Origin: a virus
Virus record (IMG/VR): IMGVR_UViG_3300021964_012561
Coordinates: 1-64,000 of that record
Reading direction: 5' to 3' (one strand)
DNA length: 64,000 bases
Positions 1 through 64,000 of this stretch are shown here, piece by piece (within the stretch, counting starts at the first letter, position 1; every line of letters begins with the position of its first letter). The notes beneath the pieces are model-generated. The model searched no databases. It saw nothing but the letters and a program-made list of their open reading frames with translations, and had not been told where the DNA came from. Both the position numbers and the translations under genes were made by a program.

Positions 1-2
1 TT

Positions 3-3000
3 GTTGATTATCATACGACAGTTCAGTCAACTTTTAATCAGAGAGCTTTGCACATTGATTTTGACAAATCAGGTGTAGTAGCAGCTAGTAATACTTTGGA
101 TTGCGTCGGTGCATTAATAGAAATGGACGATTCAGCAACGAATAATGCTAGTTCAACTGTTCGAATGACAGGATTAGAAATTGACGTAGATTCTGCAAAC
201 TCGCAAGGAACGACTCAAAATGTTGGAATTGATTTAAATGTAATTAATGCGGATACAAACGAAGGTATTAGGATTAAAGCAGCAGACGGGACAGGATCTG
301 ACATTAAAATGATGTCTACTGCCAACAACAATGATTTTGCAACAATAGCAGTTGGAGCAAATGGAGAGACTACCATTACAACTGTTGATGATGATGCTGA
401 TAGTGCACACTTAAATTTAGTTGTCGATGGTGTTTTTAATGTACAAGTAGGTGGAACAACAAACTTTATAATCGATTCAACAAGTACAGTAATAAACAGC
501 TCCAGGAGGAATAAAGACACATTCATTAACGGAGATACAAATTATGGAACTTTCTTTTTAGATGCGTCAGATGAAAGTGTAATTATTGGTCATGAAGATT
601 TTGATTCAACTCCAACTGCTTCTGAAGTACCAGGATACGGCGCCGATGTCAAAATTATGCTATCAGGAACCGTTGGTACAAGAGGTAGCTCAACAAGAGG
701 CGTTGTTTTAATGCCAGGAGATTTGGTTGTTAGTGGTACAACGCATCATGAAAACAATGTTCAAATAACAGGATCTTTACAAGTTGACGGAGATATCTCA
801 CTACAACCATTGCATTATTTAAGATTCAACAATCCTGGAGATGATGATATTTCTATTAGGTCATTAGGCAATGATGATTTATGGATTGATGGAGATGATT
901 CTGTAAGTTTGGTGGCTGATGAAAATGTTGACATGTACATCGGAAGTCTTTCAAACACTTTCAATAGTGCGAACGGTTATCAAAGTTTAAATACGGGCAG
1001 AGGACAATTTGATTTTTCTGTAATGACAGATAACTACATGACGCTTTTGGTTTCTGGAGGAGATGATTCTGTTATAATTGGATCTGATGAAATAAATTAT
1101 GCTGCATTGGGAAGAAATATTCCTGGTTATGGTAATGATGTTAAAATAATGCTTTCAGGCTCAATAGGGACAAAAGACTCTTCAACAAGAGGGGTTGTCC
1201 TAGTTCCAGGTGATATGGTTGTAAGTGGATCTTTGTATGATGCTAGCGGAAATATAATTGATGCAACACCAACAGTGACAGGTACATTTCATGTACCAAC
1301 ACCTACTACAATGGTTACAACTTCTTCTGTTTCTTTTTCTGGAGAAGAAGGATTCAATTATGATCCATCAAACGTAGGCACTGATACACACTTCTTTGTT
1401 TCTGGTACAATCGGAAGTAAAGATACGGCAGTGGTTGGCACTTCTGTTTTTGGTGGCGATGTTGTAATTAGCGGATCTTCTTACCTGCTTGAAGATGCTT
1501 ACATGGGTCAAAATAAAAAACTTCTTTTTAGTGACTTAACAAATGCACAATACATTACTGGTTCCGGAACTGATGGAGGAATTTTAATTGATGCCGGCGC
1601 AGATCTTACAATTAAAAATTCAGGCGGAACATACTTTTATGTAGATCCACCAGGTCCGGACCCGATTACACTAACAAATCAATTTACTAATGAATCAAGT
1701 ACTTTTAATGAAAATAATTTAAATATTGATTTTAAGGTTAATACACAAAACCTAAATAACGCAATTTTTGTTGATGCATCAACAGATCAAGTCTTAATAT
1801 TGTCTGGAGGCGCAGGATCAAGTTTAAACCCGCAAGATTTTACAGATACTAACTTTTTTGTTTCTGGATCGATTGGCTCGCGAGGAACATCAACAAAAGG
1901 AACAACAGTTTTTGGTGGTGATGTTGTAATATCTGGTACTTTGCATGGCGGAAGCCCATTAAAAATAGCAGGTGGGATGGAAATTACCGGTTCTTTAACA
2001 ATGGAGGAAGGAAGTAAAATAGTTTTCCCATCAGGTGCAGGATTGACCGGTTCTTTGCAAGAGGTTAGTGAAGGAATACCTTATTTATTAGCTGGATCAA
2101 ATATAAGTATAACAACATCATCGAATGGTCAAGTCACAATTACATCAACAGGTGTCGCAGCTGGTGCTGGAGGATCCAACACGCAGGTTATTTTTAATAG
2201 TGGAGGAGCACAAGCTGGAGACTCAAACTTTACATTTAATAGTTCAACTGATACATTGACAGTAACTAATATCTCTGGTTCATTAACACAATTATCAGAT
2301 GGTACACCATACATCATACCTGGTACAAATGTATCAACGTCAACCGGGTCAAATGGTGCGATCACAATATCATCAACAGACACCAATACAACATACACAG
2401 CAGGTGATGGCCTAGATTTAGCAGGTACAGAGTTTTCTTTAGATATAAATGGTTTGTCTGTGGACTCAAATGCTGGTAATTTATTAGATTCTATAGCAAT
2501 TGCAGATAATAGTGATTCTAATAATGTTAAAAAAATAACTTTAACCCAACTCCAAACCTTAATAGATACTGATACAACTTATTCTACAGCAACTTCATCT
2601 GCATTAGGTTTAATAAAAATTGAAGACAATACAGAACAGACAGTGGCTGCCAATGCAGTTTCTTCAACAGCAAGTAGAACATACGGAATTCAGTTAAATA
2701 GTTCTGATCAAGCAGTCGTTAATGTACCATGGACTGACACCAATACAACATACACAGCAGGTGATGGCCTAGATTTAGCAGGTACAGAGTTTTCTTTAGA
2801 CCTTAAGGCTTCTGGAGGCCTTCAAATCGATGCAACAGAATTAGAAATTAATGACAGTATAGTTGCAACAATCAGTGGTTCAACTTTCACCGGAGATGTT
2901 AAGTTAGGTAATTTAACTTTGGACAACGGAGGAAACGAAATAGACGTAAGCTCTGGCGCTTTAACCTTAGATGTTGCAGGAAATATTGAGTTAAATGCAG

Positions 3001-4259
3001 ACGGCGGAACAATTGACTTTAAAGACGGAACGGAATCATTAATGCAATTGACAGATTCAGGAATTACTTTTGATGATGACACCGTAATCCAAGCAACAGA
3101 CGGAAATCTTTCTTTTAAGGCAACTGGTACAAATCATGATATAATATTTGCAGTTGATGATGCCGGCACTGACATAGATCCAGTTTTAACTATAGATGGA
3201 AGCAGCAACGGCAATCTATTACATACCCCTACAGATTCTGGCTATTTTGAAGTCAATGATTCAGACACTGACGGTTTATCCAGGTTGTATGGTTCGGGTT
3301 ATCTTAGATTAGATAGGTATTCAGATACAGCAACATTATCTCCAGTTATTAACTTTAGAAGATCTAGAGGGTCAGATGGATCAGAGGCTGCTGTACAAAG
3401 TGGTGACAGATTAGGACACCTTGGTTTTTACGGATATGATACAGCAGCCGGAGCAATTGCTGCAGAAATCATCGCTATCGCTGCAGCAAACCACGGGGAT
3501 GGAAGTGATTCTACAGATTCTCCTGGAAAATTAGAATTTTATACAACTCCTGACGGCACTTCTACTTCTACCCTGGCAATGACAATCAATTCAGATCAAA
3601 CTATCGACTTGACAGATAATTTAACAATCGGAGGAGATTCTGACGGATCTGATAGATTAATCACATTTGGGCATTCAACTTTAAAATCCGTAATTGGTAT
3701 CGACGATTCACAAGATGTGTTTGCAATCAATACAGACGCTTCTTTCGAAACAGATAATGATTTCGCAATTGACACAAATGGTAATGTAACAATGCCTAAC
3801 ACATGTTTCGTATCAGCACAACTAAGCACATCTGAAACAAATATAGCAATAAATACAATAACTGACGTCGTATTTGACACAGAACATTTTGATAATCAAA
3901 GTGCTTATAACAATACGACAGGAGTTTTTACTGCCCCTGTTGATGGCTATTATTTAGTGACAGTTAGATTGCAATTAGAATCTATAGATACAGCTGCATC
4001 TGAGTATAGAGTTGCTGTAACAGGTGGAGATGATACTGTAAAACCTCAATTCATGTATCATCAATTTGATCCAAATTTCTCATCAGATACTAGTAGTATT
4101 GCGCAATGGTCAATAGGTGGTACTTCTATGCACTATATGGATTCAGGTGATACAATCAAGGTGACAATTTACCAAGGTGCCGGAACACAACAAACTGATA
4201 TCGATGGTAGTACATCTGAAGGTATAGGATCAATTCTCCAAATAAGGCTTTTGGGATAA
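3..4259 (+). CDS. Tail or head fibre protein, repeat-rich with C-terminal C1q-like domain (5' partial)
   Basis: The frame is open to the left edge, so the true start lies outside the window; a TTG at 48 is not a convincing start. About 1,400 residues are visible, rich in Asn, Asp, Ser, Thr and Gly, as in beta-structured phage fibres. Four copies of a 41-54 residue unit (bases 579-740, 1071-1232, 1350-1478, 1818-1940) end in a V(V/I)SG motif, and a 65-base segment is duplicated exactly further on. The last roughly 150 residues (from about base 3800) resemble a C1q/TNF jelly roll, with TGVFTAPVDGYYLVTV as the family-like core. Such domains form trimeric fibre tips that contact receptors. The gene lies directly upstream of the glycan cluster, which makes it a candidate substrate for glycosylation (inference). 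It could also be a head fibre. Confidence 0.85.
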   Translation, partial: VDYHTTVQSTFNQRALHIDFDKSGVVAASNTLDCVGALIEMDDSATNNASSTVRMTGLEIDVDSANSQGTTQNVGIDLNVINADTNEGIRIKAADGTGSDIKMMSTANNNDFATIAVGANGETTITTVDDDADSAHLNLVVDGVFNVQVGGTTNFIIDSTSTVINSSRRNKDTFINGDTNYGTFFLDASDESVIIGHEDFDSTPTASEVPGYGADVKIMLSGTVGTRGSSTRGVVLMPGDLVVSGTTHHENNVQITGSLQVDGDISLQPLHYLRFNNPGDDDISIRSLGNDDLWIDGDDSVSLVADENVDMYIGSLSNTFNSANGYQSLNTGRGQFDFSVMTDNYMTLLVSGGDDSVIIGSDEINYAALGRNIPGYGNDVKIMLSGSIGTKDSSTRGVVLVPGDMVVSGSLYDASGNIIDATPTVTGTFHVPTPTTMVTTSSVSFSGEEGFNYDPSNVGTDTHFFVSGTIGSKDTAVVGTSVFGGDVVISGSSYLLEDAYMGQNKKLLFSDLTNAQYITGSGTDGGILIDAGADLTIKNSGGTYFYVDPPGPDPITLTNQFTNESSTFNENNLNIDFKVNTQNLNNAIFVDASTDQVLILSGGAGSSLNPQDFTDTNFFVSGSIGSRGTSTKGTTVFGGDVVISGTLHGGSPLKIAGGMEITGSLTMEEGSKIVFPSGAGLTGSLQEVSEGIPYLLAGSNISITTSSNGQVTITSTGVAAGAGGSNTQVIFNSGGAQAGDSNFTFNSSTDTLTVTNISGSLTQLSDGTPYIIPGTNVSTSTGSNGAITISSTDTNTTYTAGDGLDLAGTEFSLDINGLSVDSNAGNLLDSIAIADNSDSNNVKKITLTQLQTLIDTDTTYSTATSSALGLIKIEDNTEQTVAANAVSSTASRTYGIQLNSSDQAVVNVPWTDTNTTYTAGDGLDLAGTEFSLDLKASGGLQIDATELEINDSIVATISGSTFTGDVKLGNLTLDNGGNEIDVSSGALTLDVAGNIELNADGGTIDFKDGTESLMQLTDSGITFDDDTVIQATDGNLSFKATGTNHDIIFAVDDAGTDIDPVLTIDGSSNGNLLHTPTDSGYFEVNDSDTDGLSRLYGSGYLRLDRYSDTATLSPVINFRRSRGSDGSEAAVQSGDRLGHLGFYGYDTAAGAIAAEIIAIAAANHGDGSDSTDSPGKLEFYTTPDGTSTSTLAMTINSDQTIDLTDNLTIGGDSDGSDRLITFGHSTLKSVIGIDDSQDVFAINTDASFETDNDFAIDTNGNVTMPNTCFVSAQLSTSETNIAINTITDVVFDTEHFDNQSAYNNTTGVFTAPVDGYYLVTVRLQLESIDTAASEYRVAVTGGDDTVKPQFMYHQFDPNFSSDTSSIAQWSIGGTSMHYMDSGDTIKVTIYQGAGTQQTDIDGSTSEGIGSILQIRLLG
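579..1940 (+). repeat. Four degenerate in-frame repeats in the fibre gene
   Basis: Copies lie at 579-740, 1071-1232, 1350-1478 and 1818-1940. Copies 1 and 2 are each 54 codons, with the shared core PGYG(A/N)DVKIMLSG and STRGVVL(M/V)PGD(L/M)VVSG. Copies 3 and 4 are shorter and share FFVSG(T/S)IGS and VFGGDVVISG. The copies therefore form two pairs, suggesting duplication followed by divergence. They probably encode repeated shaft segments of the fibre. Confidence 0.8.
2379..2443 (+). repeat. 65-base perfect direct repeat, copy 1
   Basis: Bases 2379-2443 are identical to 2736-2800 by eye. The spacing is 357 bases (119 codons), so both copies are read in the same frame and encode the same peptide beginning DTNTTYTAGDGLDLAG. 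Identity at synonymous positions indicates a recent duplication or gene conversion within the fibre. Confidence 0.85.
2736..2800 (+). repeat. 65-base perfect direct repeat, copy 2
   Basis: Second copy of the 65-base segment at 2379-2443, in the same reading frame of the fibre gene. The sequences flanking the two copies are different. Confidence 0.85.
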
Positions 4260-4334
4260 AATAAATAAAATTTTAACTCTCTGAAAAATAGGGTAATATC
4301 CTCTAAGAATAATTAAATTTTTGGAGGATTTTTT
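4260..4334 (+). promoter_or_regulatory. Intergenic gap with promoter-like -10 and strong Shine-Dalgarno
   Basis: This is the longest gene-free gap in the window (75 bases), between the fibre gene and the start of the glycan cluster. It contains TAATAT at 4294-4299, which could be a -10 box, but only weak -35 matches lie upstream. GGAGG at 4323-4327 sits 7 bases before the ATG at 4335 and fixes that start. I see no convincing hairpin terminator. A promoter here would let the glycan cluster be transcribed separately from the fibre, but the sequence support is weak. Confidence 0.35.
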
Positions 4335-6266
4335 ATGTTCTCGCAAAGCGTGTTTGAGACCAAGAAAAATAGAAATAAATATGAATTTCAAGAAGCAGAT
4401 GTTATCTTTGTGGCTGATCTATTCACTGATGAATACTCTGGTGGTGCTGAGCTTACCACAGAAGCATTGTTTGGAACTAGCCCCTATAAAACCTATAAGC
4501 TTAAATCAAGTGAACTAACAGAACAACTGGTTCAACAAGGTGTTAATAAAACTTGGATCTTTTTTAACTTTTCACAAATGAATTTAAACTTAATCCCACA
4601 GATCGTAGCAAATCTTTATTATTTTATAACAGAATATGATTATAAGTTTTGTCGTTATCGATCGATAGAATTGCATAAAAAAGAAACAGGAGAAGAATGC
4701 AATTGCCACGATTCAGATTATGGTAAATTTATTTCATCTTTTTTTGCCGGCTCTGAAAAAATCTTTTGGATGTCTGACCAGCAAAAAGAAAGGTATCAAG
4801 AAAGATTTCCATTTTTAACAGACGAAAAATCGATACGATTGACTTCAGTTTTTTCTGTAGAAGATTTAGAATTTATTGAAAAATTAAGAATTGAAAAAAG
4901 TGAAAAAAATAACAAAAAATGGGCGATTATAGGTTCTAACTCCTGGATTAAAGGAATCGAAGAAACAAAGCAAAAACTTGAGGCTTTCCTACCAGAAGAA
5001 TATGATTACGATATATTGTCCAGCCTAGATTATAAAAGTCTCTTAAGAAAACTTTCTGAATACGAAGGATTATGCTTTATGCCTTTGGGTGGTGATACAT
5101 GCCCAAGAATAGTAATTGAGGCAAACTTATTAGGTTTAGAGCTTTATATTAATGATAATGTTCAACACACCTCCGAAGAATGGTGGGGTGGGACCTCTGA
5201 TGAAATTGAATCTTATCTTCTTGACGGACATAAACGTTTTTGGGACGAGATTGAACGACATTTAAACAGAGAAATAAAATTAAGTGGTTATACCACAATC
5301 AAAAATGTAATCTCTAGTGATTATCCTTGGAAACAGAGTATTAAATCTCTTTTAGGTTTTTGTGATGAAGTTGTAGTTCTTGATGGTGGCTCTGATGACG
5401 GATCTTATAAAGAGTTGCTTAAGTGGTCAAAAGAAGAACCAAAACTAGTAGTAAAACAAATTAAAAGAGATTGGAATAATCCTCGTTTTGCAATGTTTGA
5501 CGGTGCAAATAAGGCAATCGCAAGAACATTGTGTACAGGAGAGTGGTGTTGGCAACAAGATGTTGATGAAATTGTTCATGAAGATGATTACCAAAAAATC
5601 AAACCATTGATTAGGCAAATGCCAAAAGCATTAAAATTACTATGCCTACCAGTAATCGAGTATTGGGGATCGAATAAAAAAGTAAGAGTAGATGTTAATC
5701 CTTGGAAATGGAGGTTGAGTAGAAATGATACCCACATTACACATGGGATTCCAGCAGAACACCGAAGGTATGATCAAGACGGAAATGTTTTTTCAATAGG
5801 TTCAGACGGTTGTGATTATGTACACAATGACAATTATCAACCTATACCACATTCAACTTTTTACACACCAGAATTACATCAAGTAAGATTGCAAGCACTA
5901 TCAGGAGATGAAAAAAGTTTAAGTGTTTATGAAAATTATTTAAATCAAGTTGTAAACCAATTACCTGGTGTGTACCATTATTCGTGGTTTGATATAAAAA
6001 GAAAAATCTATACTTATAAAAATTATTGGTCGAAACATTGGACTTCAATGTACAACAAGTCAATAGAAGACACACCAGAGAATAACATGTTTTTTAACAA
6101 AAAATGGTCTGATGTATCAGATGAAGAAATTAGAAACCTAGCTATAAAAATGGAAGAAGAATTAGGAGGCTGGGTTTTTCATCAAAAAATTGATTTTTCT
6201 AAACCTACTCCTTGGATAACAATTAACCGATCAGAACCTGATCTATCTCAAGAATGGACAAAATAA
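4335..6266 (+). CDS. Two-domain glycosyltransferase (GT4-like plus GT2)
   Basis: First gene of the glycan cluster, 643 residues. Residues 1-300 look like a GT-B (GT4-like) glycosyltransferase: an N-terminal VIFVADLF strand and a C-terminal-half segment, CPRIVIEANLLG at about 256-267, that matches the family's sugar-nucleotide-binding region. Residues 315-480 are a GT2 (GT-A) domain with VLDGGSDDGS at 348-357 and a DxD-type metal site in QQDVDEIV at 407-414. About 160 further residues have no recognised domain. A bifunctional enzyme adding two successive sugars is the likely role (inference). The ATG at 4335 has GGAGG 7 bases upstream. An overlapping frame at 4321 is a shadow. The acceptor and donors are unknown. 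Confidence 0.85.
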   Translation: MFSQSVFETKKNRNKYEFQEADVIFVADLFTDEYSGGAELTTEALFGTSPYKTYKLKSSELTEQLVQQGVNKTWIFFNFSQMNLNLIPQIVANLYYFITEYDYKFCRYRSIELHKKETGEECNCHDSDYGKFISSFFAGSEKIFWMSDQQKERYQERFPFLTDEKSIRLTSVFSVEDLEFIEKLRIEKSEKNNKKWAIIGSNSWIKGIEETKQKLEAFLPEEYDYDILSSLDYKSLLRKLSEYEGLCFMPLGGDTCPRIVIEANLLGLELYINDNVQHTSEEWWGGTSDEIESYLLDGHKRFWDEIERHLNREIKLSGYTTIKNVISSDYPWKQSIKSLLGFCDEVVVLDGGSDDGSYKELLKWSKEEPKLVVKQIKRDWNNPRFAMFDGANKAIARTLCTGEWCWQQDVDEIVHEDDYQKIKPLIRQMPKALKLLCLPVIEYWGSNKKVRVDVNPWKWRLSRNDTHITHGIPAEHRRYDQDGNVFSIGSDGCDYVHNDNYQPIPHSTFYTPELHQVRLQALSGDEKSLSVYENYLNQVVNQLPGVYHYSWFDIKRKIYTYKNYWSKHWTSMYNKSIEDTPENNMFFNKKWSDVSDEEIRNLAIKMEEELGGWVFHQKIDFSKPTPWITINRSEPDLSQEWTK

Positions 6267-6277
6267 AGAGGCGATAA

Positions 6278-6991
6278 ATGAAAGTAGTTTTTATAATACC
6301 GATGTTCAATGCAGCACCGCACGTTGGAGAATTAGTAAAGTCATTACAAGATCAAAAAAATACTAATTGGGAAGCCGTAATTATTGACGACATGTCAGAA
6401 GACGATACTATTTTTATGGTTAATCATGCCGTAGGAAATGATGAAAGATTTAAATTTATTGTCAATAAAGAAAAAAAATATGCACTTAAAAACGTAGTTG
6501 AAAATTCAATTAATACCGCCAAAGAAAAAAATTGTATCATTGCAATTTTAGATGGAGATGATGCGCTTTGCAATGAAGACACTGTTGATCTTATCTTAAG
6601 TGCTTATAAAGATGACGATGTAGGTACAGTTTGGACAGCTCATAAATGGGACATTAATAATATGAACATTTCAAAAGATTTACCTGATAACATTAGGGTT
6701 AACCCTTATGAATACCCGTGGGTATCTTCTCATTTAAAAACTTTTAGATCTAATTTAATTTTAGAAATCAATAAAGAAAATTTTAAAGACATCGATGGTA
6801 ACTGGTTTAAAAGAGGCTATGATCAAGCATTGTATTTGCCGTTAATGTATCTAAGCATTAAAAGAGTTTTTATACCTGAAGTTTGTTATCTTTATCGCAT
6901 AAATTCTAATTCAATGAAACATAGAGAATGGAAAGAGCAAGATCAATTAAGTACAGTCAAACTTATTAGAGCAAGAGGTTTTATAAAATGA
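6278..6991 (+). CDS. Family 2 glycosyltransferase
   Basis: A 237-residue GT-A fold, GT2-type transferase. It has the usual N-terminal VVFIIPMFNA strand, the first acidic nucleotide-binding site IIDDMSEDDT near 35-44, and the DxD metal-binding motif LDGDDALC near 91-98. No membrane segment is visible, so it acts in the cytoplasm or at the membrane surface. An AGAGGCGATAA leader precedes the ATG. The stop overlaps the next ATG (ATGA at 6988-6991), indicating translational coupling to the cupin gene. Donor and acceptor cannot be read from the sequence. Confidence 0.9.
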   Translation: MKVVFIIPMFNAAPHVGELVKSLQDQKNTNWEAVIIDDMSEDDTIFMVNHAVGNDERFKFIVNKEKKYALKNVVENSINTAKEKNCIIAILDGDDALCNEDTVDLILSAYKDDDVGTVWTAHKWDINNMNISKDLPDNIRVNPYEYPWVSSHLKTFRSNLILEINKENFKDIDGNWFKRGYDQALYLPLMYLSIKRVFIPEVCYLYRINSNSMKHREWKEQDQLSTVKLIRARGFIK

Positions 6992-7341
6992 AACCAAAGA
7001 TAATTAAAAAGCCTTGGGGATGGGAAGAGATATGGGCAGACATTCCAGGCAAGTACCTTGGAAAAACAATCAATATTAATATGAAAGAAAGGCTTTCACT
7101 TCAGTATCATGAAAAAAAAGACGAAACAATTTATGTGATGAGAGGTGTACTAGTACTCTACATTAAAAACAAATATACAGAAAGTGTTAAAAAAATTGAT
7201 TTAGGCCCAGGCCAGTGTTATCACATACCTGCAAAAACAATACATAGATTTTCTGCAGAAAAAGGAGACGTTGCAATTTGTGAAGTAAGCACTTATTATC
7301 CAGATGATGTTGTTAGATTAGAGGATGATTATAATAGATGA
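6988..7341 (+). CDS. Cupin, mannose-6-phosphate isomerase type II-like
   Basis: A 117-residue single cupin domain resembling the C-terminal phosphomannose isomerase domain of ManC-type proteins. The N-terminal KPWGWEEIWA, the metal-binding QYHEKKDE (His41, Glu46) and IPAKTIHRF (His86) followed by CEVSTYYPDDVVRLEDDYNR are all characteristic. The family interconverts fructose-6-phosphate and mannose-6-phosphate, feeding GDP-mannose-derived sugars. No guanylyltransferase domain is attached, so the host would have to make GDP-mannose. Stand-alone cupins of this type can also act on other sugars, so the substrate is an inference. It overlaps both neighbours by 4 bases. Confidence 0.8.
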   Translation: MKPKIIKKPWGWEEIWADIPGKYLGKTININMKERLSLQYHEKKDETIYVMRGVLVLYIKNKYTESVKKIDLGPGQCYHIPAKTIHRFSAEKGDVAICEVSTYYPDDVVRLEDDYNR

Positions 7342-8294
7342 AATACAAAATTTTAATGATTGGAAAACCTGGTGGCAATTTAGTAAGAACATATGACTGG
7401 CACATTAAAGCATTAAATAATGATAGTCAAAAAAGATATCAGGTAGATTGTATTCATTCACTTGGAAACAAAGTTAACTTAGCTGATTATAACATTTTTT
7501 GGTTTTATGCAAAAGCATTTCAGCCTCAACTATATCATACTATAAAACAGCTAATGCCTCATTCAAAGACAATTTTTGGGCCTAATATTTTACTTGATAA
7601 ACCTGACTTAGGGCCTAGTGATGAATGGGACAATTGGTATATTAATCATTGTAATCCTGACATACATTTGGATCAAGTTGCATTTTATTCTGATCATGTC
7701 AATAAATTTTTAAGAGAAGATGTCAGAAAAACTTCTAGGTGTCTTAATAAATGTATTGAATTAGATGACAACTTATATAAGCCGGATACAAAAAAAATAT
7801 ATGATTGTTTAATTTATTCCAAAAAAAGAAGATATGATGTAAATTTTGAGGATTTTAGATACGAATTATTGCTTTTGTTAGAAAAAAATAACATTAAATT
7901 TTGTGAAATACCTGCAGGAAAATTTGGCAAATACGAAAGAAAAGATTATTTTGATTTACTAAATAAATCAAAAGTTACTGTTAATTTAAGCTTAGACGAA
8001 TGTCCAGGCATTTTAAATTATGAATCAATGTTTTTAAACGTACCTGTCATAGGTTCACCTCACAATGTTCCAATAACTTCTGCTAAGGCACTTCATGTAT
8101 TAAATACAGACGAAATGACATCAAAATACTTAGTTAGAAAAAAATCAGCTGCAGAAAAATACTTTAAAAAAATTAAAGCATTCTTGTCAGGAGAAATAAA
8201 ATTAGAATCAAATCACAGAGAATGGGTGCTGAAAGAAACTAGTTTTAAAAAATATTGTGATCGTCTTGAAAACTTAATTAAAGAGGTAAAATGA
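7338..8294 (+). CDS. GT-B glycosyltransferase (GT4-like)
   Basis: A 318-residue protein with a Rossmann-like N-terminus (MKYKILMIGKPGGN) and a C-terminal half resembling the nucleotide-sugar-binding domain of GT4 enzymes. The best family signal is VTVNLSLDECPGILNYE followed by FLNVPVIGSP at about residues 212-242, including the Glu usually seen near the donor phosphates. No signal peptide or membrane helix. It overlaps the cupin and the next transferase by 4 bases each, so all three are probably translated together. Specificity unknown. Confidence 0.7.
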   Translation: MKYKILMIGKPGGNLVRTYDWHIKALNNDSQKRYQVDCIHSLGNKVNLADYNIFWFYAKAFQPQLYHTIKQLMPHSKTIFGPNILLDKPDLGPSDEWDNWYINHCNPDIHLDQVAFYSDHVNKFLREDVRKTSRCLNKCIELDDNLYKPDTKKIYDCLIYSKKRRYDVNFEDFRYELLLLLEKNNIKFCEIPAGKFGKYERKDYFDLLNKSKVTVNLSLDECPGILNYESMFLNVPVIGSPHNVPITSAKALHVLNTDEMTSKYLVRKKSAAEKYFKKIKAFLSGEIKLESNHREWVLKETSFKKYCDRLENLIKEVK

Positions 8295-9298
8295 TTAATT
8301 TAAATTTTTTAACTTCTAACACAAATATTAACAGAGGATCATACAGAATCTGGGTTCATGACATTAATAATCTATTGATTGAAAATGAAGAGATTAATTC
8401 TAAGATAGTAACTAATTCTAAAAAAATTGATAAAAATTGTGATGTTATTATCTTAGGAAAGTCGTGCTATAAAAACGTGGACTTAATAAAAAAAGAACAC
8501 CCAACAAAAATCATAGGCGCAATTAATATAGATGCTGATTTTAAAAACAAAAACATAGACTTTGTTATAGTAGGTTCTATCGAAGAATATACCAGTATGT
8601 CTTTTTATGAAAATGTTTTTATCGTTGATTTAATTGAAGAAAAATTTATGAAAGTTCCGATAAAAAATCATGTTGATAAAAATAATCTAGTACTTGGTTA
8701 TCATGGGCATCACCCACATCTATTTAAGTTTTTCCCATTTTTAAAATCAGCAATTGAAAACATTAACAAAGAAATAGATTTAACTTTAAAAGTAATAATT
8801 GGTGATAAAAACTTTAATTGGCAGCATGGAAAACCTGAAATTGATAATTTAGAAATTCTTTATTATGATGAAATCAACGTAAGTGAAACAATTAAAACAT
8901 TTGACGTAGGCATTGTTCCTAATGTTTTAGATATGAGAGTTTTTGATAGTTTTAATCAAATTGCAAATTTTAAAAATTTAGAAATAGGAATCAACACAAC
9001 AGATTATTTTTTAAGATTTAAAAACAAAACGAACCCAGGGCGTGCTTATGTTTTTTATCAACATGGAATTCCAGTAATACATGACTTAAGCCCAAGTAGC
9101 TACGCTTTCATGCAAGAAGCAGGTTTATATTCTTGTGCACATGATGCTGAATCTTGGGAAAAAGAAATTAAAAATTTTATAGACTATAAAAATAGAAATA
9201 AACACGCAAAATCTTTCTATGAAATTTTCCATAAAAAATTCAATAAAGAAAATAGAACTAATAATTTTGTAAATGCAATTAAAAGTTTAATAAAATAA
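8291..9298 (+). CDS. Probable GT-B glycosyltransferase
   Basis: A 335-residue soluble protein. The middle and C-terminal parts have a GT-B pattern: LVLGYHGHHPHLF at about 133-145 marks the start of a second Rossmann-like domain, TFDVGIVPNVLD lies near 204-215, and NPGRAYVFYQHGIPVIHDLS near 247-266 resembles the donor-binding loop of GT4-type enzymes. The N-terminal 130 residues are divergent. Its gene overlaps the preceding GT by 4 bases (ATGA). The call rests on fold-like motifs and context rather than a clear catalytic motif. Confidence 0.6.
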   Translation: MINLNFLTSNTNINRGSYRIWVHDINNLLIENEEINSKIVTNSKKIDKNCDVIILGKSCYKNVDLIKKEHPTKIIGAINIDADFKNKNIDFVIVGSIEEYTSMSFYENVFIVDLIEEKFMKVPIKNHVDKNNLVLGYHGHHPHLFKFFPFLKSAIENINKEIDLTLKVIIGDKNFNWQHGKPEIDNLEILYYDEINVSETIKTFDVGIVPNVLDMRVFDSFNQIANFKNLEIGINTTDYFLRFKNKTNPGRAYVFYQHGIPVIHDLSPSSYAFMQEAGLYSCAHDAESWEKEIKNFIDYKNRNKHAKSFYEIFHKKFNKENRTNNFVNAIKSLIK

Positions 9299-9313
9299 AA
9301 AAAAGAGGTACAA

Positions 9314-10078
9314 ATGAACAAAATAGCAGAAAAAGGTTATCTTTATATTGCCTATGGTGAAGCTTTTACTAAAGAAGCATTAATGTCAATAGAATCTTTA
9401 AGAAGATACACTGACTTACCTATTGCAATTTACACAGATCAAAAAGATTTAGCAGAAGAAAAAAAAGATAAATTAAAAATTACTTTAATCGGTCAAATTG
9501 TTGCAAAACACTTAAGGGCAAAAGTAGATTATATGGATCAATCTCCATTCATAAATACGGTATTTATGGATTCTGATACTGTGGTTGTAAGAAATTGCGA
9601 CGACATGTTTGCTCTTTTAGAAAGATTCGATGTTGCAATTGTAAATGATTATGCAAGAAAAAGATTGAAATATTCAAAAATAGTTCCGGAATATGGTGAA
9701 ATTCCTTATGCTTTTTCTGAGGCAAATAGTGGTGTAATTGCTTTTAACAGTTCTACAAGAACAGATACTTTTCTTAAAATGTGGAAAGAGTATTTTTATA
9801 AGTACTATCAGCAAACAAACGGCTGGGATCAAGTAAGTTTTAGAATATCTTTGTGGAAAAGCAATGTAAGAATTCACCACATGCCTTTTGAATACAATGT
9901 CAGAAGCGCCGCAAATAGAGAAAAACAAAATCATTACAAAAGAGAATTTGGCGAAGATCATATGGAGTCAAGGATTATTCACATACATTACGATAATGAA
10001 ATACATAAAGGTATCTATAAAATTGATGACGTTGATGAGCTTGAAAGAATTGTAAAAGAAAAAGCTGTGGTATACTAA
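9314..10078 (+). CDS. GT-A glycosyltransferase, GT8-like
   Basis: A 254-residue GT-A protein. The hallmark is NTVFMDSDTVVVRNCDDMF at about residues 76-94, containing the DSD metal-binding motif of the GT8/nucleotide-diphospho-sugar transferase group, followed by a segment around 133-160 (SGVIAFNSSTRTDTFLKMW) typical of that fold. The N-terminus reads GYLYIAYGEAFTKEA, again as in this group. The C-terminus has HIHYDNEIHKGIY, where a late His may contact the metal. A GAGG sequence lies 5 bases before the ATG. Donor unknown. Confidence 0.8.
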   Translation: MNKIAEKGYLYIAYGEAFTKEALMSIESLRRYTDLPIAIYTDQKDLAEEKKDKLKITLIGQIVAKHLRAKVDYMDQSPFINTVFMDSDTVVVRNCDDMFALLERFDVAIVNDYARKRLKYSKIVPEYGEIPYAFSEANSGVIAFNSSTRTDTFLKMWKEYFYKYYQQTNGWDQVSFRISLWKSNVRIHHMPFEYNVRSAANREKQNHYKREFGEDHMESRIIHIHYDNEIHKGIYKIDDVDELERIVKEKAVVY

Positions 10079-10079
10079 A

Positions 10080-10817
10080 ATGACCAATATTTTACAAGAT
10101 CTTTTTGAAAACAAGAAAGTTGCATTAGTAGGTCCTGCAAAGTATATGACCAACTTGCCGCTAGGAAAAGAAATTGACAGTCATGATACAGTTGTTAGGA
10201 TTAATAGATCTTGGGAGTCTATTAGCAGTCATAACAAGAGCATAGGTAGTAGAACAGATGTATTATATTCCTGCTTGATTGAAAAACCGGCAAATGCAGG
10301 AGAAATAAATGTTGAAAAATATGTTGAAAATAACATTAAGTTAGTTTGCGCACCTCCAGCATCTAGCATGAAAGGATTGTCAAACGAAACAAGATTTCAC
10401 GATTTAATTGACATAGAAAAAATTGAAAAATTAAATCAAAAAATACCTGTCAGATTAGTTGATCATCATTTTCATAATGCCTTGGCATATAAAGTAGATT
10501 GCCGACCTAACACAGGATTTGTAGCCATTTATGACATCTTAAGAATGAATCCAAAATTTTTATCAATTTATGGTTTTAGTTTTTACTTAGATGGTTTTAT
10601 TCCCGGTGTTAAGAAAGGAATAATAAACGAACAAAATAAAACTGAAGCTGAGTTTGCAAATCAATGCTTTAATTCAAAGCGCCACGTCCAAAAAAATATG
10701 TGGCAATTTGCTAAAGAAACGCTTTTAAACAATGAAAAAGTAAATTTAGATTCTCAGTTAAAGATTATTTTAGAGTTGGAAAGATTAGACAAAAGCCTTT
10801 ATGAAAAGAAAAAATGA
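10080..10817 (+). CDS. GT29 sialyltransferase-like glycosyltransferase
   Basis: A 245-residue protein with the hallmarks of GT29 enzymes: VALVGPA at 14-20 and DSHDTVVRIN at 33-42 match the sialyl-L region (nucleotide binding), GSRTDVLY at 56-63 continues it, and RPNTGFVAI at 142-150 with YGFSFYLDG at 164-172 matches the sialyl-S region. GT29 enzymes use CMP-sialic acid or related CMP-ulosonates. The next gene encodes a CMP-acylneuraminate synthetase-like protein and overlaps it by 4 bases, which supports a CMP-sugar donor. There is no membrane anchor, unlike eukaryotic GT29 enzymes. The exact ulosonic acid is unknown. Confidence 0.75.
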   Translation: MTNILQDLFENKKVALVGPAKYMTNLPLGKEIDSHDTVVRINRSWESISSHNKSIGSRTDVLYSCLIEKPANAGEINVEKYVENNIKLVCAPPASSMKGLSNETRFHDLIDIEKIEKLNQKIPVRLVDHHFHNALAYKVDCRPNTGFVAIYDILRMNPKFLSIYGFSFYLDGFIPGVKKGIINEQNKTEAEFANQCFNSKRHVQKNMWQFAKETLLNNEKVNLDSQLKIILELERLDKSLYEKKK

Positions 10818-11464
10818 TTATTTTTATTCCAATCAAAGAAGAATCTCAAAGAGTTCCTAATAAAAACTTTAGAAAGATTAACGGAATAGAACTTTATAAA
10901 AATTTATTATATAAACTTACTAATCATAAAGTTTTTATAGATACTGACAGCAATAAGATTATAGATGCTGTTAAAAATGACAAAAAACTTAAAAATGTTT
11001 GTACTTACAAAAGAAAACAACATTTGCTTGGCCATGAAGTTTCTGTTTGTGACTTAATTGAAAATTTTATTATTGAAAAATCTATGCATAATAAATCAAT
11101 CTGTCAAATACATGTAACATCGCCATTTATAAAAGAAAAAACATTAACAACAGCATTTAATAAGTTTAAATCTGGATATGATTCTATTGTTTCTTGTAAC
11201 ATATATCAAAATAGACTATGGCGTAAAGAAAAATATGGATATTGCCCAGTTAATCATAACCCGATTAAACTAGAACAAACTCAAGACCTGCCTAAATTTT
11301 ATGAAGAAAATTCTTTATTTTACATGTTTCAGGCAGATAAATTTTTAAAAACAAAATCAAGGATCGGAAATAATCCGTATTTTTATGCATGCAATTTTCC
11401 AGAAAATATTGACATAGACACAGAAGACGATTGGAGTATTGCTAAAACTATCGCAGGAGAATAG
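10814..11464 (+). CDS. CMP-N-acylneuraminate / CMP-ulosonate cytidylyltransferase-like
   Basis: A 216-residue nucleotidyltransferase of the NeuA/KdsB type, which activates a 3-deoxy-2-ulosonic acid with CTP. The N-terminal FIPIKEESQRVPNKNFR (4-20) is the CTP-binding loop, with EES in place of the more common GGS or SGS. HVTSPF at 100-105, TQDLPKFYEEN at 156-166 and the C-terminal IDIDTEDDW at 199-207 are family motifs, the last supplying metal-binding acids. It overlaps the GT29-like gene by 4 bases, and the aldolase starts immediately after its stop. Substrate is inferred from family; Neu5Ac, legionaminate, pseudaminate and Kdo-like acids are all possible. Confidence 0.85.
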   Translation: MIIFIPIKEESQRVPNKNFRKINGIELYKNLLYKLTNHKVFIDTDSNKIIDAVKNDKKLKNVCTYKRKQHLLGHEVSVCDLIENFIIEKSMHNKSICQIHVTSPFIKEKTLTTAFNKFKSGYDSIVSCNIYQNRLWRKEKYGYCPVNHNPIKLEQTQDLPKFYEENSLFYMFQADKFLKTKSRIGNNPYFYACNFPENIDIDTEDDWSIAKTIAGE

Positions 11465-12154
11465 ATGAAATTAATGTGGCAGCAAATCCCATCAACAGTC
11501 ATATCAGAAATTTTATGCATTAACGACACAGATGGCGTAGTAATAGATACAGAGCATGGCTGTTTTAACACGGAGACACTTTATTCTTGCATACAAGTTG
11601 TTACATTACACAAAAAAGAATGTTTCATCAGATTAACAGAAGTCAACAAGACATTAATTAGAGCCTGTTTGGATGCAGGCTGTACTGGTATTATTTTTTC
11701 AACTGTTGAAAATGTTGAAGACGCTAAAAAAATACATGAATGGTGTAAATTTCCATCCATTGGCGGTAAAAGAGGTTTAGGGTTAGTTCGAGAAAACAAG
11801 TGGGGTCTTGATAAAAATTTAATTAGTAATCCTCCAAAATTAATTGCTCAAATTGAAACAATAGAAGGCGTCGAAAACATCAAAGAAATTTCTTCTTTCC
11901 CTTTTGATTTTTACATGATAGGCCCTTATGATCTATCAGCAAGTGCTGGTGATCCTGGAAATTTTGAAAATGAAACTTTCAAGGATTCAATTAAAAAAGT
12001 GAGGAAAATAATACCAGACAATAAAATGGCAGTTCACATACCAAAAAACATTAAAAAAGAAATGAAAAATTATAAAAATTATGGTATGATTGCTTTAGGA
12101 ATGGATACAACTTTTTTAATTGAAAAGTGCAAGGAAATTGAAAAATATGCTTAA
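11465..12154 (+). CDS. HpcH/HpaI-family pyruvate aldolase
   Basis: A 229-residue class II aldolase of the HpcH/HpaI (RhmA-like) family, which reversibly adds pyruvate to an aldehyde to give a 2-keto-3-deoxy acid. Visible motifs are VVIDTEHG at 25-32 (catalytic His), TGIIFSTVEN at 74-83, GGKRGLG at 100-106, IAQIETIEGV at 127-136 (metal Glu131) and MIGPYDLSAS at 151-160 (metal Asp156). The family is usually about 250 residues, so this one is slightly short. Placed between a CMP-ulosonate synthetase and a SIS-HAD protein, it may make the ulosonic acid in place of a NeuB/KdsA synthase (inference). It begins right after the previous stop. Confidence 0.85.
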   Translation: MKLMWQQIPSTVISEILCINDTDGVVIDTEHGCFNTETLYSCIQVVTLHKKECFIRLTEVNKTLIRACLDAGCTGIIFSTVENVEDAKKIHEWCKFPSIGGKRGLGLVRENKWGLDKNLISNPPKLIAQIETIEGVENIKEISSFPFDFYMIGPYDLSASAGDPGNFENETFKDSIKKVRKIIPDNKMAVHIPKNIKKEMKNYKNYGMIALGMDTTFLIEKCKEIEKYA

Positions 12155-13124
12155 TTTTGAAAATTTAGATGAAAAATTTGTTAAGGTTGTCAACTCTAAA
12201 GAATGGAAAGAGTTGCAACAAAAATTCAACAAATGTAATGACATTTATGTCCTAGGACATGGAGGTAACTTAGCTATAGCAGACCATGCTGCTGTCGACA
12301 TAACACGCCTGTCAAATGGTACAAAAAATGCCATATGTCCCGGAAGTGCTATTGTCGCTACTTCTTTGATTAATGACACAAGCTTTGATCAATGGATGGT
12401 CAATTGGTTACGTCAAAGAACTTCCACTAGAACAAAAGATCAAATGAAAAAATCGCTAGTTTTAGGAGTTTCATCATCAGGAAATTCTACTGACATTATT
12501 AAAGCTCTTCAATGGGCAAATGACAATAATATGGAAATAGCTATGATTTCATCAAAAGACATTAAAGTAAAAGTTAAAGATTTGACAAAGGTCTTACTAG
12601 GAGCAGAGTATTATCACACAGCTGAGGTACTAACTCTTTTACTTACTTATGAACTAACGCATGGTTCTGGTAATGTTTGCCCGCCTATAGGGAAAAACGA
12701 CCCTGAAGATTTAAAAAAATTAAACTGGAAAGGCAGTAAGATAAGAAAGCATAGCTACCCTGATGAACAGATTAATCTTGGAATTGATTTTGATGGCGTA
12801 ATTCATAAGTGCTCAAAAGGTTATTATGATGGTACTATCTATGATGATCCAGTAGAGGGAGCTTACGAAGCTTTGTCTAAGCTGTCAAAAAAATATACTT
12901 TGATTGTTTATACTTGCAAGGCGAAACCTGACAGAGGCCTAGTGAATGGAAAAACCGGAACAGAGCTAGTTTGGGAGTGGCTAGAAAAACATGACATGTC
13001 AAAGTTTGTTTCAAAAGTAACAGCAGAAAAACCTAGAGCAATTGCTTACATTGATGATAAAAACATAAGTTTTTCTGATTGGGACCAAACATTGTTGACT
13101 TTAACTAAAAAAGGTCAACTATAA
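12147..13124 (+). CDS. SIS (GmhA-like) - HAD phosphatase fusion protein
   Basis: A 325-residue fusion. Residues 1-185 are a SIS domain like phosphoheptose isomerase GmhA: VLGHGGNLAIADHAA near 35-49, INDTSFDQW near 75-83, and the phosphosugar-binding GVSSSGNSTDII at 107-118. Residues 200-325 are a compact HAD domain with motif I GIDFDGVIHK (202-211; Asp204 and Asp206), motif II Thr in YTCK, and YIDDKNISF near 301-309 as motif IV. This combines isomerisation of a sugar phosphate with phosphate removal. I chose the ATG at 12147, which overlaps the aldolase by 8 bases and has AAGGAA upstream, over a TTG at 12120. Heptose or Kdo-type chemistry are both possible. Confidence 0.8.
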   Translation: MLNFENLDEKFVKVVNSKEWKELQQKFNKCNDIYVLGHGGNLAIADHAAVDITRLSNGTKNAICPGSAIVATSLINDTSFDQWMVNWLRQRTSTRTKDQMKKSLVLGVSSSGNSTDIIKALQWANDNNMEIAMISSKDIKVKVKDLTKVLLGAEYYHTAEVLTLLLTYELTHGSGNVCPPIGKNDPEDLKKLNWKGSKIRKHSYPDEQINLGIDFDGVIHKCSKGYYDGTIYDDPVEGAYEALSKLSKKYTLIVYTCKAKPDRGLVNGKTGTELVWEWLEKHDMSKFVSKVTAEKPRAIAYIDDKNISFSDWDQTLLTLTKKGQL

Positions 13125-14179
13125 TGAACTTAAATCCATTTAAAACTATTTACTTTGTATGGGAAAGATGGGGCGGTGGTTGTACAATGGGCTGCTATCA
13201 ACCTTTACTTTCATGTATTGACTTAAATATCAATGCGAGGTCAATCAATAGAAGACAATTACTCAATGAAATTAATAAAATTAAAGATAGCTTAATCTTT
13301 ATTTTTAAATTTAAGCCGACACAGAATGAAATCAACGTTTTGAAAAACAATAAAAATACAGTTTTAAGATACGTAGGCGATGGTTTAATTAGAAATGAAA
13401 TTAATTATCATGTTAAAATGTTAAATATTGATGGGATAATTGTAGGAAGTAGAGCATTTAAAAAAATAATTGATGCAAATCAAAAAATAAAATCAATAAC
13501 CACAGTAATACCAGCAAATCATGACTATTTTCTAGAAAATAAAATTTACCAAAAAGAAAGATCTAATACTTTTAGATTGTTTTTCGGAGGCTCTAGGGAT
13601 CCCTCAGGTATTGAAACACAAGGAGAGTTAGGTTTGAGTGGCCATGACCATCATGAAGGTTATTTTCATAGCTTGTTCCACATGTTTGAAAACATGAAAA
13701 ATCAAAGCGAAGAGAATCTTAGAAAATATTTAATTAGCGCGAAAGATTGTAATTATCTTAATCAGCTTAAAAGTTCAAACAGTAATCCTTCCAGATATTC
13801 ATGTCATTATGGTGTAAGATCACCTACTATTTTCTCTGTAGCCGGTCAAAAAATAAATTATGAGCAATGGGTTACAAAAACAGGAGGAAAAGTATCAACA
13901 GCAGCCGCATGCGGATCAAACATTATTACTTCTTTAGACCCATCTGTTAGAGAGTTAATTGATGAATCTTATCCTTATGCAATAAATACAGAAAAATCAG
14001 GCTTCATAGACAATTATAAAGAAATTTGTTCTGAAATGATCAATAAGGCAAGAATAACTTTTGGAAAAAAAGAATGGAAAGAGGGTTTAAAAATTATGAA
14101 TGATGTAAAAGAAAAAACAACAACACAAGTAATTACCAAAAGATACATTGAATTTGGGATTAATTGCTACCAGAAATAG
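13124..14179 (+). CDS. Probable GT-B glycosyltransferase
   Basis: A 351-residue soluble protein whose ATG overlaps the preceding TAA by one base. The only family-like evidence is a GT-B layout: a Rossmann-like second half starting near residue 150 (FRLFFGGSRDPSG), and a C-terminal donor-site-like run, WVTKTGGKVSTAAACGSNI at about 246-264 followed by ITSLDPSVREL. The region around 170-180 (LSGHDHHEGYFH) is His-rich and unusual. The cluster context favours a glycosyltransferase, but no catalytic residue can be assigned. Confidence 0.55.
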   Translation: MNLNPFKTIYFVWERWGGGCTMGCYQPLLSCIDLNINARSINRRQLLNEINKIKDSLIFIFKFKPTQNEINVLKNNKNTVLRYVGDGLIRNEINYHVKMLNIDGIIVGSRAFKKIIDANQKIKSITTVIPANHDYFLENKIYQKERSNTFRLFFGGSRDPSGIETQGELGLSGHDHHEGYFHSLFHMFENMKNQSEENLRKYLISAKDCNYLNQLKSSNSNPSRYSCHYGVRSPTIFSVAGQKINYEQWVTKTGGKVSTAAACGSNIITSLDPSVRELIDESYPYAINTEKSGFIDNYKEICSEMINKARITFGKKEWKEGLKIMNDVKEKTTTQVITKRYIEFGINCYQK

Positions 14180-14187
14180 GATAAAAT

Positions 14188-15366
14188 ATGAAAATAACTT
14201 TTCTAAACCTCGGAAAACAACCAATTGCAAATAACTTCTTACCGAAAGAATATCTGCAAAAAAAAGAATATTTTTTTGACTTAGAGGTTGTTTTTGACAC
14301 TAATAACAATCTTGTATCTTTAAAAAATTTTGTTGAACCTGAGAAAATGTTTAACGATCAGTATGTTTATCATTCATCACAATCAAGAACAATGAGAAAT
14401 CATTTTAAAAATGTTTCAAGCTTGCTAAAGAATGAATTTAATCCTGACAAGGTGGTTGAAATAGGTTCTAATGACGGTGTTTTTTCTTTTAACTTTAATC
14501 AAGAAAAAACTTTTTGTGTTGAACCTTGCGGTAATTTTGCAAAAATAACAGCAGGTAAAAATTATAAAACATACAACGAATTTTGGAATTACAAAACTTC
14601 TAATCAAATAAAAAACAATCACGGTCTTGTTGATTTAGTATACTCTGCAAATTGCATGTGTCACATACAAGATTTAGATGATGCATTTTCAAGCGTTTAT
14701 AATTTACTTAGTGATAAAGGAATATTTGTTTTTGAAGATCCCTCTCTGCTTAAAATGATTTCTAGGAATTCTTTTGATCAAATTTATGATGAACATGCTC
14801 ATATTTTCTCTGTCCTATCACTTAAAAATCTATTAGAGAAAAACAACTTAGACTTGTTTAGAGTTGAAGGTTTAAACATTCATGGCGGTTCAAATAGAAT
14901 ATTTGCTTGCAAAAAAAATACGAGAAAAATAGAAAACTCTGTAAGTTTATTTTTAAAAGAAGAAATTAATGCTGGATTAGATAAAATAGAAACATTTCAA
15001 AATTTCGCAAAACGAGTTGAAAAAAATAAAAAAGACTTAGTGAAAATTTTAAGTAATTTTAAATCACAAAATAAAAAAATTGTAAGTTATGGCGCAACTT
15101 CAAAATCAACAACAGTTTTTAACTATTGTGAAATAGATGATAAATTAATAGATTACATAACAGATACTACTATAGCAAAACAAGGAAAGTATTCACCCGG
15201 TGTACATATCCCTGTGCATAGTGATAAAATGTTTGATGAAACAGTTGATGTTGCTTTTTTAGGTGCCTGGAATTTCAAAAAAGAAATATTTGAAAAAGAA
15301 AAAGATTTTTTAGCTAGAGGCGGTGTTTTTGTAACTCATGTACCAGAAGTAAAAATTATTTCCTAG
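14188..15366 (+). CDS. Sugar C-methyltransferase (TylC3/NovU/TcaB9-like), N-terminally short
   Basis: A 392-residue SAM-dependent methyltransferase resembling nucleotide-sugar C-3 methyltransferases, which methylate a dTDP-4-keto-deoxysugar. The SAM-binding VVEIGSNDG lies at 89-97 and the catalytic Y-x-E-H motif is present as Tyr200-Asp-Glu202-His203. The C-terminal domain begins near 310 with SYGATSKSTT, as in the family. The usual N-terminal zinc-binding Cys pair is absent: the protein starts directly at FLNLGKQPIANNFL, and an in-frame stop 4-6 bases before the ATG rules out a longer form. The substrate would be the same class of 4-keto sugar handled by the cupins downstream. Confidence 0.85.
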   Translation: MKITFLNLGKQPIANNFLPKEYLQKKEYFFDLEVVFDTNNNLVSLKNFVEPEKMFNDQYVYHSSQSRTMRNHFKNVSSLLKNEFNPDKVVEIGSNDGVFSFNFNQEKTFCVEPCGNFAKITAGKNYKTYNEFWNYKTSNQIKNNHGLVDLVYSANCMCHIQDLDDAFSSVYNLLSDKGIFVFEDPSLLKMISRNSFDQIYDEHAHIFSVLSLKNLLEKNNLDLFRVEGLNIHGGSNRIFACKKNTRKIENSVSLFLKEEINAGLDKIETFQNFAKRVEKNKKDLVKILSNFKSQNKKIVSYGATSKSTTVFNYCEIDDKLIDYITDTTIAKQGKYSPGVHIPVHSDKMFDETVDVAFLGAWNFKKEIFEKEKDFLARGGVFVTHVPEVKIIS

Positions 15367-15376
15367 GAGTGTAAAA

Positions 15377-15775
15377 TTGAAAAATTATAAAATTAATTAC
15401 AATGAAGACGATCGAGCACAAAGATATTTTTTAGAGTTTAATGAAATGAAAGGCCAAATTAACGTATCTAGAGTAAATTCTACAAAACACGTTGTTGCTT
15501 GGCACAGACATAAAAAACAAACCGATTATTGGTTTTGTGTAAAAGGTTCTTTTAAAGTAGGCTTGCGCCACCCTGACGGCAAGGTAGAATTTAAATATCT
15601 ATCAGACAAAATTCCAAATGTATTAGAAATACCACCAGGAGTTTGGCATGGTTATAAAGCGTTACAACCGGAATCTATAATGTTGTATTATTTAAATGAA
15701 AAATATGATGTAAAAGATGAATGGAAGGCAAAGCCAGGCAGCTTTGGTGAGACATGGGAAACAGAGGACAAATAA
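15377..15775 (+). CDS. Cupin sugar epimerase-like protein (RmlC/FdtA-like)
   Basis: A 132-residue single cupin starting at TTG 15377, which has AGGAG 7 bases upstream. EDDRAQRYF near 10-18 and the cupin metal site HVVAWHRHKKQTD near 38-50 are seen, followed by EIPPGVWHGYKAL near 90-102. The last motif is very like the dTDP-4-dehydrorhamnose 3,5-epimerase (RmlC) signature IPPGxxHG, but the protein is shorter than typical RmlC (about 180 residues). It probably acts on a nucleotide-linked 4-keto-6-deoxysugar as an epimerase or isomerase. A 3-epimerase or 3,4-ketoisomerase is the main alternative. Confidence 0.7.
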   Translation: MKNYKINYNEDDRAQRYFLEFNEMKGQINVSRVNSTKHVVAWHRHKKQTDYWFCVKGSFKVGLRHPDGKVEFKYLSDKIPNVLEIPPGVWHGYKALQPESIMLYYLNEKYDVKDEWKAKPGSFGETWETEDK

Positions 15776-16483
15776 GTGTTTTTGCAAAAAGAAAATCTAA
15801 TGATGATTCACGTTCCAAAAACAGGAGGAACAGCAGTTTCTAATGCTATTAAAATTGCTTTCGGTGATTATGGAGAACATAGACATTTGGATCTTAATTA
15901 TTACAAATCCAACATTGCTCCGGAGCTATGGTCTTCTATTTTTAAGTTTAGTTTTATTAGGTGTCCTAAAGAAAGAATGGTTTCTACTTTTAAACAATTA
16001 GTTGAAAAGAGATACAAAGAAGGTAGAGACTTTGATGAATATAAAAGCTGCAATCCGCATGATTTTAACAAATGGCTGGTTAATGTTTGGCACCCGCACG
16101 TTTCTGGGAAAGCTATCAAGTCAAAAGATAAAAAAATGATAACGTGGATGAATAAAAATGTTTTACCTACCAAGCCTAGCGGATTTAATCCTAACATATA
16201 CCATTTTTATTTAGGGGACAATATATTGTCAAATAATAGCTTAAATTTGTTAGATTTTAGATATTGTCGTCAAGAGTTTGTTTTTGCTATGGAAAAGTAT
16301 CAAGAAAAAAACAAAACTTTAATTAACTTTGATAGAATCTCTTTAATCTTAAATGAAGCAAATGAAAACAAATACGAATTTTTTTGGAATAAAAAAAGTC
16401 AAGATCTATTTAACAATTTTAACTTTTTAGATTTAAAATTTTATGAAACGTTTATTAATGAAAAAGAAAGAGAGGTAAAATGA
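15776..16483 (+). CDS. Sulfotransferase family protein
   Basis: A 235-residue protein starting at GTG 15776, immediately after the previous stop. Residues 11-19, IHVPKTGGT, are the 5'-phosphosulfate-binding loop of sulfotransferases, and FSFIRCPKERMVSTF at 58-72 is the 3'-phosphate-binding strand and helix with the conserved Arg and Ser. The family moves sulfate from PAPS to hydroxyl groups on sugars or other acceptors. No PAPS synthesis gene lies nearby, so the host would supply PAPS. No membrane anchor is seen. In this cluster a glycan acceptor is the likely target. It overlaps the next gene by 4 bases (ATGA). Confidence 0.8.
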   Translation: MFLQKENLMMIHVPKTGGTAVSNAIKIAFGDYGEHRHLDLNYYKSNIAPELWSSIFKFSFIRCPKERMVSTFKQLVEKRYKEGRDFDEYKSCNPHDFNKWLVNVWHPHVSGKAIKSKDKKMITWMNKNVLPTKPSGFNPNIYHFYLGDNILSNNSLNLLDFRYCRQEFVFAMEKYQEKNKTLINFDRISLILNEANENKYEFFWNKKSQDLFNNFNFLDLKFYETFINEKEREVK

Positions 16484-16881
16484 AAGGAGTCGAAAAAATA
16501 GAAATACAAAAATTTGATGCTGAAAGAGGAATCCTCTGTCCTATTGAATTTGATTCTTTGCCAATTTCTGTTGAAAGAATTTTTTATGTTTACGGTGTAA
16601 ATAATAAAGAAATAAGAGGTAATCACTCACACTACAAGACAAATCAAATCTTAATTTGTCTGAGCGGAAAATGCCTTGTAACATGTAGAAACGGAAAAGA
16701 AGTAGAAGAGTATGTTTTGGACAGCCCAGACAATGGATTATTAATAAGAAGTATGATCTGGGATGAACAGATTTATGCTTCAAAAGACACTGTTCTTTTA
16801 GTGTTATCAGATACCAAATATGATAAAAGCGATTACATAGAATCTTGGGAAGAATACTGCAAAGCTATAAAGGCGGAATAA
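16480..16881 (+). CDS. FdtA/QdtA-like sugar 3,4-ketoisomerase (WxcM-like cupin)
   Basis: A 133-residue cupin of the WxcM-like/FdtA group, which converts dTDP-4-keto-6-deoxyglucose to the 3-keto isomer. RGNHSHYKTNQ at 46-56 is the signature with the paired His (His49, His51), LSGKCLVTCRNG follows at 61-72, and the family's terminal YDKSDYI is at 114-120. In known pathways a DegT-type aminotransferase then makes the 3-amino sugar, which is acylated or formylated. Both types of enzyme are encoded downstream. The ATG overlaps the sulfotransferase stop, with AGAGG upstream. Confidence 0.85.
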   Translation: MKGVEKIEIQKFDAERGILCPIEFDSLPISVERIFYVYGVNNKEIRGNHSHYKTNQILICLSGKCLVTCRNGKEVEEYVLDSPDNGLLIRSMIWDEQIYASKDTVLLVLSDTKYDKSDYIESWEEYCKAIKAE

Positions 16882-17613
16882 ATGAAAACATTAGGCTGGA
16901 AAAATGTCATCTATAAAACTACTAAAGATTTACCTGATAATGTAGGCACTTATGATAATCGTGACTGGATTGAAAAACAAATCAATAGAGTTAACAATTT
17001 TGACAAAGAAGTCAAAATAGCTTCAAAAAGAAACCAATCTTTAATAGACACTGTATCTAAAATTAAAAAAGAAAAAGTGTGTGTGGTCGATTTAGGTGGA
17101 GGCTTTGGACTGTCTTATTTGCCTTTAAAATACAAAACAAACAAAACTCTAGACTATAAAATTATTGAAGGTGAACAAGTTGCAAATTCAGCTAGCTCGT
17201 TTTTCAAAAATAATAACGAACTAAGTTTTTTTAGCAACTTTGAAGAATTTAAAAACATCGATGTTGATGTTTTTTATGTTAGAAGTACATTACAATACAT
17301 CTATGATTGGAAAAAAACTATTAGGCAAATAATAGAATTAAAACCTGATAACGTTGTATTTTCTCATTTAGCAGCTGGAGACATTAAAGAAAATTTTTTA
17401 ACAATTCAAGTTTGGGGAATTCAAGAAATACCTTACTGGGTAATTAAAGAAAAAGAAATAATGAGTAGTTTTATAGATAACGGTTATGTTTTGACAAGCA
17501 GAGATATCTCTGAAGACATTACAAAAAATGATCTATGGAAAGCATTTATCGCGCTACCAGTTGAAAAACAAATTAATGCTACAATAAGCCTATCTTTTAA
17601 AAGAGTTAATTAA
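16882..17613 (+). CDS. Putative SAM-dependent methyltransferase (TIGR04325/LIC12133-like)
   Basis: A 243-residue protein. VCVVDLGGGFGLSYLPL at about 72-88 is a SAM-binding glycine-rich motif. The N-terminal GWKNVIYKT and YDNRDWIEKQ resemble the LIC12133-type family found in lipopolysaccharide and capsule loci, whose members also have the DVFYVRSTLQYIYDWKKTI type of region seen here near 132-150. Members are presumed to methylate sugars or glycan ends; none is assigned a reaction here. The gene begins right after the cupin stop, and its TAA overlaps the next ATG by one base. Confidence 0.75.
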   Translation: MKTLGWKNVIYKTTKDLPDNVGTYDNRDWIEKQINRVNNFDKEVKIASKRNQSLIDTVSKIKKEKVCVVDLGGGFGLSYLPLKYKTNKTLDYKIIEGEQVANSASSFFKNNNELSFFSNFEEFKNIDVDVFYVRSTLQYIYDWKKTIRQIIELKPDNVVFSHLAAGDIKENFLTIQVWGIQEIPYWVIKEKEIMSSFIDNGYVLTSRDISEDITKNDLWKAFIALPVEKQINATISLSFKRVN

Positions 17614-18407
17614 TGGAATCTAAAAAAAACATTGCAATTTGCGCTTATGGCGAAGTCGGTAAAGAATTATCAAAATTTATTATTAGACAAAAAAGACAAA
17701 TTGAAAACATTAAATTTGTATGCTTATTAGGTAGAGATAAAAAATGTGAAGAAATTAAAAATCTTTATGATGATGCGAATATAAAAACTTTTAAAGACAT
17801 CAATGTAAATAGCGAAGAATTTAGAAAAACTATGTTAGAAAATAAAATTGACATAGTTTTTTTACTTTGGTGGCCAACTATAGTCAAGAAAATTTCAATA
17901 GAAACAGCAAAAATTGGTTTTGTTAATTTACACCCAAGTCTTTTGCCGTTTAATCGTGGAATGCATCCTTACTATTGGTCAATTGTTGAAAATACACCTG
18001 CAGGAGTGTCAATACATTTCATAAATAAGAACATAGATGAAGGCATGCTAATATGCCAAAAAGAAATCAATAAAAACATAACAATGACAGGAGAAAAACT
18101 ATACAGTTTGGCGCAAATTGAAATTATCAAGTTGTTTAAAAAAAACTATGTAAACATAATAAAAGGAGAGTACAATACAAAAGAAATTAAAAATAGTGAA
18201 GGTACTTTTCATTATAAAAAAGAATTAAACTTGCATTCAAAAATTGATCTAGAAAAAAAGTACAAAGCAATTGATTTAATTAACATTGTAAGGGCAAGAT
18301 CTTTTAATGGTAACCCTTCAAGTTTTTTTATTCATGAAGGAAAAAAATATTACATTAATATTAAAATAACTGAAGAGAAAAAAGATGAAAATAACAAAGA
18401 AGATTAA
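17613..18407 (+). CDS. Sugar N-formyltransferase (formyl-THF dependent)
   Basis: A 264-residue protein of the methionyl-tRNA formyltransferase superfamily, of the size of nucleotide-sugar N-formyltransferases. The catalytic triad is visible: Asn105 and His107 in NLHPSLLPFNRG and Asp142 in NIDEGM. The N-terminal NIAICAYGEVGKEL starts the Rossmann-like folate-binding domain. A separate C-terminal tRNA-binding domain is lacking, arguing against true Fmt. It would transfer formyl from N10-formyltetrahydrofolate to an amino sugar such as dTDP-Qui3N, Fuc3N or GDP-perosamine. Amino sugars could come from the DegT enzymes nearby. The end overlaps the next gene by 23 bases. Confidence 0.85.
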   Translation: MESKKNIAICAYGEVGKELSKFIIRQKRQIENIKFVCLLGRDKKCEEIKNLYDDANIKTFKDINVNSEEFRKTMLENKIDIVFLLWWPTIVKKISIETAKIGFVNLHPSLLPFNRGMHPYYWSIVENTPAGVSIHFINKNIDEGMLICQKEINKNITMTGEKLYSLAQIEIIKLFKKNYVNIIKGEYNTKEIKNSEGTFHYKKELNLHSKIDLEKKYKAIDLINIVRARSFNGNPSSFFIHEGKKYYINIKITEEKKDENNKED

Positions 18408-19044
18408 TGTACCTTTTCCTGCTTTAAGTATTGATGACTTTATACCAGATGTTGATTTAGTTAAAAAAGCAGCAAAATCATTTGATCAATTCAAAGATAA
18501 AGATTGGGTAAAGTACTCTAAAGAAGGAGGACAGGTCCAGTACTGTTCAAAAATACCTAGAAAGTCAACAAAAGAATCTTTAGCTTTATTAGACTACATT
18601 TCTGACAATTTTAAACCTGAAGATTATTTTCCAAACGAAAACAAAGTCTTTCCTGACTTAAATCATTATGGAGGAGGAATGATGCTTACTCCAAACTCTA
18701 AAAGCCAAGGAGGATATTTAGGCATGCACATTGATGCTGACATTCATGGTATCAATCGCAACTGGAAAAGAGAATACAGCGCTGTGCTTTGCATTTCTGA
18801 AGATTACGATGAAAGCTTTGATCTTTTAATTCACAACGGAAAGCAACACGACAGGTTGAAATACAAATTTAATCGTCTTAATGTTTTTAAATGTACTCCA
18901 AATTCTTGGCACGGATTTCCAACAATTACTTCTGGGTTCAATAGGAAAGTTTTAGGAGTGATGTTTTGGTCTATTATGAGCGAAGAACAAATTAAAAATG
19001 CTAGAGTAAAAGCAAAATTTAACAATAATTTAAAATTTGACTGA
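18385..19044 (+). CDS. 2-oxoglutarate/Fe(II)-dependent oxygenase
   Basis: A 219-residue protein of the prolyl-4-hydroxylase-like dioxygenase group. The iron-binding triad is visible: HxD as His115-Ile-Asp117 in LGMHIDADIHG, and the distal His176 in SWHGFPT, followed 11 residues later by Arg187 for the 2-oxoglutarate carboxylate. Family members hydroxylate proteins or small molecules. Its position between a sugar formyltransferase and an aminotransferase suggests a sugar or lipid substrate, but a virion protein could also be modified. The start at ATG 18385 lies inside the end of the previous gene. Confidence 0.8.
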   Translation: MKITKKINVPFPALSIDDFIPDVDLVKKAAKSFDQFKDKDWVKYSKEGGQVQYCSKIPRKSTKESLALLDYISDNFKPEDYFPNENKVFPDLNHYGGGMMLTPNSKSQGGYLGMHIDADIHGINRNWKREYSAVLCISEDYDESFDLLIHNGKQHDRLKYKFNRLNVFKCTPNSWHGFPTITSGFNRKVLGVMFWSIMSEEQIKNARVKAKFNNNLKFD

Positions 19045-19051
19045 GGATAAA

Positions 19052-20167
19052 ATGAAAAAAATATACGCAGCCGGAACTCACATAACCAGTCTAGAAGAAG
19101 AATATGTACTAGATGCCCTTAGGAATGGTTGGTACGGTAGTAAGAAATATTATTACTGCGAAAAATTAGAAAGTGAGTTTTCAAGTTATCATGACAGAAA
19201 ATATGGACTTATGACAACAAATTGTACTAGCGCATTACACCTCATTCTTGCAGGATTAGGAATAGGCCCGGGAGATGAAGTTTTGGTACCTGAGTGCACT
19301 TGGATAGCATCTGCATCGCCTATTACATATCTTGGGGCAAAACCGGTTTTTTGTGACATTCAAAAAGAAACGTGGTGTTTATGCCCAAAATCAGTTGAAA
19401 AATCAATAACAAAAAAAACTAAAGCAGTAATTGCTGTTGATTTATTTGGAAACATGCCAAATATGAAAGAATTGTCTGAGATCTGCAAGAAGCACAATGT
19501 CTATCTTATTGAAGATGCCGCTGAAGCTTTAGGTTCAAGTTACTATGGAACTAAAGCTGGAAAGTTTGGAATAGCATCAACGTTTAGTTTTCACAATACA
19601 AAAACAATGAGTACAGGTGAAGGAGGTATGTTACTTCTAGATGATGAGGAACTATATAAAAGGTGTGTAAAGTTAAGAGATCATGGAAGAGGCCCGGACA
19701 CAAAACCATATTTTAATGATATAGTCGGTTATAAGTTTATGCCTTTTAATCTTCAGGCTGCGCTAGGCTTGGCGCAGTTTCACAGAGTAGATGAACTAAT
19801 AGGATTTAAAAGGCATCACTTGAATATGTACAAAGAACACCTGAAGGGTTTGTCTTTAACTTTTAATTACGAGTCTGAAGATGTGGTCAATGGCGCTTGG
19901 ATAACTGCGATGGTTATTGATAAAAAATACAAAATAACAAAACAAGAATTTATTGAAAAAATGAATAGTTTTAATATACCGGTAAGACCTTTCTTTTATC
20001 CGCTTTCTAGTATTCCTGCTTTTAATATGAAAGACACTTATCAAGAAAAAAATAAAGTAAGTTATGACGTTTCATCAAGGGGTGTTAATTTACCTGGCGC
20101 TCCAAATCTTACTGATGAGTCAATTACCTTTATTTGCAGTAAAATCAAGGAGGTGCTAAGAGCATGA
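19052..20167 (+). CDS. DegT/DnrJ/EryC1 aminotransferase (perosamine synthase-like)
   Basis: A 371-residue full-length PLP-dependent sugar aminotransferase. The PLP-binding Lys184 is in FSFHNTKTMSTGEGGM, the Asp for the pyridine nitrogen is in LIEDAAEALGS near 153-163, and TTNCTSALHLILAGLGIGPG at 55-74 is the substrate and phosphate region. HNTKTMSTGE is closest to perosamine synthase (Per/RfbE) patterns, so a 4-amino-4,6-dideoxysugar is a reasonable product. FdtB/QdtB (3-amino) activity is the alternative. ATG 19052 with GAGGA upstream is preferred over the TTG at 19037. It overlaps the next DegT-like gene by 4 bases. Confidence 0.85.
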   Translation: MKKIYAAGTHITSLEEEYVLDALRNGWYGSKKYYYCEKLESEFSSYHDRKYGLMTTNCTSALHLILAGLGIGPGDEVLVPECTWIASASPITYLGAKPVFCDIQKETWCLCPKSVEKSITKKTKAVIAVDLFGNMPNMKELSEICKKHNVYLIEDAAEALGSSYYGTKAGKFGIASTFSFHNTKTMSTGEGGMLLLDDEELYKRCVKLRDHGRGPDTKPYFNDIVGYKFMPFNLQAALGLAQFHRVDELIGFKRHHLNMYKEHLKGLSLTFNYESEDVVNGAWITAMVIDKKYKITKQEFIEKMNSFNIPVRPFFYPLSSIPAFNMKDTYQEKNKVSYDVSSRGVNLPGAPNLTDESITFICSKIKEVLRA

Positions 20168-21093
20168 TAAATTTATTTAATATTAACAATTACAAAGTTG
20201 ATATATCAAAATTTGGAAATCATCTTCACGGAAAAGTAGTAAGTGATTTTGAAAATAGTTTCGCTAATTATGTCGGTGCAAAATATGCATGCTCAGTATC
20301 TAGTGCGACTAATGCCATTTTTCTAATTTTCGAAGGTAAAGAAGAGCTAGTTAAAGTTCCTAGCATGTTACCTCCTGTTGTTAACAACGCTTTAATAAAA
20401 GCCGGAAATAAAATAGATTATACAGATAATGTTGATTGGGTAGGTGATTCTTACGTTTTGCACCATTTTAAAAATTACAAAGTAATAGACTCTGCTCAAA
20501 AAGTAGAAAAAGATCAATTTAAAAAAGAGGCAAATCCTGATGATCTGATGCTATTTAGTTTTTATCCTACAAAACCTGTAGGGAGTATTGATGGTGGAAT
20601 AATTGTTTCAAATGATTATGAAAAAATAAAGTACTATAAAGAAGCTACCTTGAACGGAATGAGTTTCTCCAATAACAATTGGGAAAGAAAAATTAAATTT
20701 CCTGGATGGAAAATGTATATGAATTCTTTTCAAGCCTATATTGCAATGAAAAATTTAAAAAAGTTAGATGAAAAGAAAAAATTATTAAAAAAAGTTAGAG
20801 AATCTTACAATAAGTCGTTTAAATACGAAAATACTAGTGAACATCTGTACAGACTAAACGTAAGCAACAGAGAAAAGTTTATTCAAATACTAAAAGCAGA
20901 AAAAATAACTTGCGGTATACATTATAAGGCTAATCATAATAATGATGTTTATAAGTTTAATAAAAATTATGACTTGCCAAAAACAGAAAAATTTGAAAAA
21001 CTAACAGTCTCTATTCCTTTTCATGAAAAATTAAAACAAAAAGAAATAAAAAAGATAATCAGTGTTGTTAAAAGCACTGGCCTGTTAGTGTAA
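20164..21093 (+). CDS. Divergent, shortened DegT-family aminotransferase
   Basis: At 309 residues this is about 60 shorter than usual DegT enzymes. It keeps FSFYPTKPVGSIDGG with the PLP Lys at about 137, VIDSAQ near 107-112 in place of the usual EDAAQ, and CSVSSATNAIFLIF near 43-56 as the substrate-binding start. Several middle-domain segments are shortened, and the sugar nucleotide phosphate region is poorly conserved. It follows a full-length DegT gene with a 4-base overlap, so the two may act together or on different ketosugars. It is probably active, since the Lys and the Asp are kept, but the reaction is uncertain. Confidence 0.7.
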   Translation: MINLFNINNYKVDISKFGNHLHGKVVSDFENSFANYVGAKYACSVSSATNAIFLIFEGKEELVKVPSMLPPVVNNALIKAGNKIDYTDNVDWVGDSYVLHHFKNYKVIDSAQKVEKDQFKKEANPDDLMLFSFYPTKPVGSIDGGIIVSNDYEKIKYYKEATLNGMSFSNNNWERKIKFPGWKMYMNSFQAYIAMKNLKKLDEKKKLLKKVRESYNKSFKYENTSEHLYRLNVSNREKFIQILKAEKITCGIHYKANHNNDVYKFNKNYDLPKTEKFEKLTVSIPFHEKLKQKEIKKIISVVKSTGLLV

Positions 21094-21111
21094 TTCAAAA
21101 AGGAATAAAAA

Positions 21112-22344
21112 ATGATTTGCTTTGATTCTAAGCGTACAATAGACATTATTTTAAATAACATTTCTGACCTGAATAAAAAATGGGGTCATAGAAAAGATGA
21201 CATTTTTTTAAAACTAAATGATCAAAATAAAGAACATTTTTTTAAAGAAAAAGATCATCAAATCATCTGGAAAGAAACAGAAGAATCTTGCAATAAAAAA
21301 CTAAACGTTTTGTTTGCACATTTTAGTTTGTCTAAATATGAAATGGAAGCTATTGAAATGCCACTTTATGCTTCTAAATATTTTAACAATAAAGATACTA
21401 ATATAGACATATGTTATTTTGATTCTAGAGGAAATATAACGCAAGATAGAAGCAAAGTATATGTACAGTCTGCTAAAAGCGGTAAAAAAACTATACCTAA
21501 GACAGACAAAGAATTTCTAAAAAGTTATGATTTGCTTATAACTCGATCAAGCACGCTCAAAAGGCTTAGATCGTCTTTGCCAGAAGTTTATAATACTTGC
21601 GACTATAAAGTTAACATTCAAACAAACAATCATATTGATTGCATTGGAATTGGAGAAGACTACGCTTTTTGCTACACAGACTTTTTTGCACCGGCTGGTA
21701 GGAAATTTTTAAATGGCGCAAACGCAATTTTAGAAAAACCTAATTTTCATAAATTTAACATTGTTGTAATTGTAGGATCAGTTGTCTGGTGGAAAGGTCA
21801 AAAAGAGTGGATTAATAACATTGATCCATTACTATTGAAAGACTATATTGTTTTAATTTTAGGCCCAGTTAAATATCAAAACTATTTTGTAGATCTTTTA
21901 AACGAAGCAAAAAAGAAAAACATTGACCTGCTATACTCTGACTATGTACATCCAGACTTTTTGTGCGACGTTTTATGTTTTTCAAAGATAAGTGTAATGA
22001 ACCCTTTTATGGAGCCTCCACATCAATTAGCTTTAGGGCCGGCAAGAACTGTTGGAGAATCTATAGCTTGCAGAAACATCTGCATACATGGTTGGGCCAA
22101 CGATCCAGTCAACGGTAGAAAGAGTAATGGTAAAAACATTTCAATTCCAAGCGAATGGAAAGATTTTGTAATCATGTATGACAATGAAAACAATCAGAAT
22201 TCATCTTACTTTTACAACCAAGCATTAGAAAAAGCTAAACAGTTGAATTATAAAAACATAGACTTTGAAAATCAAATAACAGTAGAAGAAAAAAGTGATC
22301 AAATTTTTAAAAAATGTATAGGTTTGCTAAATGATAAAAAATAA
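21112..22344 (+). CDS. Probable GT-B glycosyltransferase (GT4-like)
   Basis: A 410-residue soluble protein. The second domain opens with FNIVVIVGSVVWWKGQKEW near 218-236, a strand-turn-helix typical of GT4 donor domains (the WKG is often involved in phosphate binding). SVMNPFMEPPHQLALGPART near 299-318 resembles the C-terminal substrate loop, followed by VGESIACRNICIHGW, equivalent to the ExxAxGxPV region. The N-terminal domain is divergent. A RBS-like AAAGGAA precedes the ATG. The end overlaps the next formyltransferase gene by 14 bases. Family call is tentative. Confidence 0.6.
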   Translation: MICFDSKRTIDIILNNISDLNKKWGHRKDDIFLKLNDQNKEHFFKEKDHQIIWKETEESCNKKLNVLFAHFSLSKYEMEAIEMPLYASKYFNNKDTNIDICYFDSRGNITQDRSKVYVQSAKSGKKTIPKTDKEFLKSYDLLITRSSTLKRLRSSLPEVYNTCDYKVNIQTNNHIDCIGIGEDYAFCYTDFFAPAGRKFLNGANAILEKPNFHKFNIVVIVGSVVWWKGQKEWINNIDPLLLKDYIVLILGPVKYQNYFVDLLNEAKKKNIDLLYSDYVHPDFLCDVLCFSKISVMNPFMEPPHQLALGPARTVGESIACRNICIHGWANDPVNGRKSNGKNISIPSEWKDFVIMYDNENNQNSSYFYNQALEKAKQLNYKNIDFENQITVEEKSDQIFKKCIGLLNDKK

Positions 22345-23044
22345 AATTGGTGTTTTTGCTTATAACTGGCCTCACCTTAAAACTCAGCAAGGATTAATTA
22401 ATATGTGTATGTCAGGATTTAAACCTGAGATTGTTTTTGGTGCCGACCCAGTAGAATTAAAGTTTTATAAATCAAAAATTAGAATAACACCTAAAGATTT
22501 GTATTTACACAATACTAAAGATATATGTGAATTTTACAACATACCCTATGTTGTTGTCAAACATAACAGCAAAGAATGTATGGAATTAATAAAAGAAAAT
22601 AAATTAGACTTAGGAGTAATTTTAGGGGCAAGAATTTTAAAAAAATACATTATTGATTCTTTTAAAGTTGGCGTAATTAATGCGCATCCCGGTTTATTGC
22701 CTGAAAATAGAGGTTTAGATACAATTAAGTGGGCAATAATCAAAGGGCTGGACCAAGGTGTTACTTGTCATTTTGTTGATCATAAAATAGACATAGGTAG
22801 AGAAATTGTAAAAGAAAAAATAAATGTTTATAATGATGATACATTAATTGACATTTACTTAAGAATACAGGCAAAAGAACAAAAAATGATAATTGATTCA
22901 TTAAAAAAAGTTATGCACAATAAAGATTTACATTCTTTTAAAAAGTTGACAACTGGAAACAATTACCATAAATCAGTTCCGCCTGACTTAGAAGAAAATT
23001 TGTTTGATTATTTTGTTAAGTATAAAAGTAATTATGGAGAATAA
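22331..23044 (+). CDS. Second formyltransferase-fold sugar N-formyltransferase
   Basis: A 237-residue formyltransferase-family protein, distinct from the one at 17613. The catalytic Asn117 and His119 are in NAHPGLLPENRG, and Asp154 in HKIDIG completes the triad. The N-terminal part is atypical: YNWPHLKTQQ replaces the usual GxGxxG start, and residues 40-75 have an insert. Two formyltransferases in one cluster suggest two different amino sugars, or a diformylated sugar. It needs N10-formyl-THF from the host. The protein ends just before the third DegT gene. Confidence 0.8.
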   Translation: MIKNKIGVFAYNWPHLKTQQGLINMCMSGFKPEIVFGADPVELKFYKSKIRITPKDLYLHNTKDICEFYNIPYVVVKHNSKECMELIKENKLDLGVILGARILKKYIIDSFKVGVINAHPGLLPENRGLDTIKWAIIKGLDQGVTCHFVDHKIDIGREIVKEKINVYNDDTLIDIYLRIQAKEQKMIIDSLKKVMHNKDLHSFKKLTTGNNYHKSVPPDLEENLFDYFVKYKSNYGE

Positions 23045-23848
23045 ATGCCCCAGATTATAAGAGACATTTTTGAAAATTACGTAAAAGAAAGATTTGATTT
23101 AAAAGATTGCATAGCAGTAAATAATGGAACAAGTGCTTTAATTGCACCCCTATGGTCAATGGAACTAAATCCTGAAGATGAAATAATTACAACACCATTT
23201 ACATTTATTGCAACTTCAAATGCAATAATAATCGCCGGTGGTAAGCCAGTTTTTGTCGACATTGATCCTAAAACTTACCTTATTGATCCGGAAAAAATTG
23301 AAGCTGCGATTACAAAAAATACAAAAGCAATTATGCCTGTTCATTTGTACGGCAGAGTTTGCGACATGGAAAAAATTAATGCTATAGCTGAAAAACATAA
23401 TTTAGTTGTAATAGAAGATACGGCACAAGGATTTGGAGCAACATGTCACTGTGGGAAACATGCAGGAATGATGTCAGATGCAGGAACTTTTTCATTTTAC
23501 AAAACAAAAAACATATCAACATTCGAAGGTGGAATGATTTGCATTCCAAAAAGTTCCAAGCTAGATGCAAAAAAAATAAGATCAATTTGCAATCAAGGTC
23601 AAGACGGTAGGTATAATCATGTTCATATTGGTTTTAATTTTAGGTTGGCTGAACCTCTTTGCCTCATGGCATATGAACAAATAAAGCTTCACATGACAGG
23701 TATCAAGGCAGAGCTAGGCATTCGAGGACCTAAACAAGGACATTATCCTAACGTAGTTTATGAACAACCTATTTACAAGAAAAAAGGAATAACAGGAAAT
23801 TGTCCAATTGCAGAAAAAGTTGCTAAAAAAATTAGGGAAAACATTTAA
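23045..23848 (+). CDS. Internally shortened DegT/DnrJ aminotransferase
   Basis: At 267 residues this is about 100 shorter than usual. The large domain is well preserved: VNNGTSALIAPLWSM near 25-39, VIEDTAQGFGA near 122-132 and FSFYKTKNISTFEGGM with PLP Lys155 near 149-164. After FNFRLAEPLCLMAYEQIKLH near 199-218 the sequence jumps to a tail, YPNVVYEQPIYKKKG...NCPIAEKVAKKI, that normally lies about 120 residues further on. Most of the small domain is therefore missing while both ends are kept, consistent with an in-frame internal deletion. Active-site Lys and Asp remain, but domain closure would be altered, so function is uncertain. Confidence 0.75.
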   Translation: MPQIIRDIFENYVKERFDLKDCIAVNNGTSALIAPLWSMELNPEDEIITTPFTFIATSNAIIIAGGKPVFVDIDPKTYLIDPEKIEAAITKNTKAIMPVHLYGRVCDMEKINAIAEKHNLVVIEDTAQGFGATCHCGKHAGMMSDAGTFSFYKTKNISTFEGGMICIPKSSKLDAKKIRSICNQGQDGRYNHVHIGFNFRLAEPLCLMAYEQIKLHMTGIKAELGIRGPKQGHYPNVVYEQPIYKKKGITGNCPIAEKVAKKIRENI

Positions 23849-24540
23849 TGTCAATTGTAGGAATACATCAACCAAACTTCATGCCTTGGATAGGTTATTT
23901 TAAAAAAATCTCAGAGAGTGACAAGTTTATTTTTTTAGACAGTGTCAAATGTTCAAAAAATTCTTATTTTAACAGAAATAAATTTTCAACATCAAAAAAA
24001 TTTGACAATTCTTTTTGGCTTTCTTGCCCAATTAAAAAAGATTCATACAAAAAAAATTTATCTGATGTTGTTTCAAGTTCTGAGTTTTTACAAAAGCATG
24101 TAAGACATTTAAAAATGAGACATTCAAAAACAAAAGAGTCAGAATATTTTAAAGAAATTATAGAGACATACAGTAAATTTAGTGCTAATGATCATTTTAA
24201 AGTTGCAGATTTTAATATAGAAATTATAAAACTAACATGCAGCTTTTTAGATATTAAAACAAAATTTTTTTTATCATCTTCGATTGATCATGATCAATCT
24301 AAATCCAAGCAATTATTATTAATAGAATTGATTAAAAGACTAGAAGGTAAAAAATATATGTCTGGGACAGGAGCAAAAGCTTATCAACAAGATGATCTTT
24401 TTTTAAAAGAATCAATTAATTTACAATATTGCAAAAACGTTAAAAATAAGTCTATTTTAATCAATGAAGAAAATGTCAGCATGATTGATTTAATTTTACA
24501 CTTTGGGTTAGATAAATGCAAAAAGATGATTTTAGCTTAA
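23848..24540 (+). CDS. WbqC-like family protein
   Basis: A 230-residue protein of the WbqC-like family (PF08889), frequently found in O-antigen and glycan loci beside DegT and formyltransferase genes. The diagnostic N-terminus is IVGIHQPNFMPWIGYFKKI (3-21), then FIFLDSVKCSKNSYFNRN near 32-49, and the C-terminal KYMSGTGAKAYQ near 169-180. The precise reaction is not established; involvement in amide formation or sugar modification is suggested by context. The ATG overlaps the preceding TAA by one base, and its own end overlaps the next gene by 25 bases. Confidence 0.85.
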   Translation: MSIVGIHQPNFMPWIGYFKKISESDKFIFLDSVKCSKNSYFNRNKFSTSKKFDNSFWLSCPIKKDSYKKNLSDVVSSSEFLQKHVRHLKMRHSKTKESEYFKEIIETYSKFSANDHFKVADFNIEIIKLTCSFLDIKTKFFLSSSIDHDQSKSKQLLLIELIKRLEGKKYMSGTGAKAYQQDDLFLKESINLQYCKNVKNKSILINEENVSMIDLILHFGLDKCKKMILA

Positions 24541-25157
24541 AAAATTATAAAAGATGCCTAGAAAAATCTATATCACTAGGTTATAATTTTTTCACATTAG
24601 ATGACTATTTCAACAATAAAGACATGTCAGATAAAAAAATAATTTTGCGTCATGACGTAGATACACAACTTGATATTGCTTTAGAAATGTCAGAAATTGA
24701 AAAAAACTTAAACGTTAGTTCTACATATTTTATAAGGATTCACTCTCATTCTTACAACCTTTTATGCATCAAAGATCTTTCAAAAATTAAAAAATTAATT
24801 AAAAATTCTCACGAGGTTGGTTTTCATTATGAGTCTGATTTTTATTTGTTGAACAACAAAAGCATTAACAAGTCTATTGATCTTGAAATTTCTTTAATAG
24901 AATATTTTTGCAACATAAAAATCAAAACAATTTGCCCACATGAACCAACAAGAACAAATTGTTTTGATTTAGAAAATGTTAGTTACAATCAAGCTTACGA
25001 TAGCAATCTTTTAAAACAATATAAATACATATCAGATAGTAGCTGTAGATGGAGAGATGGTTCTTTTTATGAAAATATTTGTGCCGGACACAAAAATTTG
25101 TATATTTTAACGCACCCTTATTGGTGGTATAATAATTCACCTATTGAAAACTATTGA
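24516..25157 (+). CDS. Polysaccharide deacetylase-like protein (CE4/NodB-type)
   Basis: A 213-residue protein. IILRHDVDTQLD at about 42-53 carries the first CE4 motif (Asp47 and Asp49 in HDVD), and EVGFHYE at 100-106 is close to the second motif region, with His104 as a metal ligand candidate. CE4 enzymes remove N- or O-acetyl groups from glycans or from sugar precursors. The classical HxxxH metal motif is not seen, so it may be a divergent member, like the deacetylase-like proteins common in capsule and O-antigen loci. No signal peptide is visible, so the substrate would be cytoplasmic. The start at ATG 24516 lies inside the WbqC-like gene. Confidence 0.7.
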   Translation: MQKDDFSLKNYKRCLEKSISLGYNFFTLDDYFNNKDMSDKKIILRHDVDTQLDIALEMSEIEKNLNVSSTYFIRIHSHSYNLLCIKDLSKIKKLIKNSHEVGFHYESDFYLLNNKSINKSIDLEISLIEYFCNIKIKTICPHEPTRTNCFDLENVSYNQAYDSNLLKQYKYISDSSCRWRDGSFYENICAGHKNLYILTHPYWWYNNSPIENY

Positions 25158-25163
25158 GGTAAT

Positions 25164-26171
25164 ATGAACAATAATGTTGCAATAATCGGCTGTGGGGCGA
25201 TTTTTAATAGACATGTAGAGTCAATAATAAATACACCTAATTTTAATTTAGTCGCAGTTTGTGATTCTCAAAAAGAAATAGCTGACAATAAATCAAAAAA
25301 ATATAATTGTTCTGCTTTTTATTCTATAGAAGAATGTTTAAAAAAAAGTAATGCAAATTTTTATGTTTTAGCGACGCCAAATAATTTGCATTACAAACAT
25401 GCAGTAATGTGTATAAATTCAGGAAAGAAAGTTTTAATTGAAAAACCTGCAACATTAAATGTTAGGCAATTAGAAGAAATAATTAAATTGTCCAATGATA
25501 AAAAAGTTGATGCATATGGAGTTTTGCAAGTAAGATTAAATAATTCAGTAACAGTTGTTAAAAAATGTCTAGAAAAAGGATTGCTAGGTAAGTTAAGAGG
25601 TGTAAATCTTGTACAACGCTGGCAAAGGCCTGTTGAATATTTTAGCGGCTGGAGATCTATTCCTGACGTCGGAGGAGGAACTTTGCACGAAGTAGGAATT
25701 CACTACGTAGATATATTGCAATATTTAGTCGGCGTACCTAAAGTTATTGCTTCTTCAGCTTATAACACTAAACATGTAGATGCTGACATAGAGGACACTG
25801 TATACTCACTCATTGATTATAAAGAATTTGGAGGTACGATAGAAGTAACAATTTCAGCAGAGCCTCATAATTTAGAGTGTTCTATCTCCATTTTAGGTTC
25901 TAATGGTTTTATAAAATTAGGCGGAAAAGCTCTAAACTTAGTCGAAAGTTACAATTTCTTAAGCCATGGTGCAAAAAAACAATTTGAATCAATTATGAGT
26001 AATCATGAAAACGTTACTTACATACCTCCTAACAATTACGGGTCCTATCTTGGTTCGTGTCCAAATCACTTAGGTGTGTATCAAAATTTAAACATGTTTA
26101 AGTTAGAAAATACAAAAAACTCTCTCCAGATTATTGAAAATATTTATGAAAAATTAGGAAAAAAGTATTAA
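25164..26171 (+). CDS. Gfo/Idh/MocA-family sugar dehydrogenase
   Basis: A 335-residue NAD(P)-dependent oxidoreductase with GCGAIFNRH at 9-17 for dinucleotide binding, the catalytic-core EKP at 93-95, and GGGTLHEVGIHYVDIL near 170-185 with His180 and Asp183. These are the features of WlbA/WbpB-type enzymes that oxidise the 3-position of UDP-GlcNAcA before a DegT transaminase adds nitrogen. Such a pairing with the cluster's DegT enzymes is plausible. Scyllo-inositol or other sugar dehydrogenase activity is the alternative. GAGG upstream supports the ATG. This is the last gene of the glycan cluster. Confidence 0.85.
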   Translation: MNNNVAIIGCGAIFNRHVESIINTPNFNLVAVCDSQKEIADNKSKKYNCSAFYSIEECLKKSNANFYVLATPNNLHYKHAVMCINSGKKVLIEKPATLNVRQLEEIIKLSNDKKVDAYGVLQVRLNNSVTVVKKCLEKGLLGKLRGVNLVQRWQRPVEYFSGWRSIPDVGGGTLHEVGIHYVDILQYLVGVPKVIASSAYNTKHVDADIEDTVYSLIDYKEFGGTIEVTISAEPHNLECSISILGSNGFIKLGGKALNLVESYNFLSHGAKKQFESIMSNHENVTYIPPNNYGSYLGSCPNHLGVYQNLNMFKLENTKNSLQIIENIYEKLGKKY

Positions 26172-26194
26172 AATTAAATTAAAAAGAGTTAAAA

Positions 26195-27034
26195 ATGACA
26201 AATAAAACATTCCCTACAGACAAGCCGCACATATCATTTTCAGAAATTAAAGTTTGGAAAGAATGCCCATACAGGCATAAATTAACATATGTTGATAAAA
26301 TCGATATGTTTGAAGACAGCCCATATCTTCATTTTGGAACAGCTGTTCACGAAGGTTGTGAGAGGTTAATAGAGGGTACTGAGCTCGATCGTAATAAAAT
26401 CATAGGTGTAATGAAAGAAAGCTGGCAGAAAGCTGGTTTTGAAAACCCTGCATGGTATTCTAAGCAACCTGGTTGGTATAAACATGAACCGGTTTCAACT
26501 TGGGAAACTTGGGCAAATAATATGTGGGATGAAGTAATAAATTTTCTAAATGCTGAATTTCCTGGTTGGGAATGCCTTAAGGCAGAAGAAGAACTTTATG
26601 AAAAAATTAAAGATTTAGATGTTGATCTTTCTTTCAAAGGATTTATCGACGGTGTTCTTAAAGTTCCTAAAAAAAGAGGTAAAGGTCATGAATATTGGAT
26701 TATCGATTGGAAAACAGCAGGAGCATGGGGATGGCGAAGAGATAAAAAACAAGACTTAGGAATGACAGCACAGCTAATTCTGTATAAACATTTTTGGGCT
26801 AAGAAGCACGGTATCGATTTAAAAGACATCCGTTGCGCATTTATTTTACTAAAAAGAGGTGCAAAACAAGGAAAAGTTTGTGACATTGTAAAAGTATCAG
26901 TTGGTCCAAAAACTTACGAAAAAGGTCTAAAGCTAATGAGAAGCATGATTAAAACAACTAGTAAGGGCATGTTTCTTAAAAATAGAAACAGTTGTACATT
27001 TTGTCCATATAAAGGTACGGAGCATTGCAAATGA
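26195..27034 (+). CDS. PD-(D/E)XK nuclease with Cas4-like Fe-S cysteines
   Basis: A 279-residue RecB/Cas4-family nuclease. Active-site elements are HFGTAVHEGCE with His52, FKGFIDGVL with Asp152, IIDWKTA with Asp171 and Lys173, and TAQLILY with Gln193 and Tyr197. One Cys near the N-terminus (Cys24 in ECPYRHKL) and three at the C-terminus (Cys267, Cys270, Cys278) match the arrangement that binds a 4Fe-4S cluster in Cas4 and AddB-like nucleases. The likely role is DNA recombination, repair or replication in the phage. Its stop overlaps the QueF-like gene by 4 bases (ATGA at 27031-27034). Confidence 0.88.
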   Translation: MTNKTFPTDKPHISFSEIKVWKECPYRHKLTYVDKIDMFEDSPYLHFGTAVHEGCERLIEGTELDRNKIIGVMKESWQKAGFENPAWYSKQPGWYKHEPVSTWETWANNMWDEVINFLNAEFPGWECLKAEEELYEKIKDLDVDLSFKGFIDGVLKVPKKRGKGHEYWIIDWKTAGAWGWRRDKKQDLGMTAQLILYKHFWAKKHGIDLKDIRCAFILLKRGAKQGKVCDIVKVSVGPKTYEKGLKLMRSMIKTTSKGMFLKNRNSCTFCPYKGTEHCK

Positions 27035-27450
27035 AAAAGAAAAGAAACTGGGCTAAAAATAGGGAAATATTAAAATCAATTCCTAATCCTTCAAAAGAAG
27101 CTTATGAAATTAAAATGAAAGTTCCTGAATTAACTTTTGAAGGCTGCAGAGGTCAACCTGATTTTGCGCATCTATACATTACTTTTTATCCTAGCGACAA
27201 AGTTATAGAATTAAAATCTCTCAAAGAATACTTTTTTGCATTTCGAAGTCAAATTTATTCATATGAGCGCATAATTAATGTAATATATGACGACATGATG
27301 TCAGCATACGAACCTACAAGACTAAGATTGGTTATGGTTTGCAATCCTCGAGGCGGTATTTCATCAAAACTTACTGTTGATTCTGACTGGGGTGTTAGAG
27401 GCGGAAAGGACCAATTTAAAGATTGGGTAGGTCAACAAGAGGAATGGTAA
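27031..27450 (+). CDS. QueF-like 7-cyano-7-deazaguanine (preQ0) reductase
   Basis: A 139-residue T-fold protein resembling unimodular QueF, which reduces preQ0 to preQ1 with NADPH. Clear signatures are GQPDFAHL at 41-48, ELKSLKEYFFAFR at 60-72, YSYERIINVI with Glu79, and NPRGGI at 105-110. The catalytic Cys normally lies seven residues before the Asp of QPDF (CPKTGQPD in the B. subtilis enzyme as I recall it). Here the nearest Cys is Cys39, five residues before Asp44, so spacing is altered. Phages use such enzymes for 7-deazaguanine DNA modification, but no transglycosylase is in this window. ATG 27031 (ATGA overlap) is preferred over TTG 27025. Confidence 0.8.
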   Translation: MKKKRNWAKNREILKSIPNPSKEAYEIKMKVPELTFEGCRGQPDFAHLYITFYPSDKVIELKSLKEYFFAFRSQIYSYERIINVIYDDMMSAYEPTRLRLVMVCNPRGGISSKLTVDSDWGVRGGKDQFKDWVGQQEEW

Positions 27451-27687
27451 TTGGCGGAAAAGAAAGATAAATACCCAGACAATGTTAGTGGTAAATTTTA
27501 CGTAGATAAGGAATGTATTTTTTGCAATGTATGTGCGAATGCAGCTCCTAACAACTTTAAAATTAGTGATGATGGCACCCATGATGTTGTCTATAAGCAA
27601 CCTCAAAATGAAGAAGAAGAAGACGAATGCTACGAAGCTTTAGAACTATGTCCTGTCTATGCCATAGGTGACGACGGAGAAGAATAA
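27451..27687 (+). CDS. Single-cluster 4Fe-4S ferredoxin
   Basis: A 78-residue acidic ferredoxin starting at TTG 27451, right after the QueF-like stop, with GAGGAA upstream. CIFCNVC (Cys22, Cys25, Cys28) and the distant Cys67 in ELCPVYAIGDDGE form a one-cluster 4Fe-4S binding site; NEEEEDECYEALE is the acidic helix usual in this group. It would carry electrons to a phage or host oxidoreductase. The partner cannot be read from the sequence: a radical-SAM enzyme of 7-deazaguanine synthesis elsewhere in the genome is one option, though QueF itself uses NADPH. A gap with a promoter candidate follows. Confidence 0.9.
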   Translation: MAEKKDKYPDNVSGKFYVDKECIFCNVCANAAPNNFKISDDGTHDVVYKQPQNEEEEDECYEALELCPVYAIGDDGEE

Positions 27688-27691
27688 AAAG

Positions 27692-27721
27692 TTTACATTC
27701 TAGCAATCTGCTGTGTATTAT
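27692..27721 (+). promoter_or_regulatory. Sigma70-type promoter candidate
   Basis: TTTACA at 27692-27697 and TATTAT at 27716-27721, separated by 18 bases, match a host sigma70 promoter well (5/6 each) and lie in a 55-base gap before the glycosyltransferase at 27743. GGAG follows 6-7 bases before the ATG. It would give the two GT4 genes and possibly the sigma factor an independent early or middle promoter. No experimental support; such matches occur by chance in AT-rich DNA. Confidence 0.5.
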
Positions 27722-27742
27722 TAAAACAAAAAATGGAGACAC

Positions 27743-28990
27743 ATGCAGAAAAAATTAAAAGTTTTAGTTCTGTCTGATCATGCTTTGTCCACTAGTGGCG
27801 TAGGTACTCAGACTAGGCATTTACTAAACGGTCTTATAGAGAAAGGTTGTTGGTCGTTTCGACAATTCGGCGCCGCAATGAAACATTCAGATTACAATAC
27901 GGTTGTCATTAATGAAGATTTTATAATCAAGCCTATTGACGGCTTTGGAAATCCAGAAATGTTAAGAGTTGCGCTAGCAACAGAAAAACCTGATGTATTG
28001 TTTATTTTCACAGATCCAAGATTTTTTGTTTGGCTTTTTGAAATGGAAGATGAAATTCGTCAAATATGTCCTATAGTTTGGTGGCACGTATGGGATAATT
28101 ACCCATATCCTGAATTTAATGATGCCTTTTATGAATCAACAGATTTGATAAATTGTCATTCACACATGACTTATGAAATGATTAAAGGAAAGTTTCCCGA
28201 TAAAACTAACTGGATTCCGCATTCACTTCCGGAAAATTTATTTTTCCCATTAAAAGAAGAAGAAATTAAAAATTACAAAACACAACTATTAGGAAAAGAT
28301 AGGGAAGATCATTTTGTTGGCATTTGGGTAAATAGAAATGCTAAACGTAAAAGACCTAACGATGTTTTGGAATCATGGTCATTGTTTTTGAAAGATCTAA
28401 AGAGAAAAAAAGGACACAAAAAAGCAACGCTAATCATGCACACAGAACCCACAGATAACGAAGGTCCTAATTTATTTAGAACAGCTGAAATGTTAGGAAT
28501 AGAAAATAATGTCTTTTTCTCTAGAGACCGTCTGGAGTTTGAAAAAATGAACGTTTTGTACAATATATCAGACTTTTGCCTAAATATATCTTATGCAGAA
28601 GGCTTCGGTCTTTCTACGTTAGAAAGTATGATGACTGCCACCCCTATTGTCGCAGCAAAAACAGGCGGTCTGACAAAGCAAGTTTGGAACTCTAAAACAA
28701 AAAAAGCTAACGGTGTAGCGCTAGACATTGATTTAAAAACACTTGTAGGTAGTCAAACTGTTCCTTATATATATGAGGACTATGTTTCTAGTCAAACTAT
28801 TGCAGCTGGCATAATGAAGCTTTACAAAATGAACAAAAAAGAAAAAACTCGATTAAGTAAACAGGTTTTAAGTTATGCAAGAGAAACGTTTAATCATCAA
28901 AATACAATTGATCAATGGCATAATACAATGTTAAAAACGCATAAGAAATTTAAAGAAAATAAACAAAAATGGAATCTAATAGAAATTTAA
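27743..28990 (+). CDS. GT4 family glycosyltransferase
   Basis: A 415-residue GT-B enzyme. KVLVLSDHALSTSGVGTQTR opens the first Rossmann domain with the acceptor-side glycine loop, and YAEGFGLSTLESMMTATPIV at about 282-301 is the donor-binding EGFGLxxLE motif of GT4. FVGIWVNRNAKRKRPND near 191-207 marks the start of the donor domain with basic residues typical for phosphate contact. It is separated from the large glycan cluster by three nonglycan genes and has its own promoter candidate. It may modify DNA or a virion protein rather than a polysaccharide. The next gene is another GT4 enzyme of similar size. Confidence 0.9.
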   Translation: MQKKLKVLVLSDHALSTSGVGTQTRHLLNGLIEKGCWSFRQFGAAMKHSDYNTVVINEDFIIKPIDGFGNPEMLRVALATEKPDVLFIFTDPRFFVWLFEMEDEIRQICPIVWWHVWDNYPYPEFNDAFYESTDLINCHSHMTYEMIKGKFPDKTNWIPHSLPENLFFPLKEEEIKNYKTQLLGKDREDHFVGIWVNRNAKRKRPNDVLESWSLFLKDLKRKKGHKKATLIMHTEPTDNEGPNLFRTAEMLGIENNVFFSRDRLEFEKMNVLYNISDFCLNISYAEGFGLSTLESMMTATPIVAAKTGGLTKQVWNSKTKKANGVALDIDLKTLVGSQTVPYIYEDYVSSQTIAAGIMKLYKMNKKEKTRLSKQVLSYARETFNHQNTIDQWHNTMLKTHKKFKENKQKWNLIEI

Positions 28991-29000
28991 GGAGAAAATT

Positions 29001-30161
29001 TTGAGAATACTTTTAAGAGCTCCCCTTTTGACTTCAAGTGGTTATGGGGTTCACGCCAGACAAATTTTTGAAGCTGTGGAATCAATCGACGGCGTCGAGC
29101 TAGATGTAGAGTGCCTAAATTGGGGAAAGACTCCTTGGTTGCTCAATCAAGAAACAAACGAAGGACTCATTGGAAGAATTATGAGTCATTCAAGAAAAAT
29201 TAAACCACCTTATGACTTGTCAATACAGGTACAACTACCAGATGAATGGGATTCAAGTTTTGCAAGAAAAAACATTGGAGTGTCTGCAATTGTTGAAACT
29301 GATCGCTGTAATCCTTCATGGATAGAATCATGCAATAAAATGGACTTGGTAGTAGTTCCATCTGAATTCACTAAAGGCGTAATTAAAAAATCAGGTGTTG
29401 TTACAACAAATATTGAAGTTGTACCTGAATGGTTTAATCAGTACATAATAAATGATGATTTAAGATTAGACAAAGAAATAGATTTAAAAACCGAACATAA
29501 TTTTCTAATCTTAGGTCAATTAGGCGCAATGAACGCCGATGATGATAGAAAAAATATTTACAAGACTATCAAGTGGGTTGCAGAAAACTTTAAAAATAGA
29601 GATGATGTTGGCATTATTATAAAAACCAACATGGGAAAGAATACTAAAATTGACAAAAAATTAACACAAAACATTTTAAATCAAATGAAAAATCATTTTA
29701 AAGATTCAAAAGTAAAATTGTATTTAATTCACGGAACGATGACAGATCAAGAAATTGCTGCTCTTTACAGGCATAAAAAAATTAAATGTTTAGTGTCAGC
29801 TACAAGAGGGGAGGGATACGGTTTACCTCTAATCGAAGCAGCAGCATCAGGAATGCCAATCATTGTAACAAACTGGTCTGGCCACTTAGACTTTTTACAA
29901 AAAATTAATTTCTTGGCTGTTGATTATGACCTTAAAGAAATTAACGAATCTCGCGTTGATAATAGAATATTTTTTCCAGGTTTTCGATGGGCTGAGCCAA
30001 AAGAAGAAAGTTTTAAGAAAGCTCTCAGCAAATTAATTAATGATTTTGAAACTTTTAAAAATTTAGCAGAAAATGAAAAGAAAGTTATAATTAAAGAATT
30101 TTCAAAAGAAAATATAATTAATACTTATAAAGAATTAATTAAGAAATGTTTAAGTTGCTAG
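29001..30161 (+). CDS. GT4 family glycosyltransferase
   Basis: A 386-residue GT-B enzyme beginning at TTG 29001, with GGAG 6 bases upstream. ILLRAPLLTSSGYGVHAR is the N-terminal glycine-rich loop and SATRGEGYGLPLIEAAASG near 266-284 is the GT4 donor motif, followed by MPIIVTNWSGHLDFL. The protein is a partner of the preceding GT4 gene, with which it shares layout but not close sequence. A pair of GT4 enzymes beside the late sigma factor suggests a common phage function (inference): sequential addition of sugars to a DNA base or virion protein. Confidence 0.9.
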   Translation: MRILLRAPLLTSSGYGVHARQIFEAVESIDGVELDVECLNWGKTPWLLNQETNEGLIGRIMSHSRKIKPPYDLSIQVQLPDEWDSSFARKNIGVSAIVETDRCNPSWIESCNKMDLVVVPSEFTKGVIKKSGVVTTNIEVVPEWFNQYIINDDLRLDKEIDLKTEHNFLILGQLGAMNADDDRKNIYKTIKWVAENFKNRDDVGIIIKTNMGKNTKIDKKLTQNILNQMKNHFKDSKVKLYLIHGTMTDQEIAALYRHKKIKCLVSATRGEGYGLPLIEAAASGMPIIVTNWSGHLDFLQKINFLAVDYDLKEINESRVDNRIFFPGFRWAEPKEESFKKALSKLINDFETFKNLAENEKKVIIKEFSKENIINTYKELIKKCLSC

Positions 30162-30170
30162 GTTGTTAAA

Positions 30171-30476
30171 ATGTTAATTTCTTTTTTAATAATCTTATCG
30201 TCGTGTTTGTTTTTATTAAGTTGTATTTTAGTTTATAAGTTGTATCAATATTCATTAATAATAATCAATACAGAAACTGCCATAGAAGAATGCCTAGACA
30301 TTTTAAACGAAAGATACGAAAATGTTTCTGCAATTTTGGAAAAAGAAGTATTTTTTGATTCAGTTGAAGTGAGAGCTGTTATTAATGAAATAAAAATAAG
30401 ACAGGAAGCAATTTACCAAGTTGCAGAAATAATGATAAAGGATAAACAAATTGATGAAAAAAAAGATAAAGCTTAA
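30171..30476 (+). CDS. Small single-span membrane protein
   Basis: A 101-residue protein with one hydrophobic segment at about 2-24, rich in Leu, Ile, Ser and Cys, and then a charged, helical region of about 70 residues with probable coiled-coil character (NTETAIEECLDILNERYENV and DSVEVRAVINEIKIRQEAI). An N-in or N-out topology cannot be decided. The 3' end overlaps the sigma factor gene by 23 bases. No function is recognised; similar short proteins are common near late regulators in T4-like phages, but this is only context. Confidence 0.7.
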   Translation: MLISFLIILSSCLFLLSCILVYKLYQYSLIIINTETAIEECLDILNERYENVSAILEKEVFFDSVEVRAVINEIKIRQEAIYQVAEIMIKDKQIDEKKDKA

Positions 30477-31206
30477 TAATAAAGTTTTGATTAAAGGAAA
30501 AAAACCAAAAAAAAAGAAAAAGTATTATTTTGGAAAAGAAGCGCATGCTGCAGTTATTAATTACCAAAATGCTAAAACAATTAAAGAAAAAAACAGCATC
30601 TATGTAGAAAATATAAAGCCTGCATTTGAAAAATTAGTAGAAAACTTAATTTTTATTCATGGCTTTTCTACATGCAAAAATAGTTTTTTAATACTTAAAG
30701 CAGATTGCGTTTCTTTTTTATTTGAAATTTTGCAAAAATTTGATGCATCGAAAGGGTCAAAAGCTTTTTCATATTTTAATATTTGTGCAAAACATTTTCT
30801 CATAATACAGCAAAAAAAGAAAATTAAAAAAAATAGAAGACATGTTTGTATTGACGATACAAATTTATCGTCTAGAGAAAAAAACCAAATTGAGAATTAC
30901 GCTGTTGTGAATTGTCAAGAAACTACTATGATTCACGAAGAAGATAAAACACTAATTAAAGAAATGATAGAAAAAATATCTTCTAAGCTTAGCAATAACA
31001 ATGAAAAGAAATGCATTTCTGCTATTGGAACGTTATTTAATAAGATTGATGAACTAGAGTATTTAAATAAACGTGCTGTCTTTGTTTATTTACGAGAGTT
31101 ATCTGGTTTGAACGCAAAACAATTATCAGTTGCTATGTCTAACATTAGAAGGCATTATAGAGAAATTTCTAAAAATGATGATTTGTTTAAATTTTTTGGA
31201 GAATAA
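30454..31206 (+). CDS. Late transcription sigma factor, T4 gp55-like
   Basis: A 250-residue protein resembling gp55-type sigma factors of T4-related phages, which replace region 2 of sigma70 and direct RNA polymerase to late promoters. The region-2-like segment is PAFEKLVENLIFIHG followed by CVSFLFEILQKFDASKGSKA and FSYFNICAKHFLIIQQKK at about 50-120; DASKGSKAFSYFNICAKH is diagnostic. A Lys-rich N-terminus precedes it. A C-terminal helix bundle may contact the beta flap. I prefer ATG 30454 over TTG 30451. It would drive expression of the virion genes. No sliding clamp or gp33-like co-activator is in the window. Confidence 0.85.
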   Translation: MKKKIKLNNKVLIKGKKPKKKKKYYFGKEAHAAVINYQNAKTIKEKNSIYVENIKPAFEKLVENLIFIHGFSTCKNSFLILKADCVSFLFEILQKFDASKGSKAFSYFNICAKHFLIIQQKKKIKKNRRHVCIDDTNLSSREKNQIENYAVVNCQETTMIHEEDKTLIKEMIEKISSKLSNNNEKKCISAIGTLFNKIDELEYLNKRAVFVYLRELSGLNAKQLSVAMSNIRRHYREISKNDDLFKFFGE

Positions 31207-31208
31207 AA

Positions 31209-31556
31209 TTGTCAAAATCAAAAAAAAGAAAACAGGAAGAAAAAATTAAAGAATTTTCAGACATTCTTGACGCTTTAGAGAAGACTGAAGACAAGAAAAA
31301 AATGTTATGGAAAGAATCGTATCAAAATGCACTTGACGATAGAGAAAATGCCAACATATTGCTTGTTGATTTAATGAAAGTATCAATGAACAATTCAACA
31401 AATCATTTGCAATTTGGTAGTTTAATGGCTAAATACCTTGAAAGAATGTCAAAATCAAATGATCAAATCTTAAAGTTAGCAGAGCTTATTGCAAAAGAAC
31501 AAGAAGCTAATGAATCTGTTACACCTGATGAAATTTTTAGCAAGATAATGGAATAA
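31209..31556 (+). CDS. Small coiled-coil protein of unknown function
   Basis: A 115-residue, highly charged protein starting at TTG 31209. The residues are rich in Lys, Glu and Asp and predicted helical by inspection (KSKKRKQEEKIKEFSDILDA; LMAKYLERMSKSNDQILKLAELI). GGAG upstream overlaps the end of the sigma factor gene. Its place between the late sigma factor and the baseplate module suggests a late function, perhaps a chaperone or scaffolding aid, but nothing in the sequence proves it. Confidence 0.65.
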   Translation: MSKSKKRKQEEKIKEFSDILDALEKTEDKKKMLWKESYQNALDDRENANILLVDLMKVSMNNSTNHLQFGSLMAKYLERMSKSNDQILKLAELIAKEQEANESVTPDEIFSKIME

Positions 31557-31558
31557 AA

Positions 31559-33142
31559 ATGGATAATCCGCCAAAAAATTATGGAATGGACTTAAACAAT
31601 AAAGGTTTGGCAAGAGGTCAAAATAGAAAGTTTATAAGTTTTACAGGTCAAAATAAGATTATGCCGATTGCATCAGGCTATAATTATGCATCTGCAGTTG
31701 TAATCGATGTAATTTCAGATCCAAAGCTTTATTTTAATACACAAATGGCAATTAGAAACTTTTATTCAGAGATTGGAAATGATTTTTATGGGCAATTAAA
31801 AAATAGCCCAGATGACATTGAAGAAAATTTTCATCATAAGGTACCTAGAAATTCAATTATTTGTAAGTTACTTGATGAAGGCGAGGCGCAATATTCAAAT
31901 AATAAAGTTTTGTGTTACCCGTTTTTCTCTCCACATCTTTCATTGCCAGTCAAACCAGGAGAACAGGTCTGGATATTAGCAGAAACTTTTCATGAAATTA
32001 CAAGATTTTACTGGATGAACAGAAAGCATGGTAGTTACCATAATGACAATGTAAATTTAACTAGTCAAGAAAGAGAAGTTTCTATCTATTTTAGAACTGA
32101 TTTAAAAACTGGAATAAATGCATTTAATGATGAAGAAATTATTGGTGCACATAATTTTCCTAAACTTGTCAATACTAAACATCCAGAATTTTTGGAACCA
32201 AATACTACTTTTAAAAAATCAGAAGCTTATATAAAAGAATTTACAAATGAGCCTGTTCCTGAAGTCATTAAAAAGTGTGGAGATCTGGTTTTACAAGGGT
32301 CTAATAATACGTTAATACAGCTTACAACAGAAAAGTTTACTGACGTTGCATCATTAAACGAAAGATATTCAAAAAATTTATTTTTACCAAAAGATTCAGT
32401 AGTACCTGAACGCGTTTATAGAGTACCTCAATCTCCTGCAATAGACATGTGCATTGCAAGAAAGAAAAAACATTTCACAGAGTTAGCTAAAAAAAATGAA
32501 AAAATAATTTCTGCAAAAACAAGTGAAAAAAATGTTTTATCTCTTGTTGAGAACAACAGGGATGGTTTGCCAGGAATTGAAAATTACGAAGTTAATAAAT
32601 TTAATGAAGATTTTTATACTAATAGAGACAAAGATCCTGCAAATTGCGGAGCCAGGCTTTATATGAGTAACAATTGCAATATTGACGCAATTTTTAAAAT
32701 TTCAGATACTGAAAAATCTCAAGAGACTTTTCAGCAGTACTTTGGTGCAACTCTAGCAGGTTATTCAGAACACATACGTTTTATTGCTGAAGGTGAATCA
32801 AGCTCTTTTAGGGTTGTTAAAAAATACAATGAAGGTGAAACTTTTTTAGAAATTAATAATGACGGAATTGTAAGAATTGGATCAAAGGATTCAAATAAAT
32901 CGCCAGAAAATACTATACAACAAGGAATGCAAAGCTTTGTAAGAGGTGAAGACTTAGAAGAAATTCTAAAAGATTTAGTATCTGCAATCAATTCTAATTT
33001 TTCTACAATCAAAACAGCCATGGAAACTAATTTTGCTCCATTAATAGGCCCTAATGTTCCATTAGCGTCAGCGTCAGCTGCAATTAATAATTTATCTATA
33101 AACTGTGAGCCATTTAAATCAATAATAATAAAAGGAGAATAA
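31559..33142 (+). CDS. Baseplate hub/spike-type virion protein with OB-fold-like region
   Basis: A 527-residue virion protein. Residues 95-150 (IICKLLDEGEAQY...VLCYPFFSPHLSLPVKPGEQVWILAE) have the look of the OB-fold that starts phage baseplate spikes and hubs, with VKPGEQVW as the typical strand-turn. The C-terminal part, ending in MQSFVRGEDLEEILKDLVSAINSNF and helix-rich sequence, resembles oligomerising tails of such proteins. Direct evidence for a lytic domain is absent. It begins the tail module, 2 bases after the preceding stop, followed by a small gene and gp25-like. Confidence 0.7.
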   Translation: MDNPPKNYGMDLNNKGLARGQNRKFISFTGQNKIMPIASGYNYASAVVIDVISDPKLYFNTQMAIRNFYSEIGNDFYGQLKNSPDDIEENFHHKVPRNSIICKLLDEGEAQYSNNKVLCYPFFSPHLSLPVKPGEQVWILAETFHEITRFYWMNRKHGSYHNDNVNLTSQEREVSIYFRTDLKTGINAFNDEEIIGAHNFPKLVNTKHPEFLEPNTTFKKSEAYIKEFTNEPVPEVIKKCGDLVLQGSNNTLIQLTTEKFTDVASLNERYSKNLFLPKDSVVPERVYRVPQSPAIDMCIARKKKHFTELAKKNEKIISAKTSEKNVLSLVENNRDGLPGIENYEVNKFNEDFYTNRDKDPANCGARLYMSNNCNIDAIFKISDTEKSQETFQQYFGATLAGYSEHIRFIAEGESSSFRVVKKYNEGETFLEINNDGIVRIGSKDSNKSPENTIQQGMQSFVRGEDLEEILKDLVSAINSNFSTIKTAMETNFAPLIGPNVPLASASAAINNLSINCEPFKSIIIKGE

Positions 33143-33143
33143 A

Positions 33144-33623
33144 ATGGGAGATGTTTTAACGTCAGATCAAAAAATTCAAGAAGCAATAAATAAAGCAAAA
33201 GAAGAAATAAGAAATGCTCCTGCTGGACAAGAAGCGGCTCTTGAAAAAGCTTTAGCGGCTATTAGCTTTAAAGAAATCGGCCCTGCTATAGCAGCTAGCT
33301 TAGGTGAAGAATTTATTCCAGTTGGAGGTGTAGGATTACCTCTAGTCATGAGAAAAACAGGAATTGAAATATTAGGTGGTAAGGAAAAATTAATTAATTC
33401 AGGTTTAACTGAGGCTCAAATTAATGAAAAAGTATTAGAAATGGTTGCCTATATTTCTTTTATTACCCTAAGTTTTGCATCAATTACTAGTGGAAATTTA
33501 ATTCCGTCGCCTCCTAGCTTTGCTGTTGCTAAAAAATATTATGATATTTTAGGGGAGTTATTAGCATATGCTGACAATATTCAAAATAATAGAGCAACTA
33601 CGATAGTAGAAGGAGTATTGTAA
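33144..33623 (+). CDS. Unknown protein between spike-like and gp25-like genes
   Basis: A 159-residue protein with Ala-rich helical N-terminus (AINKAKEEIRNAPAGQEAALE), a central glycine-rich segment (FIPVGGVGLPLVMRKTGIEIL) and a hydrophobic helix (MVAYISFITLSFASITSG) near 95-115. I do not recognise the family. Genomic position suggests a baseplate component or assembly factor. The start ATG is preceded by AAAGGAG at the end of the prior gene. A 44-base gap follows, carrying the strong Shine-Dalgarno of the gp25-like gene. Confidence 0.65.
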   Translation: MGDVLTSDQKIQEAINKAKEEIRNAPAGQEAALEKALAAISFKEIGPAIAASLGEEFIPVGGVGLPLVMRKTGIEILGGKEKLINSGLTEAQINEKVLEMVAYISFITLSFASITSGNLIPSPPSFAVAKKYYDILGELLAYADNIQNNRATTIVEGVL

Positions 33624-33667
33624 TCTTTTTTTGAAGAGGATAATTAGAAATAAAAGGAGGAGTAAAA

Positions 33668-34174
33668 GTGGCAACTTTTAAATTTAAGAGTTCGGGTTTT
33701 AAATATGATGACATTGTTGTTATTGATCAAGAATCACAACCTAAAAGAACACCGATCGGCATAAAAACTCCTTTAGAATTTTCTAGAAAATCTAGAAAAC
33801 AATTATTTCACATGAATGATAATCCAATTTTTCAAATTAAAGATAATTTAAGAAATTTAATTTTAACAGAAAAAGGTGAAAGGATTGGACGTCCAGATTA
33901 TGGTTGCGGACTTAAAGATTATGTTTTTGACTTAACAGCAATTCCTAATTATGAACAAAAAGTCATTAATATAATAAAGGGCCAGGTTGAAAAATTTATG
34001 CCTTTTGTTTTGATTACAAATATTGAAATTTTAGATTATTATTCAAATGGTGTTGATCAATTTGATGAACGCAGCTCAAGATTAGCAGCATTACTTTTAA
34101 GAATAAGTTTTGATGTACAAAAAATAGCTGTTAAAAATCAAAAAATTGATGTAATAATTTTTTCAGGTGGATAA
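33668..34174 (+). CDS. Baseplate wedge protein, gp25/GPW-like
   Basis: A 168-residue gp25-like wedge subunit. The family core lies at about 54-82: FQIKDNLRNLILTEKGERIG followed by RPDYGCGLKDYVFDL, in which LLTxxGER-xxRPxYGCGL is the hallmark. gp25 connects tail sheath and baseplate in contractile systems from T4 to type VI secretion. The N-terminal extension of about 50 residues is longer than in minimal members. Start is GTG 33668, supported by AAAGGAGGAG 5 bases upstream, one of the strongest ribosome binding sites in the window. Confidence 0.92.
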   Translation: MATFKFKSSGFKYDDIVVIDQESQPKRTPIGIKTPLEFSRKSRKQLFHMNDNPIFQIKDNLRNLILTEKGERIGRPDYGCGLKDYVFDLTAIPNYEQKVINIIKGQVEKFMPFVLITNIEILDYYSNGVDQFDERSSRLAALLLRISFDVQKIAVKNQKIDVIIFSGG

Positions 34175-34176
34175 AT

Positions 34177-36024
34177 ATGGCAAAAAATTTAAAAAAACAG
34201 ATTAAAAAAAATAAAGAAATTTCTTATCTTGCAAAAGATTTTGATTCTTTTAGAGCGGAGCTTATTAATTACGCTAGAAATCATTATGGATCAAAAATTG
34301 TAGATTTTTCTGAGTCGTCAGTTGCAGGAATGTTTATAGATGTAGCCTCTTACGTCGGAGATTCTTTATCATATTATTTGGATCATCAATTTAATGAATT
34401 AAATTTGGAAACTGCAATAGAACCTAAAAATATTGAAGCACTTGCAAGACAAGCCGGAGTCGAAACAAGAGGAGCCACTCCCTCCACAGCATTGGCAAAA
34501 ATAAGAATGGTAATTCCAGCTGTGACTGAAAATGGTTTAAGAGTAATTAACGAAAACTATTTACCTAAAATTTTAGAAAATTCCGTATTTACATCTGAAT
34601 CTGGTATTAACTTTTATACAATTGAAACTGTCGACTTGTCAAAAAAGGATTCTCAAGGCAATATATTAATTGATAACATTCTTCCAAATGTCGTACAAGA
34701 TGGCATTATTCAAGATTTTATTATTGAAAAAGAAATAAGATGTTCTAGTGCAAGAGTAATTGTAGAAAACTTTCCAATCAACAACAACATAGTTCCTTTT
34801 AGAACTATTTCGCTACTTAATCCAAACGTGCATAGCATTATTTATGTAAGAGATAGTTCAGGTGAGGACTACTATGAGGTTGATTCACTTTCTCAAGATA
34901 CTGTCTTTATAAAAGAAGAAAATTCGCGTAATGATGTTGACTTAGTACCGTACCGTTTAAAAATGGCACCCGCCCCAAGAAGATTCATAAAGGTAACATC
35001 ATCAATAACAGGAAAAACTTTATTAAGGTTCGGGTCTGGCGACGAAGATACATTCGATGAAGACGCAATTCCTGACCCAAGTGATCATGCAATTACTCTG
35101 TATGGTGATAGAAAGACTTTTGCAAAGGTTGCCATAGATCCTAATAGCTTTTTAACTACAAACACTCTAGGAATATCTCCAAGAAACACAACGTTATCGA
35201 TAAAGTACTCCTATGGCGGAGGAATTAATCATAACATAGATCCTGGTGAACTGGTCTTGGTTAACACTTTAAAAACTCAATTTAATTCTGCTGTTCCTTC
35301 GTCAATTATTTCATCGATTAGAAGATCAACAACTGTAATTAACGAATTTCCTGGATTTGGAGGTGATAATCGTCCTACGCTAGAACAGTTAAGAAATTTA
35401 GGACTTTTATCGAAAACATATCAAAAAAGAGTTGTAACAAGAGAAGATTTGCTGTCTAGAGTCTATAGTATTCCAACTAATTTTGGTCGCGTCTTTAGAG
35501 CTTCCGTAAGAGATAATCCAAATAATCAATTTGCAACCCAGTTAAGCGTTCTTTCAAGAGACAAAAACGGTGTTTTAGTTTATGCTCCTGACACACTAAA
35601 GGAAAATCTTTCTGTGTACTTAAGCAAGTTTAGACTAATTTCAGATGCTGTAGACATTGTTGATGCTGTTATTGTTAATTTGTCAATAAGTTATGTTGTA
35701 ACTATTGACAAAGGAGTCAGTAGAACTAATACAATCCAAAATATAAATGTTGCATTAAAAAACTATTTTGATATTAAAAACTTTCAAATTGATCAACCTA
35801 TCATAACAGGCGAAGTTGATAATTTAATTTTAAATACATCAGGAGTAGTTTCTTTGATTAGTTTGAAATTTAACAATATGTTCGGCACTAAAAACGGAAG
35901 AATATACTCAAACTTTAGTTATTCTCCTAACAGAAATTTAGATAGAGGCCTTCTTTTTCCTCCACCTGGAGGTATTTTTGAAATTAGGTACCCAAATGAT
36001 GACATTCAAGGGAGTGCAATCTAA
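34177..36024 (+). CDS. Baseplate wedge protein, gp6/J-like
   Basis: A 615-residue wedge protein of the gp6/baseplate J family. The N-terminal AKDFDSFRAELINYARNHYG near 19-38 and ESSVAGMFIDVASYVGDSLS near 48-67 are the family opening, and KRVVTREDLLSRVYSIPTNF near 417-436 matches the J core strand. C-terminal segments such as VNLSISYVVTIDKGVSR and NVALKNYFDIKNFQIDQPI are also family-like. It follows the gp25-like gene directly, as in many myoviruses. It forms the wedge ring that holds gp25 and sheath. Its TAA overlaps the next ATG by one base. Confidence 0.9.
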   Translation: MAKNLKKQIKKNKEISYLAKDFDSFRAELINYARNHYGSKIVDFSESSVAGMFIDVASYVGDSLSYYLDHQFNELNLETAIEPKNIEALARQAGVETRGATPSTALAKIRMVIPAVTENGLRVINENYLPKILENSVFTSESGINFYTIETVDLSKKDSQGNILIDNILPNVVQDGIIQDFIIEKEIRCSSARVIVENFPINNNIVPFRTISLLNPNVHSIIYVRDSSGEDYYEVDSLSQDTVFIKEENSRNDVDLVPYRLKMAPAPRRFIKVTSSITGKTLLRFGSGDEDTFDEDAIPDPSDHAITLYGDRKTFAKVAIDPNSFLTTNTLGISPRNTTLSIKYSYGGGINHNIDPGELVLVNTLKTQFNSAVPSSIISSIRRSTTVINEFPGFGGDNRPTLEQLRNLGLLSKTYQKRVVTREDLLSRVYSIPTNFGRVFRASVRDNPNNQFATQLSVLSRDKNGVLVYAPDTLKENLSVYLSKFRLISDAVDIVDAVIVNLSISYVVTIDKGVSRTNTIQNINVALKNYFDIKNFQIDQPIITGEVDNLILNTSGVVSLISLKFNNMFGTKNGRIYSNFSYSPNRNLDRGLLFPPPGGIFEIRYPNDDIQGSAI

Positions 36025-37535
36025 TGTATAGAATTTTATCAGCTAGTAAAGATACGTACATAACAAATAAAATTATTAATAATAAATTTAGAGCAACTGA
36101 CGCAAACCTAGGTCAGGCAGGAACTTTAGATCTTTTTAAGCTTTATAATGAATCAACTATTTCTGGCGAAACAAACCCTATAGAGAGTTCGAGGCTTTTG
36201 ATTAAATTTGGCTTAAGCGAAGTCACTAAAATGCATAATGAAAAAATAATTGACGTAGGTGATAGTTCTTTCAAGGCTTTTTTAAAACTTCATGACATTT
36301 ATGGAGGCCAGACAACTCCTAAAAATTTTAAAATTATTTCTTTTCCGCTGTCAAAAAGTTTTGATGAAGGCCCTGGCTATGATGTAGTCAGCTACTCAGA
36401 TATTGGTGCAACTAATTGGGTGACAGCATCTTTCACTAATGGCGTAGTATCAGACTGGTCTCAAGCAGGCGCAAATGCTTCTGGTTCATTAGGTGATACT
36501 GACATCGATGTAATAGTAAGTGGAACAATACAAGGTCAAGATTCAAAAATACCTTTGTCTTCAGAAATGCTTTTTGAAACAGGTGAAGAAGACTTGATAT
36601 TAGATGTGACAAATTTCATATCAGCATCAACAGTCGGGTTGATTAATAATCATGGTTTTCTTATAGCACTTTCAGGTACATATGAAACAAATAATAAATC
36701 TTATTTTGTAAAACGTTTTGCCTCTAGAAACACATTGAATACAGCTATACGTCCTAAATTAATTATAAAATTTGATGACTCAATTCAAGACAATCACGAG
36801 AATTTTGAATTTGACACAACAGGAAGTCTTTATCTTCATAATTTTAAAAGAGGGTCGTTAGCAAATCTTATTTCAGGATCTTCAGGTAATGAAATAACAG
36901 GTGCTGATTGTATGATCTTAAAAATAGAGTCAGGTAGTTTTTCTAAACAATTTAATGTTTCTCAAGTACCAAGAGGATCTAATCGATTGACAGGAATATA
37001 TTCATCATCATTTGCAATTAGTAGTTTTGATTCTACATTATACGATCATGTAATAGCATCTGGAAGTATTACTTTCAATGAAATTTGGTCAAACTCAAAC
37101 GAAACTGTTACTTATTTGTCATCGTCTTTTAAAATAAAACAATCAAATAGGAATAAAATAAACTTAGGCGAACAAAGAGTAGTTACAAGAATACTTAACT
37201 TAAAAGGAAGATATCGTCAAAATGAAAAGGTCCGTTTAAGAGTTTTTGTAGAAAGTGCTGATAGAGAACTAATTCTTAGAAAAACACCATATGAAACGCC
37301 TAGTGCGCTTTATTCAAACATGTGTTATAGAGTAAGAGACTATGATTCAGGTGAAATTATAATACCTTTTGACGCTTCAGCGACTAAACTTTCACATGAT
37401 ACAAAAGCAATGTATTTTGATTTCTATATGAGTTCAATACCAAAAGGAAGAACATATGTGTTTGATTTTAAAATACAAGAAAATGATTTCGACATAGTAA
37501 TAACAGATTTAGCTTCTAAATTTATTATTGTTTAA
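36024..37535 (+). CDS. Virion protein with DNRLRE-like N-terminal domain
   Basis: A 503-residue protein. The N-terminal region (SASKDTYITNKIINNKFRATDANLGQ..., SRLLIKFGLSEV near 50-65) has the D-x-Y-I and LLIxFxL pattern of DNRLRE-type beta-sandwich domains found on cell-surface and virion proteins. The rest is beta-rich, with SGS-rich turns and no catalytic motif. The C-terminus (PKGRTYVFDFKIQENDFDIV) may be a separate beta domain. The likely role is a baseplate or tail-fibre adaptor. It lies between gp6-like and the next very large virion gene. Confidence 0.65.
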   Translation: MYRILSASKDTYITNKIINNKFRATDANLGQAGTLDLFKLYNESTISGETNPIESSRLLIKFGLSEVTKMHNEKIIDVGDSSFKAFLKLHDIYGGQTTPKNFKIISFPLSKSFDEGPGYDVVSYSDIGATNWVTASFTNGVVSDWSQAGANASGSLGDTDIDVIVSGTIQGQDSKIPLSSEMLFETGEEDLILDVTNFISASTVGLINNHGFLIALSGTYETNNKSYFVKRFASRNTLNTAIRPKLIIKFDDSIQDNHENFEFDTTGSLYLHNFKRGSLANLISGSSGNEITGADCMILKIESGSFSKQFNVSQVPRGSNRLTGIYSSSFAISSFDSTLYDHVIASGSITFNEIWSNSNETVTYLSSSFKIKQSNRNKINLGEQRVVTRILNLKGRYRQNEKVRLRVFVESADRELILRKTPYETPSALYSNMCYRVRDYDSGEIIIPFDASATKLSHDTKAMYFDFYMSSIPKGRTYVFDFKIQENDFDIVITDLASKFIIV

Positions 37536-37549
37536 TAATAGGAACAATC

Positions 37550-40500
37550 ATGTCAAAAAGACTATTAACAAATAACAAAGGAAAACTTTTTAAATCGAAG
37601 TATAGAAAGTCCAACACAGATGCTAGATCGTATTTGCAACCAGGCAATAGTGAAATTTTAAAAATTGCCAATATTGAAAATACAAATTTAGAAAGCACTG
37701 CATCTTTTAGGTACGAATTTAACAAACCGATTAAATCGACCCAGCAGCTAAATTTAGATTTTTCTAAGTTCGAAAATCACACATTTTTTCATTCGGCTGT
37801 TGCAAAAGTTAATGAATCTTTCCTAAACATACTTAACTTTTACCCTTTTAATGGAACAGAAAAACAAATTGAAGCATTTGAAGATAGTTTGACAGGTTTT
37901 GAAAAATACATACTTGACAAATATCCTAAAAATAAAGGTTACTTAGTTTTTTCCGGAACACAAAAAGGTGAAAGCTTGTCAAACGGTACACAAATTAACG
38001 TATTAGATCAAAATGCATCTCGTGTTCCTTCAATTAAATCGTTAAAAGACAGAAACGTAACTTTAGACCCGTCAGTAAATAGTTTTGCAGTTCAATTTTT
38101 TATTAATCCAGAATCAATTGTAAACGATAATCAAATAATATTCCAGAAAAAATCTAGCCTAGCAAATAATTTTACTTTATTTTTATCTAATTCCTCAAGT
38201 ACATCTAACTGTGAAATTCACTTTGGAATAACCTCAGGATCCCGGTATACAGCAGTTTCATCTTCAATTGACAAAGGCAGTTTTTCCCATGTAACTGCAA
38301 TGTTTGATACAGATTTTGATCAAAAAACAAAATTAATTATTTTTAATCAAGACAACATTAAAACAGTAGCGTCATCTAGTAATGCTTTAAATGTTATGTC
38401 TTTAAATTATTTTGGAGCAGACTTAGACATAGGTTCTGGAGGTAATTTTCGTTATAATGATCAAGAGTTCGAACCACAACAAACTTTTAGTGGATCCATT
38501 GACGATTTTAGATTGTATCATCGAAAATTATCAGATGATGAAATCTTTAAAAACAAAGATAGATCAGTTAGCGGGGATAAAAATTTAGTCCTGTATTACA
38601 AATTTAACGAACCTTATGGGTCATATGCAGGAAACAACATTGTTTTAGATCATTCCGTTAATTCAAGAAGTGAATTAATTCAAAATTTTATCGTTAATAA
38701 CCGACTAACTGGATCACTCACACCTTTAAAGTCTGAAGACATTAACAAATGCCCGGTTTTATTTCCTCAATTTCCAAAAGTTTCTTCTTTTAATAGTGAA
38801 ATGCTAGTAACAGCTTCACTTTACGATACTGCCAACCCCAACTTAATAACAAAATTAATACCTCAGCATTATTTAGATATTGGCAACAATTTTGAAGGTT
38901 ACGAAGAATACTTAGGAAATATTCAGACTGAAATTAGCAACCTTAACACATTAAGAGAAAGTGTTAATACACAGCGCTCAGCGCAGATGATGACGAAATT
39001 TTTATTAATCTGGGCAAAACACTTCGATCAATTAAAAATGTTTATAGATAGCTTTTCGTTGTACAGGCTTGTTGATTATGATGATTTAAATACAGCCCCA
39101 GATACTTTTCTTAAAAGCTTGTCCCAGTATTTAGGAATGCCTGTTCCAGATTTATTTTCTCAAAATAATGATGATAGTTTTTTTAAGGGGTTAGATTATC
39201 AAAATGTTGCATCAAAATCAAATTTATCAATTAAGAAAATACAATATACTATTTGGCGAAGAATTCTTTCTGAATACTCATCTTATGTATCTTCAAAAGG
39301 TACGTTAGATAGTATTAAATCTATATTTTTAGCATCTGGAATTGATCCCTCAAACATTTTCCACATAAGAGAATATGGTGGTGCAAAAGCTAGGTCACTT
39401 AAAAGTTCAAATCAAAAAATTAATGATAATATTGGTTTTATCGATTTTTCAGGTTCGTTAGGTAATGAAGAAAATAGTCGTAATAATCAAGGAAGATCAA
39501 TTGATAAGTCACCATATTTAAAATCAACATTTTTATCAGGTTCAAGAGTATCACCAGGAAAACCATTAATTAAAGGTACTTTTGTTAATGGTATATCTAA
39601 TAATCTTAGTGATGGTCTTTTTACTTCTTCTTCGTTTGATTATCATGCAACTTATTTTTACTCAAACTATCATGAACACAAGACTTTACAAAGCCTAATC
39701 AGGCTTCAAACGACAGGATCAACAGTACCATCGAGCAAAGAAAGTTGTATTATAAATTTAGTAAATAATAGTCAAGAAAACAAACTAAGCCTATTCGTGT
39801 CAGACGACCCTACAAGTAGTACAATTTCTGAATTGTTTTTAACAGGAGTTAATATTGCTGATGGAAATATTTGGTCTGTTAATTTTGGAAGAAAAAGTTC
39901 TGAATTTTTAGAATCAGATTTAAAAAGTCAATTTTATTTAAAGGCATCAACGTTCGACCCAGGCCTAGATCCAGTCTTATATAAAACTTCTTCTTTGCTG
40001 ACAGAGTCAACTAATTCTGTTTTTTCAAATGTAAGCACTGCACATAATGCATCAGGTAGTATTTTAACAATCGGTTCTCAAAGCTTTGAGGATACTTCTT
40101 TGTTTATTAACGCAGGTACTGCTAATCAGAAAGCAACACATTTTTCAGGTCATGTTTCATTTATAAATTTTTGGTCAAAAGATTATACTGACAAAGAGTT
40201 TACTGCATATGTTAAAAATCCTAGTAATTACGGGTCAAATAATGTTAAATCAAATTATAATTTTTTACAAAATCAGTCAGGTAGTAATCAAAAAGTAAGA
40301 ATACATACTTCTGGTAAGCAGGCAACAACATCATCAAACAGTTCAGGTGAGATAAGAATTTTTGACTTTAGCCAAGAAGAAAATCATTTTTCTGGTTACA
40401 ATTTTGAGGCAAATAAAAAAGTTATAATAAATAAAAATTTTATTAGAGAAACATTATCACCAAATTTTGATTTAAATTCTAGCGAAAATAAAATTAGAGT

Positions 40501-41020
40501 AAGAAGTTTGCAGTCGGAAGACCTTTTAGAAAATCATTCTTTCGCAACAATCGCGCCAGTTTTTGAAGTAGATCCAGCAGAAGAAGTAATTGATGATTCA
40601 AGATTATCTTTTGATTTATCTGTTATGAAGGGTCTCAATGAAAACATTGTCGATGTTTTTCCTCATTTTGATGAAATTGAAACTGCCTTAGGTAAACCTA
40701 ACTTAGTTTTTAATGAAAGATATCCTGATTTAGAAAATTTAAGAAAAGTTTATTTTGAGAATGTAATTGAAGATTTAAATTTAAACAAGTATAGAGAATT
40801 ATTTAAGTGGTTAGATGGCTCTTTTTCTGATATTATTTTTCAATCTATACCACGCAATACTAGGTTTTTAGGAATTAACTTTGTTTATGAGTCACATATG
40901 TTGGAGCGAAACAAATTAAAATATCTACATGACGAAATTTATCTTAAGTCTTTACCTAGAAATCCTTCTAGAGGTAATATTTTTTTAAGTCAATTTGTTT
41001 GCAAAATTAAGAAAGGTTAA
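37550..41020 (+). CDS. Large baseplate protein with two LamG-like domains around a gpI-like core
   Basis: A 1156-residue virion protein. A first concanavalin/LamG-like domain at about 165-350 contains FAVQFFINPES, HVTAMFDTD and SGSIDDFRLYHRKLSDDEIF. Residues 430-620 resemble the phage tail protein I group: TKLIPQHYLDIG, FLKSLSQYLGMPVPDLF and SSKGTLDSIKSIFLASGID match the LxxLAxxxG and GTxxxIxxxLxxxGI patterns of that family. A second LamG-like sandwich at about 710-890 ends with FINFWSKDYTDKEFTAYV. Baseplate attachment of carbohydrate-binding modules is the inference. Its end and the next ORF are separated by one base. Confidence 0.7.
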   Translation: MSKRLLTNNKGKLFKSKYRKSNTDARSYLQPGNSEILKIANIENTNLESTASFRYEFNKPIKSTQQLNLDFSKFENHTFFHSAVAKVNESFLNILNFYPFNGTEKQIEAFEDSLTGFEKYILDKYPKNKGYLVFSGTQKGESLSNGTQINVLDQNASRVPSIKSLKDRNVTLDPSVNSFAVQFFINPESIVNDNQIIFQKKSSLANNFTLFLSNSSSTSNCEIHFGITSGSRYTAVSSSIDKGSFSHVTAMFDTDFDQKTKLIIFNQDNIKTVASSSNALNVMSLNYFGADLDIGSGGNFRYNDQEFEPQQTFSGSIDDFRLYHRKLSDDEIFKNKDRSVSGDKNLVLYYKFNEPYGSYAGNNIVLDHSVNSRSELIQNFIVNNRLTGSLTPLKSEDINKCPVLFPQFPKVSSFNSEMLVTASLYDTANPNLITKLIPQHYLDIGNNFEGYEEYLGNIQTEISNLNTLRESVNTQRSAQMMTKFLLIWAKHFDQLKMFIDSFSLYRLVDYDDLNTAPDTFLKSLSQYLGMPVPDLFSQNNDDSFFKGLDYQNVASKSNLSIKKIQYTIWRRILSEYSSYVSSKGTLDSIKSIFLASGIDPSNIFHIREYGGAKARSLKSSNQKINDNIGFIDFSGSLGNEENSRNNQGRSIDKSPYLKSTFLSGSRVSPGKPLIKGTFVNGISNNLSDGLFTSSSFDYHATYFYSNYHEHKTLQSLIRLQTTGSTVPSSKESCIINLVNNSQENKLSLFVSDDPTSSTISELFLTGVNIADGNIWSVNFGRKSSEFLESDLKSQFYLKASTFDPGLDPVLYKTSSLLTESTNSVFSNVSTAHNASGSILTIGSQSFEDTSLFINAGTANQKATHFSGHVSFINFWSKDYTDKEFTAYVKNPSNYGSNNVKSNYNFLQNQSGSNQKVRIHTSGKQATTSSNSSGEIRIFDFSQEENHFSGYNFEANKKVIINKNFIRETLSPNFDLNSSENKIRVRSLQSEDLLENHSFATIAPVFEVDPAEEVIDDSRLSFDLSVMKGLNENIVDVFPHFDEIETALGKPNLVFNERYPDLENLRKVYFENVIEDLNLNKYRELFKWLDGSFSDIIFQSIPRNTRFLGINFVYESHMLERNKLKYLHDEIYLKSLPRNPSRGNIFLSQFVCKIKKG

Positions 41021-41021
41021 A

Positions 41022-42077
41022 ATGGAAACAACAACAATTTTCAATATTAAAGAAAGATCTAAACAAGAAAGGCTAAGGCTAGATTCTAGAACTTTTTACG
41101 AAAAATCATTAGCTACAACACTGGTATCCGGGTCCGATAGGATTGGAATGATTCATTATAAAGAAATTTCAACTATTTCTATTATTGTACCTGATTCATC
41201 GATAGAAGGTACTAGGGTAGGAAGAACAACTAGTTTTTCTAATATTAACGACGTTGACTCTTTTAGGTACGGAAAAGACATTAAAAGCGTTAAAAACTTG
41301 CTTAACGACAAAATAGTACCAAACATTACTTTAGGTAGAGAGCAAAATATTACAAATGATGACTACATAGATCATTCTTTAGAGCTTTGCTTTTACGGTC
41401 AAAACAGTCTTTTTAAAACATACGACTACAAAAGAGAAAGTTTTATTCCTTTTGAAGATTTTGAAGGCAAACCTGCATTTAAGCGGTTTATTGGTTTGAA
41501 TGATGAAGACAAGAGTGGAATGTTTCCTTATGCCTACAACGAAAAAAGAAATTATGATAAATTTAGAGATCCGGATCCTGCATCTTTAGATGGCGCAATT
41601 GAAGTTTTTCATGTTAGAAATTCTCCAGCGAATACAGGGTTTATAGACTTACAAATTAAAGGTGCAAGAGGTCTTTTTGGGGTAGGAAATTGGGAATTAA
41701 CTCAACATACAACATACGGTAAAAAGGGGTCACCTTTAGTTTCTGAAAGATATGAAATTAAACAGTCTTCACACGACTTTTTTGACGACGCAGACGAATC
41801 GATCTTAGGTAAACCAGTAGAAGGTTTTATTTCGGAAGGCCTTTATAAATCTTCACCATTTATTGAAAAAAATCATTATTTGATCGATGAATATGAACAC
41901 TTGACAGCAATCCAGAAATCCAATTTAATTTCGTCTTCTAGTCGAGATGATTCAGAATTAGGGACTCGTTTTAAAAGTCGTGATAACGGCCTTATAATAA
42001 CACCGTTTTATCAATTAACCGAACAAAGATCTTTTGGGACAGATTCAATCGCCTTTAGTGGATTATTAAAAGGATAA
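41022..42077 (+). CDS. Virion structural protein, unknown
   Basis: A 352-residue protein with an acidic, beta-rich composition; I recognise no catalytic domain. The ATG at 41022, preceded by AAAGG, is preferred over ATG 40995, which would overlap the previous gene by 26 bases. The middle region (GAIEVFHVRNSPANTGFIDL, ARGLFGVGNWELTQHTTYGK) looks like a beta sandwich. Its place between two LamG-containing proteins and 2 bases before the next ATG suggests a baseplate or tail-fibre connector. Confidence 0.65.
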   Translation: METTTIFNIKERSKQERLRLDSRTFYEKSLATTLVSGSDRIGMIHYKEISTISIIVPDSSIEGTRVGRTTSFSNINDVDSFRYGKDIKSVKNLLNDKIVPNITLGREQNITNDDYIDHSLELCFYGQNSLFKTYDYKRESFIPFEDFEGKPAFKRFIGLNDEDKSGMFPYAYNEKRNYDKFRDPDPASLDGAIEVFHVRNSPANTGFIDLQIKGARGLFGVGNWELTQHTTYGKKGSPLVSERYEIKQSSHDFFDDADESILGKPVEGFISEGLYKSSPFIEKNHYLIDEYEHLTAIQKSNLISSSSRDDSELGTRFKSRDNGLIITPFYQLTEQRSFGTDSIAFSGLLKG

Positions 42078-42079
42078 AA

Positions 42080-45000
42080 ATGCCAAAAATAGTTAAAGTT
42101 AGAAATTATAGCCCGCCTAATCTTTTAGATAAGTTTTTCGTCAATGACATTCTACCTGCGTCAGGAGATAATTTAAGGGGTTTGCGAGGCTATAATTACA
42201 ATGCAGGCAATGATCTAAGATTATGGGTAAGATTTAAATCCGATGCACCTGACGAATTAGTAGATTATGATTCAAATAAAATTCCATCCAATGCGTACCA
42301 AGGAACAGCTAACACGCCTGCAGTTTTAGATGATGTTCTTAACTCCAGAATGCATCAAATGATTGTAGGAGGAAGTACATCTGCCTATGCAAGAATAACA
42401 TTTCCAGGATTAGATGGCAACAATAATCCTATAACTTTTGGCGGAGGCTCTGGCGCAGACCCGGATAGACCTTTTAGCATTGGCTTTTGGTATAAATATA
42501 GGCCGGACAAAAACACACCCAGGACTTTATTTGATAAAGGTAAACCAGGAACTGGTTACGAATATCGTGCAGATTTATTGTATACAGGGGACTTAATTTT
42601 TCGAATTTACGGCAACGGATCAATAACTGATTATGAAGAAGTTAAAGTTGAAAATAGCAATGTTATCGATCAAGAATGGCATCACCTAGTATTTACGTAT
42701 GATGGGACTGGTGGTCCAGCCTCAAATGCAGGTATGGAAATATACATCGACGGTGTTCAGCAGACAGTAGTTAGAGATGACGGAGGTTCATATGCATATA
42801 TGGATGGCGTGTCAGAAAGATTACACATCGGATCACAGGCCAGTGGAGGCAATATAGCTGATGGTAGCATTGCTGAATTTGCAATATGGGGTAAAGAACT
42901 TTCAATTGAAGAGATTAAGGCAATCTATTATTCTTCTCTAGAGGACTCTGTCGTTAAATCTGGTTACATTAGCTTACCACCTAGAGTAAGATTAAGAGAT
43001 GCGGATAATCGCTCAGGTTGCTATCCTACTAAACATAGAATGGGTGATAAGGATCGAAGCGGAAAGCAAAATATATTTTATGAAGACCTTCCAATAAAAT
43101 TTGGTTCATGTATTAAAGATGATTTTGAAAGTGTCATAACAGATGATCTAGGAAATGCACCTCTAGGTTCAGGTATTAATCGCCAAAAGTTAGATGAAAA
43201 TAAATGGGCTTTATCACGTCATATGTCGATACGGACAGACAAATATCAAGCTTCTGACGGTAGTACTGTAGAAGACAAGTGCTTAGTTTTCGCCGGCAGA
43301 GGTACGATAGAAGTAGGAGAAAATGTAAGATTCTTAAAGGTAAAAAATAAAATTACAAATCCGATAAGCATTGATTTTGATGTAATTCAAGGCCCATATA
43401 GCTTAGGAAATTATCTTCAAGTTGGAGGTCTTGACTTAGGACATGTAGTTCCGTTTGGAAGCCCCTTTTCACCATCTGCAGATAATTTATATAACGGTTT
43501 AAGAATTCAAGCAAGTACACATCCAAATTTTGGCTCTAATCCGACCGTCGACGTTGCATTTATTGATTTGGAACCTGATCAAAGAAATTTTTATGGTCAT
43601 GAAGGAACTGAATTTCCTGTACCTCGCAGAAAAAGAATTAGTTTAGACATGACAAGTTTTAAAACTTTTGAAGATGGATTTTATCTTCGCATAGCTCAAA
43701 AAAATTTTAACTTTGCAATTGCAAATTTTGCAATTTCCAAAATTTCTATTAGTTATGCTGATCAAACAATTAATTATCCGTTACTTTTAGATTATAATGA
43801 TCGCGCAGGAAGTAAAATTTCTAATAAATACATTGCAAACCCACACCAGAGTGGATCTTTGACTGGAACAGGAAGGTCAGTCAGCGGTATATCAGATGTT
43901 GCAAATCCATTTCAAGAGTTTACTCAAGCAATCTCACCATTTAATGAAACGCTTGTAATAGAAAATGAAAATTTTGGCTTTTTTAATACCGGTCTAGATC
44001 CAAACATTTATCCTGGTTTTCAGTCCCCAGCTCGCAGTAAAACAAAATTTACGGTTAACTTAAGCCCGGAAACACCAACAACCTTTGGTCATATAGACGA
44101 ATTAGGTGTTTTAAATCAAAATATAACAACGGATACCTCCGGAGCCGGTCAAAAATTAATGGTCTACTGGAATCAAAATCTTAAACGATGGGAAAAAATC
44201 GGTCAACCTTTGCACCACAATAATCTTAGAAATCCAACATTGTCTGATTTAAACAATACTGGATCAACATTAATGTTATCTCAATCTTGCTTAGGTTTTG
44301 GCCCTAATTTAGCTTCTTTTGGGACAAGAGGTAGTAGTGGAGAGACTAACTTTTATGATCGAGGATTATTAAGGCTTAGCAATAAAAAAACATCATTATT
44401 TAATTTTCCTCATGGGCCTCAATATAACGCAACAGGTAGTCAATTTATAAAAGCAAGTGACTTAGGAATTACAAAACCCTTTCTTTTAGAAAAATGTTCA
44501 ATTGAATTTGAATCAAAATTTGAACAATTTAGTAGTAAAGCATCATCTAATGATTTTGATCAACATAAACCTTTTAGATTAGCCGTAGCACCTGAAAACA
44601 CAGCCGGCTCAGCAATTACAACATTTGGTGCAAACTTAGTGACGCCTACTTTTTTTATGCTAAGACAATTTAAAGATAACTATACAAAACAAGTTTTAAT
44701 TAAAAACAGTGGGTGGAACGCACAACGAGTCATATCCGGATCTAGTTTTTCTATTCCTGGCAACTATAAAACAGGACAAAATGGAGATTCTGAAATTTAT
44801 GTTAATACAAATAGAGAATTAATAACATTTGGCCAAATGGGATTATTTACAACATCAAGCGCGCAATCTGACACTGCTGATAGAGACGCTGACGACTCTA
44901 GAGAAGATGAAAACGGTAACGAAATTTTAATAAGTGATTTTATAGACGCAGGATTATCATATGATTTAAATGTTAATGAAACTTTACCTGATACAAATCC

Positions 45001-46417
45001 TAGGCAATTAACCGGTAGTTTTGTTATGAATTTTAATACAAAATATTCTACAAAAACCATCGACAGCGTTATTAATGTAACACAATTTAATTTTAATGAA
45101 TTTTTAGGCAGCGCTAATAGAAGCACTGTTGTCATGGATTTGCCAAATGAAGCTGTTAGATCAAACGATGATCTTAAGGTAAGTAGAGCAATTGTTAATA
45201 ATTTAAACAGTTTTAGCGGTGAGCTGTCTCAAGCATTGCCAGACTCAACAAACACTTCAAACCCCCAGGTTGTAAAAAGGCATGCACCCTTGAGAGATGT
45301 AGAAAAAATCTCTCCTTATTTAATTTTACCAAATGATAATTTAATTTTGGGCTGGCAGTATCCGCCAATGAAAGATCCAGTTAATCATTCTGTGGGCAAT
45401 GATAGCAATAATAAAGGTAAATTCTCTATGACCCTTTTTGGTAGGGCCAAATTACACCTTTATGGTTCACAGGTTGTAGAAAACAAAGAATTTCACGAAA
45501 CCGTGAATCAAAACTTAACATCTTGTGCTGTTTATGAACATGTTATTGGAGATGAAAAGATTGTTGATCAATGGCAAGTTGCGTATCGAGGAGAATTGAC
45601 AGGAAGTTATTCAAGGCAACATACATATGCTGAAGCCGGATATACTACTTTGCATAACAAAGGCCTCTCATACGAATGGTGGGATACACCTCAATACTCG
45701 GCACTTGTTAAACAAACAGACCCACCTGCTTTTCGAATAGGCGCAGGATCATATAGTAATTTGGATACTTTTGACGGCTTTAATGAATCTATACCCAGTA
45801 TACTTCAAGCATATATAGATGCTTTGCAAGAAGAGATTGGAAGAGAAGTTGTTCGTATCGCAGCACAACAATATAAATCATGTTATACATCGATAAATTT
45901 TAGAGATCAAGATCGATTATTTGCTGACAAGCCAGGAGCCGGCGGCACAAATGTAAATACCGGAAAAGAAGATATCGTCTACTATTATGATGATAGTACT
46001 TATGGTACAACACAAAAATTAGGCTTTGGTAATGTTAGCGGTTATTCTGATATCGACAGACCTAGACCGGTTTATAGTTTTAATCGTGATCATTTCGGGT
46101 ATTATGCTGACATGTACAAACAAGGGCTTGATGGAAAATTTGTTCCTAAGGCACGTCAAGGCTTTACAACAGGGTTTGATATAGCAATTAACTCCCAATC
46201 TCCTGTTAAGATAAAATTTGTAAGTGGTACTGTATCAGAAGGGCCAAATCTTAGACTGTATACAGAAAAAGATGTTGATCTTTATTTGGATGAAAAGTTT
46301 TTTCAAAGTTCAAATTTAAGCACAGCTGCTACGAGTTCAATTCCGTTTATTGATGACAATACGCCTAGAAACAGATCTTACATTGAAACTGAATTTATAG
46401 CAGTACCACTTTTTTAA
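42080..46417 (+). CDS. Very large virion protein with N-terminal LamG domain
   Basis: A 1445-residue protein. A LamG/concanavalin jelly roll lies at about 45-285: FSIGFWYKYRPDK, EWHHLVFTYDGTGG, MEIYIDGVQQTVV and SIAEFAIWGKELSIEEIKAI are family-typical in sequence and order. The remaining 1,150 residues are beta-rich without recognised motifs. The C-terminal PFIDDNTPRNRSYIETEFIA probably closes a structural domain. It likely contacts glycans on the host surface from the baseplate. There is only a 2-base gap before it, and a 31-base gap follows. Confidence 0.7.
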   Translation: MPKIVKVRNYSPPNLLDKFFVNDILPASGDNLRGLRGYNYNAGNDLRLWVRFKSDAPDELVDYDSNKIPSNAYQGTANTPAVLDDVLNSRMHQMIVGGSTSAYARITFPGLDGNNNPITFGGGSGADPDRPFSIGFWYKYRPDKNTPRTLFDKGKPGTGYEYRADLLYTGDLIFRIYGNGSITDYEEVKVENSNVIDQEWHHLVFTYDGTGGPASNAGMEIYIDGVQQTVVRDDGGSYAYMDGVSERLHIGSQASGGNIADGSIAEFAIWGKELSIEEIKAIYYSSLEDSVVKSGYISLPPRVRLRDADNRSGCYPTKHRMGDKDRSGKQNIFYEDLPIKFGSCIKDDFESVITDDLGNAPLGSGINRQKLDENKWALSRHMSIRTDKYQASDGSTVEDKCLVFAGRGTIEVGENVRFLKVKNKITNPISIDFDVIQGPYSLGNYLQVGGLDLGHVVPFGSPFSPSADNLYNGLRIQASTHPNFGSNPTVDVAFIDLEPDQRNFYGHEGTEFPVPRRKRISLDMTSFKTFEDGFYLRIAQKNFNFAIANFAISKISISYADQTINYPLLLDYNDRAGSKISNKYIANPHQSGSLTGTGRSVSGISDVANPFQEFTQAISPFNETLVIENENFGFFNTGLDPNIYPGFQSPARSKTKFTVNLSPETPTTFGHIDELGVLNQNITTDTSGAGQKLMVYWNQNLKRWEKIGQPLHHNNLRNPTLSDLNNTGSTLMLSQSCLGFGPNLASFGTRGSSGETNFYDRGLLRLSNKKTSLFNFPHGPQYNATGSQFIKASDLGITKPFLLEKCSIEFESKFEQFSSKASSNDFDQHKPFRLAVAPENTAGSAITTFGANLVTPTFFMLRQFKDNYTKQVLIKNSGWNAQRVISGSSFSIPGNYKTGQNGDSEIYVNTNRELITFGQMGLFTTSSAQSDTADRDADDSREDENGNEILISDFIDAGLSYDLNVNETLPDTNPRQLTGSFVMNFNTKYSTKTIDSVINVTQFNFNEFLGSANRSTVVMDLPNEAVRSNDDLKVSRAIVNNLNSFSGELSQALPDSTNTSNPQVVKRHAPLRDVEKISPYLILPNDNLILGWQYPPMKDPVNHSVGNDSNNKGKFSMTLFGRAKLHLYGSQVVENKEFHETVNQNLTSCAVYEHVIGDEKIVDQWQVAYRGELTGSYSRQHTYAEAGYTTLHNKGLSYEWWDTPQYSALVKQTDPPAFRIGAGSYSNLDTFDGFNESIPSILQAYIDALQEEIGREVVRIAAQQYKSCYTSINFRDQDRLFADKPGAGGTNVNTGKEDIVYYYDDSTYGTTQKLGFGNVSGYSDIDRPRPVYSFNRDHFGYYADMYKQGLDGKFVPKARQGFTTGFDIAINSQSPVKIKFVSGTVSEGPNLRLYTEKDVDLYLDEKFFQSSNLSTAATSSIPFIDDNTPRNRSYIETEFIAVPLF

Positions 46418-46448
46418 CGAATAATTTTAAACCAAGATAAATAATAAT

Positions 46449-47492
46449 ATGGCAGGAATACTAGACAAAAAAACAAGATTTATTGACCTTATTGTAACTC
46501 AAGAAGGAAAAAGACAAATCGCAGCAGGAAAGTTAAGGGCTGAGTATGCATCAATAACTGACATGCACGCTTTTTATAAAAAAGGTTATACATATTCAGA
46601 TGTTACTGATCGTATTTACTTTGAAGCAATGGAACGACCTGAGCATTCGATAGTAATGGAAAAAGATGATAGTGGCAAGCTGTTTACATTTGATCATTCC
46701 CCAACCGGTTCAATAATTGGTAATGCTATCTTTGAAAAAGAAACTCAAGTTGCAACTGACTTGCATAAAGTAAAAATAGCAACCGGTTCTCAATTTGCAT
46801 CTTTAAGTGCTGAAATAGAAAAAACTTTCTTAAGGCATTTTCAGAAAAACTACTTTATCTCGTCCATGGACACTATCGGAGATCAAACTTTTGAGTTAAG
46901 TGATTATTTTTTAGAATATAAAATTACAAATGCAGTCCCATTTGAAAATGGTCCAAACCCTGAAGTAATTAATGTTAATAATGCTGAACCTTTTATGCTT
47001 GACTCAAAATTAGCACACCTTCCTAATTTTGAGTTTTTACCACCTGTTAATGAAGATGGTTCTGCATATGGTCAATATACAGATATAAGAAACACAACCT
47101 TAGAGTCTTGGGACAACATTAAAGAAAGACTAGGAAGAAAAGCATTTACTAATTTTTCTCAAGACATTAATGACAATGTCGATGTTAAAGTTGATACTTT
47201 TGGAGATTTTCATAGAAAAATACAAATGACTGATGCTCCTCCTAGGGCAAAAAAAGAATTCAAAACAATTACGTTTAATAAGACATCTAGAGATAATAAT
47301 TTACTAATTCAAGTTTTTCAAAAAAACAAAAACCTACTTCAAAAACTTGACATTGTAGACGCAGGAATTTTTATTGATGAAAACGACACAAATAACTTAT
47401 TTGAAAAACATGTTTTTTATGTAGGTAAAATTTATTTAGATGATTTTAATACGCCTACGTTTATTAATTTATTTACAATTGTCTTTGATTAG
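46449..47492 (+). CDS. Virion structural protein with N-terminal LDxxT...GR(R/Q) module
   Basis: A 347-residue protein. The N-terminus, ILDKKTRFIDLIVTQEGKRQI, resembles the protein at 56667 (FLDHSTNNIIVDAVLTDIGR), suggesting a shared attachment module. No enzyme motif is visible. The ATG lacks a recognisable Shine-Dalgarno: the preceding 25 bases are AT-rich with GATAAATA. It may be a baseplate or tail terminator-associated protein. The 31-base gap upstream is one of few in the virion module. Confidence 0.65.
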   Translation: MAGILDKKTRFIDLIVTQEGKRQIAAGKLRAEYASITDMHAFYKKGYTYSDVTDRIYFEAMERPEHSIVMEKDDSGKLFTFDHSPTGSIIGNAIFEKETQVATDLHKVKIATGSQFASLSAEIEKTFLRHFQKNYFISSMDTIGDQTFELSDYFLEYKITNAVPFENGPNPEVINVNNAEPFMLDSKLAHLPNFEFLPPVNEDGSAYGQYTDIRNTTLESWDNIKERLGRKAFTNFSQDINDNVDVKVDTFGDFHRKIQMTDAPPRAKKEFKTITFNKTSRDNNLLIQVFQKNKNLLQKLDIVDAGIFIDENDTNNLFEKHVFYVGKIYLDDFNTPTFINLFTIVFD

Positions 47493-47500
47493 GAAAACAA

Positions 47501-50164
47501 ATGAGAATTATTGAAGAGGCAAAGCCTGAAAGCAAAAAAATTTTTACTAACGTTAGGAATGTTCCACTTAAATCAAAATTGGTTAATATAACCACAGTTG
47601 ACAATGAAAAACTTTTTCATTATGATGTCTATTTAGAAATTAATAAAAGACAAGCTATACTGCAAAATTTAAAAAAAATTGAAATTAATCTCATAAGTGA
47701 CAAATCCAGCCTAAATAGGCAACGACCTAGTCTTTTTGACAATGTTGATACTAACAATACCAATGAGCTTAACTTGGTGGCAATTAATGCCGCAAGGATT
47801 AACTTCGACCAAGTTGCAAATATAAATTCAAATAATGAAATTTATAGTGTTGGTGAAATGTCTAGTGATGATGTATTTATAAACGAAAATCTAGGAAAGA
47901 TAACTTCTAACATGTTAACAAAACGGCCAGATAAAGAAACATTTGGATTTAAATCTAGGTTAGTCTTAAAGGAGCAACTAAATACAGGACGACCAAATTT
48001 AAAATTTAAAGATTACTTAACGCAACCTACAGTTAGTCAAAACAACGAAACAATTGAAAGAGATAAATTTAATTCAAACTATACAAGGTTTGTTAATAGC
48101 GGCATAGATCCAGCTACGATGTTGTCAAAGACTTTTGGAACAAATACAAATAGAGGTACATTAAGTAAATTTAGAGGAAGTTTTACTTCGTTTGTTTCTT
48201 CGCCAGCATCTGGAGTCAAGCAAAAGCTATATAGTTCGCTAACTAGCGGTATTGAGACAACAATCAATACAGAAGCTTCAAGTGTTGACTATGTATTAGA
48301 ATTAGAAACCCTTGCTAATATTGATGCGAAATTATCGCAGCGAATTGTATTGAGTGAAAGCTTGCTTCAAAACTATCCAACTGATGAAATTAGCATACTT
48401 TTTATTGCAAGGAATGATAAAAACGTCAAAATAGAATCAGGCACTGGCATAATAGAACACACCAAGGAAAAAGAAAAAATTAATTTTCCTAAGTTTGATT
48501 TTGAAGTTGAAGCAAATAGAACAACAACAGGTCAAAGTATACTTTCTATCAAAAACAACGAGTCATCACCTAGGCTATTTAATGTATATAGTAGACAACT
48601 TAATAATTACTTGCCTCAAGAATTAATACCGTTTGAAGAAAAAAGACTAGGTGTATTAGTTCAACCACGACAAAAAATTATTCTATTTAGAAAAGGAAAT
48701 TTTTTTAAGAAAAATCGTCCAGTCTTTTTTAGAGTCAACCCAGTCTTCGCAGAAAAAGAATACTCAAACTCTAAATTTGCCTCAATTACAACAGGAAGAA
48801 GATTAAGTAATTTAACATATGCCGGTATTTCTGCGATTATACAAAATGATCGAATTGCAATTCAGGTTAAAAATGTTTCTCAGGCAATAAAAAAAATAGA
48901 ACTGTATAGAAAAAATTTAACAAAAAAAGAAAGAAAATTTTTGCCCACACAATCAAAAGGTAGGTTAGGTAATAGTAATGAATTGTCTAGAAATAAGTTT
49001 AAATCTACTGCGTCTAACGATTTTAGCGCTATTTATAAATTTGTTGATGATGATGTTGAAGAATTTAATACTTATGAGTACAAAGCAGTTTTATATGATG
49101 AAAATGGTAATAAGTACATGTCATCATCAAGTGCAATCGAAAGATATTCAAAACCAACAGGTTATGTCAACATGACAGCTACGCAGTCTGGAACAGATAA
49201 TTCTTTTTCTGAATACAGGCAAATAACAATTAGCGGAAACGTTGAAAGAAAAGAAACAGATGCAGATAGGTTGTTTAAAGACTTATTTGGTAAATACTAT
49301 GACCTTTTCGAGGATGATCTTAAAGAAATCAAAGATTTGACTGGTATGTCTATTAATGTTTTGGTTGAAATGATTAACAGAGACAATTCTGAAATAACCA
49401 GATTAGGCGAATTATCAGTTGACAATGAAGGTAATTTTTCAAAAGAATTTTTAATTCCTAAAAAGCAATCATTAGCTATAAAGCTTATTCCTAGAGTTCT
49501 TCCTCCTGCTGATCTTCTTTCAAAATTAACAAAAAATTTAGAAAACTTGGCGCTAAAACAGCGCTTTGCACCTGTTAGCCCTAGCGCAAACGCTGCTTTT
49601 AAAACTAGATTACGCAATAGAAGCAGAGGTGCTGTGTCAGCTACTGGTGATAAATTTTCTTCTCGCATGTCTCGAACCAAAGGAAAAATAATTGATTCTA
49701 GAACAGATCTTAACAGAACAGATTTTGACTCATATTACGACGGAGACACTGGTGATGTTTTATATTTACTAATCGAGGGAGAATCTCCTTTTAATGTTAC
49801 AAATTTAGTCAATATTACGAACGCATCTATAGAATATTTAGAATTAAACAATGTTGATCAAGCAAATGACAACAATCAGAAAAGAGTTGGCATCAAAGAA
49901 GAATTTTATTTAGCAAATTTTAGTTTAAATAATGAAAGCGACAAATTAGATTTTTTACTAATGTCATTTGAAGAAAATGGAAATTTAAATTTCAGTGGTT
50001 TAGCATATGCGTCTAACAACACTTCACAAGTTAATTATGTTTACAAAACACCGTTACTTTACGGAAAAATTAGCTTTTTTGCTAGCCCAGTATTAAAAAA
50101 TGGTGAAACTTTGGCACCTATTTTAATTAAAACAATCTACAAAGATGATCAAGGAATCAAATGA
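47501..50164 (+). CDS. Large virion structural protein, unknown
   Basis: An 887-residue protein, basic and beta-rich. Around 430-560 a fibronectin-like segment appears (AGISAIIQNDRIAIQVKNVS, AIYKFVDDDVEEFNTYEYKA, VLYDENGNKYMSSSS), compatible with an Ig-like fold. No catalytic motif is recognised. Its stop overlaps the next ATG by 4 bases, so it is translationally coupled to the 1463-residue gene. It is probably a tail or baseplate component. Confidence 0.65.
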   Translation: MRIIEEAKPESKKIFTNVRNVPLKSKLVNITTVDNEKLFHYDVYLEINKRQAILQNLKKIEINLISDKSSLNRQRPSLFDNVDTNNTNELNLVAINAARINFDQVANINSNNEIYSVGEMSSDDVFINENLGKITSNMLTKRPDKETFGFKSRLVLKEQLNTGRPNLKFKDYLTQPTVSQNNETIERDKFNSNYTRFVNSGIDPATMLSKTFGTNTNRGTLSKFRGSFTSFVSSPASGVKQKLYSSLTSGIETTINTEASSVDYVLELETLANIDAKLSQRIVLSESLLQNYPTDEISILFIARNDKNVKIESGTGIIEHTKEKEKINFPKFDFEVEANRTTTGQSILSIKNNESSPRLFNVYSRQLNNYLPQELIPFEEKRLGVLVQPRQKIILFRKGNFFKKNRPVFFRVNPVFAEKEYSNSKFASITTGRRLSNLTYAGISAIIQNDRIAIQVKNVSQAIKKIELYRKNLTKKERKFLPTQSKGRLGNSNELSRNKFKSTASNDFSAIYKFVDDDVEEFNTYEYKAVLYDENGNKYMSSSSAIERYSKPTGYVNMTATQSGTDNSFSEYRQITISGNVERKETDADRLFKDLFGKYYDLFEDDLKEIKDLTGMSINVLVEMINRDNSEITRLGELSVDNEGNFSKEFLIPKKQSLAIKLIPRVLPPADLLSKLTKNLENLALKQRFAPVSPSANAAFKTRLRNRSRGAVSATGDKFSSRMSRTKGKIIDSRTDLNRTDFDSYYDGDTGDVLYLLIEGESPFNVTNLVNITNASIEYLELNNVDQANDNNQKRVGIKEEFYLANFSLNNESDKLDFLLMSFEENGNLNFSGLAYASNNTSQVNYVYKTPLLYGKISFFASPVLKNGETLAPILIKTIYKDDQGIK

Positions 50165-53100
50165 GTTTTAAAAGCTTTAAATCACCTTTTACTGTATACA
50201 ACAATCCGCTGCCTGATCCGTCACCTTTAACAGATAGCCCAGGAAACAGCCCCATACTTGTTTCTCGACCTCTTATAGTATCAGCAATCGCATTAACAAC
50301 AGAAAAAATTTCATCTGTTATAACTGTTGTTCCTGGAAGTAATGCAACAATTGAAGCAACAAAACATAAAGATACTTCTTCTTTTCATCAAAAACTATTT
50401 AAAAAAGGCATTAATGTTTTAAGGCCTGAGGTTTTACTTTCAAATGAGTTTTCTCCTATCGCTACTGGACGTCGTGTCGAAGAAAATCAAAATTCAATAA
50501 GTGTACAATACGGTAACAATACGTTTGTTGAGGTAACAAATACTGCAAGGCTTCTTGAATTGCATCAAGTATTAAAAGAAAATGCAATTAAATCTTCTGA
50601 AGCTTTAATTAAAAGATACGGTAAAATTGCATATGGGATTGGAGATGTAATTGCAAAAATGAGGACAGCAATGTCAGCACACGCCGATGATATATATGAC
50701 CAAAGTGTTACCAAAATGAGGCAAAACATAATCGATAGGGTTGTTGAAAATTCAAACAATATTGTTCGAACACAAATAGATCAACTTTCTGCTGATGCAA
50801 TTACACTAATAACTGACTATATTATTAATGATTTTATAGCAAAGGAATTAATTAAGTATACCGGTCAAATTTTTGATCACAAAGAAGAAATTGAAAGAGC
50901 TATTGAATTAAATAGGCCTGGCGCTTCGAACGTTAATGCAATTGAAATGATGGAGCAAGTAGGTAATCTTAATCTTAAAAATTTAATCGGAAATAGAAGG
51001 CTTAAAGCGTCAGTCGACAAGTCGACTAATTTTGAAAATATGCTTGACATGATAGGACAATTAAAATCTTATATAAACCTCGAAGACACTATAGATGATT
51101 TAGACAATGCAGAAATAGACCGACAAGAAGGCTTTGTTTATGGAACAAAAAAAGGAAGGCTTCAAGAATCATGCCGAATCTTAAAACAAATTAATTTTCC
51201 TGGTTGTTTTGGGGTCAATCAAAGAAAACTTAAAAGTGTAGTCGGAAATGAAAACAGGATGATTGGAAGTAATGTTCAAAACGCTTTTAACGCAACAGGA
51301 TTAGGAAATGGAGAAGCTGCAGCTGAATTAATAGCTGCACTATGTTTTGATCAAGTAATGGGAGCAACAAAGCTTGTTAAATCTTTATTAGACATTGATA
51401 ACATATTAGAAGACGGAAGAAAATTTGAAACAATTGAAGAGCTTTTTTCGAAAACTTTATTTGATTTTGACACAATACCTTCGCACATGAAAAGGCATGA
51501 ATTTTATTTTAGAACGAGAAAACAAAAAGGTGGCTCAATTGTAAAACATTTATTTGAAGAAAAGCAATCACCTTATGACGAAAAAACATACATTCCTTAT
51601 GAGACAAACAATACGATATCTGAAAAACTGTATGAAGAAAATAATTATTTTCCAGGAGAAGAAATATATTTTACATCAGCACTTAAAAGCAATGACACTA
51701 GTTTTGAAGAGCTAGAAAATTTTATAACTAAATTTAAAACTAAATGGGAAGATTTTTCTACACACTTAATTAAATCAGTAGGTCTAGACTTCGATTTTAC
51801 CGGTAAAGCATCGTCCCCAGATTTAAATACAATTGACCAACTTAACCCTATGAGTTACTTAAATTACTATTTAAATCTTCTAGCTGATGATTTAGAAGCT
51901 ACTTACATGCATGAAAACGTTGAAAGAAGAAAAAAAGGATTAGTTAGTTTAGCTATGCTCTTAAATAATGCAAGTAGTTTAAGCAGAACTGTTTCAAGTT
52001 ATAAGTCAGTTCTAATGAGTACTTTACTTTCAACTTCTGGCGCAGAGCTTTGGCAATCTGCAGACGAACCGGTTTGGGCATTTAAAGAAGACCAAACATT
52101 ATCTGATAAGGGTGAAGGTCTAGTCGGAACACTATACACAGAGGCAGAGGCACAAACAGAAAAAAGTTTTGTAAAAATACTTGAAGGTTTAGATATTGAC
52201 GATTATCCTAAATCTACCCGGGAGCATCCAGACGGAAGAGGGAATTACAATATAACTTTAACAGCGTCGGGTCTAAACCCTGAAGAAGGTGGCATAGGAA
52301 CTTTAGTACCCGGTAGTAAAATTCTCTTAGGGGATACTAATAATTATGTAGCGGGAGAAGATGATAGCACTTTTAAAAGATACTCATATGGTCAAGATGG
52401 TCTACTCGGTGGCACTATAGATAATGAACTTATGTCTACTTTAAACCTTGTTGATCAAGAAGACTGGCAAGGACCTTTAGCCATATTAGGGTTCCTCTTG
52501 ATCGTTGGCGTATTTGCAATTCCAGGTGTAGGCCCGGCTGTCGCAGCTGGGCTGGCAAAAATAGGTTTAGGCGGCCTTACTGCTGGTTACGTATCATCCA
52601 CCTTTGCAATCGGCGCCAGCGGTGCTATTGTGACCGCCGGCGGCACTTATATAGCAACCGGCTTATCTATAGGTGGCATCGCCATCCTTGCCGGCGGCGG
52701 CGCCGCTGCAAGCTATGCAATCGCAACTGCAGTTACGGAAGCATCTTATGAAACAGCAAAACCAGTGGGTGTAACGTTAACAGGCTCTTCTAATTATACC
52801 TTAGGGACAATAACAAATCAACCCGTTCAAATCAATGTTGAAGACAAAGAAAACCTTCCTATGCCTAATATTATGCCAGAAACGGTGTCTCATTTTAATT
52901 CTTACTTTTTTAAAAATAGACCAAGCGCAAGTCGACCAACAGGATTTTTAGAAATTGAACACCCGGGAGAATTTGGCCATGTTAAAAATTTCAGTGCTGT
53001 GCATCGTTCTTTTTTGATGCATTATTTCGCTGTTAAATTATTACAAAATACACAGAGGCTAAAGGTTTATATAAATACAGAGAAAAAATTTAAAATATCA

Positions 53101-54552
53101 ATTAAAATCACTAGAATGAAAGGATTAATTAATGCATTGAGAGGTAATCAATTATCAAGCGGAGCTGTGCGCAGTGAAATTCGAGCACATACCGAAACGA
53201 ATAGACTAATTAATCAGATTAAAAGAAAAATTAGAAAAAGACAAGATTATATTTTAGGTATTATCGGCTCAGTCAATAAAAAAATCTATGAATTAGAAAT
53301 ACAACATAAAAGACTTAAGAGTTTTATAACAACAGCTGAAGGTCGTTCTCCCCTTTTAAGAGAAAAATTAGAAGAAAATAATTTTTTTGAAGAAACAGTT
53401 ACGTTATTAAATCCGTCATATGTAGACTATATATCAAAATCATATTATCAAAATTTTGTTTTAAGCCCTACTTTTGATGATTCTACATTTGCTTTGTACG
53501 ACAAAGATGTTTTATCTGATTTAAAAATTATGTATCGAGTTTTGTCATCAACAAACTATGGTTTTCTAGAAAAAGAAAAATTTGGCAGAAAAAATGTTTT
53601 TCACATTGGGATTCCTTTAGGTTTGCTTGATTTTCTTCGTCGTCAAACATTTAAAGAAACAGGAGATCAGGATTATTTAGATTCAAGTTTAGTTAAAATA
53701 ACTATTTATAAAAATAATCAAATAAATTCTGAATTAAGCTACATACCTAAGCAATTTATTTTTGATTTGTCTAAGCATATTTTGCCTTTTATTTATGATC
53801 AAACTGGCAAGGCAATTTTTGCCAATCATATCGAAAATGCAACAGATGATAAAACCTTAGAAAAAATTATAAATGATATGGAGATTTTTAAGTATAATGA
53901 TATGTTAAACTTTGGTTTTAAAGCTAACGGATTAGGATTAAATGGTATAGTAGGTAATAGAAAGTCATCCGAATCAAATAATTATGATGAAAATTTTAAA
54001 AAAGAAGTTTTGCTTAATCATATTTTTGATTACTATTTAAAATTGTATACACGATTATCTTGCAATATTGATCTAAACGAATCAAGTTTTTTAATTAACT
54101 CTGATAACATTTTTTCAGGAAAATCAGACAATAGAATTGCTTCTGAATTTAAATCAGCTATTTATAGAAAATTTTTAAGAGACTATCCAGAAGTTGATGC
54201 AAACCCAGCTGAAAAAGAATATTTTTCAAGATCAATTAACATGATGAACAATTCATTATTGATGAGTTCAAATAATCGATTAAAAGAAATGATGACAGCG
54301 AATTGTTTTGAGAGAATATTTTCAGTATTTGTTAATGAAAAAGATTTTTTAATAGATTCTGATAATTCAAGTGCATACTCTGGACAAACTCAGTTTGGTT
54401 ATACAGGACAATTGCAGCAAGGTACAGTAAACTACACAAACGGAACAAGCCCCCAAGGTGAAGAAAACACTTTTGCAAGTGAAGTGTTTAACGAAAAAGA
54501 AACAACGATGTCTGGCTTTTCTGTAGAAATAGAAATATTAAAAAAATGGTAA
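50161..54552 (+). CDS. Very large virion protein with hydrophobic Gly/Ala segment
   Basis: A 1463-residue protein, the largest complete product in the window. Helical N-terminal half (around 130-420, with RAIELNRPGASNVNAIEMM) is followed at about 765-860 by a hydrophobic, Gly/Ala-rich stretch (LAILGFLLIVGVFAIPGVGP, LGGLTAGYVSSTFAIGASGA, GIAILAGGGAAASYAIA) resembling glycine-zipper membrane hairpins. The DNA for this stretch is far more GC-rich than its surroundings. The C-terminal 550 residues are charged. A tail protein that inserts into the host membrane during injection is an inference; a tape-measure-like role is possible, but the organisation is atypical. Confidence 0.65.
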   Translation: MSFKSFKSPFTVYNNPLPDPSPLTDSPGNSPILVSRPLIVSAIALTTEKISSVITVVPGSNATIEATKHKDTSSFHQKLFKKGINVLRPEVLLSNEFSPIATGRRVEENQNSISVQYGNNTFVEVTNTARLLELHQVLKENAIKSSEALIKRYGKIAYGIGDVIAKMRTAMSAHADDIYDQSVTKMRQNIIDRVVENSNNIVRTQIDQLSADAITLITDYIINDFIAKELIKYTGQIFDHKEEIERAIELNRPGASNVNAIEMMEQVGNLNLKNLIGNRRLKASVDKSTNFENMLDMIGQLKSYINLEDTIDDLDNAEIDRQEGFVYGTKKGRLQESCRILKQINFPGCFGVNQRKLKSVVGNENRMIGSNVQNAFNATGLGNGEAAAELIAALCFDQVMGATKLVKSLLDIDNILEDGRKFETIEELFSKTLFDFDTIPSHMKRHEFYFRTRKQKGGSIVKHLFEEKQSPYDEKTYIPYETNNTISEKLYEENNYFPGEEIYFTSALKSNDTSFEELENFITKFKTKWEDFSTHLIKSVGLDFDFTGKASSPDLNTIDQLNPMSYLNYYLNLLADDLEATYMHENVERRKKGLVSLAMLLNNASSLSRTVSSYKSVLMSTLLSTSGAELWQSADEPVWAFKEDQTLSDKGEGLVGTLYTEAEAQTEKSFVKILEGLDIDDYPKSTREHPDGRGNYNITLTASGLNPEEGGIGTLVPGSKILLGDTNNYVAGEDDSTFKRYSYGQDGLLGGTIDNELMSTLNLVDQEDWQGPLAILGFLLIVGVFAIPGVGPAVAAGLAKIGLGGLTAGYVSSTFAIGASGAIVTAGGTYIATGLSIGGIAILAGGGAAASYAIATAVTEASYETAKPVGVTLTGSSNYTLGTITNQPVQINVEDKENLPMPNIMPETVSHFNSYFFKNRPSASRPTGFLEIEHPGEFGHVKNFSAVHRSFLMHYFAVKLLQNTQRLKVYINTEKKFKISIKITRMKGLINALRGNQLSSGAVRSEIRAHTETNRLINQIKRKIRKRQDYILGIIGSVNKKIYELEIQHKRLKSFITTAEGRSPLLREKLEENNFFEETVTLLNPSYVDYISKSYYQNFVLSPTFDDSTFALYDKDVLSDLKIMYRVLSSTNYGFLEKEKFGRKNVFHIGIPLGLLDFLRRQTFKETGDQDYLDSSLVKITIYKNNQINSELSYIPKQFIFDLSKHILPFIYDQTGKAIFANHIENATDDKTLEKIINDMEIFKYNDMLNFGFKANGLGLNGIVGNRKSSESNNYDENFKKEVLLNHIFDYYLKLYTRLSCNIDLNESSFLINSDNIFSGKSDNRIASEFKSAIYRKFLRDYPEVDANPAEKEYFSRSINMMNNSLLMSSNNRLKEMMTANCFERIFSVFVNEKDFLIDSDNSSAYSGQTQFGYTGQLQQGTVNYTNGTSPQGEENTFASEVFNEKETTMSGFSVEIEILKKW
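52501..52740 (+). other. GC-rich island encoding Gly/Ala hydrophobic segment
   Basis: Hand count over 52501-52740 gives 136 G/C of 240 (57%), against roughly 30% for the window. Codons shift to GGC, GCC, ACC and ATC, which are otherwise rare here, so the GC content is not caused by amino acid composition alone. The island ends sharply near 52745 and lies wholly inside the 1463-residue virion gene without breaking its frame. It looks like an acquired or separately evolved segment. Confidence 0.75.
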
Positions 54553-54565
54553 CAAGGGAGAATTA

Positions 54566-56599
54566 ATGCCTGCAGTTGAAAATGAAGAAGATTTAATTAG
54601 AGACAAAGAAATAACAAAAAAAATTGAATCTGCAAAAGAACTTACAGCAGATCTTCTTAGAAATCCTTCAGAGAGAGTCTCTGACCCAATGATTTCTTCA
54701 AACAATCTAACCAAGTCAATTTTATCAAAAACAGTTTTTAGCTATGATATTCCTGAAGTTGAAAATTTTGAATTAGAATTTGTATATAATTATTTTACTA
54801 AAGATGAACGTTTAGCTGATGCTTTAAGTTTAAATAAAAGAACAATTAACTTAGATGTAGAAAAAACATCTGAAGCATTATATCTTGCTACAAATGAAAT
54901 GCTACCCAGGTATGTTAAATTTAACTTTAAACCACCTAGGGATCCAAACACAACTATAGCATCACGAGTTGAAGAATTCTTGACAGAAAACTTAGATAAA
55001 ATTGTAAAAGAAGGCGGTGCATCTAATAAGTTTTTTACTGGAATTGAATTAAAAGACACAGGTGAAGAAAAAGCAATTTATAACAATTTAAAAGTAACTG
55101 GGTTTATTACAAGACTAGCTGAACCGGAAGATTCATCTCAGTCTGCTGCAAAAAAAATCGCGGATTTGCTTGATGATCCTAACGGTTTAACAGGGTCAGG
55201 TAAAAAATTTATTTTAGAATCATTAAATCAGTTAAAAGACGATCAATTGACTTTTGCTCCATCCGATGTTAGGCCTGAAGTTGCAAAATTTTCAAACAAT
55301 CCTGTTGGTAGGCAAACATTTTCAGTTAAATTTAATAATTTATTTATCAATGACATTGTCAAAAAGGCAAATAGAATGCCTACAGGAGTCTTTCAAGATG
55401 AAATTTTTTCATTTTCTAGGCTAACAGAAGATTATCAAAATAATATTTTGTCAAAAATTGGAAATGATCCTACGAAAATTTATGAAGATGAGTTTATAAA
55501 CAATGTAACAGCATTTGAAATACTCGCCGGCGATAATTCTGGTAATTCTCAAGCTGTAAGAGACATGATAAGAAATAAAGGCTTTGAAATTAAATTATTA
55601 GGTTATTTAATTGAAAAGACCGAAATATTCCCTAATGAATCAGTTAGAGTATACCCGCCTTTTGTAGTTAATGATCCCCAAAAATTATTTGTTAAGGACG
55701 ATAATGTAAGATATGGTGGAAACTATACTTATACAATTAGAACAATTTGCCAAGTTACAACGCCTGTTGTTAAAATAAATTTAGATGACCCTATTTTAGA
55801 CGAAATAGTCTTAGCAAGATTTTTAATGACATCTGAAGGTACAACAAATTCAGTGCTTTGTACGGAAAAAGTACCACCGCCTGTACCAACTGCGATTAGA
55901 CCTAGGTTTGATTTTAAACTTAAGCAACCTATTATAAATTGGCAATTTCCTGTTAATCCACAACGTGACATTAAAAGATTCCAAATTTTTAAAAGGCACA
56001 ACATTAATGAACCTTTTACTTTAGTTGCTGAATATGATTTTGATGATTCTTTATCTAGAACAAATGTAAATGAAAAAGCGCTAGATAAAAATTTAATAAA
56101 AATGCAATTTCCTAAAACTAGTTTTATAGATAAAAAATTTAGTATTGCATCAACTCCAATTTATGCCATTGCTAGTGTCGACGCACATGGAATGACATCA
56201 AACTTAAGTACACAAATACAAGTTCGCTATGATAAAATTAAAAACAAATTAATTTCAAAATTAATCAGTAGAGAAGGTGCACCAAAGCAATATCCAAACA
56301 TTTACTTAGAAGACGATACGTTTAAAGATGTAATAAGCGTAAGTAATTATAAAAGAATGCATTTGTTTTTTGATCCTGAGTATTATAGGGTTTTAAAAAA
56401 TGATACATCAGGCAATCAAGAGAACTTAATTATTGAAAAAGACTTAAAATTAATTGCAGCTAATCCGGATAATTCAACTTATTCAATTCAAATTTTAAAT
56501 TTAGATATGCAAAAAGATGGAATAATTAATATTAAAATCAAAGACGAATCTGCAATGCCGCAGAGAGTCTCTTCGACTACAATTGTCAACAATAATTGA
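54566..56599 (+). CDS. Virion structural protein with FN3-like region
   Basis: A 677-residue protein. Residues about 440-560 resemble a fibronectin type III domain (RPRFDFKLKQPIINWQFPVN, RFQIFKRHNINEPFTLVAEY, STPIYAIASVDAHGMTSNLS), which phage tail proteins often carry. The N-terminal 430 residues are mixed helix and strand without recognised motifs. GGGAG precedes the ATG. It is probably a tail or baseplate component; the function of the FN3-like unit is likely adhesion or spacing. Confidence 0.7.
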   Translation: MPAVENEEDLIRDKEITKKIESAKELTADLLRNPSERVSDPMISSNNLTKSILSKTVFSYDIPEVENFELEFVYNYFTKDERLADALSLNKRTINLDVEKTSEALYLATNEMLPRYVKFNFKPPRDPNTTIASRVEEFLTENLDKIVKEGGASNKFFTGIELKDTGEEKAIYNNLKVTGFITRLAEPEDSSQSAAKKIADLLDDPNGLTGSGKKFILESLNQLKDDQLTFAPSDVRPEVAKFSNNPVGRQTFSVKFNNLFINDIVKKANRMPTGVFQDEIFSFSRLTEDYQNNILSKIGNDPTKIYEDEFINNVTAFEILAGDNSGNSQAVRDMIRNKGFEIKLLGYLIEKTEIFPNESVRVYPPFVVNDPQKLFVKDDNVRYGGNYTYTIRTICQVTTPVVKINLDDPILDEIVLARFLMTSEGTTNSVLCTEKVPPPVPTAIRPRFDFKLKQPIINWQFPVNPQRDIKRFQIFKRHNINEPFTLVAEYDFDDSLSRTNVNEKALDKNLIKMQFPKTSFIDKKFSIASTPIYAIASVDAHGMTSNLSTQIQVRYDKIKNKLISKLISREGAPKQYPNIYLEDDTFKDVISVSNYKRMHLFFDPEYYRVLKNDTSGNQENLIIEKDLKLIAANPDNSTYSIQILNLDMQKDGIINIKIKDESAMPQRVSSTTIVNNN

Positions 56600-56666
56600 C
56601 AAAACTTAAAAAAAATTTACTTATAAAAAAAAATAGTTAATATTTAGCAAATAATAGGAGAAAATA
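56600..56666 (+). promoter_or_regulatory. Intergenic gap, possible promoter, AT-rich leader
   Basis: A 67-base gap with TTGACA at 56596-56601 (overlapping the previous stop) and TATAAA at 56622-56627, a spacing of 20 bases that is long for sigma70. TATAAAAA could also be a loose T4-type late promoter. AGGAG precedes the ATG at 56667. No hairpin terminator is visible. The second-largest gap in the window, so some regulatory role is likely, but the kind is undecided. Confidence 0.35.
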
Positions 56667-57350
56667 ATGGGTTTTTTAGATCACAGTACAAATAACATTA
56701 TTGTTGATGCTGTTTTGACTGACATAGGTCGTCAATCGTTAGCAAGAAATGATGGATCTTTTAGCATTTATCAGTTCGCATTAGCAGATGATGAAGTAGA
56801 TTATGAGATTATTAAACAATTTGGAAGAACTGTAGGTAAAGAAAAGATTGAAAAAAATACTCCAGTGTTAGAAGCATTAACGCAAGGTAGTTTAGCTTTA
56901 AAATATCCGCTAATAAGTGTTTCAAACGAATTTATGACACACCTACCGTCAATGACGATAGATGCAACATCACCAGTTACTTTTGACAGAAATTCAAATA
57001 TTACGCTTAAAGAAATTAAAGTTGACATTGCAACTACAACTGGTGTTGAAATTGAATTTGATTTATTAGATGCAGAACTAATGGTTGAAGTAAATAACAT
57101 CTTTTTAAGACTATCAGGTGAAGCTCCAGACATTATTTATACTGACAATATTGCTGTATATCGATATCCAACCGAACAAGAATCAGCAGGTGACACAATT
57201 ACTACTCGAATACCTCTTGTAAGAAAGGATTTTTCTCAAACAACTTTTAACACATATAAAGTTTCTGGCCAGAGTTACATAAGAACTTATGTTAAAGTAA
57301 CCGGTCTAAATTCAGGATTAAGCAAAACTTTTGAAGTACAAATATCATAG
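56667..57350 (+). CDS. Virion structural protein with LDxxT...GR(Q) N-terminal module
   Basis: A 227-residue protein. Its start, FLDHSTNNIIVDAVLTDIGR, and DGSFSIYQFALADDEVDYEI (31-50) form a module seen in several virion proteins of large marine phages as I recall them, and related to the opening of the 46449 protein. The rest is beta-rich, ending TYVKVTGLNSGLSKTFEVQI. No enzymatic motif. AGGAG lies upstream. Likely a structural protein of the tail or baseplate. Confidence 0.7.
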   Translation: MGFLDHSTNNIIVDAVLTDIGRQSLARNDGSFSIYQFALADDEVDYEIIKQFGRTVGKEKIEKNTPVLEALTQGSLALKYPLISVSNEFMTHLPSMTIDATSPVTFDRNSNITLKEIKVDIATTTGVEIEFDLLDAELMVEVNNIFLRLSGEAPDIIYTDNIAVYRYPTEQESAGDTITTRIPLVRKDFSQTTFNTYKVSGQSYIRTYVKVTGLNSGLSKTFEVQIS

Positions 57351-57360
57351 GTGAAAAAAC

Positions 57361-58590
57361 ATGGCAACATTTAAAACAATATCTAGTGCTGATATAAAAA
57401 CAACTAGATCAAATCTTAATCAATTAATTGATTTTGTAGAAGAAGATATATCCGGTTCTACTACAAGAAAAACATACGAAGTGTTCGTAACTGGAACAAC
57501 AGCAGACAATGGTGTTACATCTTCTTTGTATCAAACAGTTTTTGATCAAAATTTTCAATTGCAAACTGCAAATGAGCTATTTGATTTAACTGTAGGATTA
57601 TTTTTTAATGGTGGTTCTGTAACAGGATCTTCTACAGGAACAGATGACAATGATAAGTTGCTTTTCCCGTCTGAATCTTTAATGATGAGAGAAAAAGTCA
57701 ATATTTATAGACAATATGCACAGCTGCTTTTAGGAAATGCTGAATCTAGATTTGTGGCTCCTTTTGGTAGTACTACTAATAGAGACAATATTGATGAAGC
57801 CTTGTTTATAAACTTTAAGCGTCTTTTTGTAAGAGATGGAATTAAAAGAGAAACTTTTGCAATGAGATTTTTTCAATCTGCATCTGTTTCTTCGCCATCT
57901 TTAGACGGTTTAGGTCCTTCCGGTCAATCTAACATTTTTAGAGGAACTGTTTCAGGTTCAATGATTATAACAGACGTAGGATCATCTGCAAACATTGAAA
58001 GATCTAATACGGGCGGAGATGTAGGTAATTTAGTTAACTCAGCAAAAACATCAGAAAGTGTAGGACTTTTATTTTACCAACAAGGTATTGCTGTTTTAGA
58101 CTTGGCAAAAATTACGTCCGGCTCACAAAAAATGAGTGGCTCCATAGATGCTGTAGGCAATACAGCAGGAAAGATATTGTTAGGTGCCAACATGCAAGGT
58201 AATTTACAAGCTAAGTTTATACCTGATTTTATTGTATCCGGATCTATTGATGACATTGTAAAACACGTTTCAACTGTTAGGTTTGGCAGTGGGTCACAAA
58301 CATTTTTAACATTTCAAAATAACACACAAATTAATTCAACATTAGTATTTTGCAGAGCAACAGCAGATGAATTTAACTTTTCTTCAAATCCAACATATAC
58401 AGAGTCATCTGGTAGAATAAAGGTGATCGATTCTAATGTAGTAGCTGGAACTCAGAAAGCATTTTCTTTTGTAACAACTGTCGGACTTTATGACGCCAAT
58501 GAACAACTTCTCGCAGTTGCAAAATTAAGTCGACCTGTTGAGAAAAATGATGAAAAAGATTTGACCTTTAGAGTGCGATTAGATTTCTAA
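57361..58590 (+). CDS. Virion structural protein, unknown
   Basis: A 409-residue protein. The C-terminal 90 residues (NNTQINSTLVFCRATADEFN, SFVTTVGLYDANEQLLAVAK, LSRPVEKNDEKDLTFRVRLD) match a C-terminal module I recall in T4-like marine phage virion proteins, ending in RVRLDF. The protein at 58590 ends with a related module. The N-terminal part is acidic and Ser/Thr-rich. The TAA overlaps the next ATG by one base. Confidence 0.7.
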   Translation: MATFKTISSADIKTTRSNLNQLIDFVEEDISGSTTRKTYEVFVTGTTADNGVTSSLYQTVFDQNFQLQTANELFDLTVGLFFNGGSVTGSSTGTDDNDKLLFPSESLMMREKVNIYRQYAQLLLGNAESRFVAPFGSTTNRDNIDEALFINFKRLFVRDGIKRETFAMRFFQSASVSSPSLDGLGPSGQSNIFRGTVSGSMIITDVGSSANIERSNTGGDVGNLVNSAKTSESVGLLFYQQGIAVLDLAKITSGSQKMSGSIDAVGNTAGKILLGANMQGNLQAKFIPDFIVSGSIDDIVKHVSTVRFGSGSQTFLTFQNNTQINSTLVFCRATADEFNFSSNPTYTESSGRIKVIDSNVVAGTQKAFSFVTTVGLYDANEQLLAVAKLSRPVEKNDEKDLTFRVRLDF

Positions 58591-60935
58591 TGTCTTTTAT
58601 TAAAATAGGAAACAATTTTTTTGAACAGTCTACCTTACTGCTGCGACCTAAAGTTAATTTTGTGTCATCATCGTTAGGTATAACCGGTTCTGAGAAAATT
58701 GTTTCTAATTTTTCTAAATGTATTAAACAGATAATAGACCCAAAAAAGCAAAGTTTAAATCAAGTTAATGATCGCTCATATGACGAATTAGATTTTCAAA
58801 TTTTAACATATATTGATAATGCTGCCAGTCAAGTAAGACAAGGATTAAGTTCTAACATAGAAAATTATTTAAATAACTATTTAAATTCTGTTAATGATGC
58901 TGTTAATGATGACAGATTTAGTAAATTAATTAATGTGTTTAGATTTGATGTTCCTGTTTCTTATAATCAAAATTATAATATTAAAAATAATTTAAGAAAA
59001 AGTTTAATACCTTTTCATCAGCACAGATATTCAGATGCTGGGTTTCATTATACAAATTACAATACATTAAATTTTTATACCGGTTCAGGATCTCCTCACG
59101 ACTCTTGTTTAATTTATCCAAATAGTAACGACATATACACACCTAGTAAATCTTTTTCATTGAATTTCTGGGTTAATCCTAGATATAGTCAAGATAATAA
59201 AAATTTACCATACAGTGCCGGCACAATTTTTCACATGTCTTCATCATTATGTGTATCTTTAATCAGTGGCTCTTCATCTGATAAAAATAATTTATCTTCT
59301 GATTTTAAAATTATGCTGCAACTAAGTCATAGTGCTGACTCTCGACCAGACACAATTAATTTTTCTAACTTAATTTATCCAAACGACTTAATTTTTACAT
59401 CATCTAATACTTTAAAAAAGAACAATTGGCATAACGTAACAATTAGATGGGGTGCGAATGAGTATGATAATTATGATGGCGCAATTGTAATTGATGAAGT
59501 AGCAACAGAATTTAACATACCTTCAAGTTCACTTTTTCAGTCAAATGAAATAATTACCATAGGAAACTACTTAAATACAGATAAAGTTAATGCAAGTAAA
59601 TTTTTTAACAATACTGTTGACACTGTTCATGGTTTAACTGTACTAAACGAATCAACTTCAGACGAGCCTAGTAATCAAAAAGAAATTTTAAAAAACGGGT
59701 TAAACGCCGAAATTCATGATATAAAACTTTTTAACAAGTATTTAAATGATACAGAAGTCTATTACATTAAAAATTTCGGCATAAAAAAAGAAAAACTTTT
59801 AGGCAGCGATTCAGCTAACATTTATTCAAATTTGCTTTTTTATGTGCCGGTATTCTTTTATCCTATAACTAAAGAAAGAGAAATTTTAGTTACTCCATTT
59901 CAAACTATAGCAGGGTCAACTACAAATGATCCTTTTAATGTCCAATTTTCTTTTGGAGTCGGTGGTAAACACTTAAACTTAGAAAATTTTACACGTGAGT
60001 TTATTCAAGGCGAATTTCCTAGGCTACAATCACTAACAGGATCAGAGCTGGCAAATACAATTCAAAACATAACGGCAGATCAGTACATTTATCACACAGC
60101 GTCGCTAGTCAGAAGAAATAATTTTGTTCTTCCAAATGATAATGGTTTGTTTCAACCTGATTATTATGCAATTCAGGCATCTCCAGCGTCTAGTAGTAAT
60201 AGTTATAAAAAGACTGGCACTTTTGTAGATTACTCTAAAATAAACTTAGAAGAATTAATACCGACCAGTTCTTTATTTCCCGGCCTAGTCTTTCAAGATG
60301 GGTCAATATTTAATGATATTGTAGGCACTAGGCCAGAAAATCCAGGTGTGGCTCCAGGATCTGTTTTATCAATTGCACAAAGAACTAGAGACGTTTCTAG
60401 TAATGAAATAACTGTATTTGACATATCAAACCTTTTTTATGGAAACAGAATTAACCCAGGGTCATTTGAAATTATTGACAATAATCTAACAGGGTCAAAT
60501 CAAAAAGTTAAGATTACATTAAAAGATAACAAAAAAGGGAGTTTATATAGAGCAGACGCTTTGACTAAACATTCAACATGGAATAACGTAGGTGATATTC
60601 TTTATGATGAAGGTATGGTAATTGTCAAGTCTCCTCATTTATTTTACTATTGTAAAGATTCAATTGACATGTCGTTTAAGGGTGAACAAAATATTCATAC
60701 ACTTATTTTAAACGTACCCATTGAAAAACAATTATTTAATTCTTCATCAAACTTTACGTTCCAAACTTTACCACCTAGCAATAACATTAACGATACTGAT
60801 TTAGAATCTTTTTACATAACAGCAGTTAACATTCATGACGATAATTTTAATATTATAATGAAAGCTCATTTCGCTCAGCCTATTTTAAAAACTGAAGATG
60901 ATGAGTTTGTAATAAGATTAAAACAGGATTTTTAA
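58590..60935 (+). CDS. Large virion protein with LamG-like domain and RL..DF C-terminus
   Basis: A 781-residue protein. A LamG-like jelly roll is visible at about 185-395: FSLNFWVNPRYSQ, WHNVTIRWGANEYD, IVIDEVATEF and NAEIHDIKLFNKYLNDTEVY. The C-terminal LESFYITAVNIHDDNF and FVIRLKQDF resemble the tail of the preceding protein, suggesting a shared attachment module. It is the third LamG-bearing virion protein here and the last of the tail module. Carbohydrate binding on the host surface is the likely role. Confidence 0.7.
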   Translation: MSFIKIGNNFFEQSTLLLRPKVNFVSSSLGITGSEKIVSNFSKCIKQIIDPKKQSLNQVNDRSYDELDFQILTYIDNAASQVRQGLSSNIENYLNNYLNSVNDAVNDDRFSKLINVFRFDVPVSYNQNYNIKNNLRKSLIPFHQHRYSDAGFHYTNYNTLNFYTGSGSPHDSCLIYPNSNDIYTPSKSFSLNFWVNPRYSQDNKNLPYSAGTIFHMSSSLCVSLISGSSSDKNNLSSDFKIMLQLSHSADSRPDTINFSNLIYPNDLIFTSSNTLKKNNWHNVTIRWGANEYDNYDGAIVIDEVATEFNIPSSSLFQSNEIITIGNYLNTDKVNASKFFNNTVDTVHGLTVLNESTSDEPSNQKEILKNGLNAEIHDIKLFNKYLNDTEVYYIKNFGIKKEKLLGSDSANIYSNLLFYVPVFFYPITKEREILVTPFQTIAGSTTNDPFNVQFSFGVGGKHLNLENFTREFIQGEFPRLQSLTGSELANTIQNITADQYIYHTASLVRRNNFVLPNDNGLFQPDYYAIQASPASSSNSYKKTGTFVDYSKINLEELIPTSSLFPGLVFQDGSIFNDIVGTRPENPGVAPGSVLSIAQRTRDVSSNEITVFDISNLFYGNRINPGSFEIIDNNLTGSNQKVKITLKDNKKGSLYRADALTKHSTWNNVGDILYDEGMVIVKSPHLFYYCKDSIDMSFKGEQNIHTLILNVPIEKQLFNSSSNFTFQTLPPSNNINDTDLESFYITAVNIHDDNFNIIMKAHFAQPILKTEDDEFVIRLKQDF

Positions 60936-60936
60936 A

Positions 60937-61485
60937 TTGCTATTATCATTAGATATATCCACGTCAATAACTGGGTTTTGTGTTTTCAACAAATGGAATT
61001 GCGTGCACATTGGCCACATTGACTTAAGAAAAGAAAAAGATTTCTTTAAAAAAGTTGACATGGTAAAAGAAAAAATTGAAGAATTGCATAAACAATACGA
61101 TTTTAAAGAAGTAGCTATAGAAGAAGCATTTCAATCCTTTGGGCGAGGATTATCTTCTGCTAAGACTCTGTTTACACTGGCAAAATTTAACGGAATCATC
61201 CAATATAATGTATTCTCATTAGGAATCCAACCTACTGTGATTAACGTGAATAACGCAAGAAAGCTTGTTGGGATTAAAGTTAATAAAAAAGACAAGACTA
61301 AAAATACAAAAGAACAAGTTTTGGAGCAAGTACAACAATTAAATACAACTCTAACATGGCCTAAAAGAATACTTAAAAGTGGCCCTAGAAAAGGTTTAGA
61401 AATTTATGATGACTGTTGCTTTGATAGAGCAGATGCTTGGGTAATTGGAAAAGCACATTTACTTGAAAATAAAAAAACTGCATAG
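60937..61485 (+). CDS. RuvC-like Holliday junction resolvase
   Basis: A 182-residue RNase H-fold nuclease starting at TTG 60937, 1 base after the preceding stop. The first catalytic Asp is in LLSLDISTSITG (Asp6), a Glu pair in VAIEEAFQSFGRG near 58-70, and the C-terminal DRADAWVIGKAH near 162-173 provides the last Asp residues, as in RuvC/Poxvirus A22-type resolvases. It would cut branched DNA during phage recombination or packaging. It is followed closely by a primase, starting the DNA-replication part of the window. Confidence 0.88.
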   Translation: MLLSLDISTSITGFCVFNKWNCVHIGHIDLRKEKDFFKKVDMVKEKIEELHKQYDFKEVAIEEAFQSFGRGLSSAKTLFTLAKFNGIIQYNVFSLGIQPTVINVNNARKLVGIKVNKKDKTKNTKEQVLEQVQQLNTTLTWPKRILKSGPRKGLEIYDDCCFDRADAWVIGKAHLLENKKTA

Positions 61486-61497
61486 TAAAATAGCAGT

Positions 61498-62454
61498 ATG
61501 ATTACTGTTAAAGAAAAAATAAGGCTTATTGAATCATGTTTTGGTAAGTCTAGGCTGTCTGCTGACAATAAAAATGCCGTTGTGTTTTGCCCAATTTGTA
61601 AATCACAAGGTAAAGATAAATTCAAACTAGCCATTGGTATAGATAAAGGTATGTATCATTGTTGGGTTTGTGAGTCTAAAGGTAAAAATATAGGTCGTTT
61701 AGCTTTAAAATATTCAATTCAAAAGAAATCTGCGACTGAACTTTATAGTTATTTTAAAACGGATAAAGATGACTTACAAGTACGAATTGAACAAAAAAAG
61801 ACTGTTGAATTACCTGAAGACTTTAGACTTATTGCAACAAGCAGAGGACATTCAGCAAAGATTGCAAGATCTTACCTTGAAAATAGAGGCTTTAAGGAAA
61901 AAGATTTCTACCGGTTCAGAGTTGGAATTAGTGAAAAATACGGATACAAAAACAGAATAATATTTCCTTCGTTCGACAAAGATCAAAATTTAAATTATTA
62001 TACAGCAAGAACTCACAACTCAGAACAAAAAAGAAGATATCAAAATTCAAAAGTTTCTAGAAAAGACGTAATTTTTCGTGAATTTGACATTGATTTTTCA
62101 AAAGAATTAATTTTAACAGAAGGTGTTTTTGATTTACTAAATTGTCCTGATAACGCTACATGTATTTTAGGTAGCTGGATTGATAAAAATTATGCAATCT
62201 TTAAAAAAATTGTGAAAAATAGTACACCTGTTATTTTGTGCTTCGATGAAGATGCAAAAGCCAAAACACAAAAAATTGCCAAAATGCTTCATGAGTACTG
62301 TGTACCGGTAAAAATAACACAACACAAAGGCAAAGATTTTGGCGACATGTCAAAAGAAGAAGTAGATTATTGGCTAAAAGAGGCAAAACCTTTTAATAAT
62401 GTTGATCGAATATCCTATTTAATAAAGACAATTCAATCCGGTTCAGTTTTTTAG
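61498..62454 (+). CDS. DNA primase-like protein (zinc finger plus TOPRIM)
   Basis: A 318-residue protein. CPICKSQG and HCWVCESKG (Cys31, Cys34, His54/Cys55, Cys58) form a zinc-binding motif of the CHC2 type. A TOPRIM domain follows: LILTEGVFDLLN near 203-214 holds the Glu, and ILCFDEDAKAK near 246-256 the DxD. The gene is bacterial/phage primase in style, shorter than DnaG and lacking the C-terminal helicase-binding domain. It synthesises RNA primers for lagging-strand replication. An overlapping frame at 61769 is a shadow. Confidence 0.88.
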   Translation: MITVKEKIRLIESCFGKSRLSADNKNAVVFCPICKSQGKDKFKLAIGIDKGMYHCWVCESKGKNIGRLALKYSIQKKSATELYSYFKTDKDDLQVRIEQKKTVELPEDFRLIATSRGHSAKIARSYLENRGFKEKDFYRFRVGISEKYGYKNRIIFPSFDKDQNLNYYTARTHNSEQKRRYQNSKVSRKDVIFREFDIDFSKELILTEGVFDLLNCPDNATCILGSWIDKNYAIFKKIVKNSTPVILCFDEDAKAKTQKIAKMLHEYCVPVKITQHKGKDFGDMSKEEVDYWLKEAKPFNNVDRISYLIKTIQSGSVF

Positions 62455-62463
62455 AGAGGTTTT

Positions 62464-63072
62464 ATGAAATTAAATCGATTACAATTAAGAAAAATAATTT
62501 TACAAGAAATTCAAAGTTCAATAGACGAAGAGATAATATTTGCAAAAGATGGTTATTTAAACTATGGCATGCAATCTCAACATGATCAAGGCCATGTATA
62601 TAGATCTAAATGTTCTGAATGTGGCTCAAAAATGTATGAAGGTGACAAAGTTTGTGAACAATGTGGTTATTCTATGGCAGAAGAAGAAACACGCAAAGAA
62701 TACATAAGCGAGGGTGCTTGTGGCGGTTGTGGATCATGTAGTACTTGCGGCGAAGATGACGGATCAGATTATTCAATAGATACAATGGGAATGGTAGGGG
62801 ACGCATTACATGCTTTAAATGACGCAGGTTACAATGTTGATGCAACAAAAAGAAAAGACTATAAAATAGGTAATCATAAAATATTTAAAGGGTCGTATAT
62901 GGCAAAAAGTCACCTATACAAAGTCAATAAATATTCAGAAAAGCTTTACCATATGATACCAGACGGTCATAATCTTGAAGACTGGATGAGAACAAAATTA
63001 GCACAAATAGCTGATGACATTGGTGAAGTTTATCACGCATTAGATCATGATATATTTGAGGGTGATGTATAA
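62464..63072 (+). CDS. Zinc-ribbon protein with CxxCxxCxxC cluster, unknown function
   Basis: A 202-residue protein. A zinc ribbon is formed by CSECG and CEQCG (Cys50, Cys53, Cys64, Cys67). It is followed by GACGGCGSCSTCGED with Cys86, Cys89, Cys92 and Cys95, a CxxCxxCxxC arrangement that could hold a metal or Fe-S cluster. The C-terminal 110 residues (MGMVGDALHALNDAGYNVDA, EDWMRTKLAQIADDIGEVYH) are helical. The N-terminal MKLNRLQLRKIILQEI starts like several T4-type phage proteins. Function not recognised; location after the primase suggests nucleic acid metabolism. Confidence 0.75.
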   Translation: MKLNRLQLRKIILQEIQSSIDEEIIFAKDGYLNYGMQSQHDQGHVYRSKCSECGSKMYEGDKVCEQCGYSMAEEETRKEYISEGACGGCGSCSTCGEDDGSDYSIDTMGMVGDALHALNDAGYNVDATKRKDYKIGNHKIFKGSYMAKSHLYKVNKYSEKLYHMIPDGHNLEDWMRTKLAQIADDIGEVYHALDHDIFEGDV

Positions 63073-64000
63073 ATGCCTTATTTACTCCAGGATCTTTTTG
63101 AAGAAACAAAAAATCACGGAATAAGAAAAAAAGATAAAAAAAGAATGGCAAGATCTTGTAAATACATTAAAAATTACAAGCTGCTACCTGAATTAAAGTG
63201 CCCAGATCCAACGAGTAAATTGCATAAACAAGACGTAGAAGAATTGCTTAGCTACTATCATAATCCAACACTTCCTGAAAAGTTCTTAACTAAGTCTCAT
63301 GAGTCTGTTAAAAAGTTATTTAAAGATTATTGTAAAGACAACAATTTAAAGCCCAGCTGGAAACAAATTGATGATTATAAAAAAGATGTAAGTACAATAA
63401 TTTCACACTTAAAATACAGACATAATAGACCTAGGCCAAAAGAATTTTTAGGTGAAGAATACGATGAAATTAGTGACATGTTTAATCCTTCATTTCCTAG
63501 CGGTCATACAGCTTCTGCATATTTTTTTGCTGAAATGTTATCTTGCATTTATGAAAATCATAGGCAAGAATTAAAAAAATTAGCACGTTTAATAGGACAA
63601 TCTAGGCTTGAAAATGGAGTACATTTCCCATCAGACATTCTTTATGGACGTTTTATTGGAGAAACATTAGCGGGATTATGTAAAGAACAAGGGCTACATA
63701 AAGATTTAATTGACTTTGAGCTTAAGAAAAACGATACAAAAAATTGTAAAGAGTATCTACTTAATAAATTCAAAGATCCTGAACAATTAAAGAATAACAT
63801 TACTGAATTTATCATACGATCAAATGAAATAGAAAAAATTAATGTAGATTATCAAGAATGCATTAATGCTGTTGATAACTTTTTATCAGGATATCGACTA
63901 GAGAAATGCTCTAAAAATAAAGATATTATGTCACATTTAAAAGGCATTGTCGTTGCTCACAAATTACACCCTATTGATAATCCGTATAAAATGATTTTAG
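63073..64000 (+). CDS. PAP2-family phosphatase (3' partial)
   Basis: The frame starts at ATG 63073, right after the preceding stop, and is open to the right edge, so the 3' end is missing; 309 codons are visible. All three PAP2/acid phosphatase motifs are present: KX6RP as Lys114 to Pro122 (KYRHNRPRP), PSGH at 142-145 and SRX5HX3D as Ser177-Arg178 to His184 and Asp188. The family cleaves phosphate esters, including isoprenoid and lipid diphosphates or nucleotides. No membrane segments are visible, so this is closer to soluble class A acid phosphatases. A helical C-terminal region of unknown role follows. Confidence 0.85.
   Translation, partial: MPYLLQDLFEETKNHGIRKKDKKRMARSCKYIKNYKLLPELKCPDPTSKLHKQDVEELLSYYHNPTLPEKFLTKSHESVKKLFKDYCKDNNLKPSWKQIDDYKKDVSTIISHLKYRHNRPRPKEFLGEEYDEISDMFNPSFPSGHTASAYFFAEMLSCIYENHRQELKKLARLIGQSRLENGVHFPSDILYGRFIGETLAGLCKEQGLHKDLIDFELKKNDTKNCKEYLLNKFKDPEQLKNNITEFIIRSNEIEKINVDYQECINAVDNFLSGYRLEKCSKNKDIMSHLKGIVVAHKLHPIDNPYKMIL

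Follow-up and report, generated by a model that had tools for sequence, protein, structure and literature searches.

Routes to CMP-activated sugar acids

Synthesis and transfer of Kdo proceed through KdsD, KdsA, KdsC, KdsB and a Kdo transferase, and the nonulosonic (sialic, pseudaminic and legionaminic) acid pathways employ NeuB/PseI/LegI and NeuA/PseF. To our knowledge, every textbook route to a CMP-sugar acid, for Kdo and for nonulosonic acids alike, uses a PEP-dependent synthase for the condensation. Phages are known to encode enzymes that remodel an ulosonic acid (PMC12053666).

The window analysed here is a stretch of 64,000 nucleotides from a 114.6-kb viral record (IMG/VR IMGVR_UViG_3300021964_012561) of an uncultured phage. 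Embedded in a 22-kb carbohydrate island, four adjoining and fully open genes on the + strand (10080-13124) encode a GT29-like glycosyltransferase, a CMP-sugar synthetase, an HpcH/HpaI aldolase and a fusion of SIS and HAD domains. As in the Kdo pathway, a SIS domain, a predicted C-C bond-forming enzyme, a HAD phosphatase, a CMP synthetase and a CMP-sugar transferase are represented. Unlike that pathway, the module has a pyruvate-type aldolase and no PEP-dependent KdsA, its SIS domain is closest to GmhA and is fused to HAD, its synthetase falls far under the kdsB cut-off, and GT29 replaces the known Kdo transferase families. With the nonulosonic acid pathways it shares a synthetase of the NeuA/PseF superfamily and a member of GT29, the sialyltransferase family; it differs from them in lacking a NeuB-type synthase and an equivalog-level match to PseF or NeuA.

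On balance, and by a slight preference, we read the four genes from their sequences as a phage-borne pathway that would build a 2-keto sugar acid of the ulosonic type, activate it with CMP and attach it to a glycan. The module is real and conserved and probably represents a new variant of CMP-ulosonate biosynthesis, and no description of the gene set was found in open-access full texts. A wider proposal, to which we give somewhat less than an even chance, is a CMP-ulosonate route of an undescribed kind, in which the PEP-dependent synthase gives way to an HpcH/HpaI aldolase that acts reversibly and depends on pyruvate or hydroxypyruvate. Such a route would be common to marine phages and several bacterial phyla, have interchangeable front ends (SIS-HAD or D-2-hydroxyacid dehydrogenase), and deliver an uncharacterised CMP-sugar acid to phage GT29-type transferases. 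If true, it would constitute a second chemical logic beside PEP-dependent condensation, and a sugar not yet characterised might come to light on the surface of phages or their hosts. A bacterial operon that has so far lacked an explanation (CMP synthetase, aldolase, hydroxyacid dehydrogenase and others) would then have a function, as would the SIS-HAD fusion, which accompanies almost all the phage CMP-sugar synthetases that were examined together with it.

The first-pass annotation had proposed that a pyruvate aldolase takes the place of the PEP-dependent synthase, and had named a NeuB or KdsA homologue elsewhere in the genome as evidence to the contrary. Family searches across the 114.6-kb record, a linear sequence that may be only part of a genome, gave no match to NeuB and no DAHP_synth_1 match indicative of KdsA; for this record we rejected the idea that the module serves a NeuB- or KdsA-based route of the known kind, because neither gene was found. 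The two synthases were likewise absent from 31 of 33 related records. The other two (L145 and L155) carry KdsA, NeuB and NeuA in addition to the module.

Predicted enzymes of the module

The four genes are translationally coupled; coupling had been noticed at first pass. The start of the synthetase gene overlaps the end of the GT29-like gene as ATGA, the aldolase gene begins at the base directly after the end of the synthetase gene with an AGGAGA-type ribosome site, and the ATG of the SIS-HAD gene at 12147 overlaps the aldolase stop. This ATG is taken as the start; a TTG at 12120 is only a mechanical extension of the same frame. The usual upstream neighbours in related phages are a 254-aa glycosyltransferase of the Nucleotid_trans type (9314..10078, + strand; Pfam PF03407) and a 335-aa protein (8291..9298, + strand) that gave no match in Pfam and PHROG searches, and the order including both is conserved in L088, L090-L098, L101-L104 and L157.

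The GT29-like protein (10080..10817, + strand; 245 aa) matches Pfam Glyco_transf_29 (E=9e-8; 32.2 bits against a cut-off of 23). It contains sialylmotifs L (GPAKYM...GKEIDSHDTVVRIN) and S (RPNTGFVAIYDIL...SIYGFSFYLDG), and H202 towards the C-terminus is invariant in an alignment of 12 phage homologues. The protein has a GT29 fold as judged from its AlphaFold model (pLDDT 94.8), for which the best 28 PDB matches in Foldseek are all GT29 sialyltransferases, human ST8SiaIII and ST6GalNAc2 among them. This fold and the adjoining CMP synthetase suggest that the donor is a CMP-sugar. The plant GT29 RCKT1/MGP2 is likely a CMP-Kdo transferase, and the family is thus not limited to sialic acid (PMC12168206). 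The plant protein resembles the phage one in being a GT29 whose likely CMP-linked donor carries an ulosonic acid other than sialic acid, namely Kdo (PMC12168206), and differs in that it works in the Golgi, on pectin.

The CMP-sugar (acylneuraminate-type) cytidylyltransferase (10814..11464, + strand; 216 aa) is the sole match to Pfam CTP_transf_3 in the 114.6-kb record (E=2e-14; 54.4 bits, cut-off 22.6), and its PDB relatives are CMP-Neu5Ac synthetases. The P-loop SQRVPNKN and the metal-site DID are intact, with S11, R13, K17, N18, D200 and D202 invariant in the alignment. The NCBIfam models for PseF (68.1 bits, cut-off 205.7) and kdsB (20.5, cut-off 155.2) are not reached, and the equivalog scores gave no substrate, synthetase and aldolase both lying under the curated cut-off of every known-substrate family.

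The third gene (11465..12154, + strand; 229 aa) encodes a predicted metal-dependent pyruvate aldolase of HpcH/HpaI class II. It matches Pfam HpcH_HpaI PF03328 (E=2e-18; 67.1 bits, cut-off 25) and, under the equivalog cut-off, NCBIfam HpaI (E=4e-25). Aligned to its PDB relatives YfaU and HpaI, the protein retains D28, E30, H31, R56, Q129, E131 and D156, among them the Arg, the His/Asp dyad and the metal-binding Glu and Asp; the enzyme proposed in place of a PEP-dependent synthase has its full set of catalytic residues. The catalytic positions are kept in all 35 distinct phage aldolases, one of which has an ambiguous base near the site. These proteins share the Pfam family and catalytic residues of HpaI, YfaU (RhmA) and GarL, from which they are set apart by linkage to a CMP synthetase and glycan genes rather than to catabolism, by GPYDLS in place of the GPADLS motif of HpaI/YfaU, and by forming one separate clade (support 100/100; tree of 58 sequences). 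In the same tree, most of the bacterial aldolases linked to CMP synthetases, which also have GPYDLS, group together (97/91). A single-protein pattern search found no aldolase in viral contigs, and those reported here come from an alignment-based search. Among INPHARED phages, the aldolase and the HAD half were weakly matched, and no homologue of the GT29 protein or the CMP synthetase was found. HpcH_HpaI matches beside distant CMP synthetases (L117, L118, L132) were set aside as a different subfamily that lacks the EHG/R pattern.

The SIS-HAD protein (12147..13124, + strand) joins a SIS domain (about residues 1-175) to a HAD domain (about 205-325), as the first reading had it. In the HAD half (PHROG 1238, E=1e-13), the motifs DFD, T256, K295 and DD are intact; D214, D216, K295, D303 and D304 are invariant in 19 aligned sequences, and T256 is present in at least 90% of them. 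The SIS domain is weak by Pfam and matches PHROG 14703, NCBIfam gmhA (E=3e-8) and, by phmmer against the PDB, GmhA 5i01. In Foldseek, the model of the fusion (pLDDT 81) finds the same structure (E=2e-7; TM 0.74 by target), with the SIS domain of KdsD, 2xhz, ranking lower (E=1e-5). The SIS isomerase of the Kdo pathway had been the earlier comparison; phosphoheptose isomerase GmhA is closer than KdsD.

The modelled domain has a GmhA-type SIS fold, and the best sequence and fold match being GmhA would suit a heptose branch of the GmhA/GmhB type, unconnected with the CMP-sugar and supplying another glycosyltransferase. We regard such a branch as very improbable. The gmhA score is 33.7 against a cut-off of 209, and catalytic equivalence is doubtful: Asp51 retains the acidic residue of the GmhA catalytic pair, and the position taken to be that of the catalytic His appears replaced. 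In addition, a CMP synthetase is present in 32 of 33 records that have SIS-HAD and lack the aldolase.

The first-pass annotation had recognised functional types for sugar-acid synthesis, CMP activation and transfer, and the family matches and folds agree. In the pathway we favour, the SIS domain would turn a phosphorylated ketose into a phosphorylated aldose, and the HAD domain would take off the phosphate, either ahead of the condensation or after it. The aldolase would join the aldose to an enolate, that of pyruvate or possibly that of hydroxypyruvate, and the resulting 4-hydroxy-2-keto acid would cyclise. The synthetase would activate the anomeric hydroxyl of the cyclised acid, the pyrophosphate set free helping to draw the reversible aldol step forward, and the GT29-type enzyme would transfer the sugar onto a glycan built by the surrounding island. 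The direction of the aldolase, the identity of the sugar, the order of steps and the acceptor are as we infer them. The product may be a 3-deoxy-ulosonate; a hydroxypyruvate-derived ulosonate or another acid is possible, and the sequence does not tell them apart.

Co-segregation in phages

Dozens of other phages have the four-gene set as well. Chance does not account for it: many further viral contigs contain it, and purifying selection on it is strong (dN about 0.1-0.4 against dS of 1.5 to saturated). Among the 44 viral contigs that bear the aldolase, the synthetase is the gene directly upstream of it in 16, and SIS-HAD is the gene directly downstream in 24. From 33 de-duplicated viral CMP synthetases collected without reference to the aldolase, an aldolase was found near 17 of the 18 in the module's subfamily and near none of the 15 others (p=1.5e-8). 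The gene set is more than a chance neighbourhood.

These counts bear on an explanation in which the synthetase activates a host sugar acid (Kdo or a nonulosonate), the aldolase cleaves or has an unrelated substrate, and the genes adjoin only as parts of one glycan island. Most HpcH/HpaI aldolases serve catabolism, with cleavage as the preferred direction, which speaks for it and against the pathway we prefer, Kdo is generally held by Gram-negative hosts, and the related islands are heavily shuffled. Yet the aldolase segregates strictly with one synthetase subfamily, the adjacency is repeated across the shuffled islands, and the same pairing is seen in distant bacteria; we judge the explanation quite unlikely. 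Nine contigs in which a different CMP synthetase (23-26% identity) accompanies aldolase and SIS-HAD also count against the preferred pathway. So do the SIS-HAD loci that have no aldolase, the weak resemblance of the SIS domain to GmhA with its apparently replaced His, the scores of synthetase and aldolase under every known-substrate cut-off, and the possibly fragmentary state of the record.

The SIS-HAD fusion is less tightly bound to the aldolase. Half of the SIS-HAD phage loci are without it, which implies that SIS-HAD and CMP synthetase can work together with another supply. When presence of the aldolase is mapped on the tree of SIS-HAD proteins, no fewer than 9 changes are needed, compared with 21 for shuffled labels, so the link was lost or gained repeatedly. 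We rejected the notion of a SIS-HAD fusion dedicated to the aldolase route, as its link is to CMP-sugar synthetases at large.

Bacterial loci and the aldolase substrate

The locus had been presented as a previously unreported phage route. That no account was found in open-access full texts is in keeping with this; the logic is not phage-only, however, because the same pairing of synthetase and aldolase is present at surface-glycan loci of bacteria. A plasmid operon of Acuticoccus comprises aldolase, CMP synthetase, hydroxyacid dehydrogenase and HAD, and the same synthetase and aldolase types occur with hydroxyacid dehydrogenase and HAD in Bacteroidota, Marinimicrobia and Bdellovibrionota. Like the phage module, these loci combine the synthetase subfamily, the aldolase type and a HAD protein in one operon; unlike it, they have a D-2-hydroxyacid dehydrogenase, an NAD epimerase, a PGL/NagB-like (lactonase/isomerase) protein or a cyclase instead of SIS. 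GT29 was not seen in the bacterial loci, and no published product for them was found in open-access full texts. The bacteria may follow the same logic from a different front end, made up of D-2-hydroxyacid dehydrogenase, epimerase, a lactonase- or cyclase-type enzyme and HAD.

One alternative, unlikely in our estimate yet the most credible of those considered, is that SIS-HAD and CMP synthetase form a core that prepares and activates the sugar, the aldolase being a variant step on hydroxypyruvate (formed from 3-phosphoglycerate by hydroxyacid dehydrogenase and phosphatase) rather than pyruvate. The product would then be a 3-hydroxy and not a 3-deoxy ulosonic acid. Some HpcH/HpaI aldolases do use hydroxypyruvate, and the link of SIS-HAD to CMP synthetases holds whether or not the aldolase is there. 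A search of the 114.6-kb record gave no hydroxyacid dehydrogenase, so hydroxypyruvate would have to be supplied by the host, and where present the dehydrogenase might just as well have the sugar acid as its substrate. Its distribution favours the alternative: the D-2-hydroxyacid dehydrogenase lies beside the aldolase or is fused to GT29 in 6 of 11 phages without a close SIS and in 0 of 21 others (p=0.0005), and it is present in 72 of 80 bacterial loci of the module's synthetase subfamily. In some of the bacterial loci, an MptE-like transferase is encoded near by.

Organization of the module

The four genes at 10080-13124 (+ strand) are closely coupled. The GT29-like gene (10080-10817) meets the CMP synthetase gene (10814-11464) in an ATGA overlap, the HpcH/HpaI aldolase gene (11465-12154) starts one base past the synthetase stop with an AGGAGA-type site in front, and the SIS-HAD gene (12147-13124) starts with the ATG at 12147, within the aldolase stop region. 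Family matches agree with all four assignments, and what the first-pass annotation observed is borne out on firmer ground than the sequence alone could provide. In all four genes, dN is far below dS.

The aldolase aligns over its full length with YfaU and HpaI, and its catalytic positions (Asp28, Glu30, His31, Arg56, Gln129, Glu131, and Asp156) are all present, as they are in every homologue compared. The phage aldolases form a single clade (support 100/100). The CMP synthetase is closest to PseF, but its 68 bits fall below the 205.7-bit equivalog cut-off, so that no particular sugar can be assigned. The 28 best PDB matches of the GT29 model (pLDDT 94.8) are all GT29 sialyltransferases. When 12 phage homologues are aligned, blocks resembling the sialylmotifs prove to be conserved and one histidine is invariant. 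The SIS-HAD protein, a GmhA-like SIS domain joined to a HAD phosphatase-type domain (model pLDDT 81), has GmhA as top match (E=2e-7). Asp51 occupies the acidic catalytic position of GmhA, the catalytic histidine position may be unconserved (judged against a provisional GmhA reference row), and the HAD motifs are intact. PHROG 1238, named “phosphoheptose isomerase”, matches the HAD half (residues 206-322), and its label is therefore probably inherited from SIS-HAD fusions.

Aldolase and CMP synthetase in viruses and bacteria

Viral contigs were scanned with the CMP synthetase alone, and thus chosen independently of the aldolase, and clustered at 90% identity. An aldolase lies within about 8 kb of 17 of the 18 synthetases of the subfamily (43% identity or more) versus none of the 15 synthetases that are more distant (Fisher p=1.5e-8); in the sole exception (L111-L113), a D-2-hydroxyacid dehydrogenase adjoins the synthetase. 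Among the aldolase-bearing contigs from all scans (n=44), the synthetase is directly upstream of the aldolase in 16 and SIS-HAD directly downstream in 24, in islands with an otherwise heavily shuffled gene order. Family searches of the full IMG/VR record (114,636 bases, possibly a fragment, with the window as its bases 1-64000) returned neither NeuB nor a DAHP/KdsA-type synthase. Either synthase occurs in only 2 of 33 related module-bearing records, which may also be fragments; both are L145/L155-type phages, in which KdsA, NeuB, and NeuA-like genes are additional to the aldolase module. From these sequence comparisons, it is well supported that the CMP-sugar-acid module, which is conserved and has an aldolase instead of a PEP-dependent synthase, constitutes a functional unit.

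The synthetase subfamily is also found in bacteria. Among its best 80 bacterial loci, a D-2-hydroxyacid dehydrogenase lies within 6.5 kb in 72, an aldolase is present in 12, and MptE-like genes, which presumably include Maf-type transferases, are nearby in 39. Operons of Bacteroidota, Marinimicrobia, and Bdellovibrionota add a NAD epimerase, a PGL/NagB-like protein or cyclase, and a HAD, and an Acuticoccus plasmid carries aldolase, synthetase, dehydrogenase, and HAD consecutively. The interpretation in the first-pass annotation is partly right: a module in which an aldolase replaces the synthase is conserved, but it is not phage-only, since bacteria share synthetase and aldolase. The module is probably a new variant of CMP-ulosonate biosynthesis, bacteria included; which sugar it yields and in which direction the aldolase works are predictions.

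Several variants were seen among the loci compared. In an Opitutales MAG (L008, 7240-9364), two CMP synthetase genes lie in tandem after an aldolase gene, and their products share 39% and 31% identity with the phage synthetase. Near distant phage CMP synthetases (L117, 5731-6498; L118, 6351-7091; L132, 5768-6538) there is a second HpcH-like family, divergent and marked by an SFEDEG motif, and in several phages a HAD-nucleotidyltransferase domain fusion lies between CMP synthetase and aldolase (L142, 5498-6871). L145 (4310-14889) and L155 combine KdsA, NeuB, a NeuA-like synthetase, and a hydroxyacid dehydrogenase with aldolase, CMP synthetase, and SIS-HAD, and apparently encode several CMP-ulosonate routes within one virus.

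SIS-HAD, dehydrogenase, and the predicted pathway

An alignment scan of viral contigs for SIS-HAD, of which 80 were kept, placed an aldolase nearby in 41. An HpcH/HpaI gene was found in 0 of 33 SIS-HAD records lacking a nearby aldolase, and a CMP synthetase in 32 of them. Specificity of SIS-HAD for the aldolase was accordingly rejected, and the fusion is tied to phage CMP-sugar synthesis generally. In L237 (6001-9123), SIS-HAD is followed by CMP synthetase, a fumarylacetoacetate-hydrolase-family gene, and an epimerase, with no aldolase; the hydrolase-family gene may be another keto-acid enzyme beside the SIS-HAD/CMP synthetase pair. A D-2-hydroxyacid dehydrogenase adjoins the aldolase or is fused to GT29 in 6 of 11 cases without a close SIS versus 0 of 21 (p=0.0005). 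One such fusion with a GT29-like domain is a 532-aa phage protein (L101, 5507-7105) adjoining CMP synthetase and aldolase.

The most economical reading is that the substrate would be isomerised, dephosphorylated, condensed with a three-carbon keto acid, activated with CTP, and transferred. Because SIS can be replaced by the dehydrogenase, the donor may be either pyruvate, which would give a 3-deoxy product, or hydroxypyruvate, which would give a 3-hydroxy one. The aldol condensation that HpcH/HpaI-type aldolases catalyse is reversible, and CTP activation with release of pyrophosphate would pull this step. GT29 members are known in bacteria (PMC5811610), and the family is not confined to sialic acid, as the plant GT29 RCKT1/MGP2 probably transfers Kdo from CMP-Kdo (PMC12168206). 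Phage-encoded change to an ulosonic acid is exemplified by prophage EpaA/EpaB, which epimerise pseudaminic acid (PMC12053666). Unlike the module, none of these systems is aldolase-based, and no description of an aldolase route of this kind was found in the open-access literature.

The carbohydrate island and its phage

The module lies in a 22-kb island (4335-26171) in which carbohydrate genes follow one another on the + strand, downstream of a 1418-residue open frame, and makes up four of these genes. By family or by eye, the island also holds glycosyltransferases, cupins, an FdtA-like isomerase, three DegT aminotransferases, formyltransferase-like, WbqC-like, polysaccharide-deacetylase-like, and sulfotransferase-like genes, a Gfo/Idh oxidoreductase, a C-methyltransferase, and a 2OG oxygenase. 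This gene content points to a glycan whose amino-deoxy sugars carry formyl or acyl groups, alongside the CMP-sugar. A 335-aa protein with no hit in either Pfam or PHROG (8291-9298), whose position 5´ of the module is kept in many related phages, is a candidate additional pathway member. The phage is distant from named phages, as a structural protein has no INPHARED match and its primase is only 29% identical to its nearest relatives, from Flavobacterium myophages. Beyond the island, a small ferredoxin-like open frame of 78 aa, recognized by eye (27451-27687), follows an exonuclease-like gene (PHROG 1218/69).
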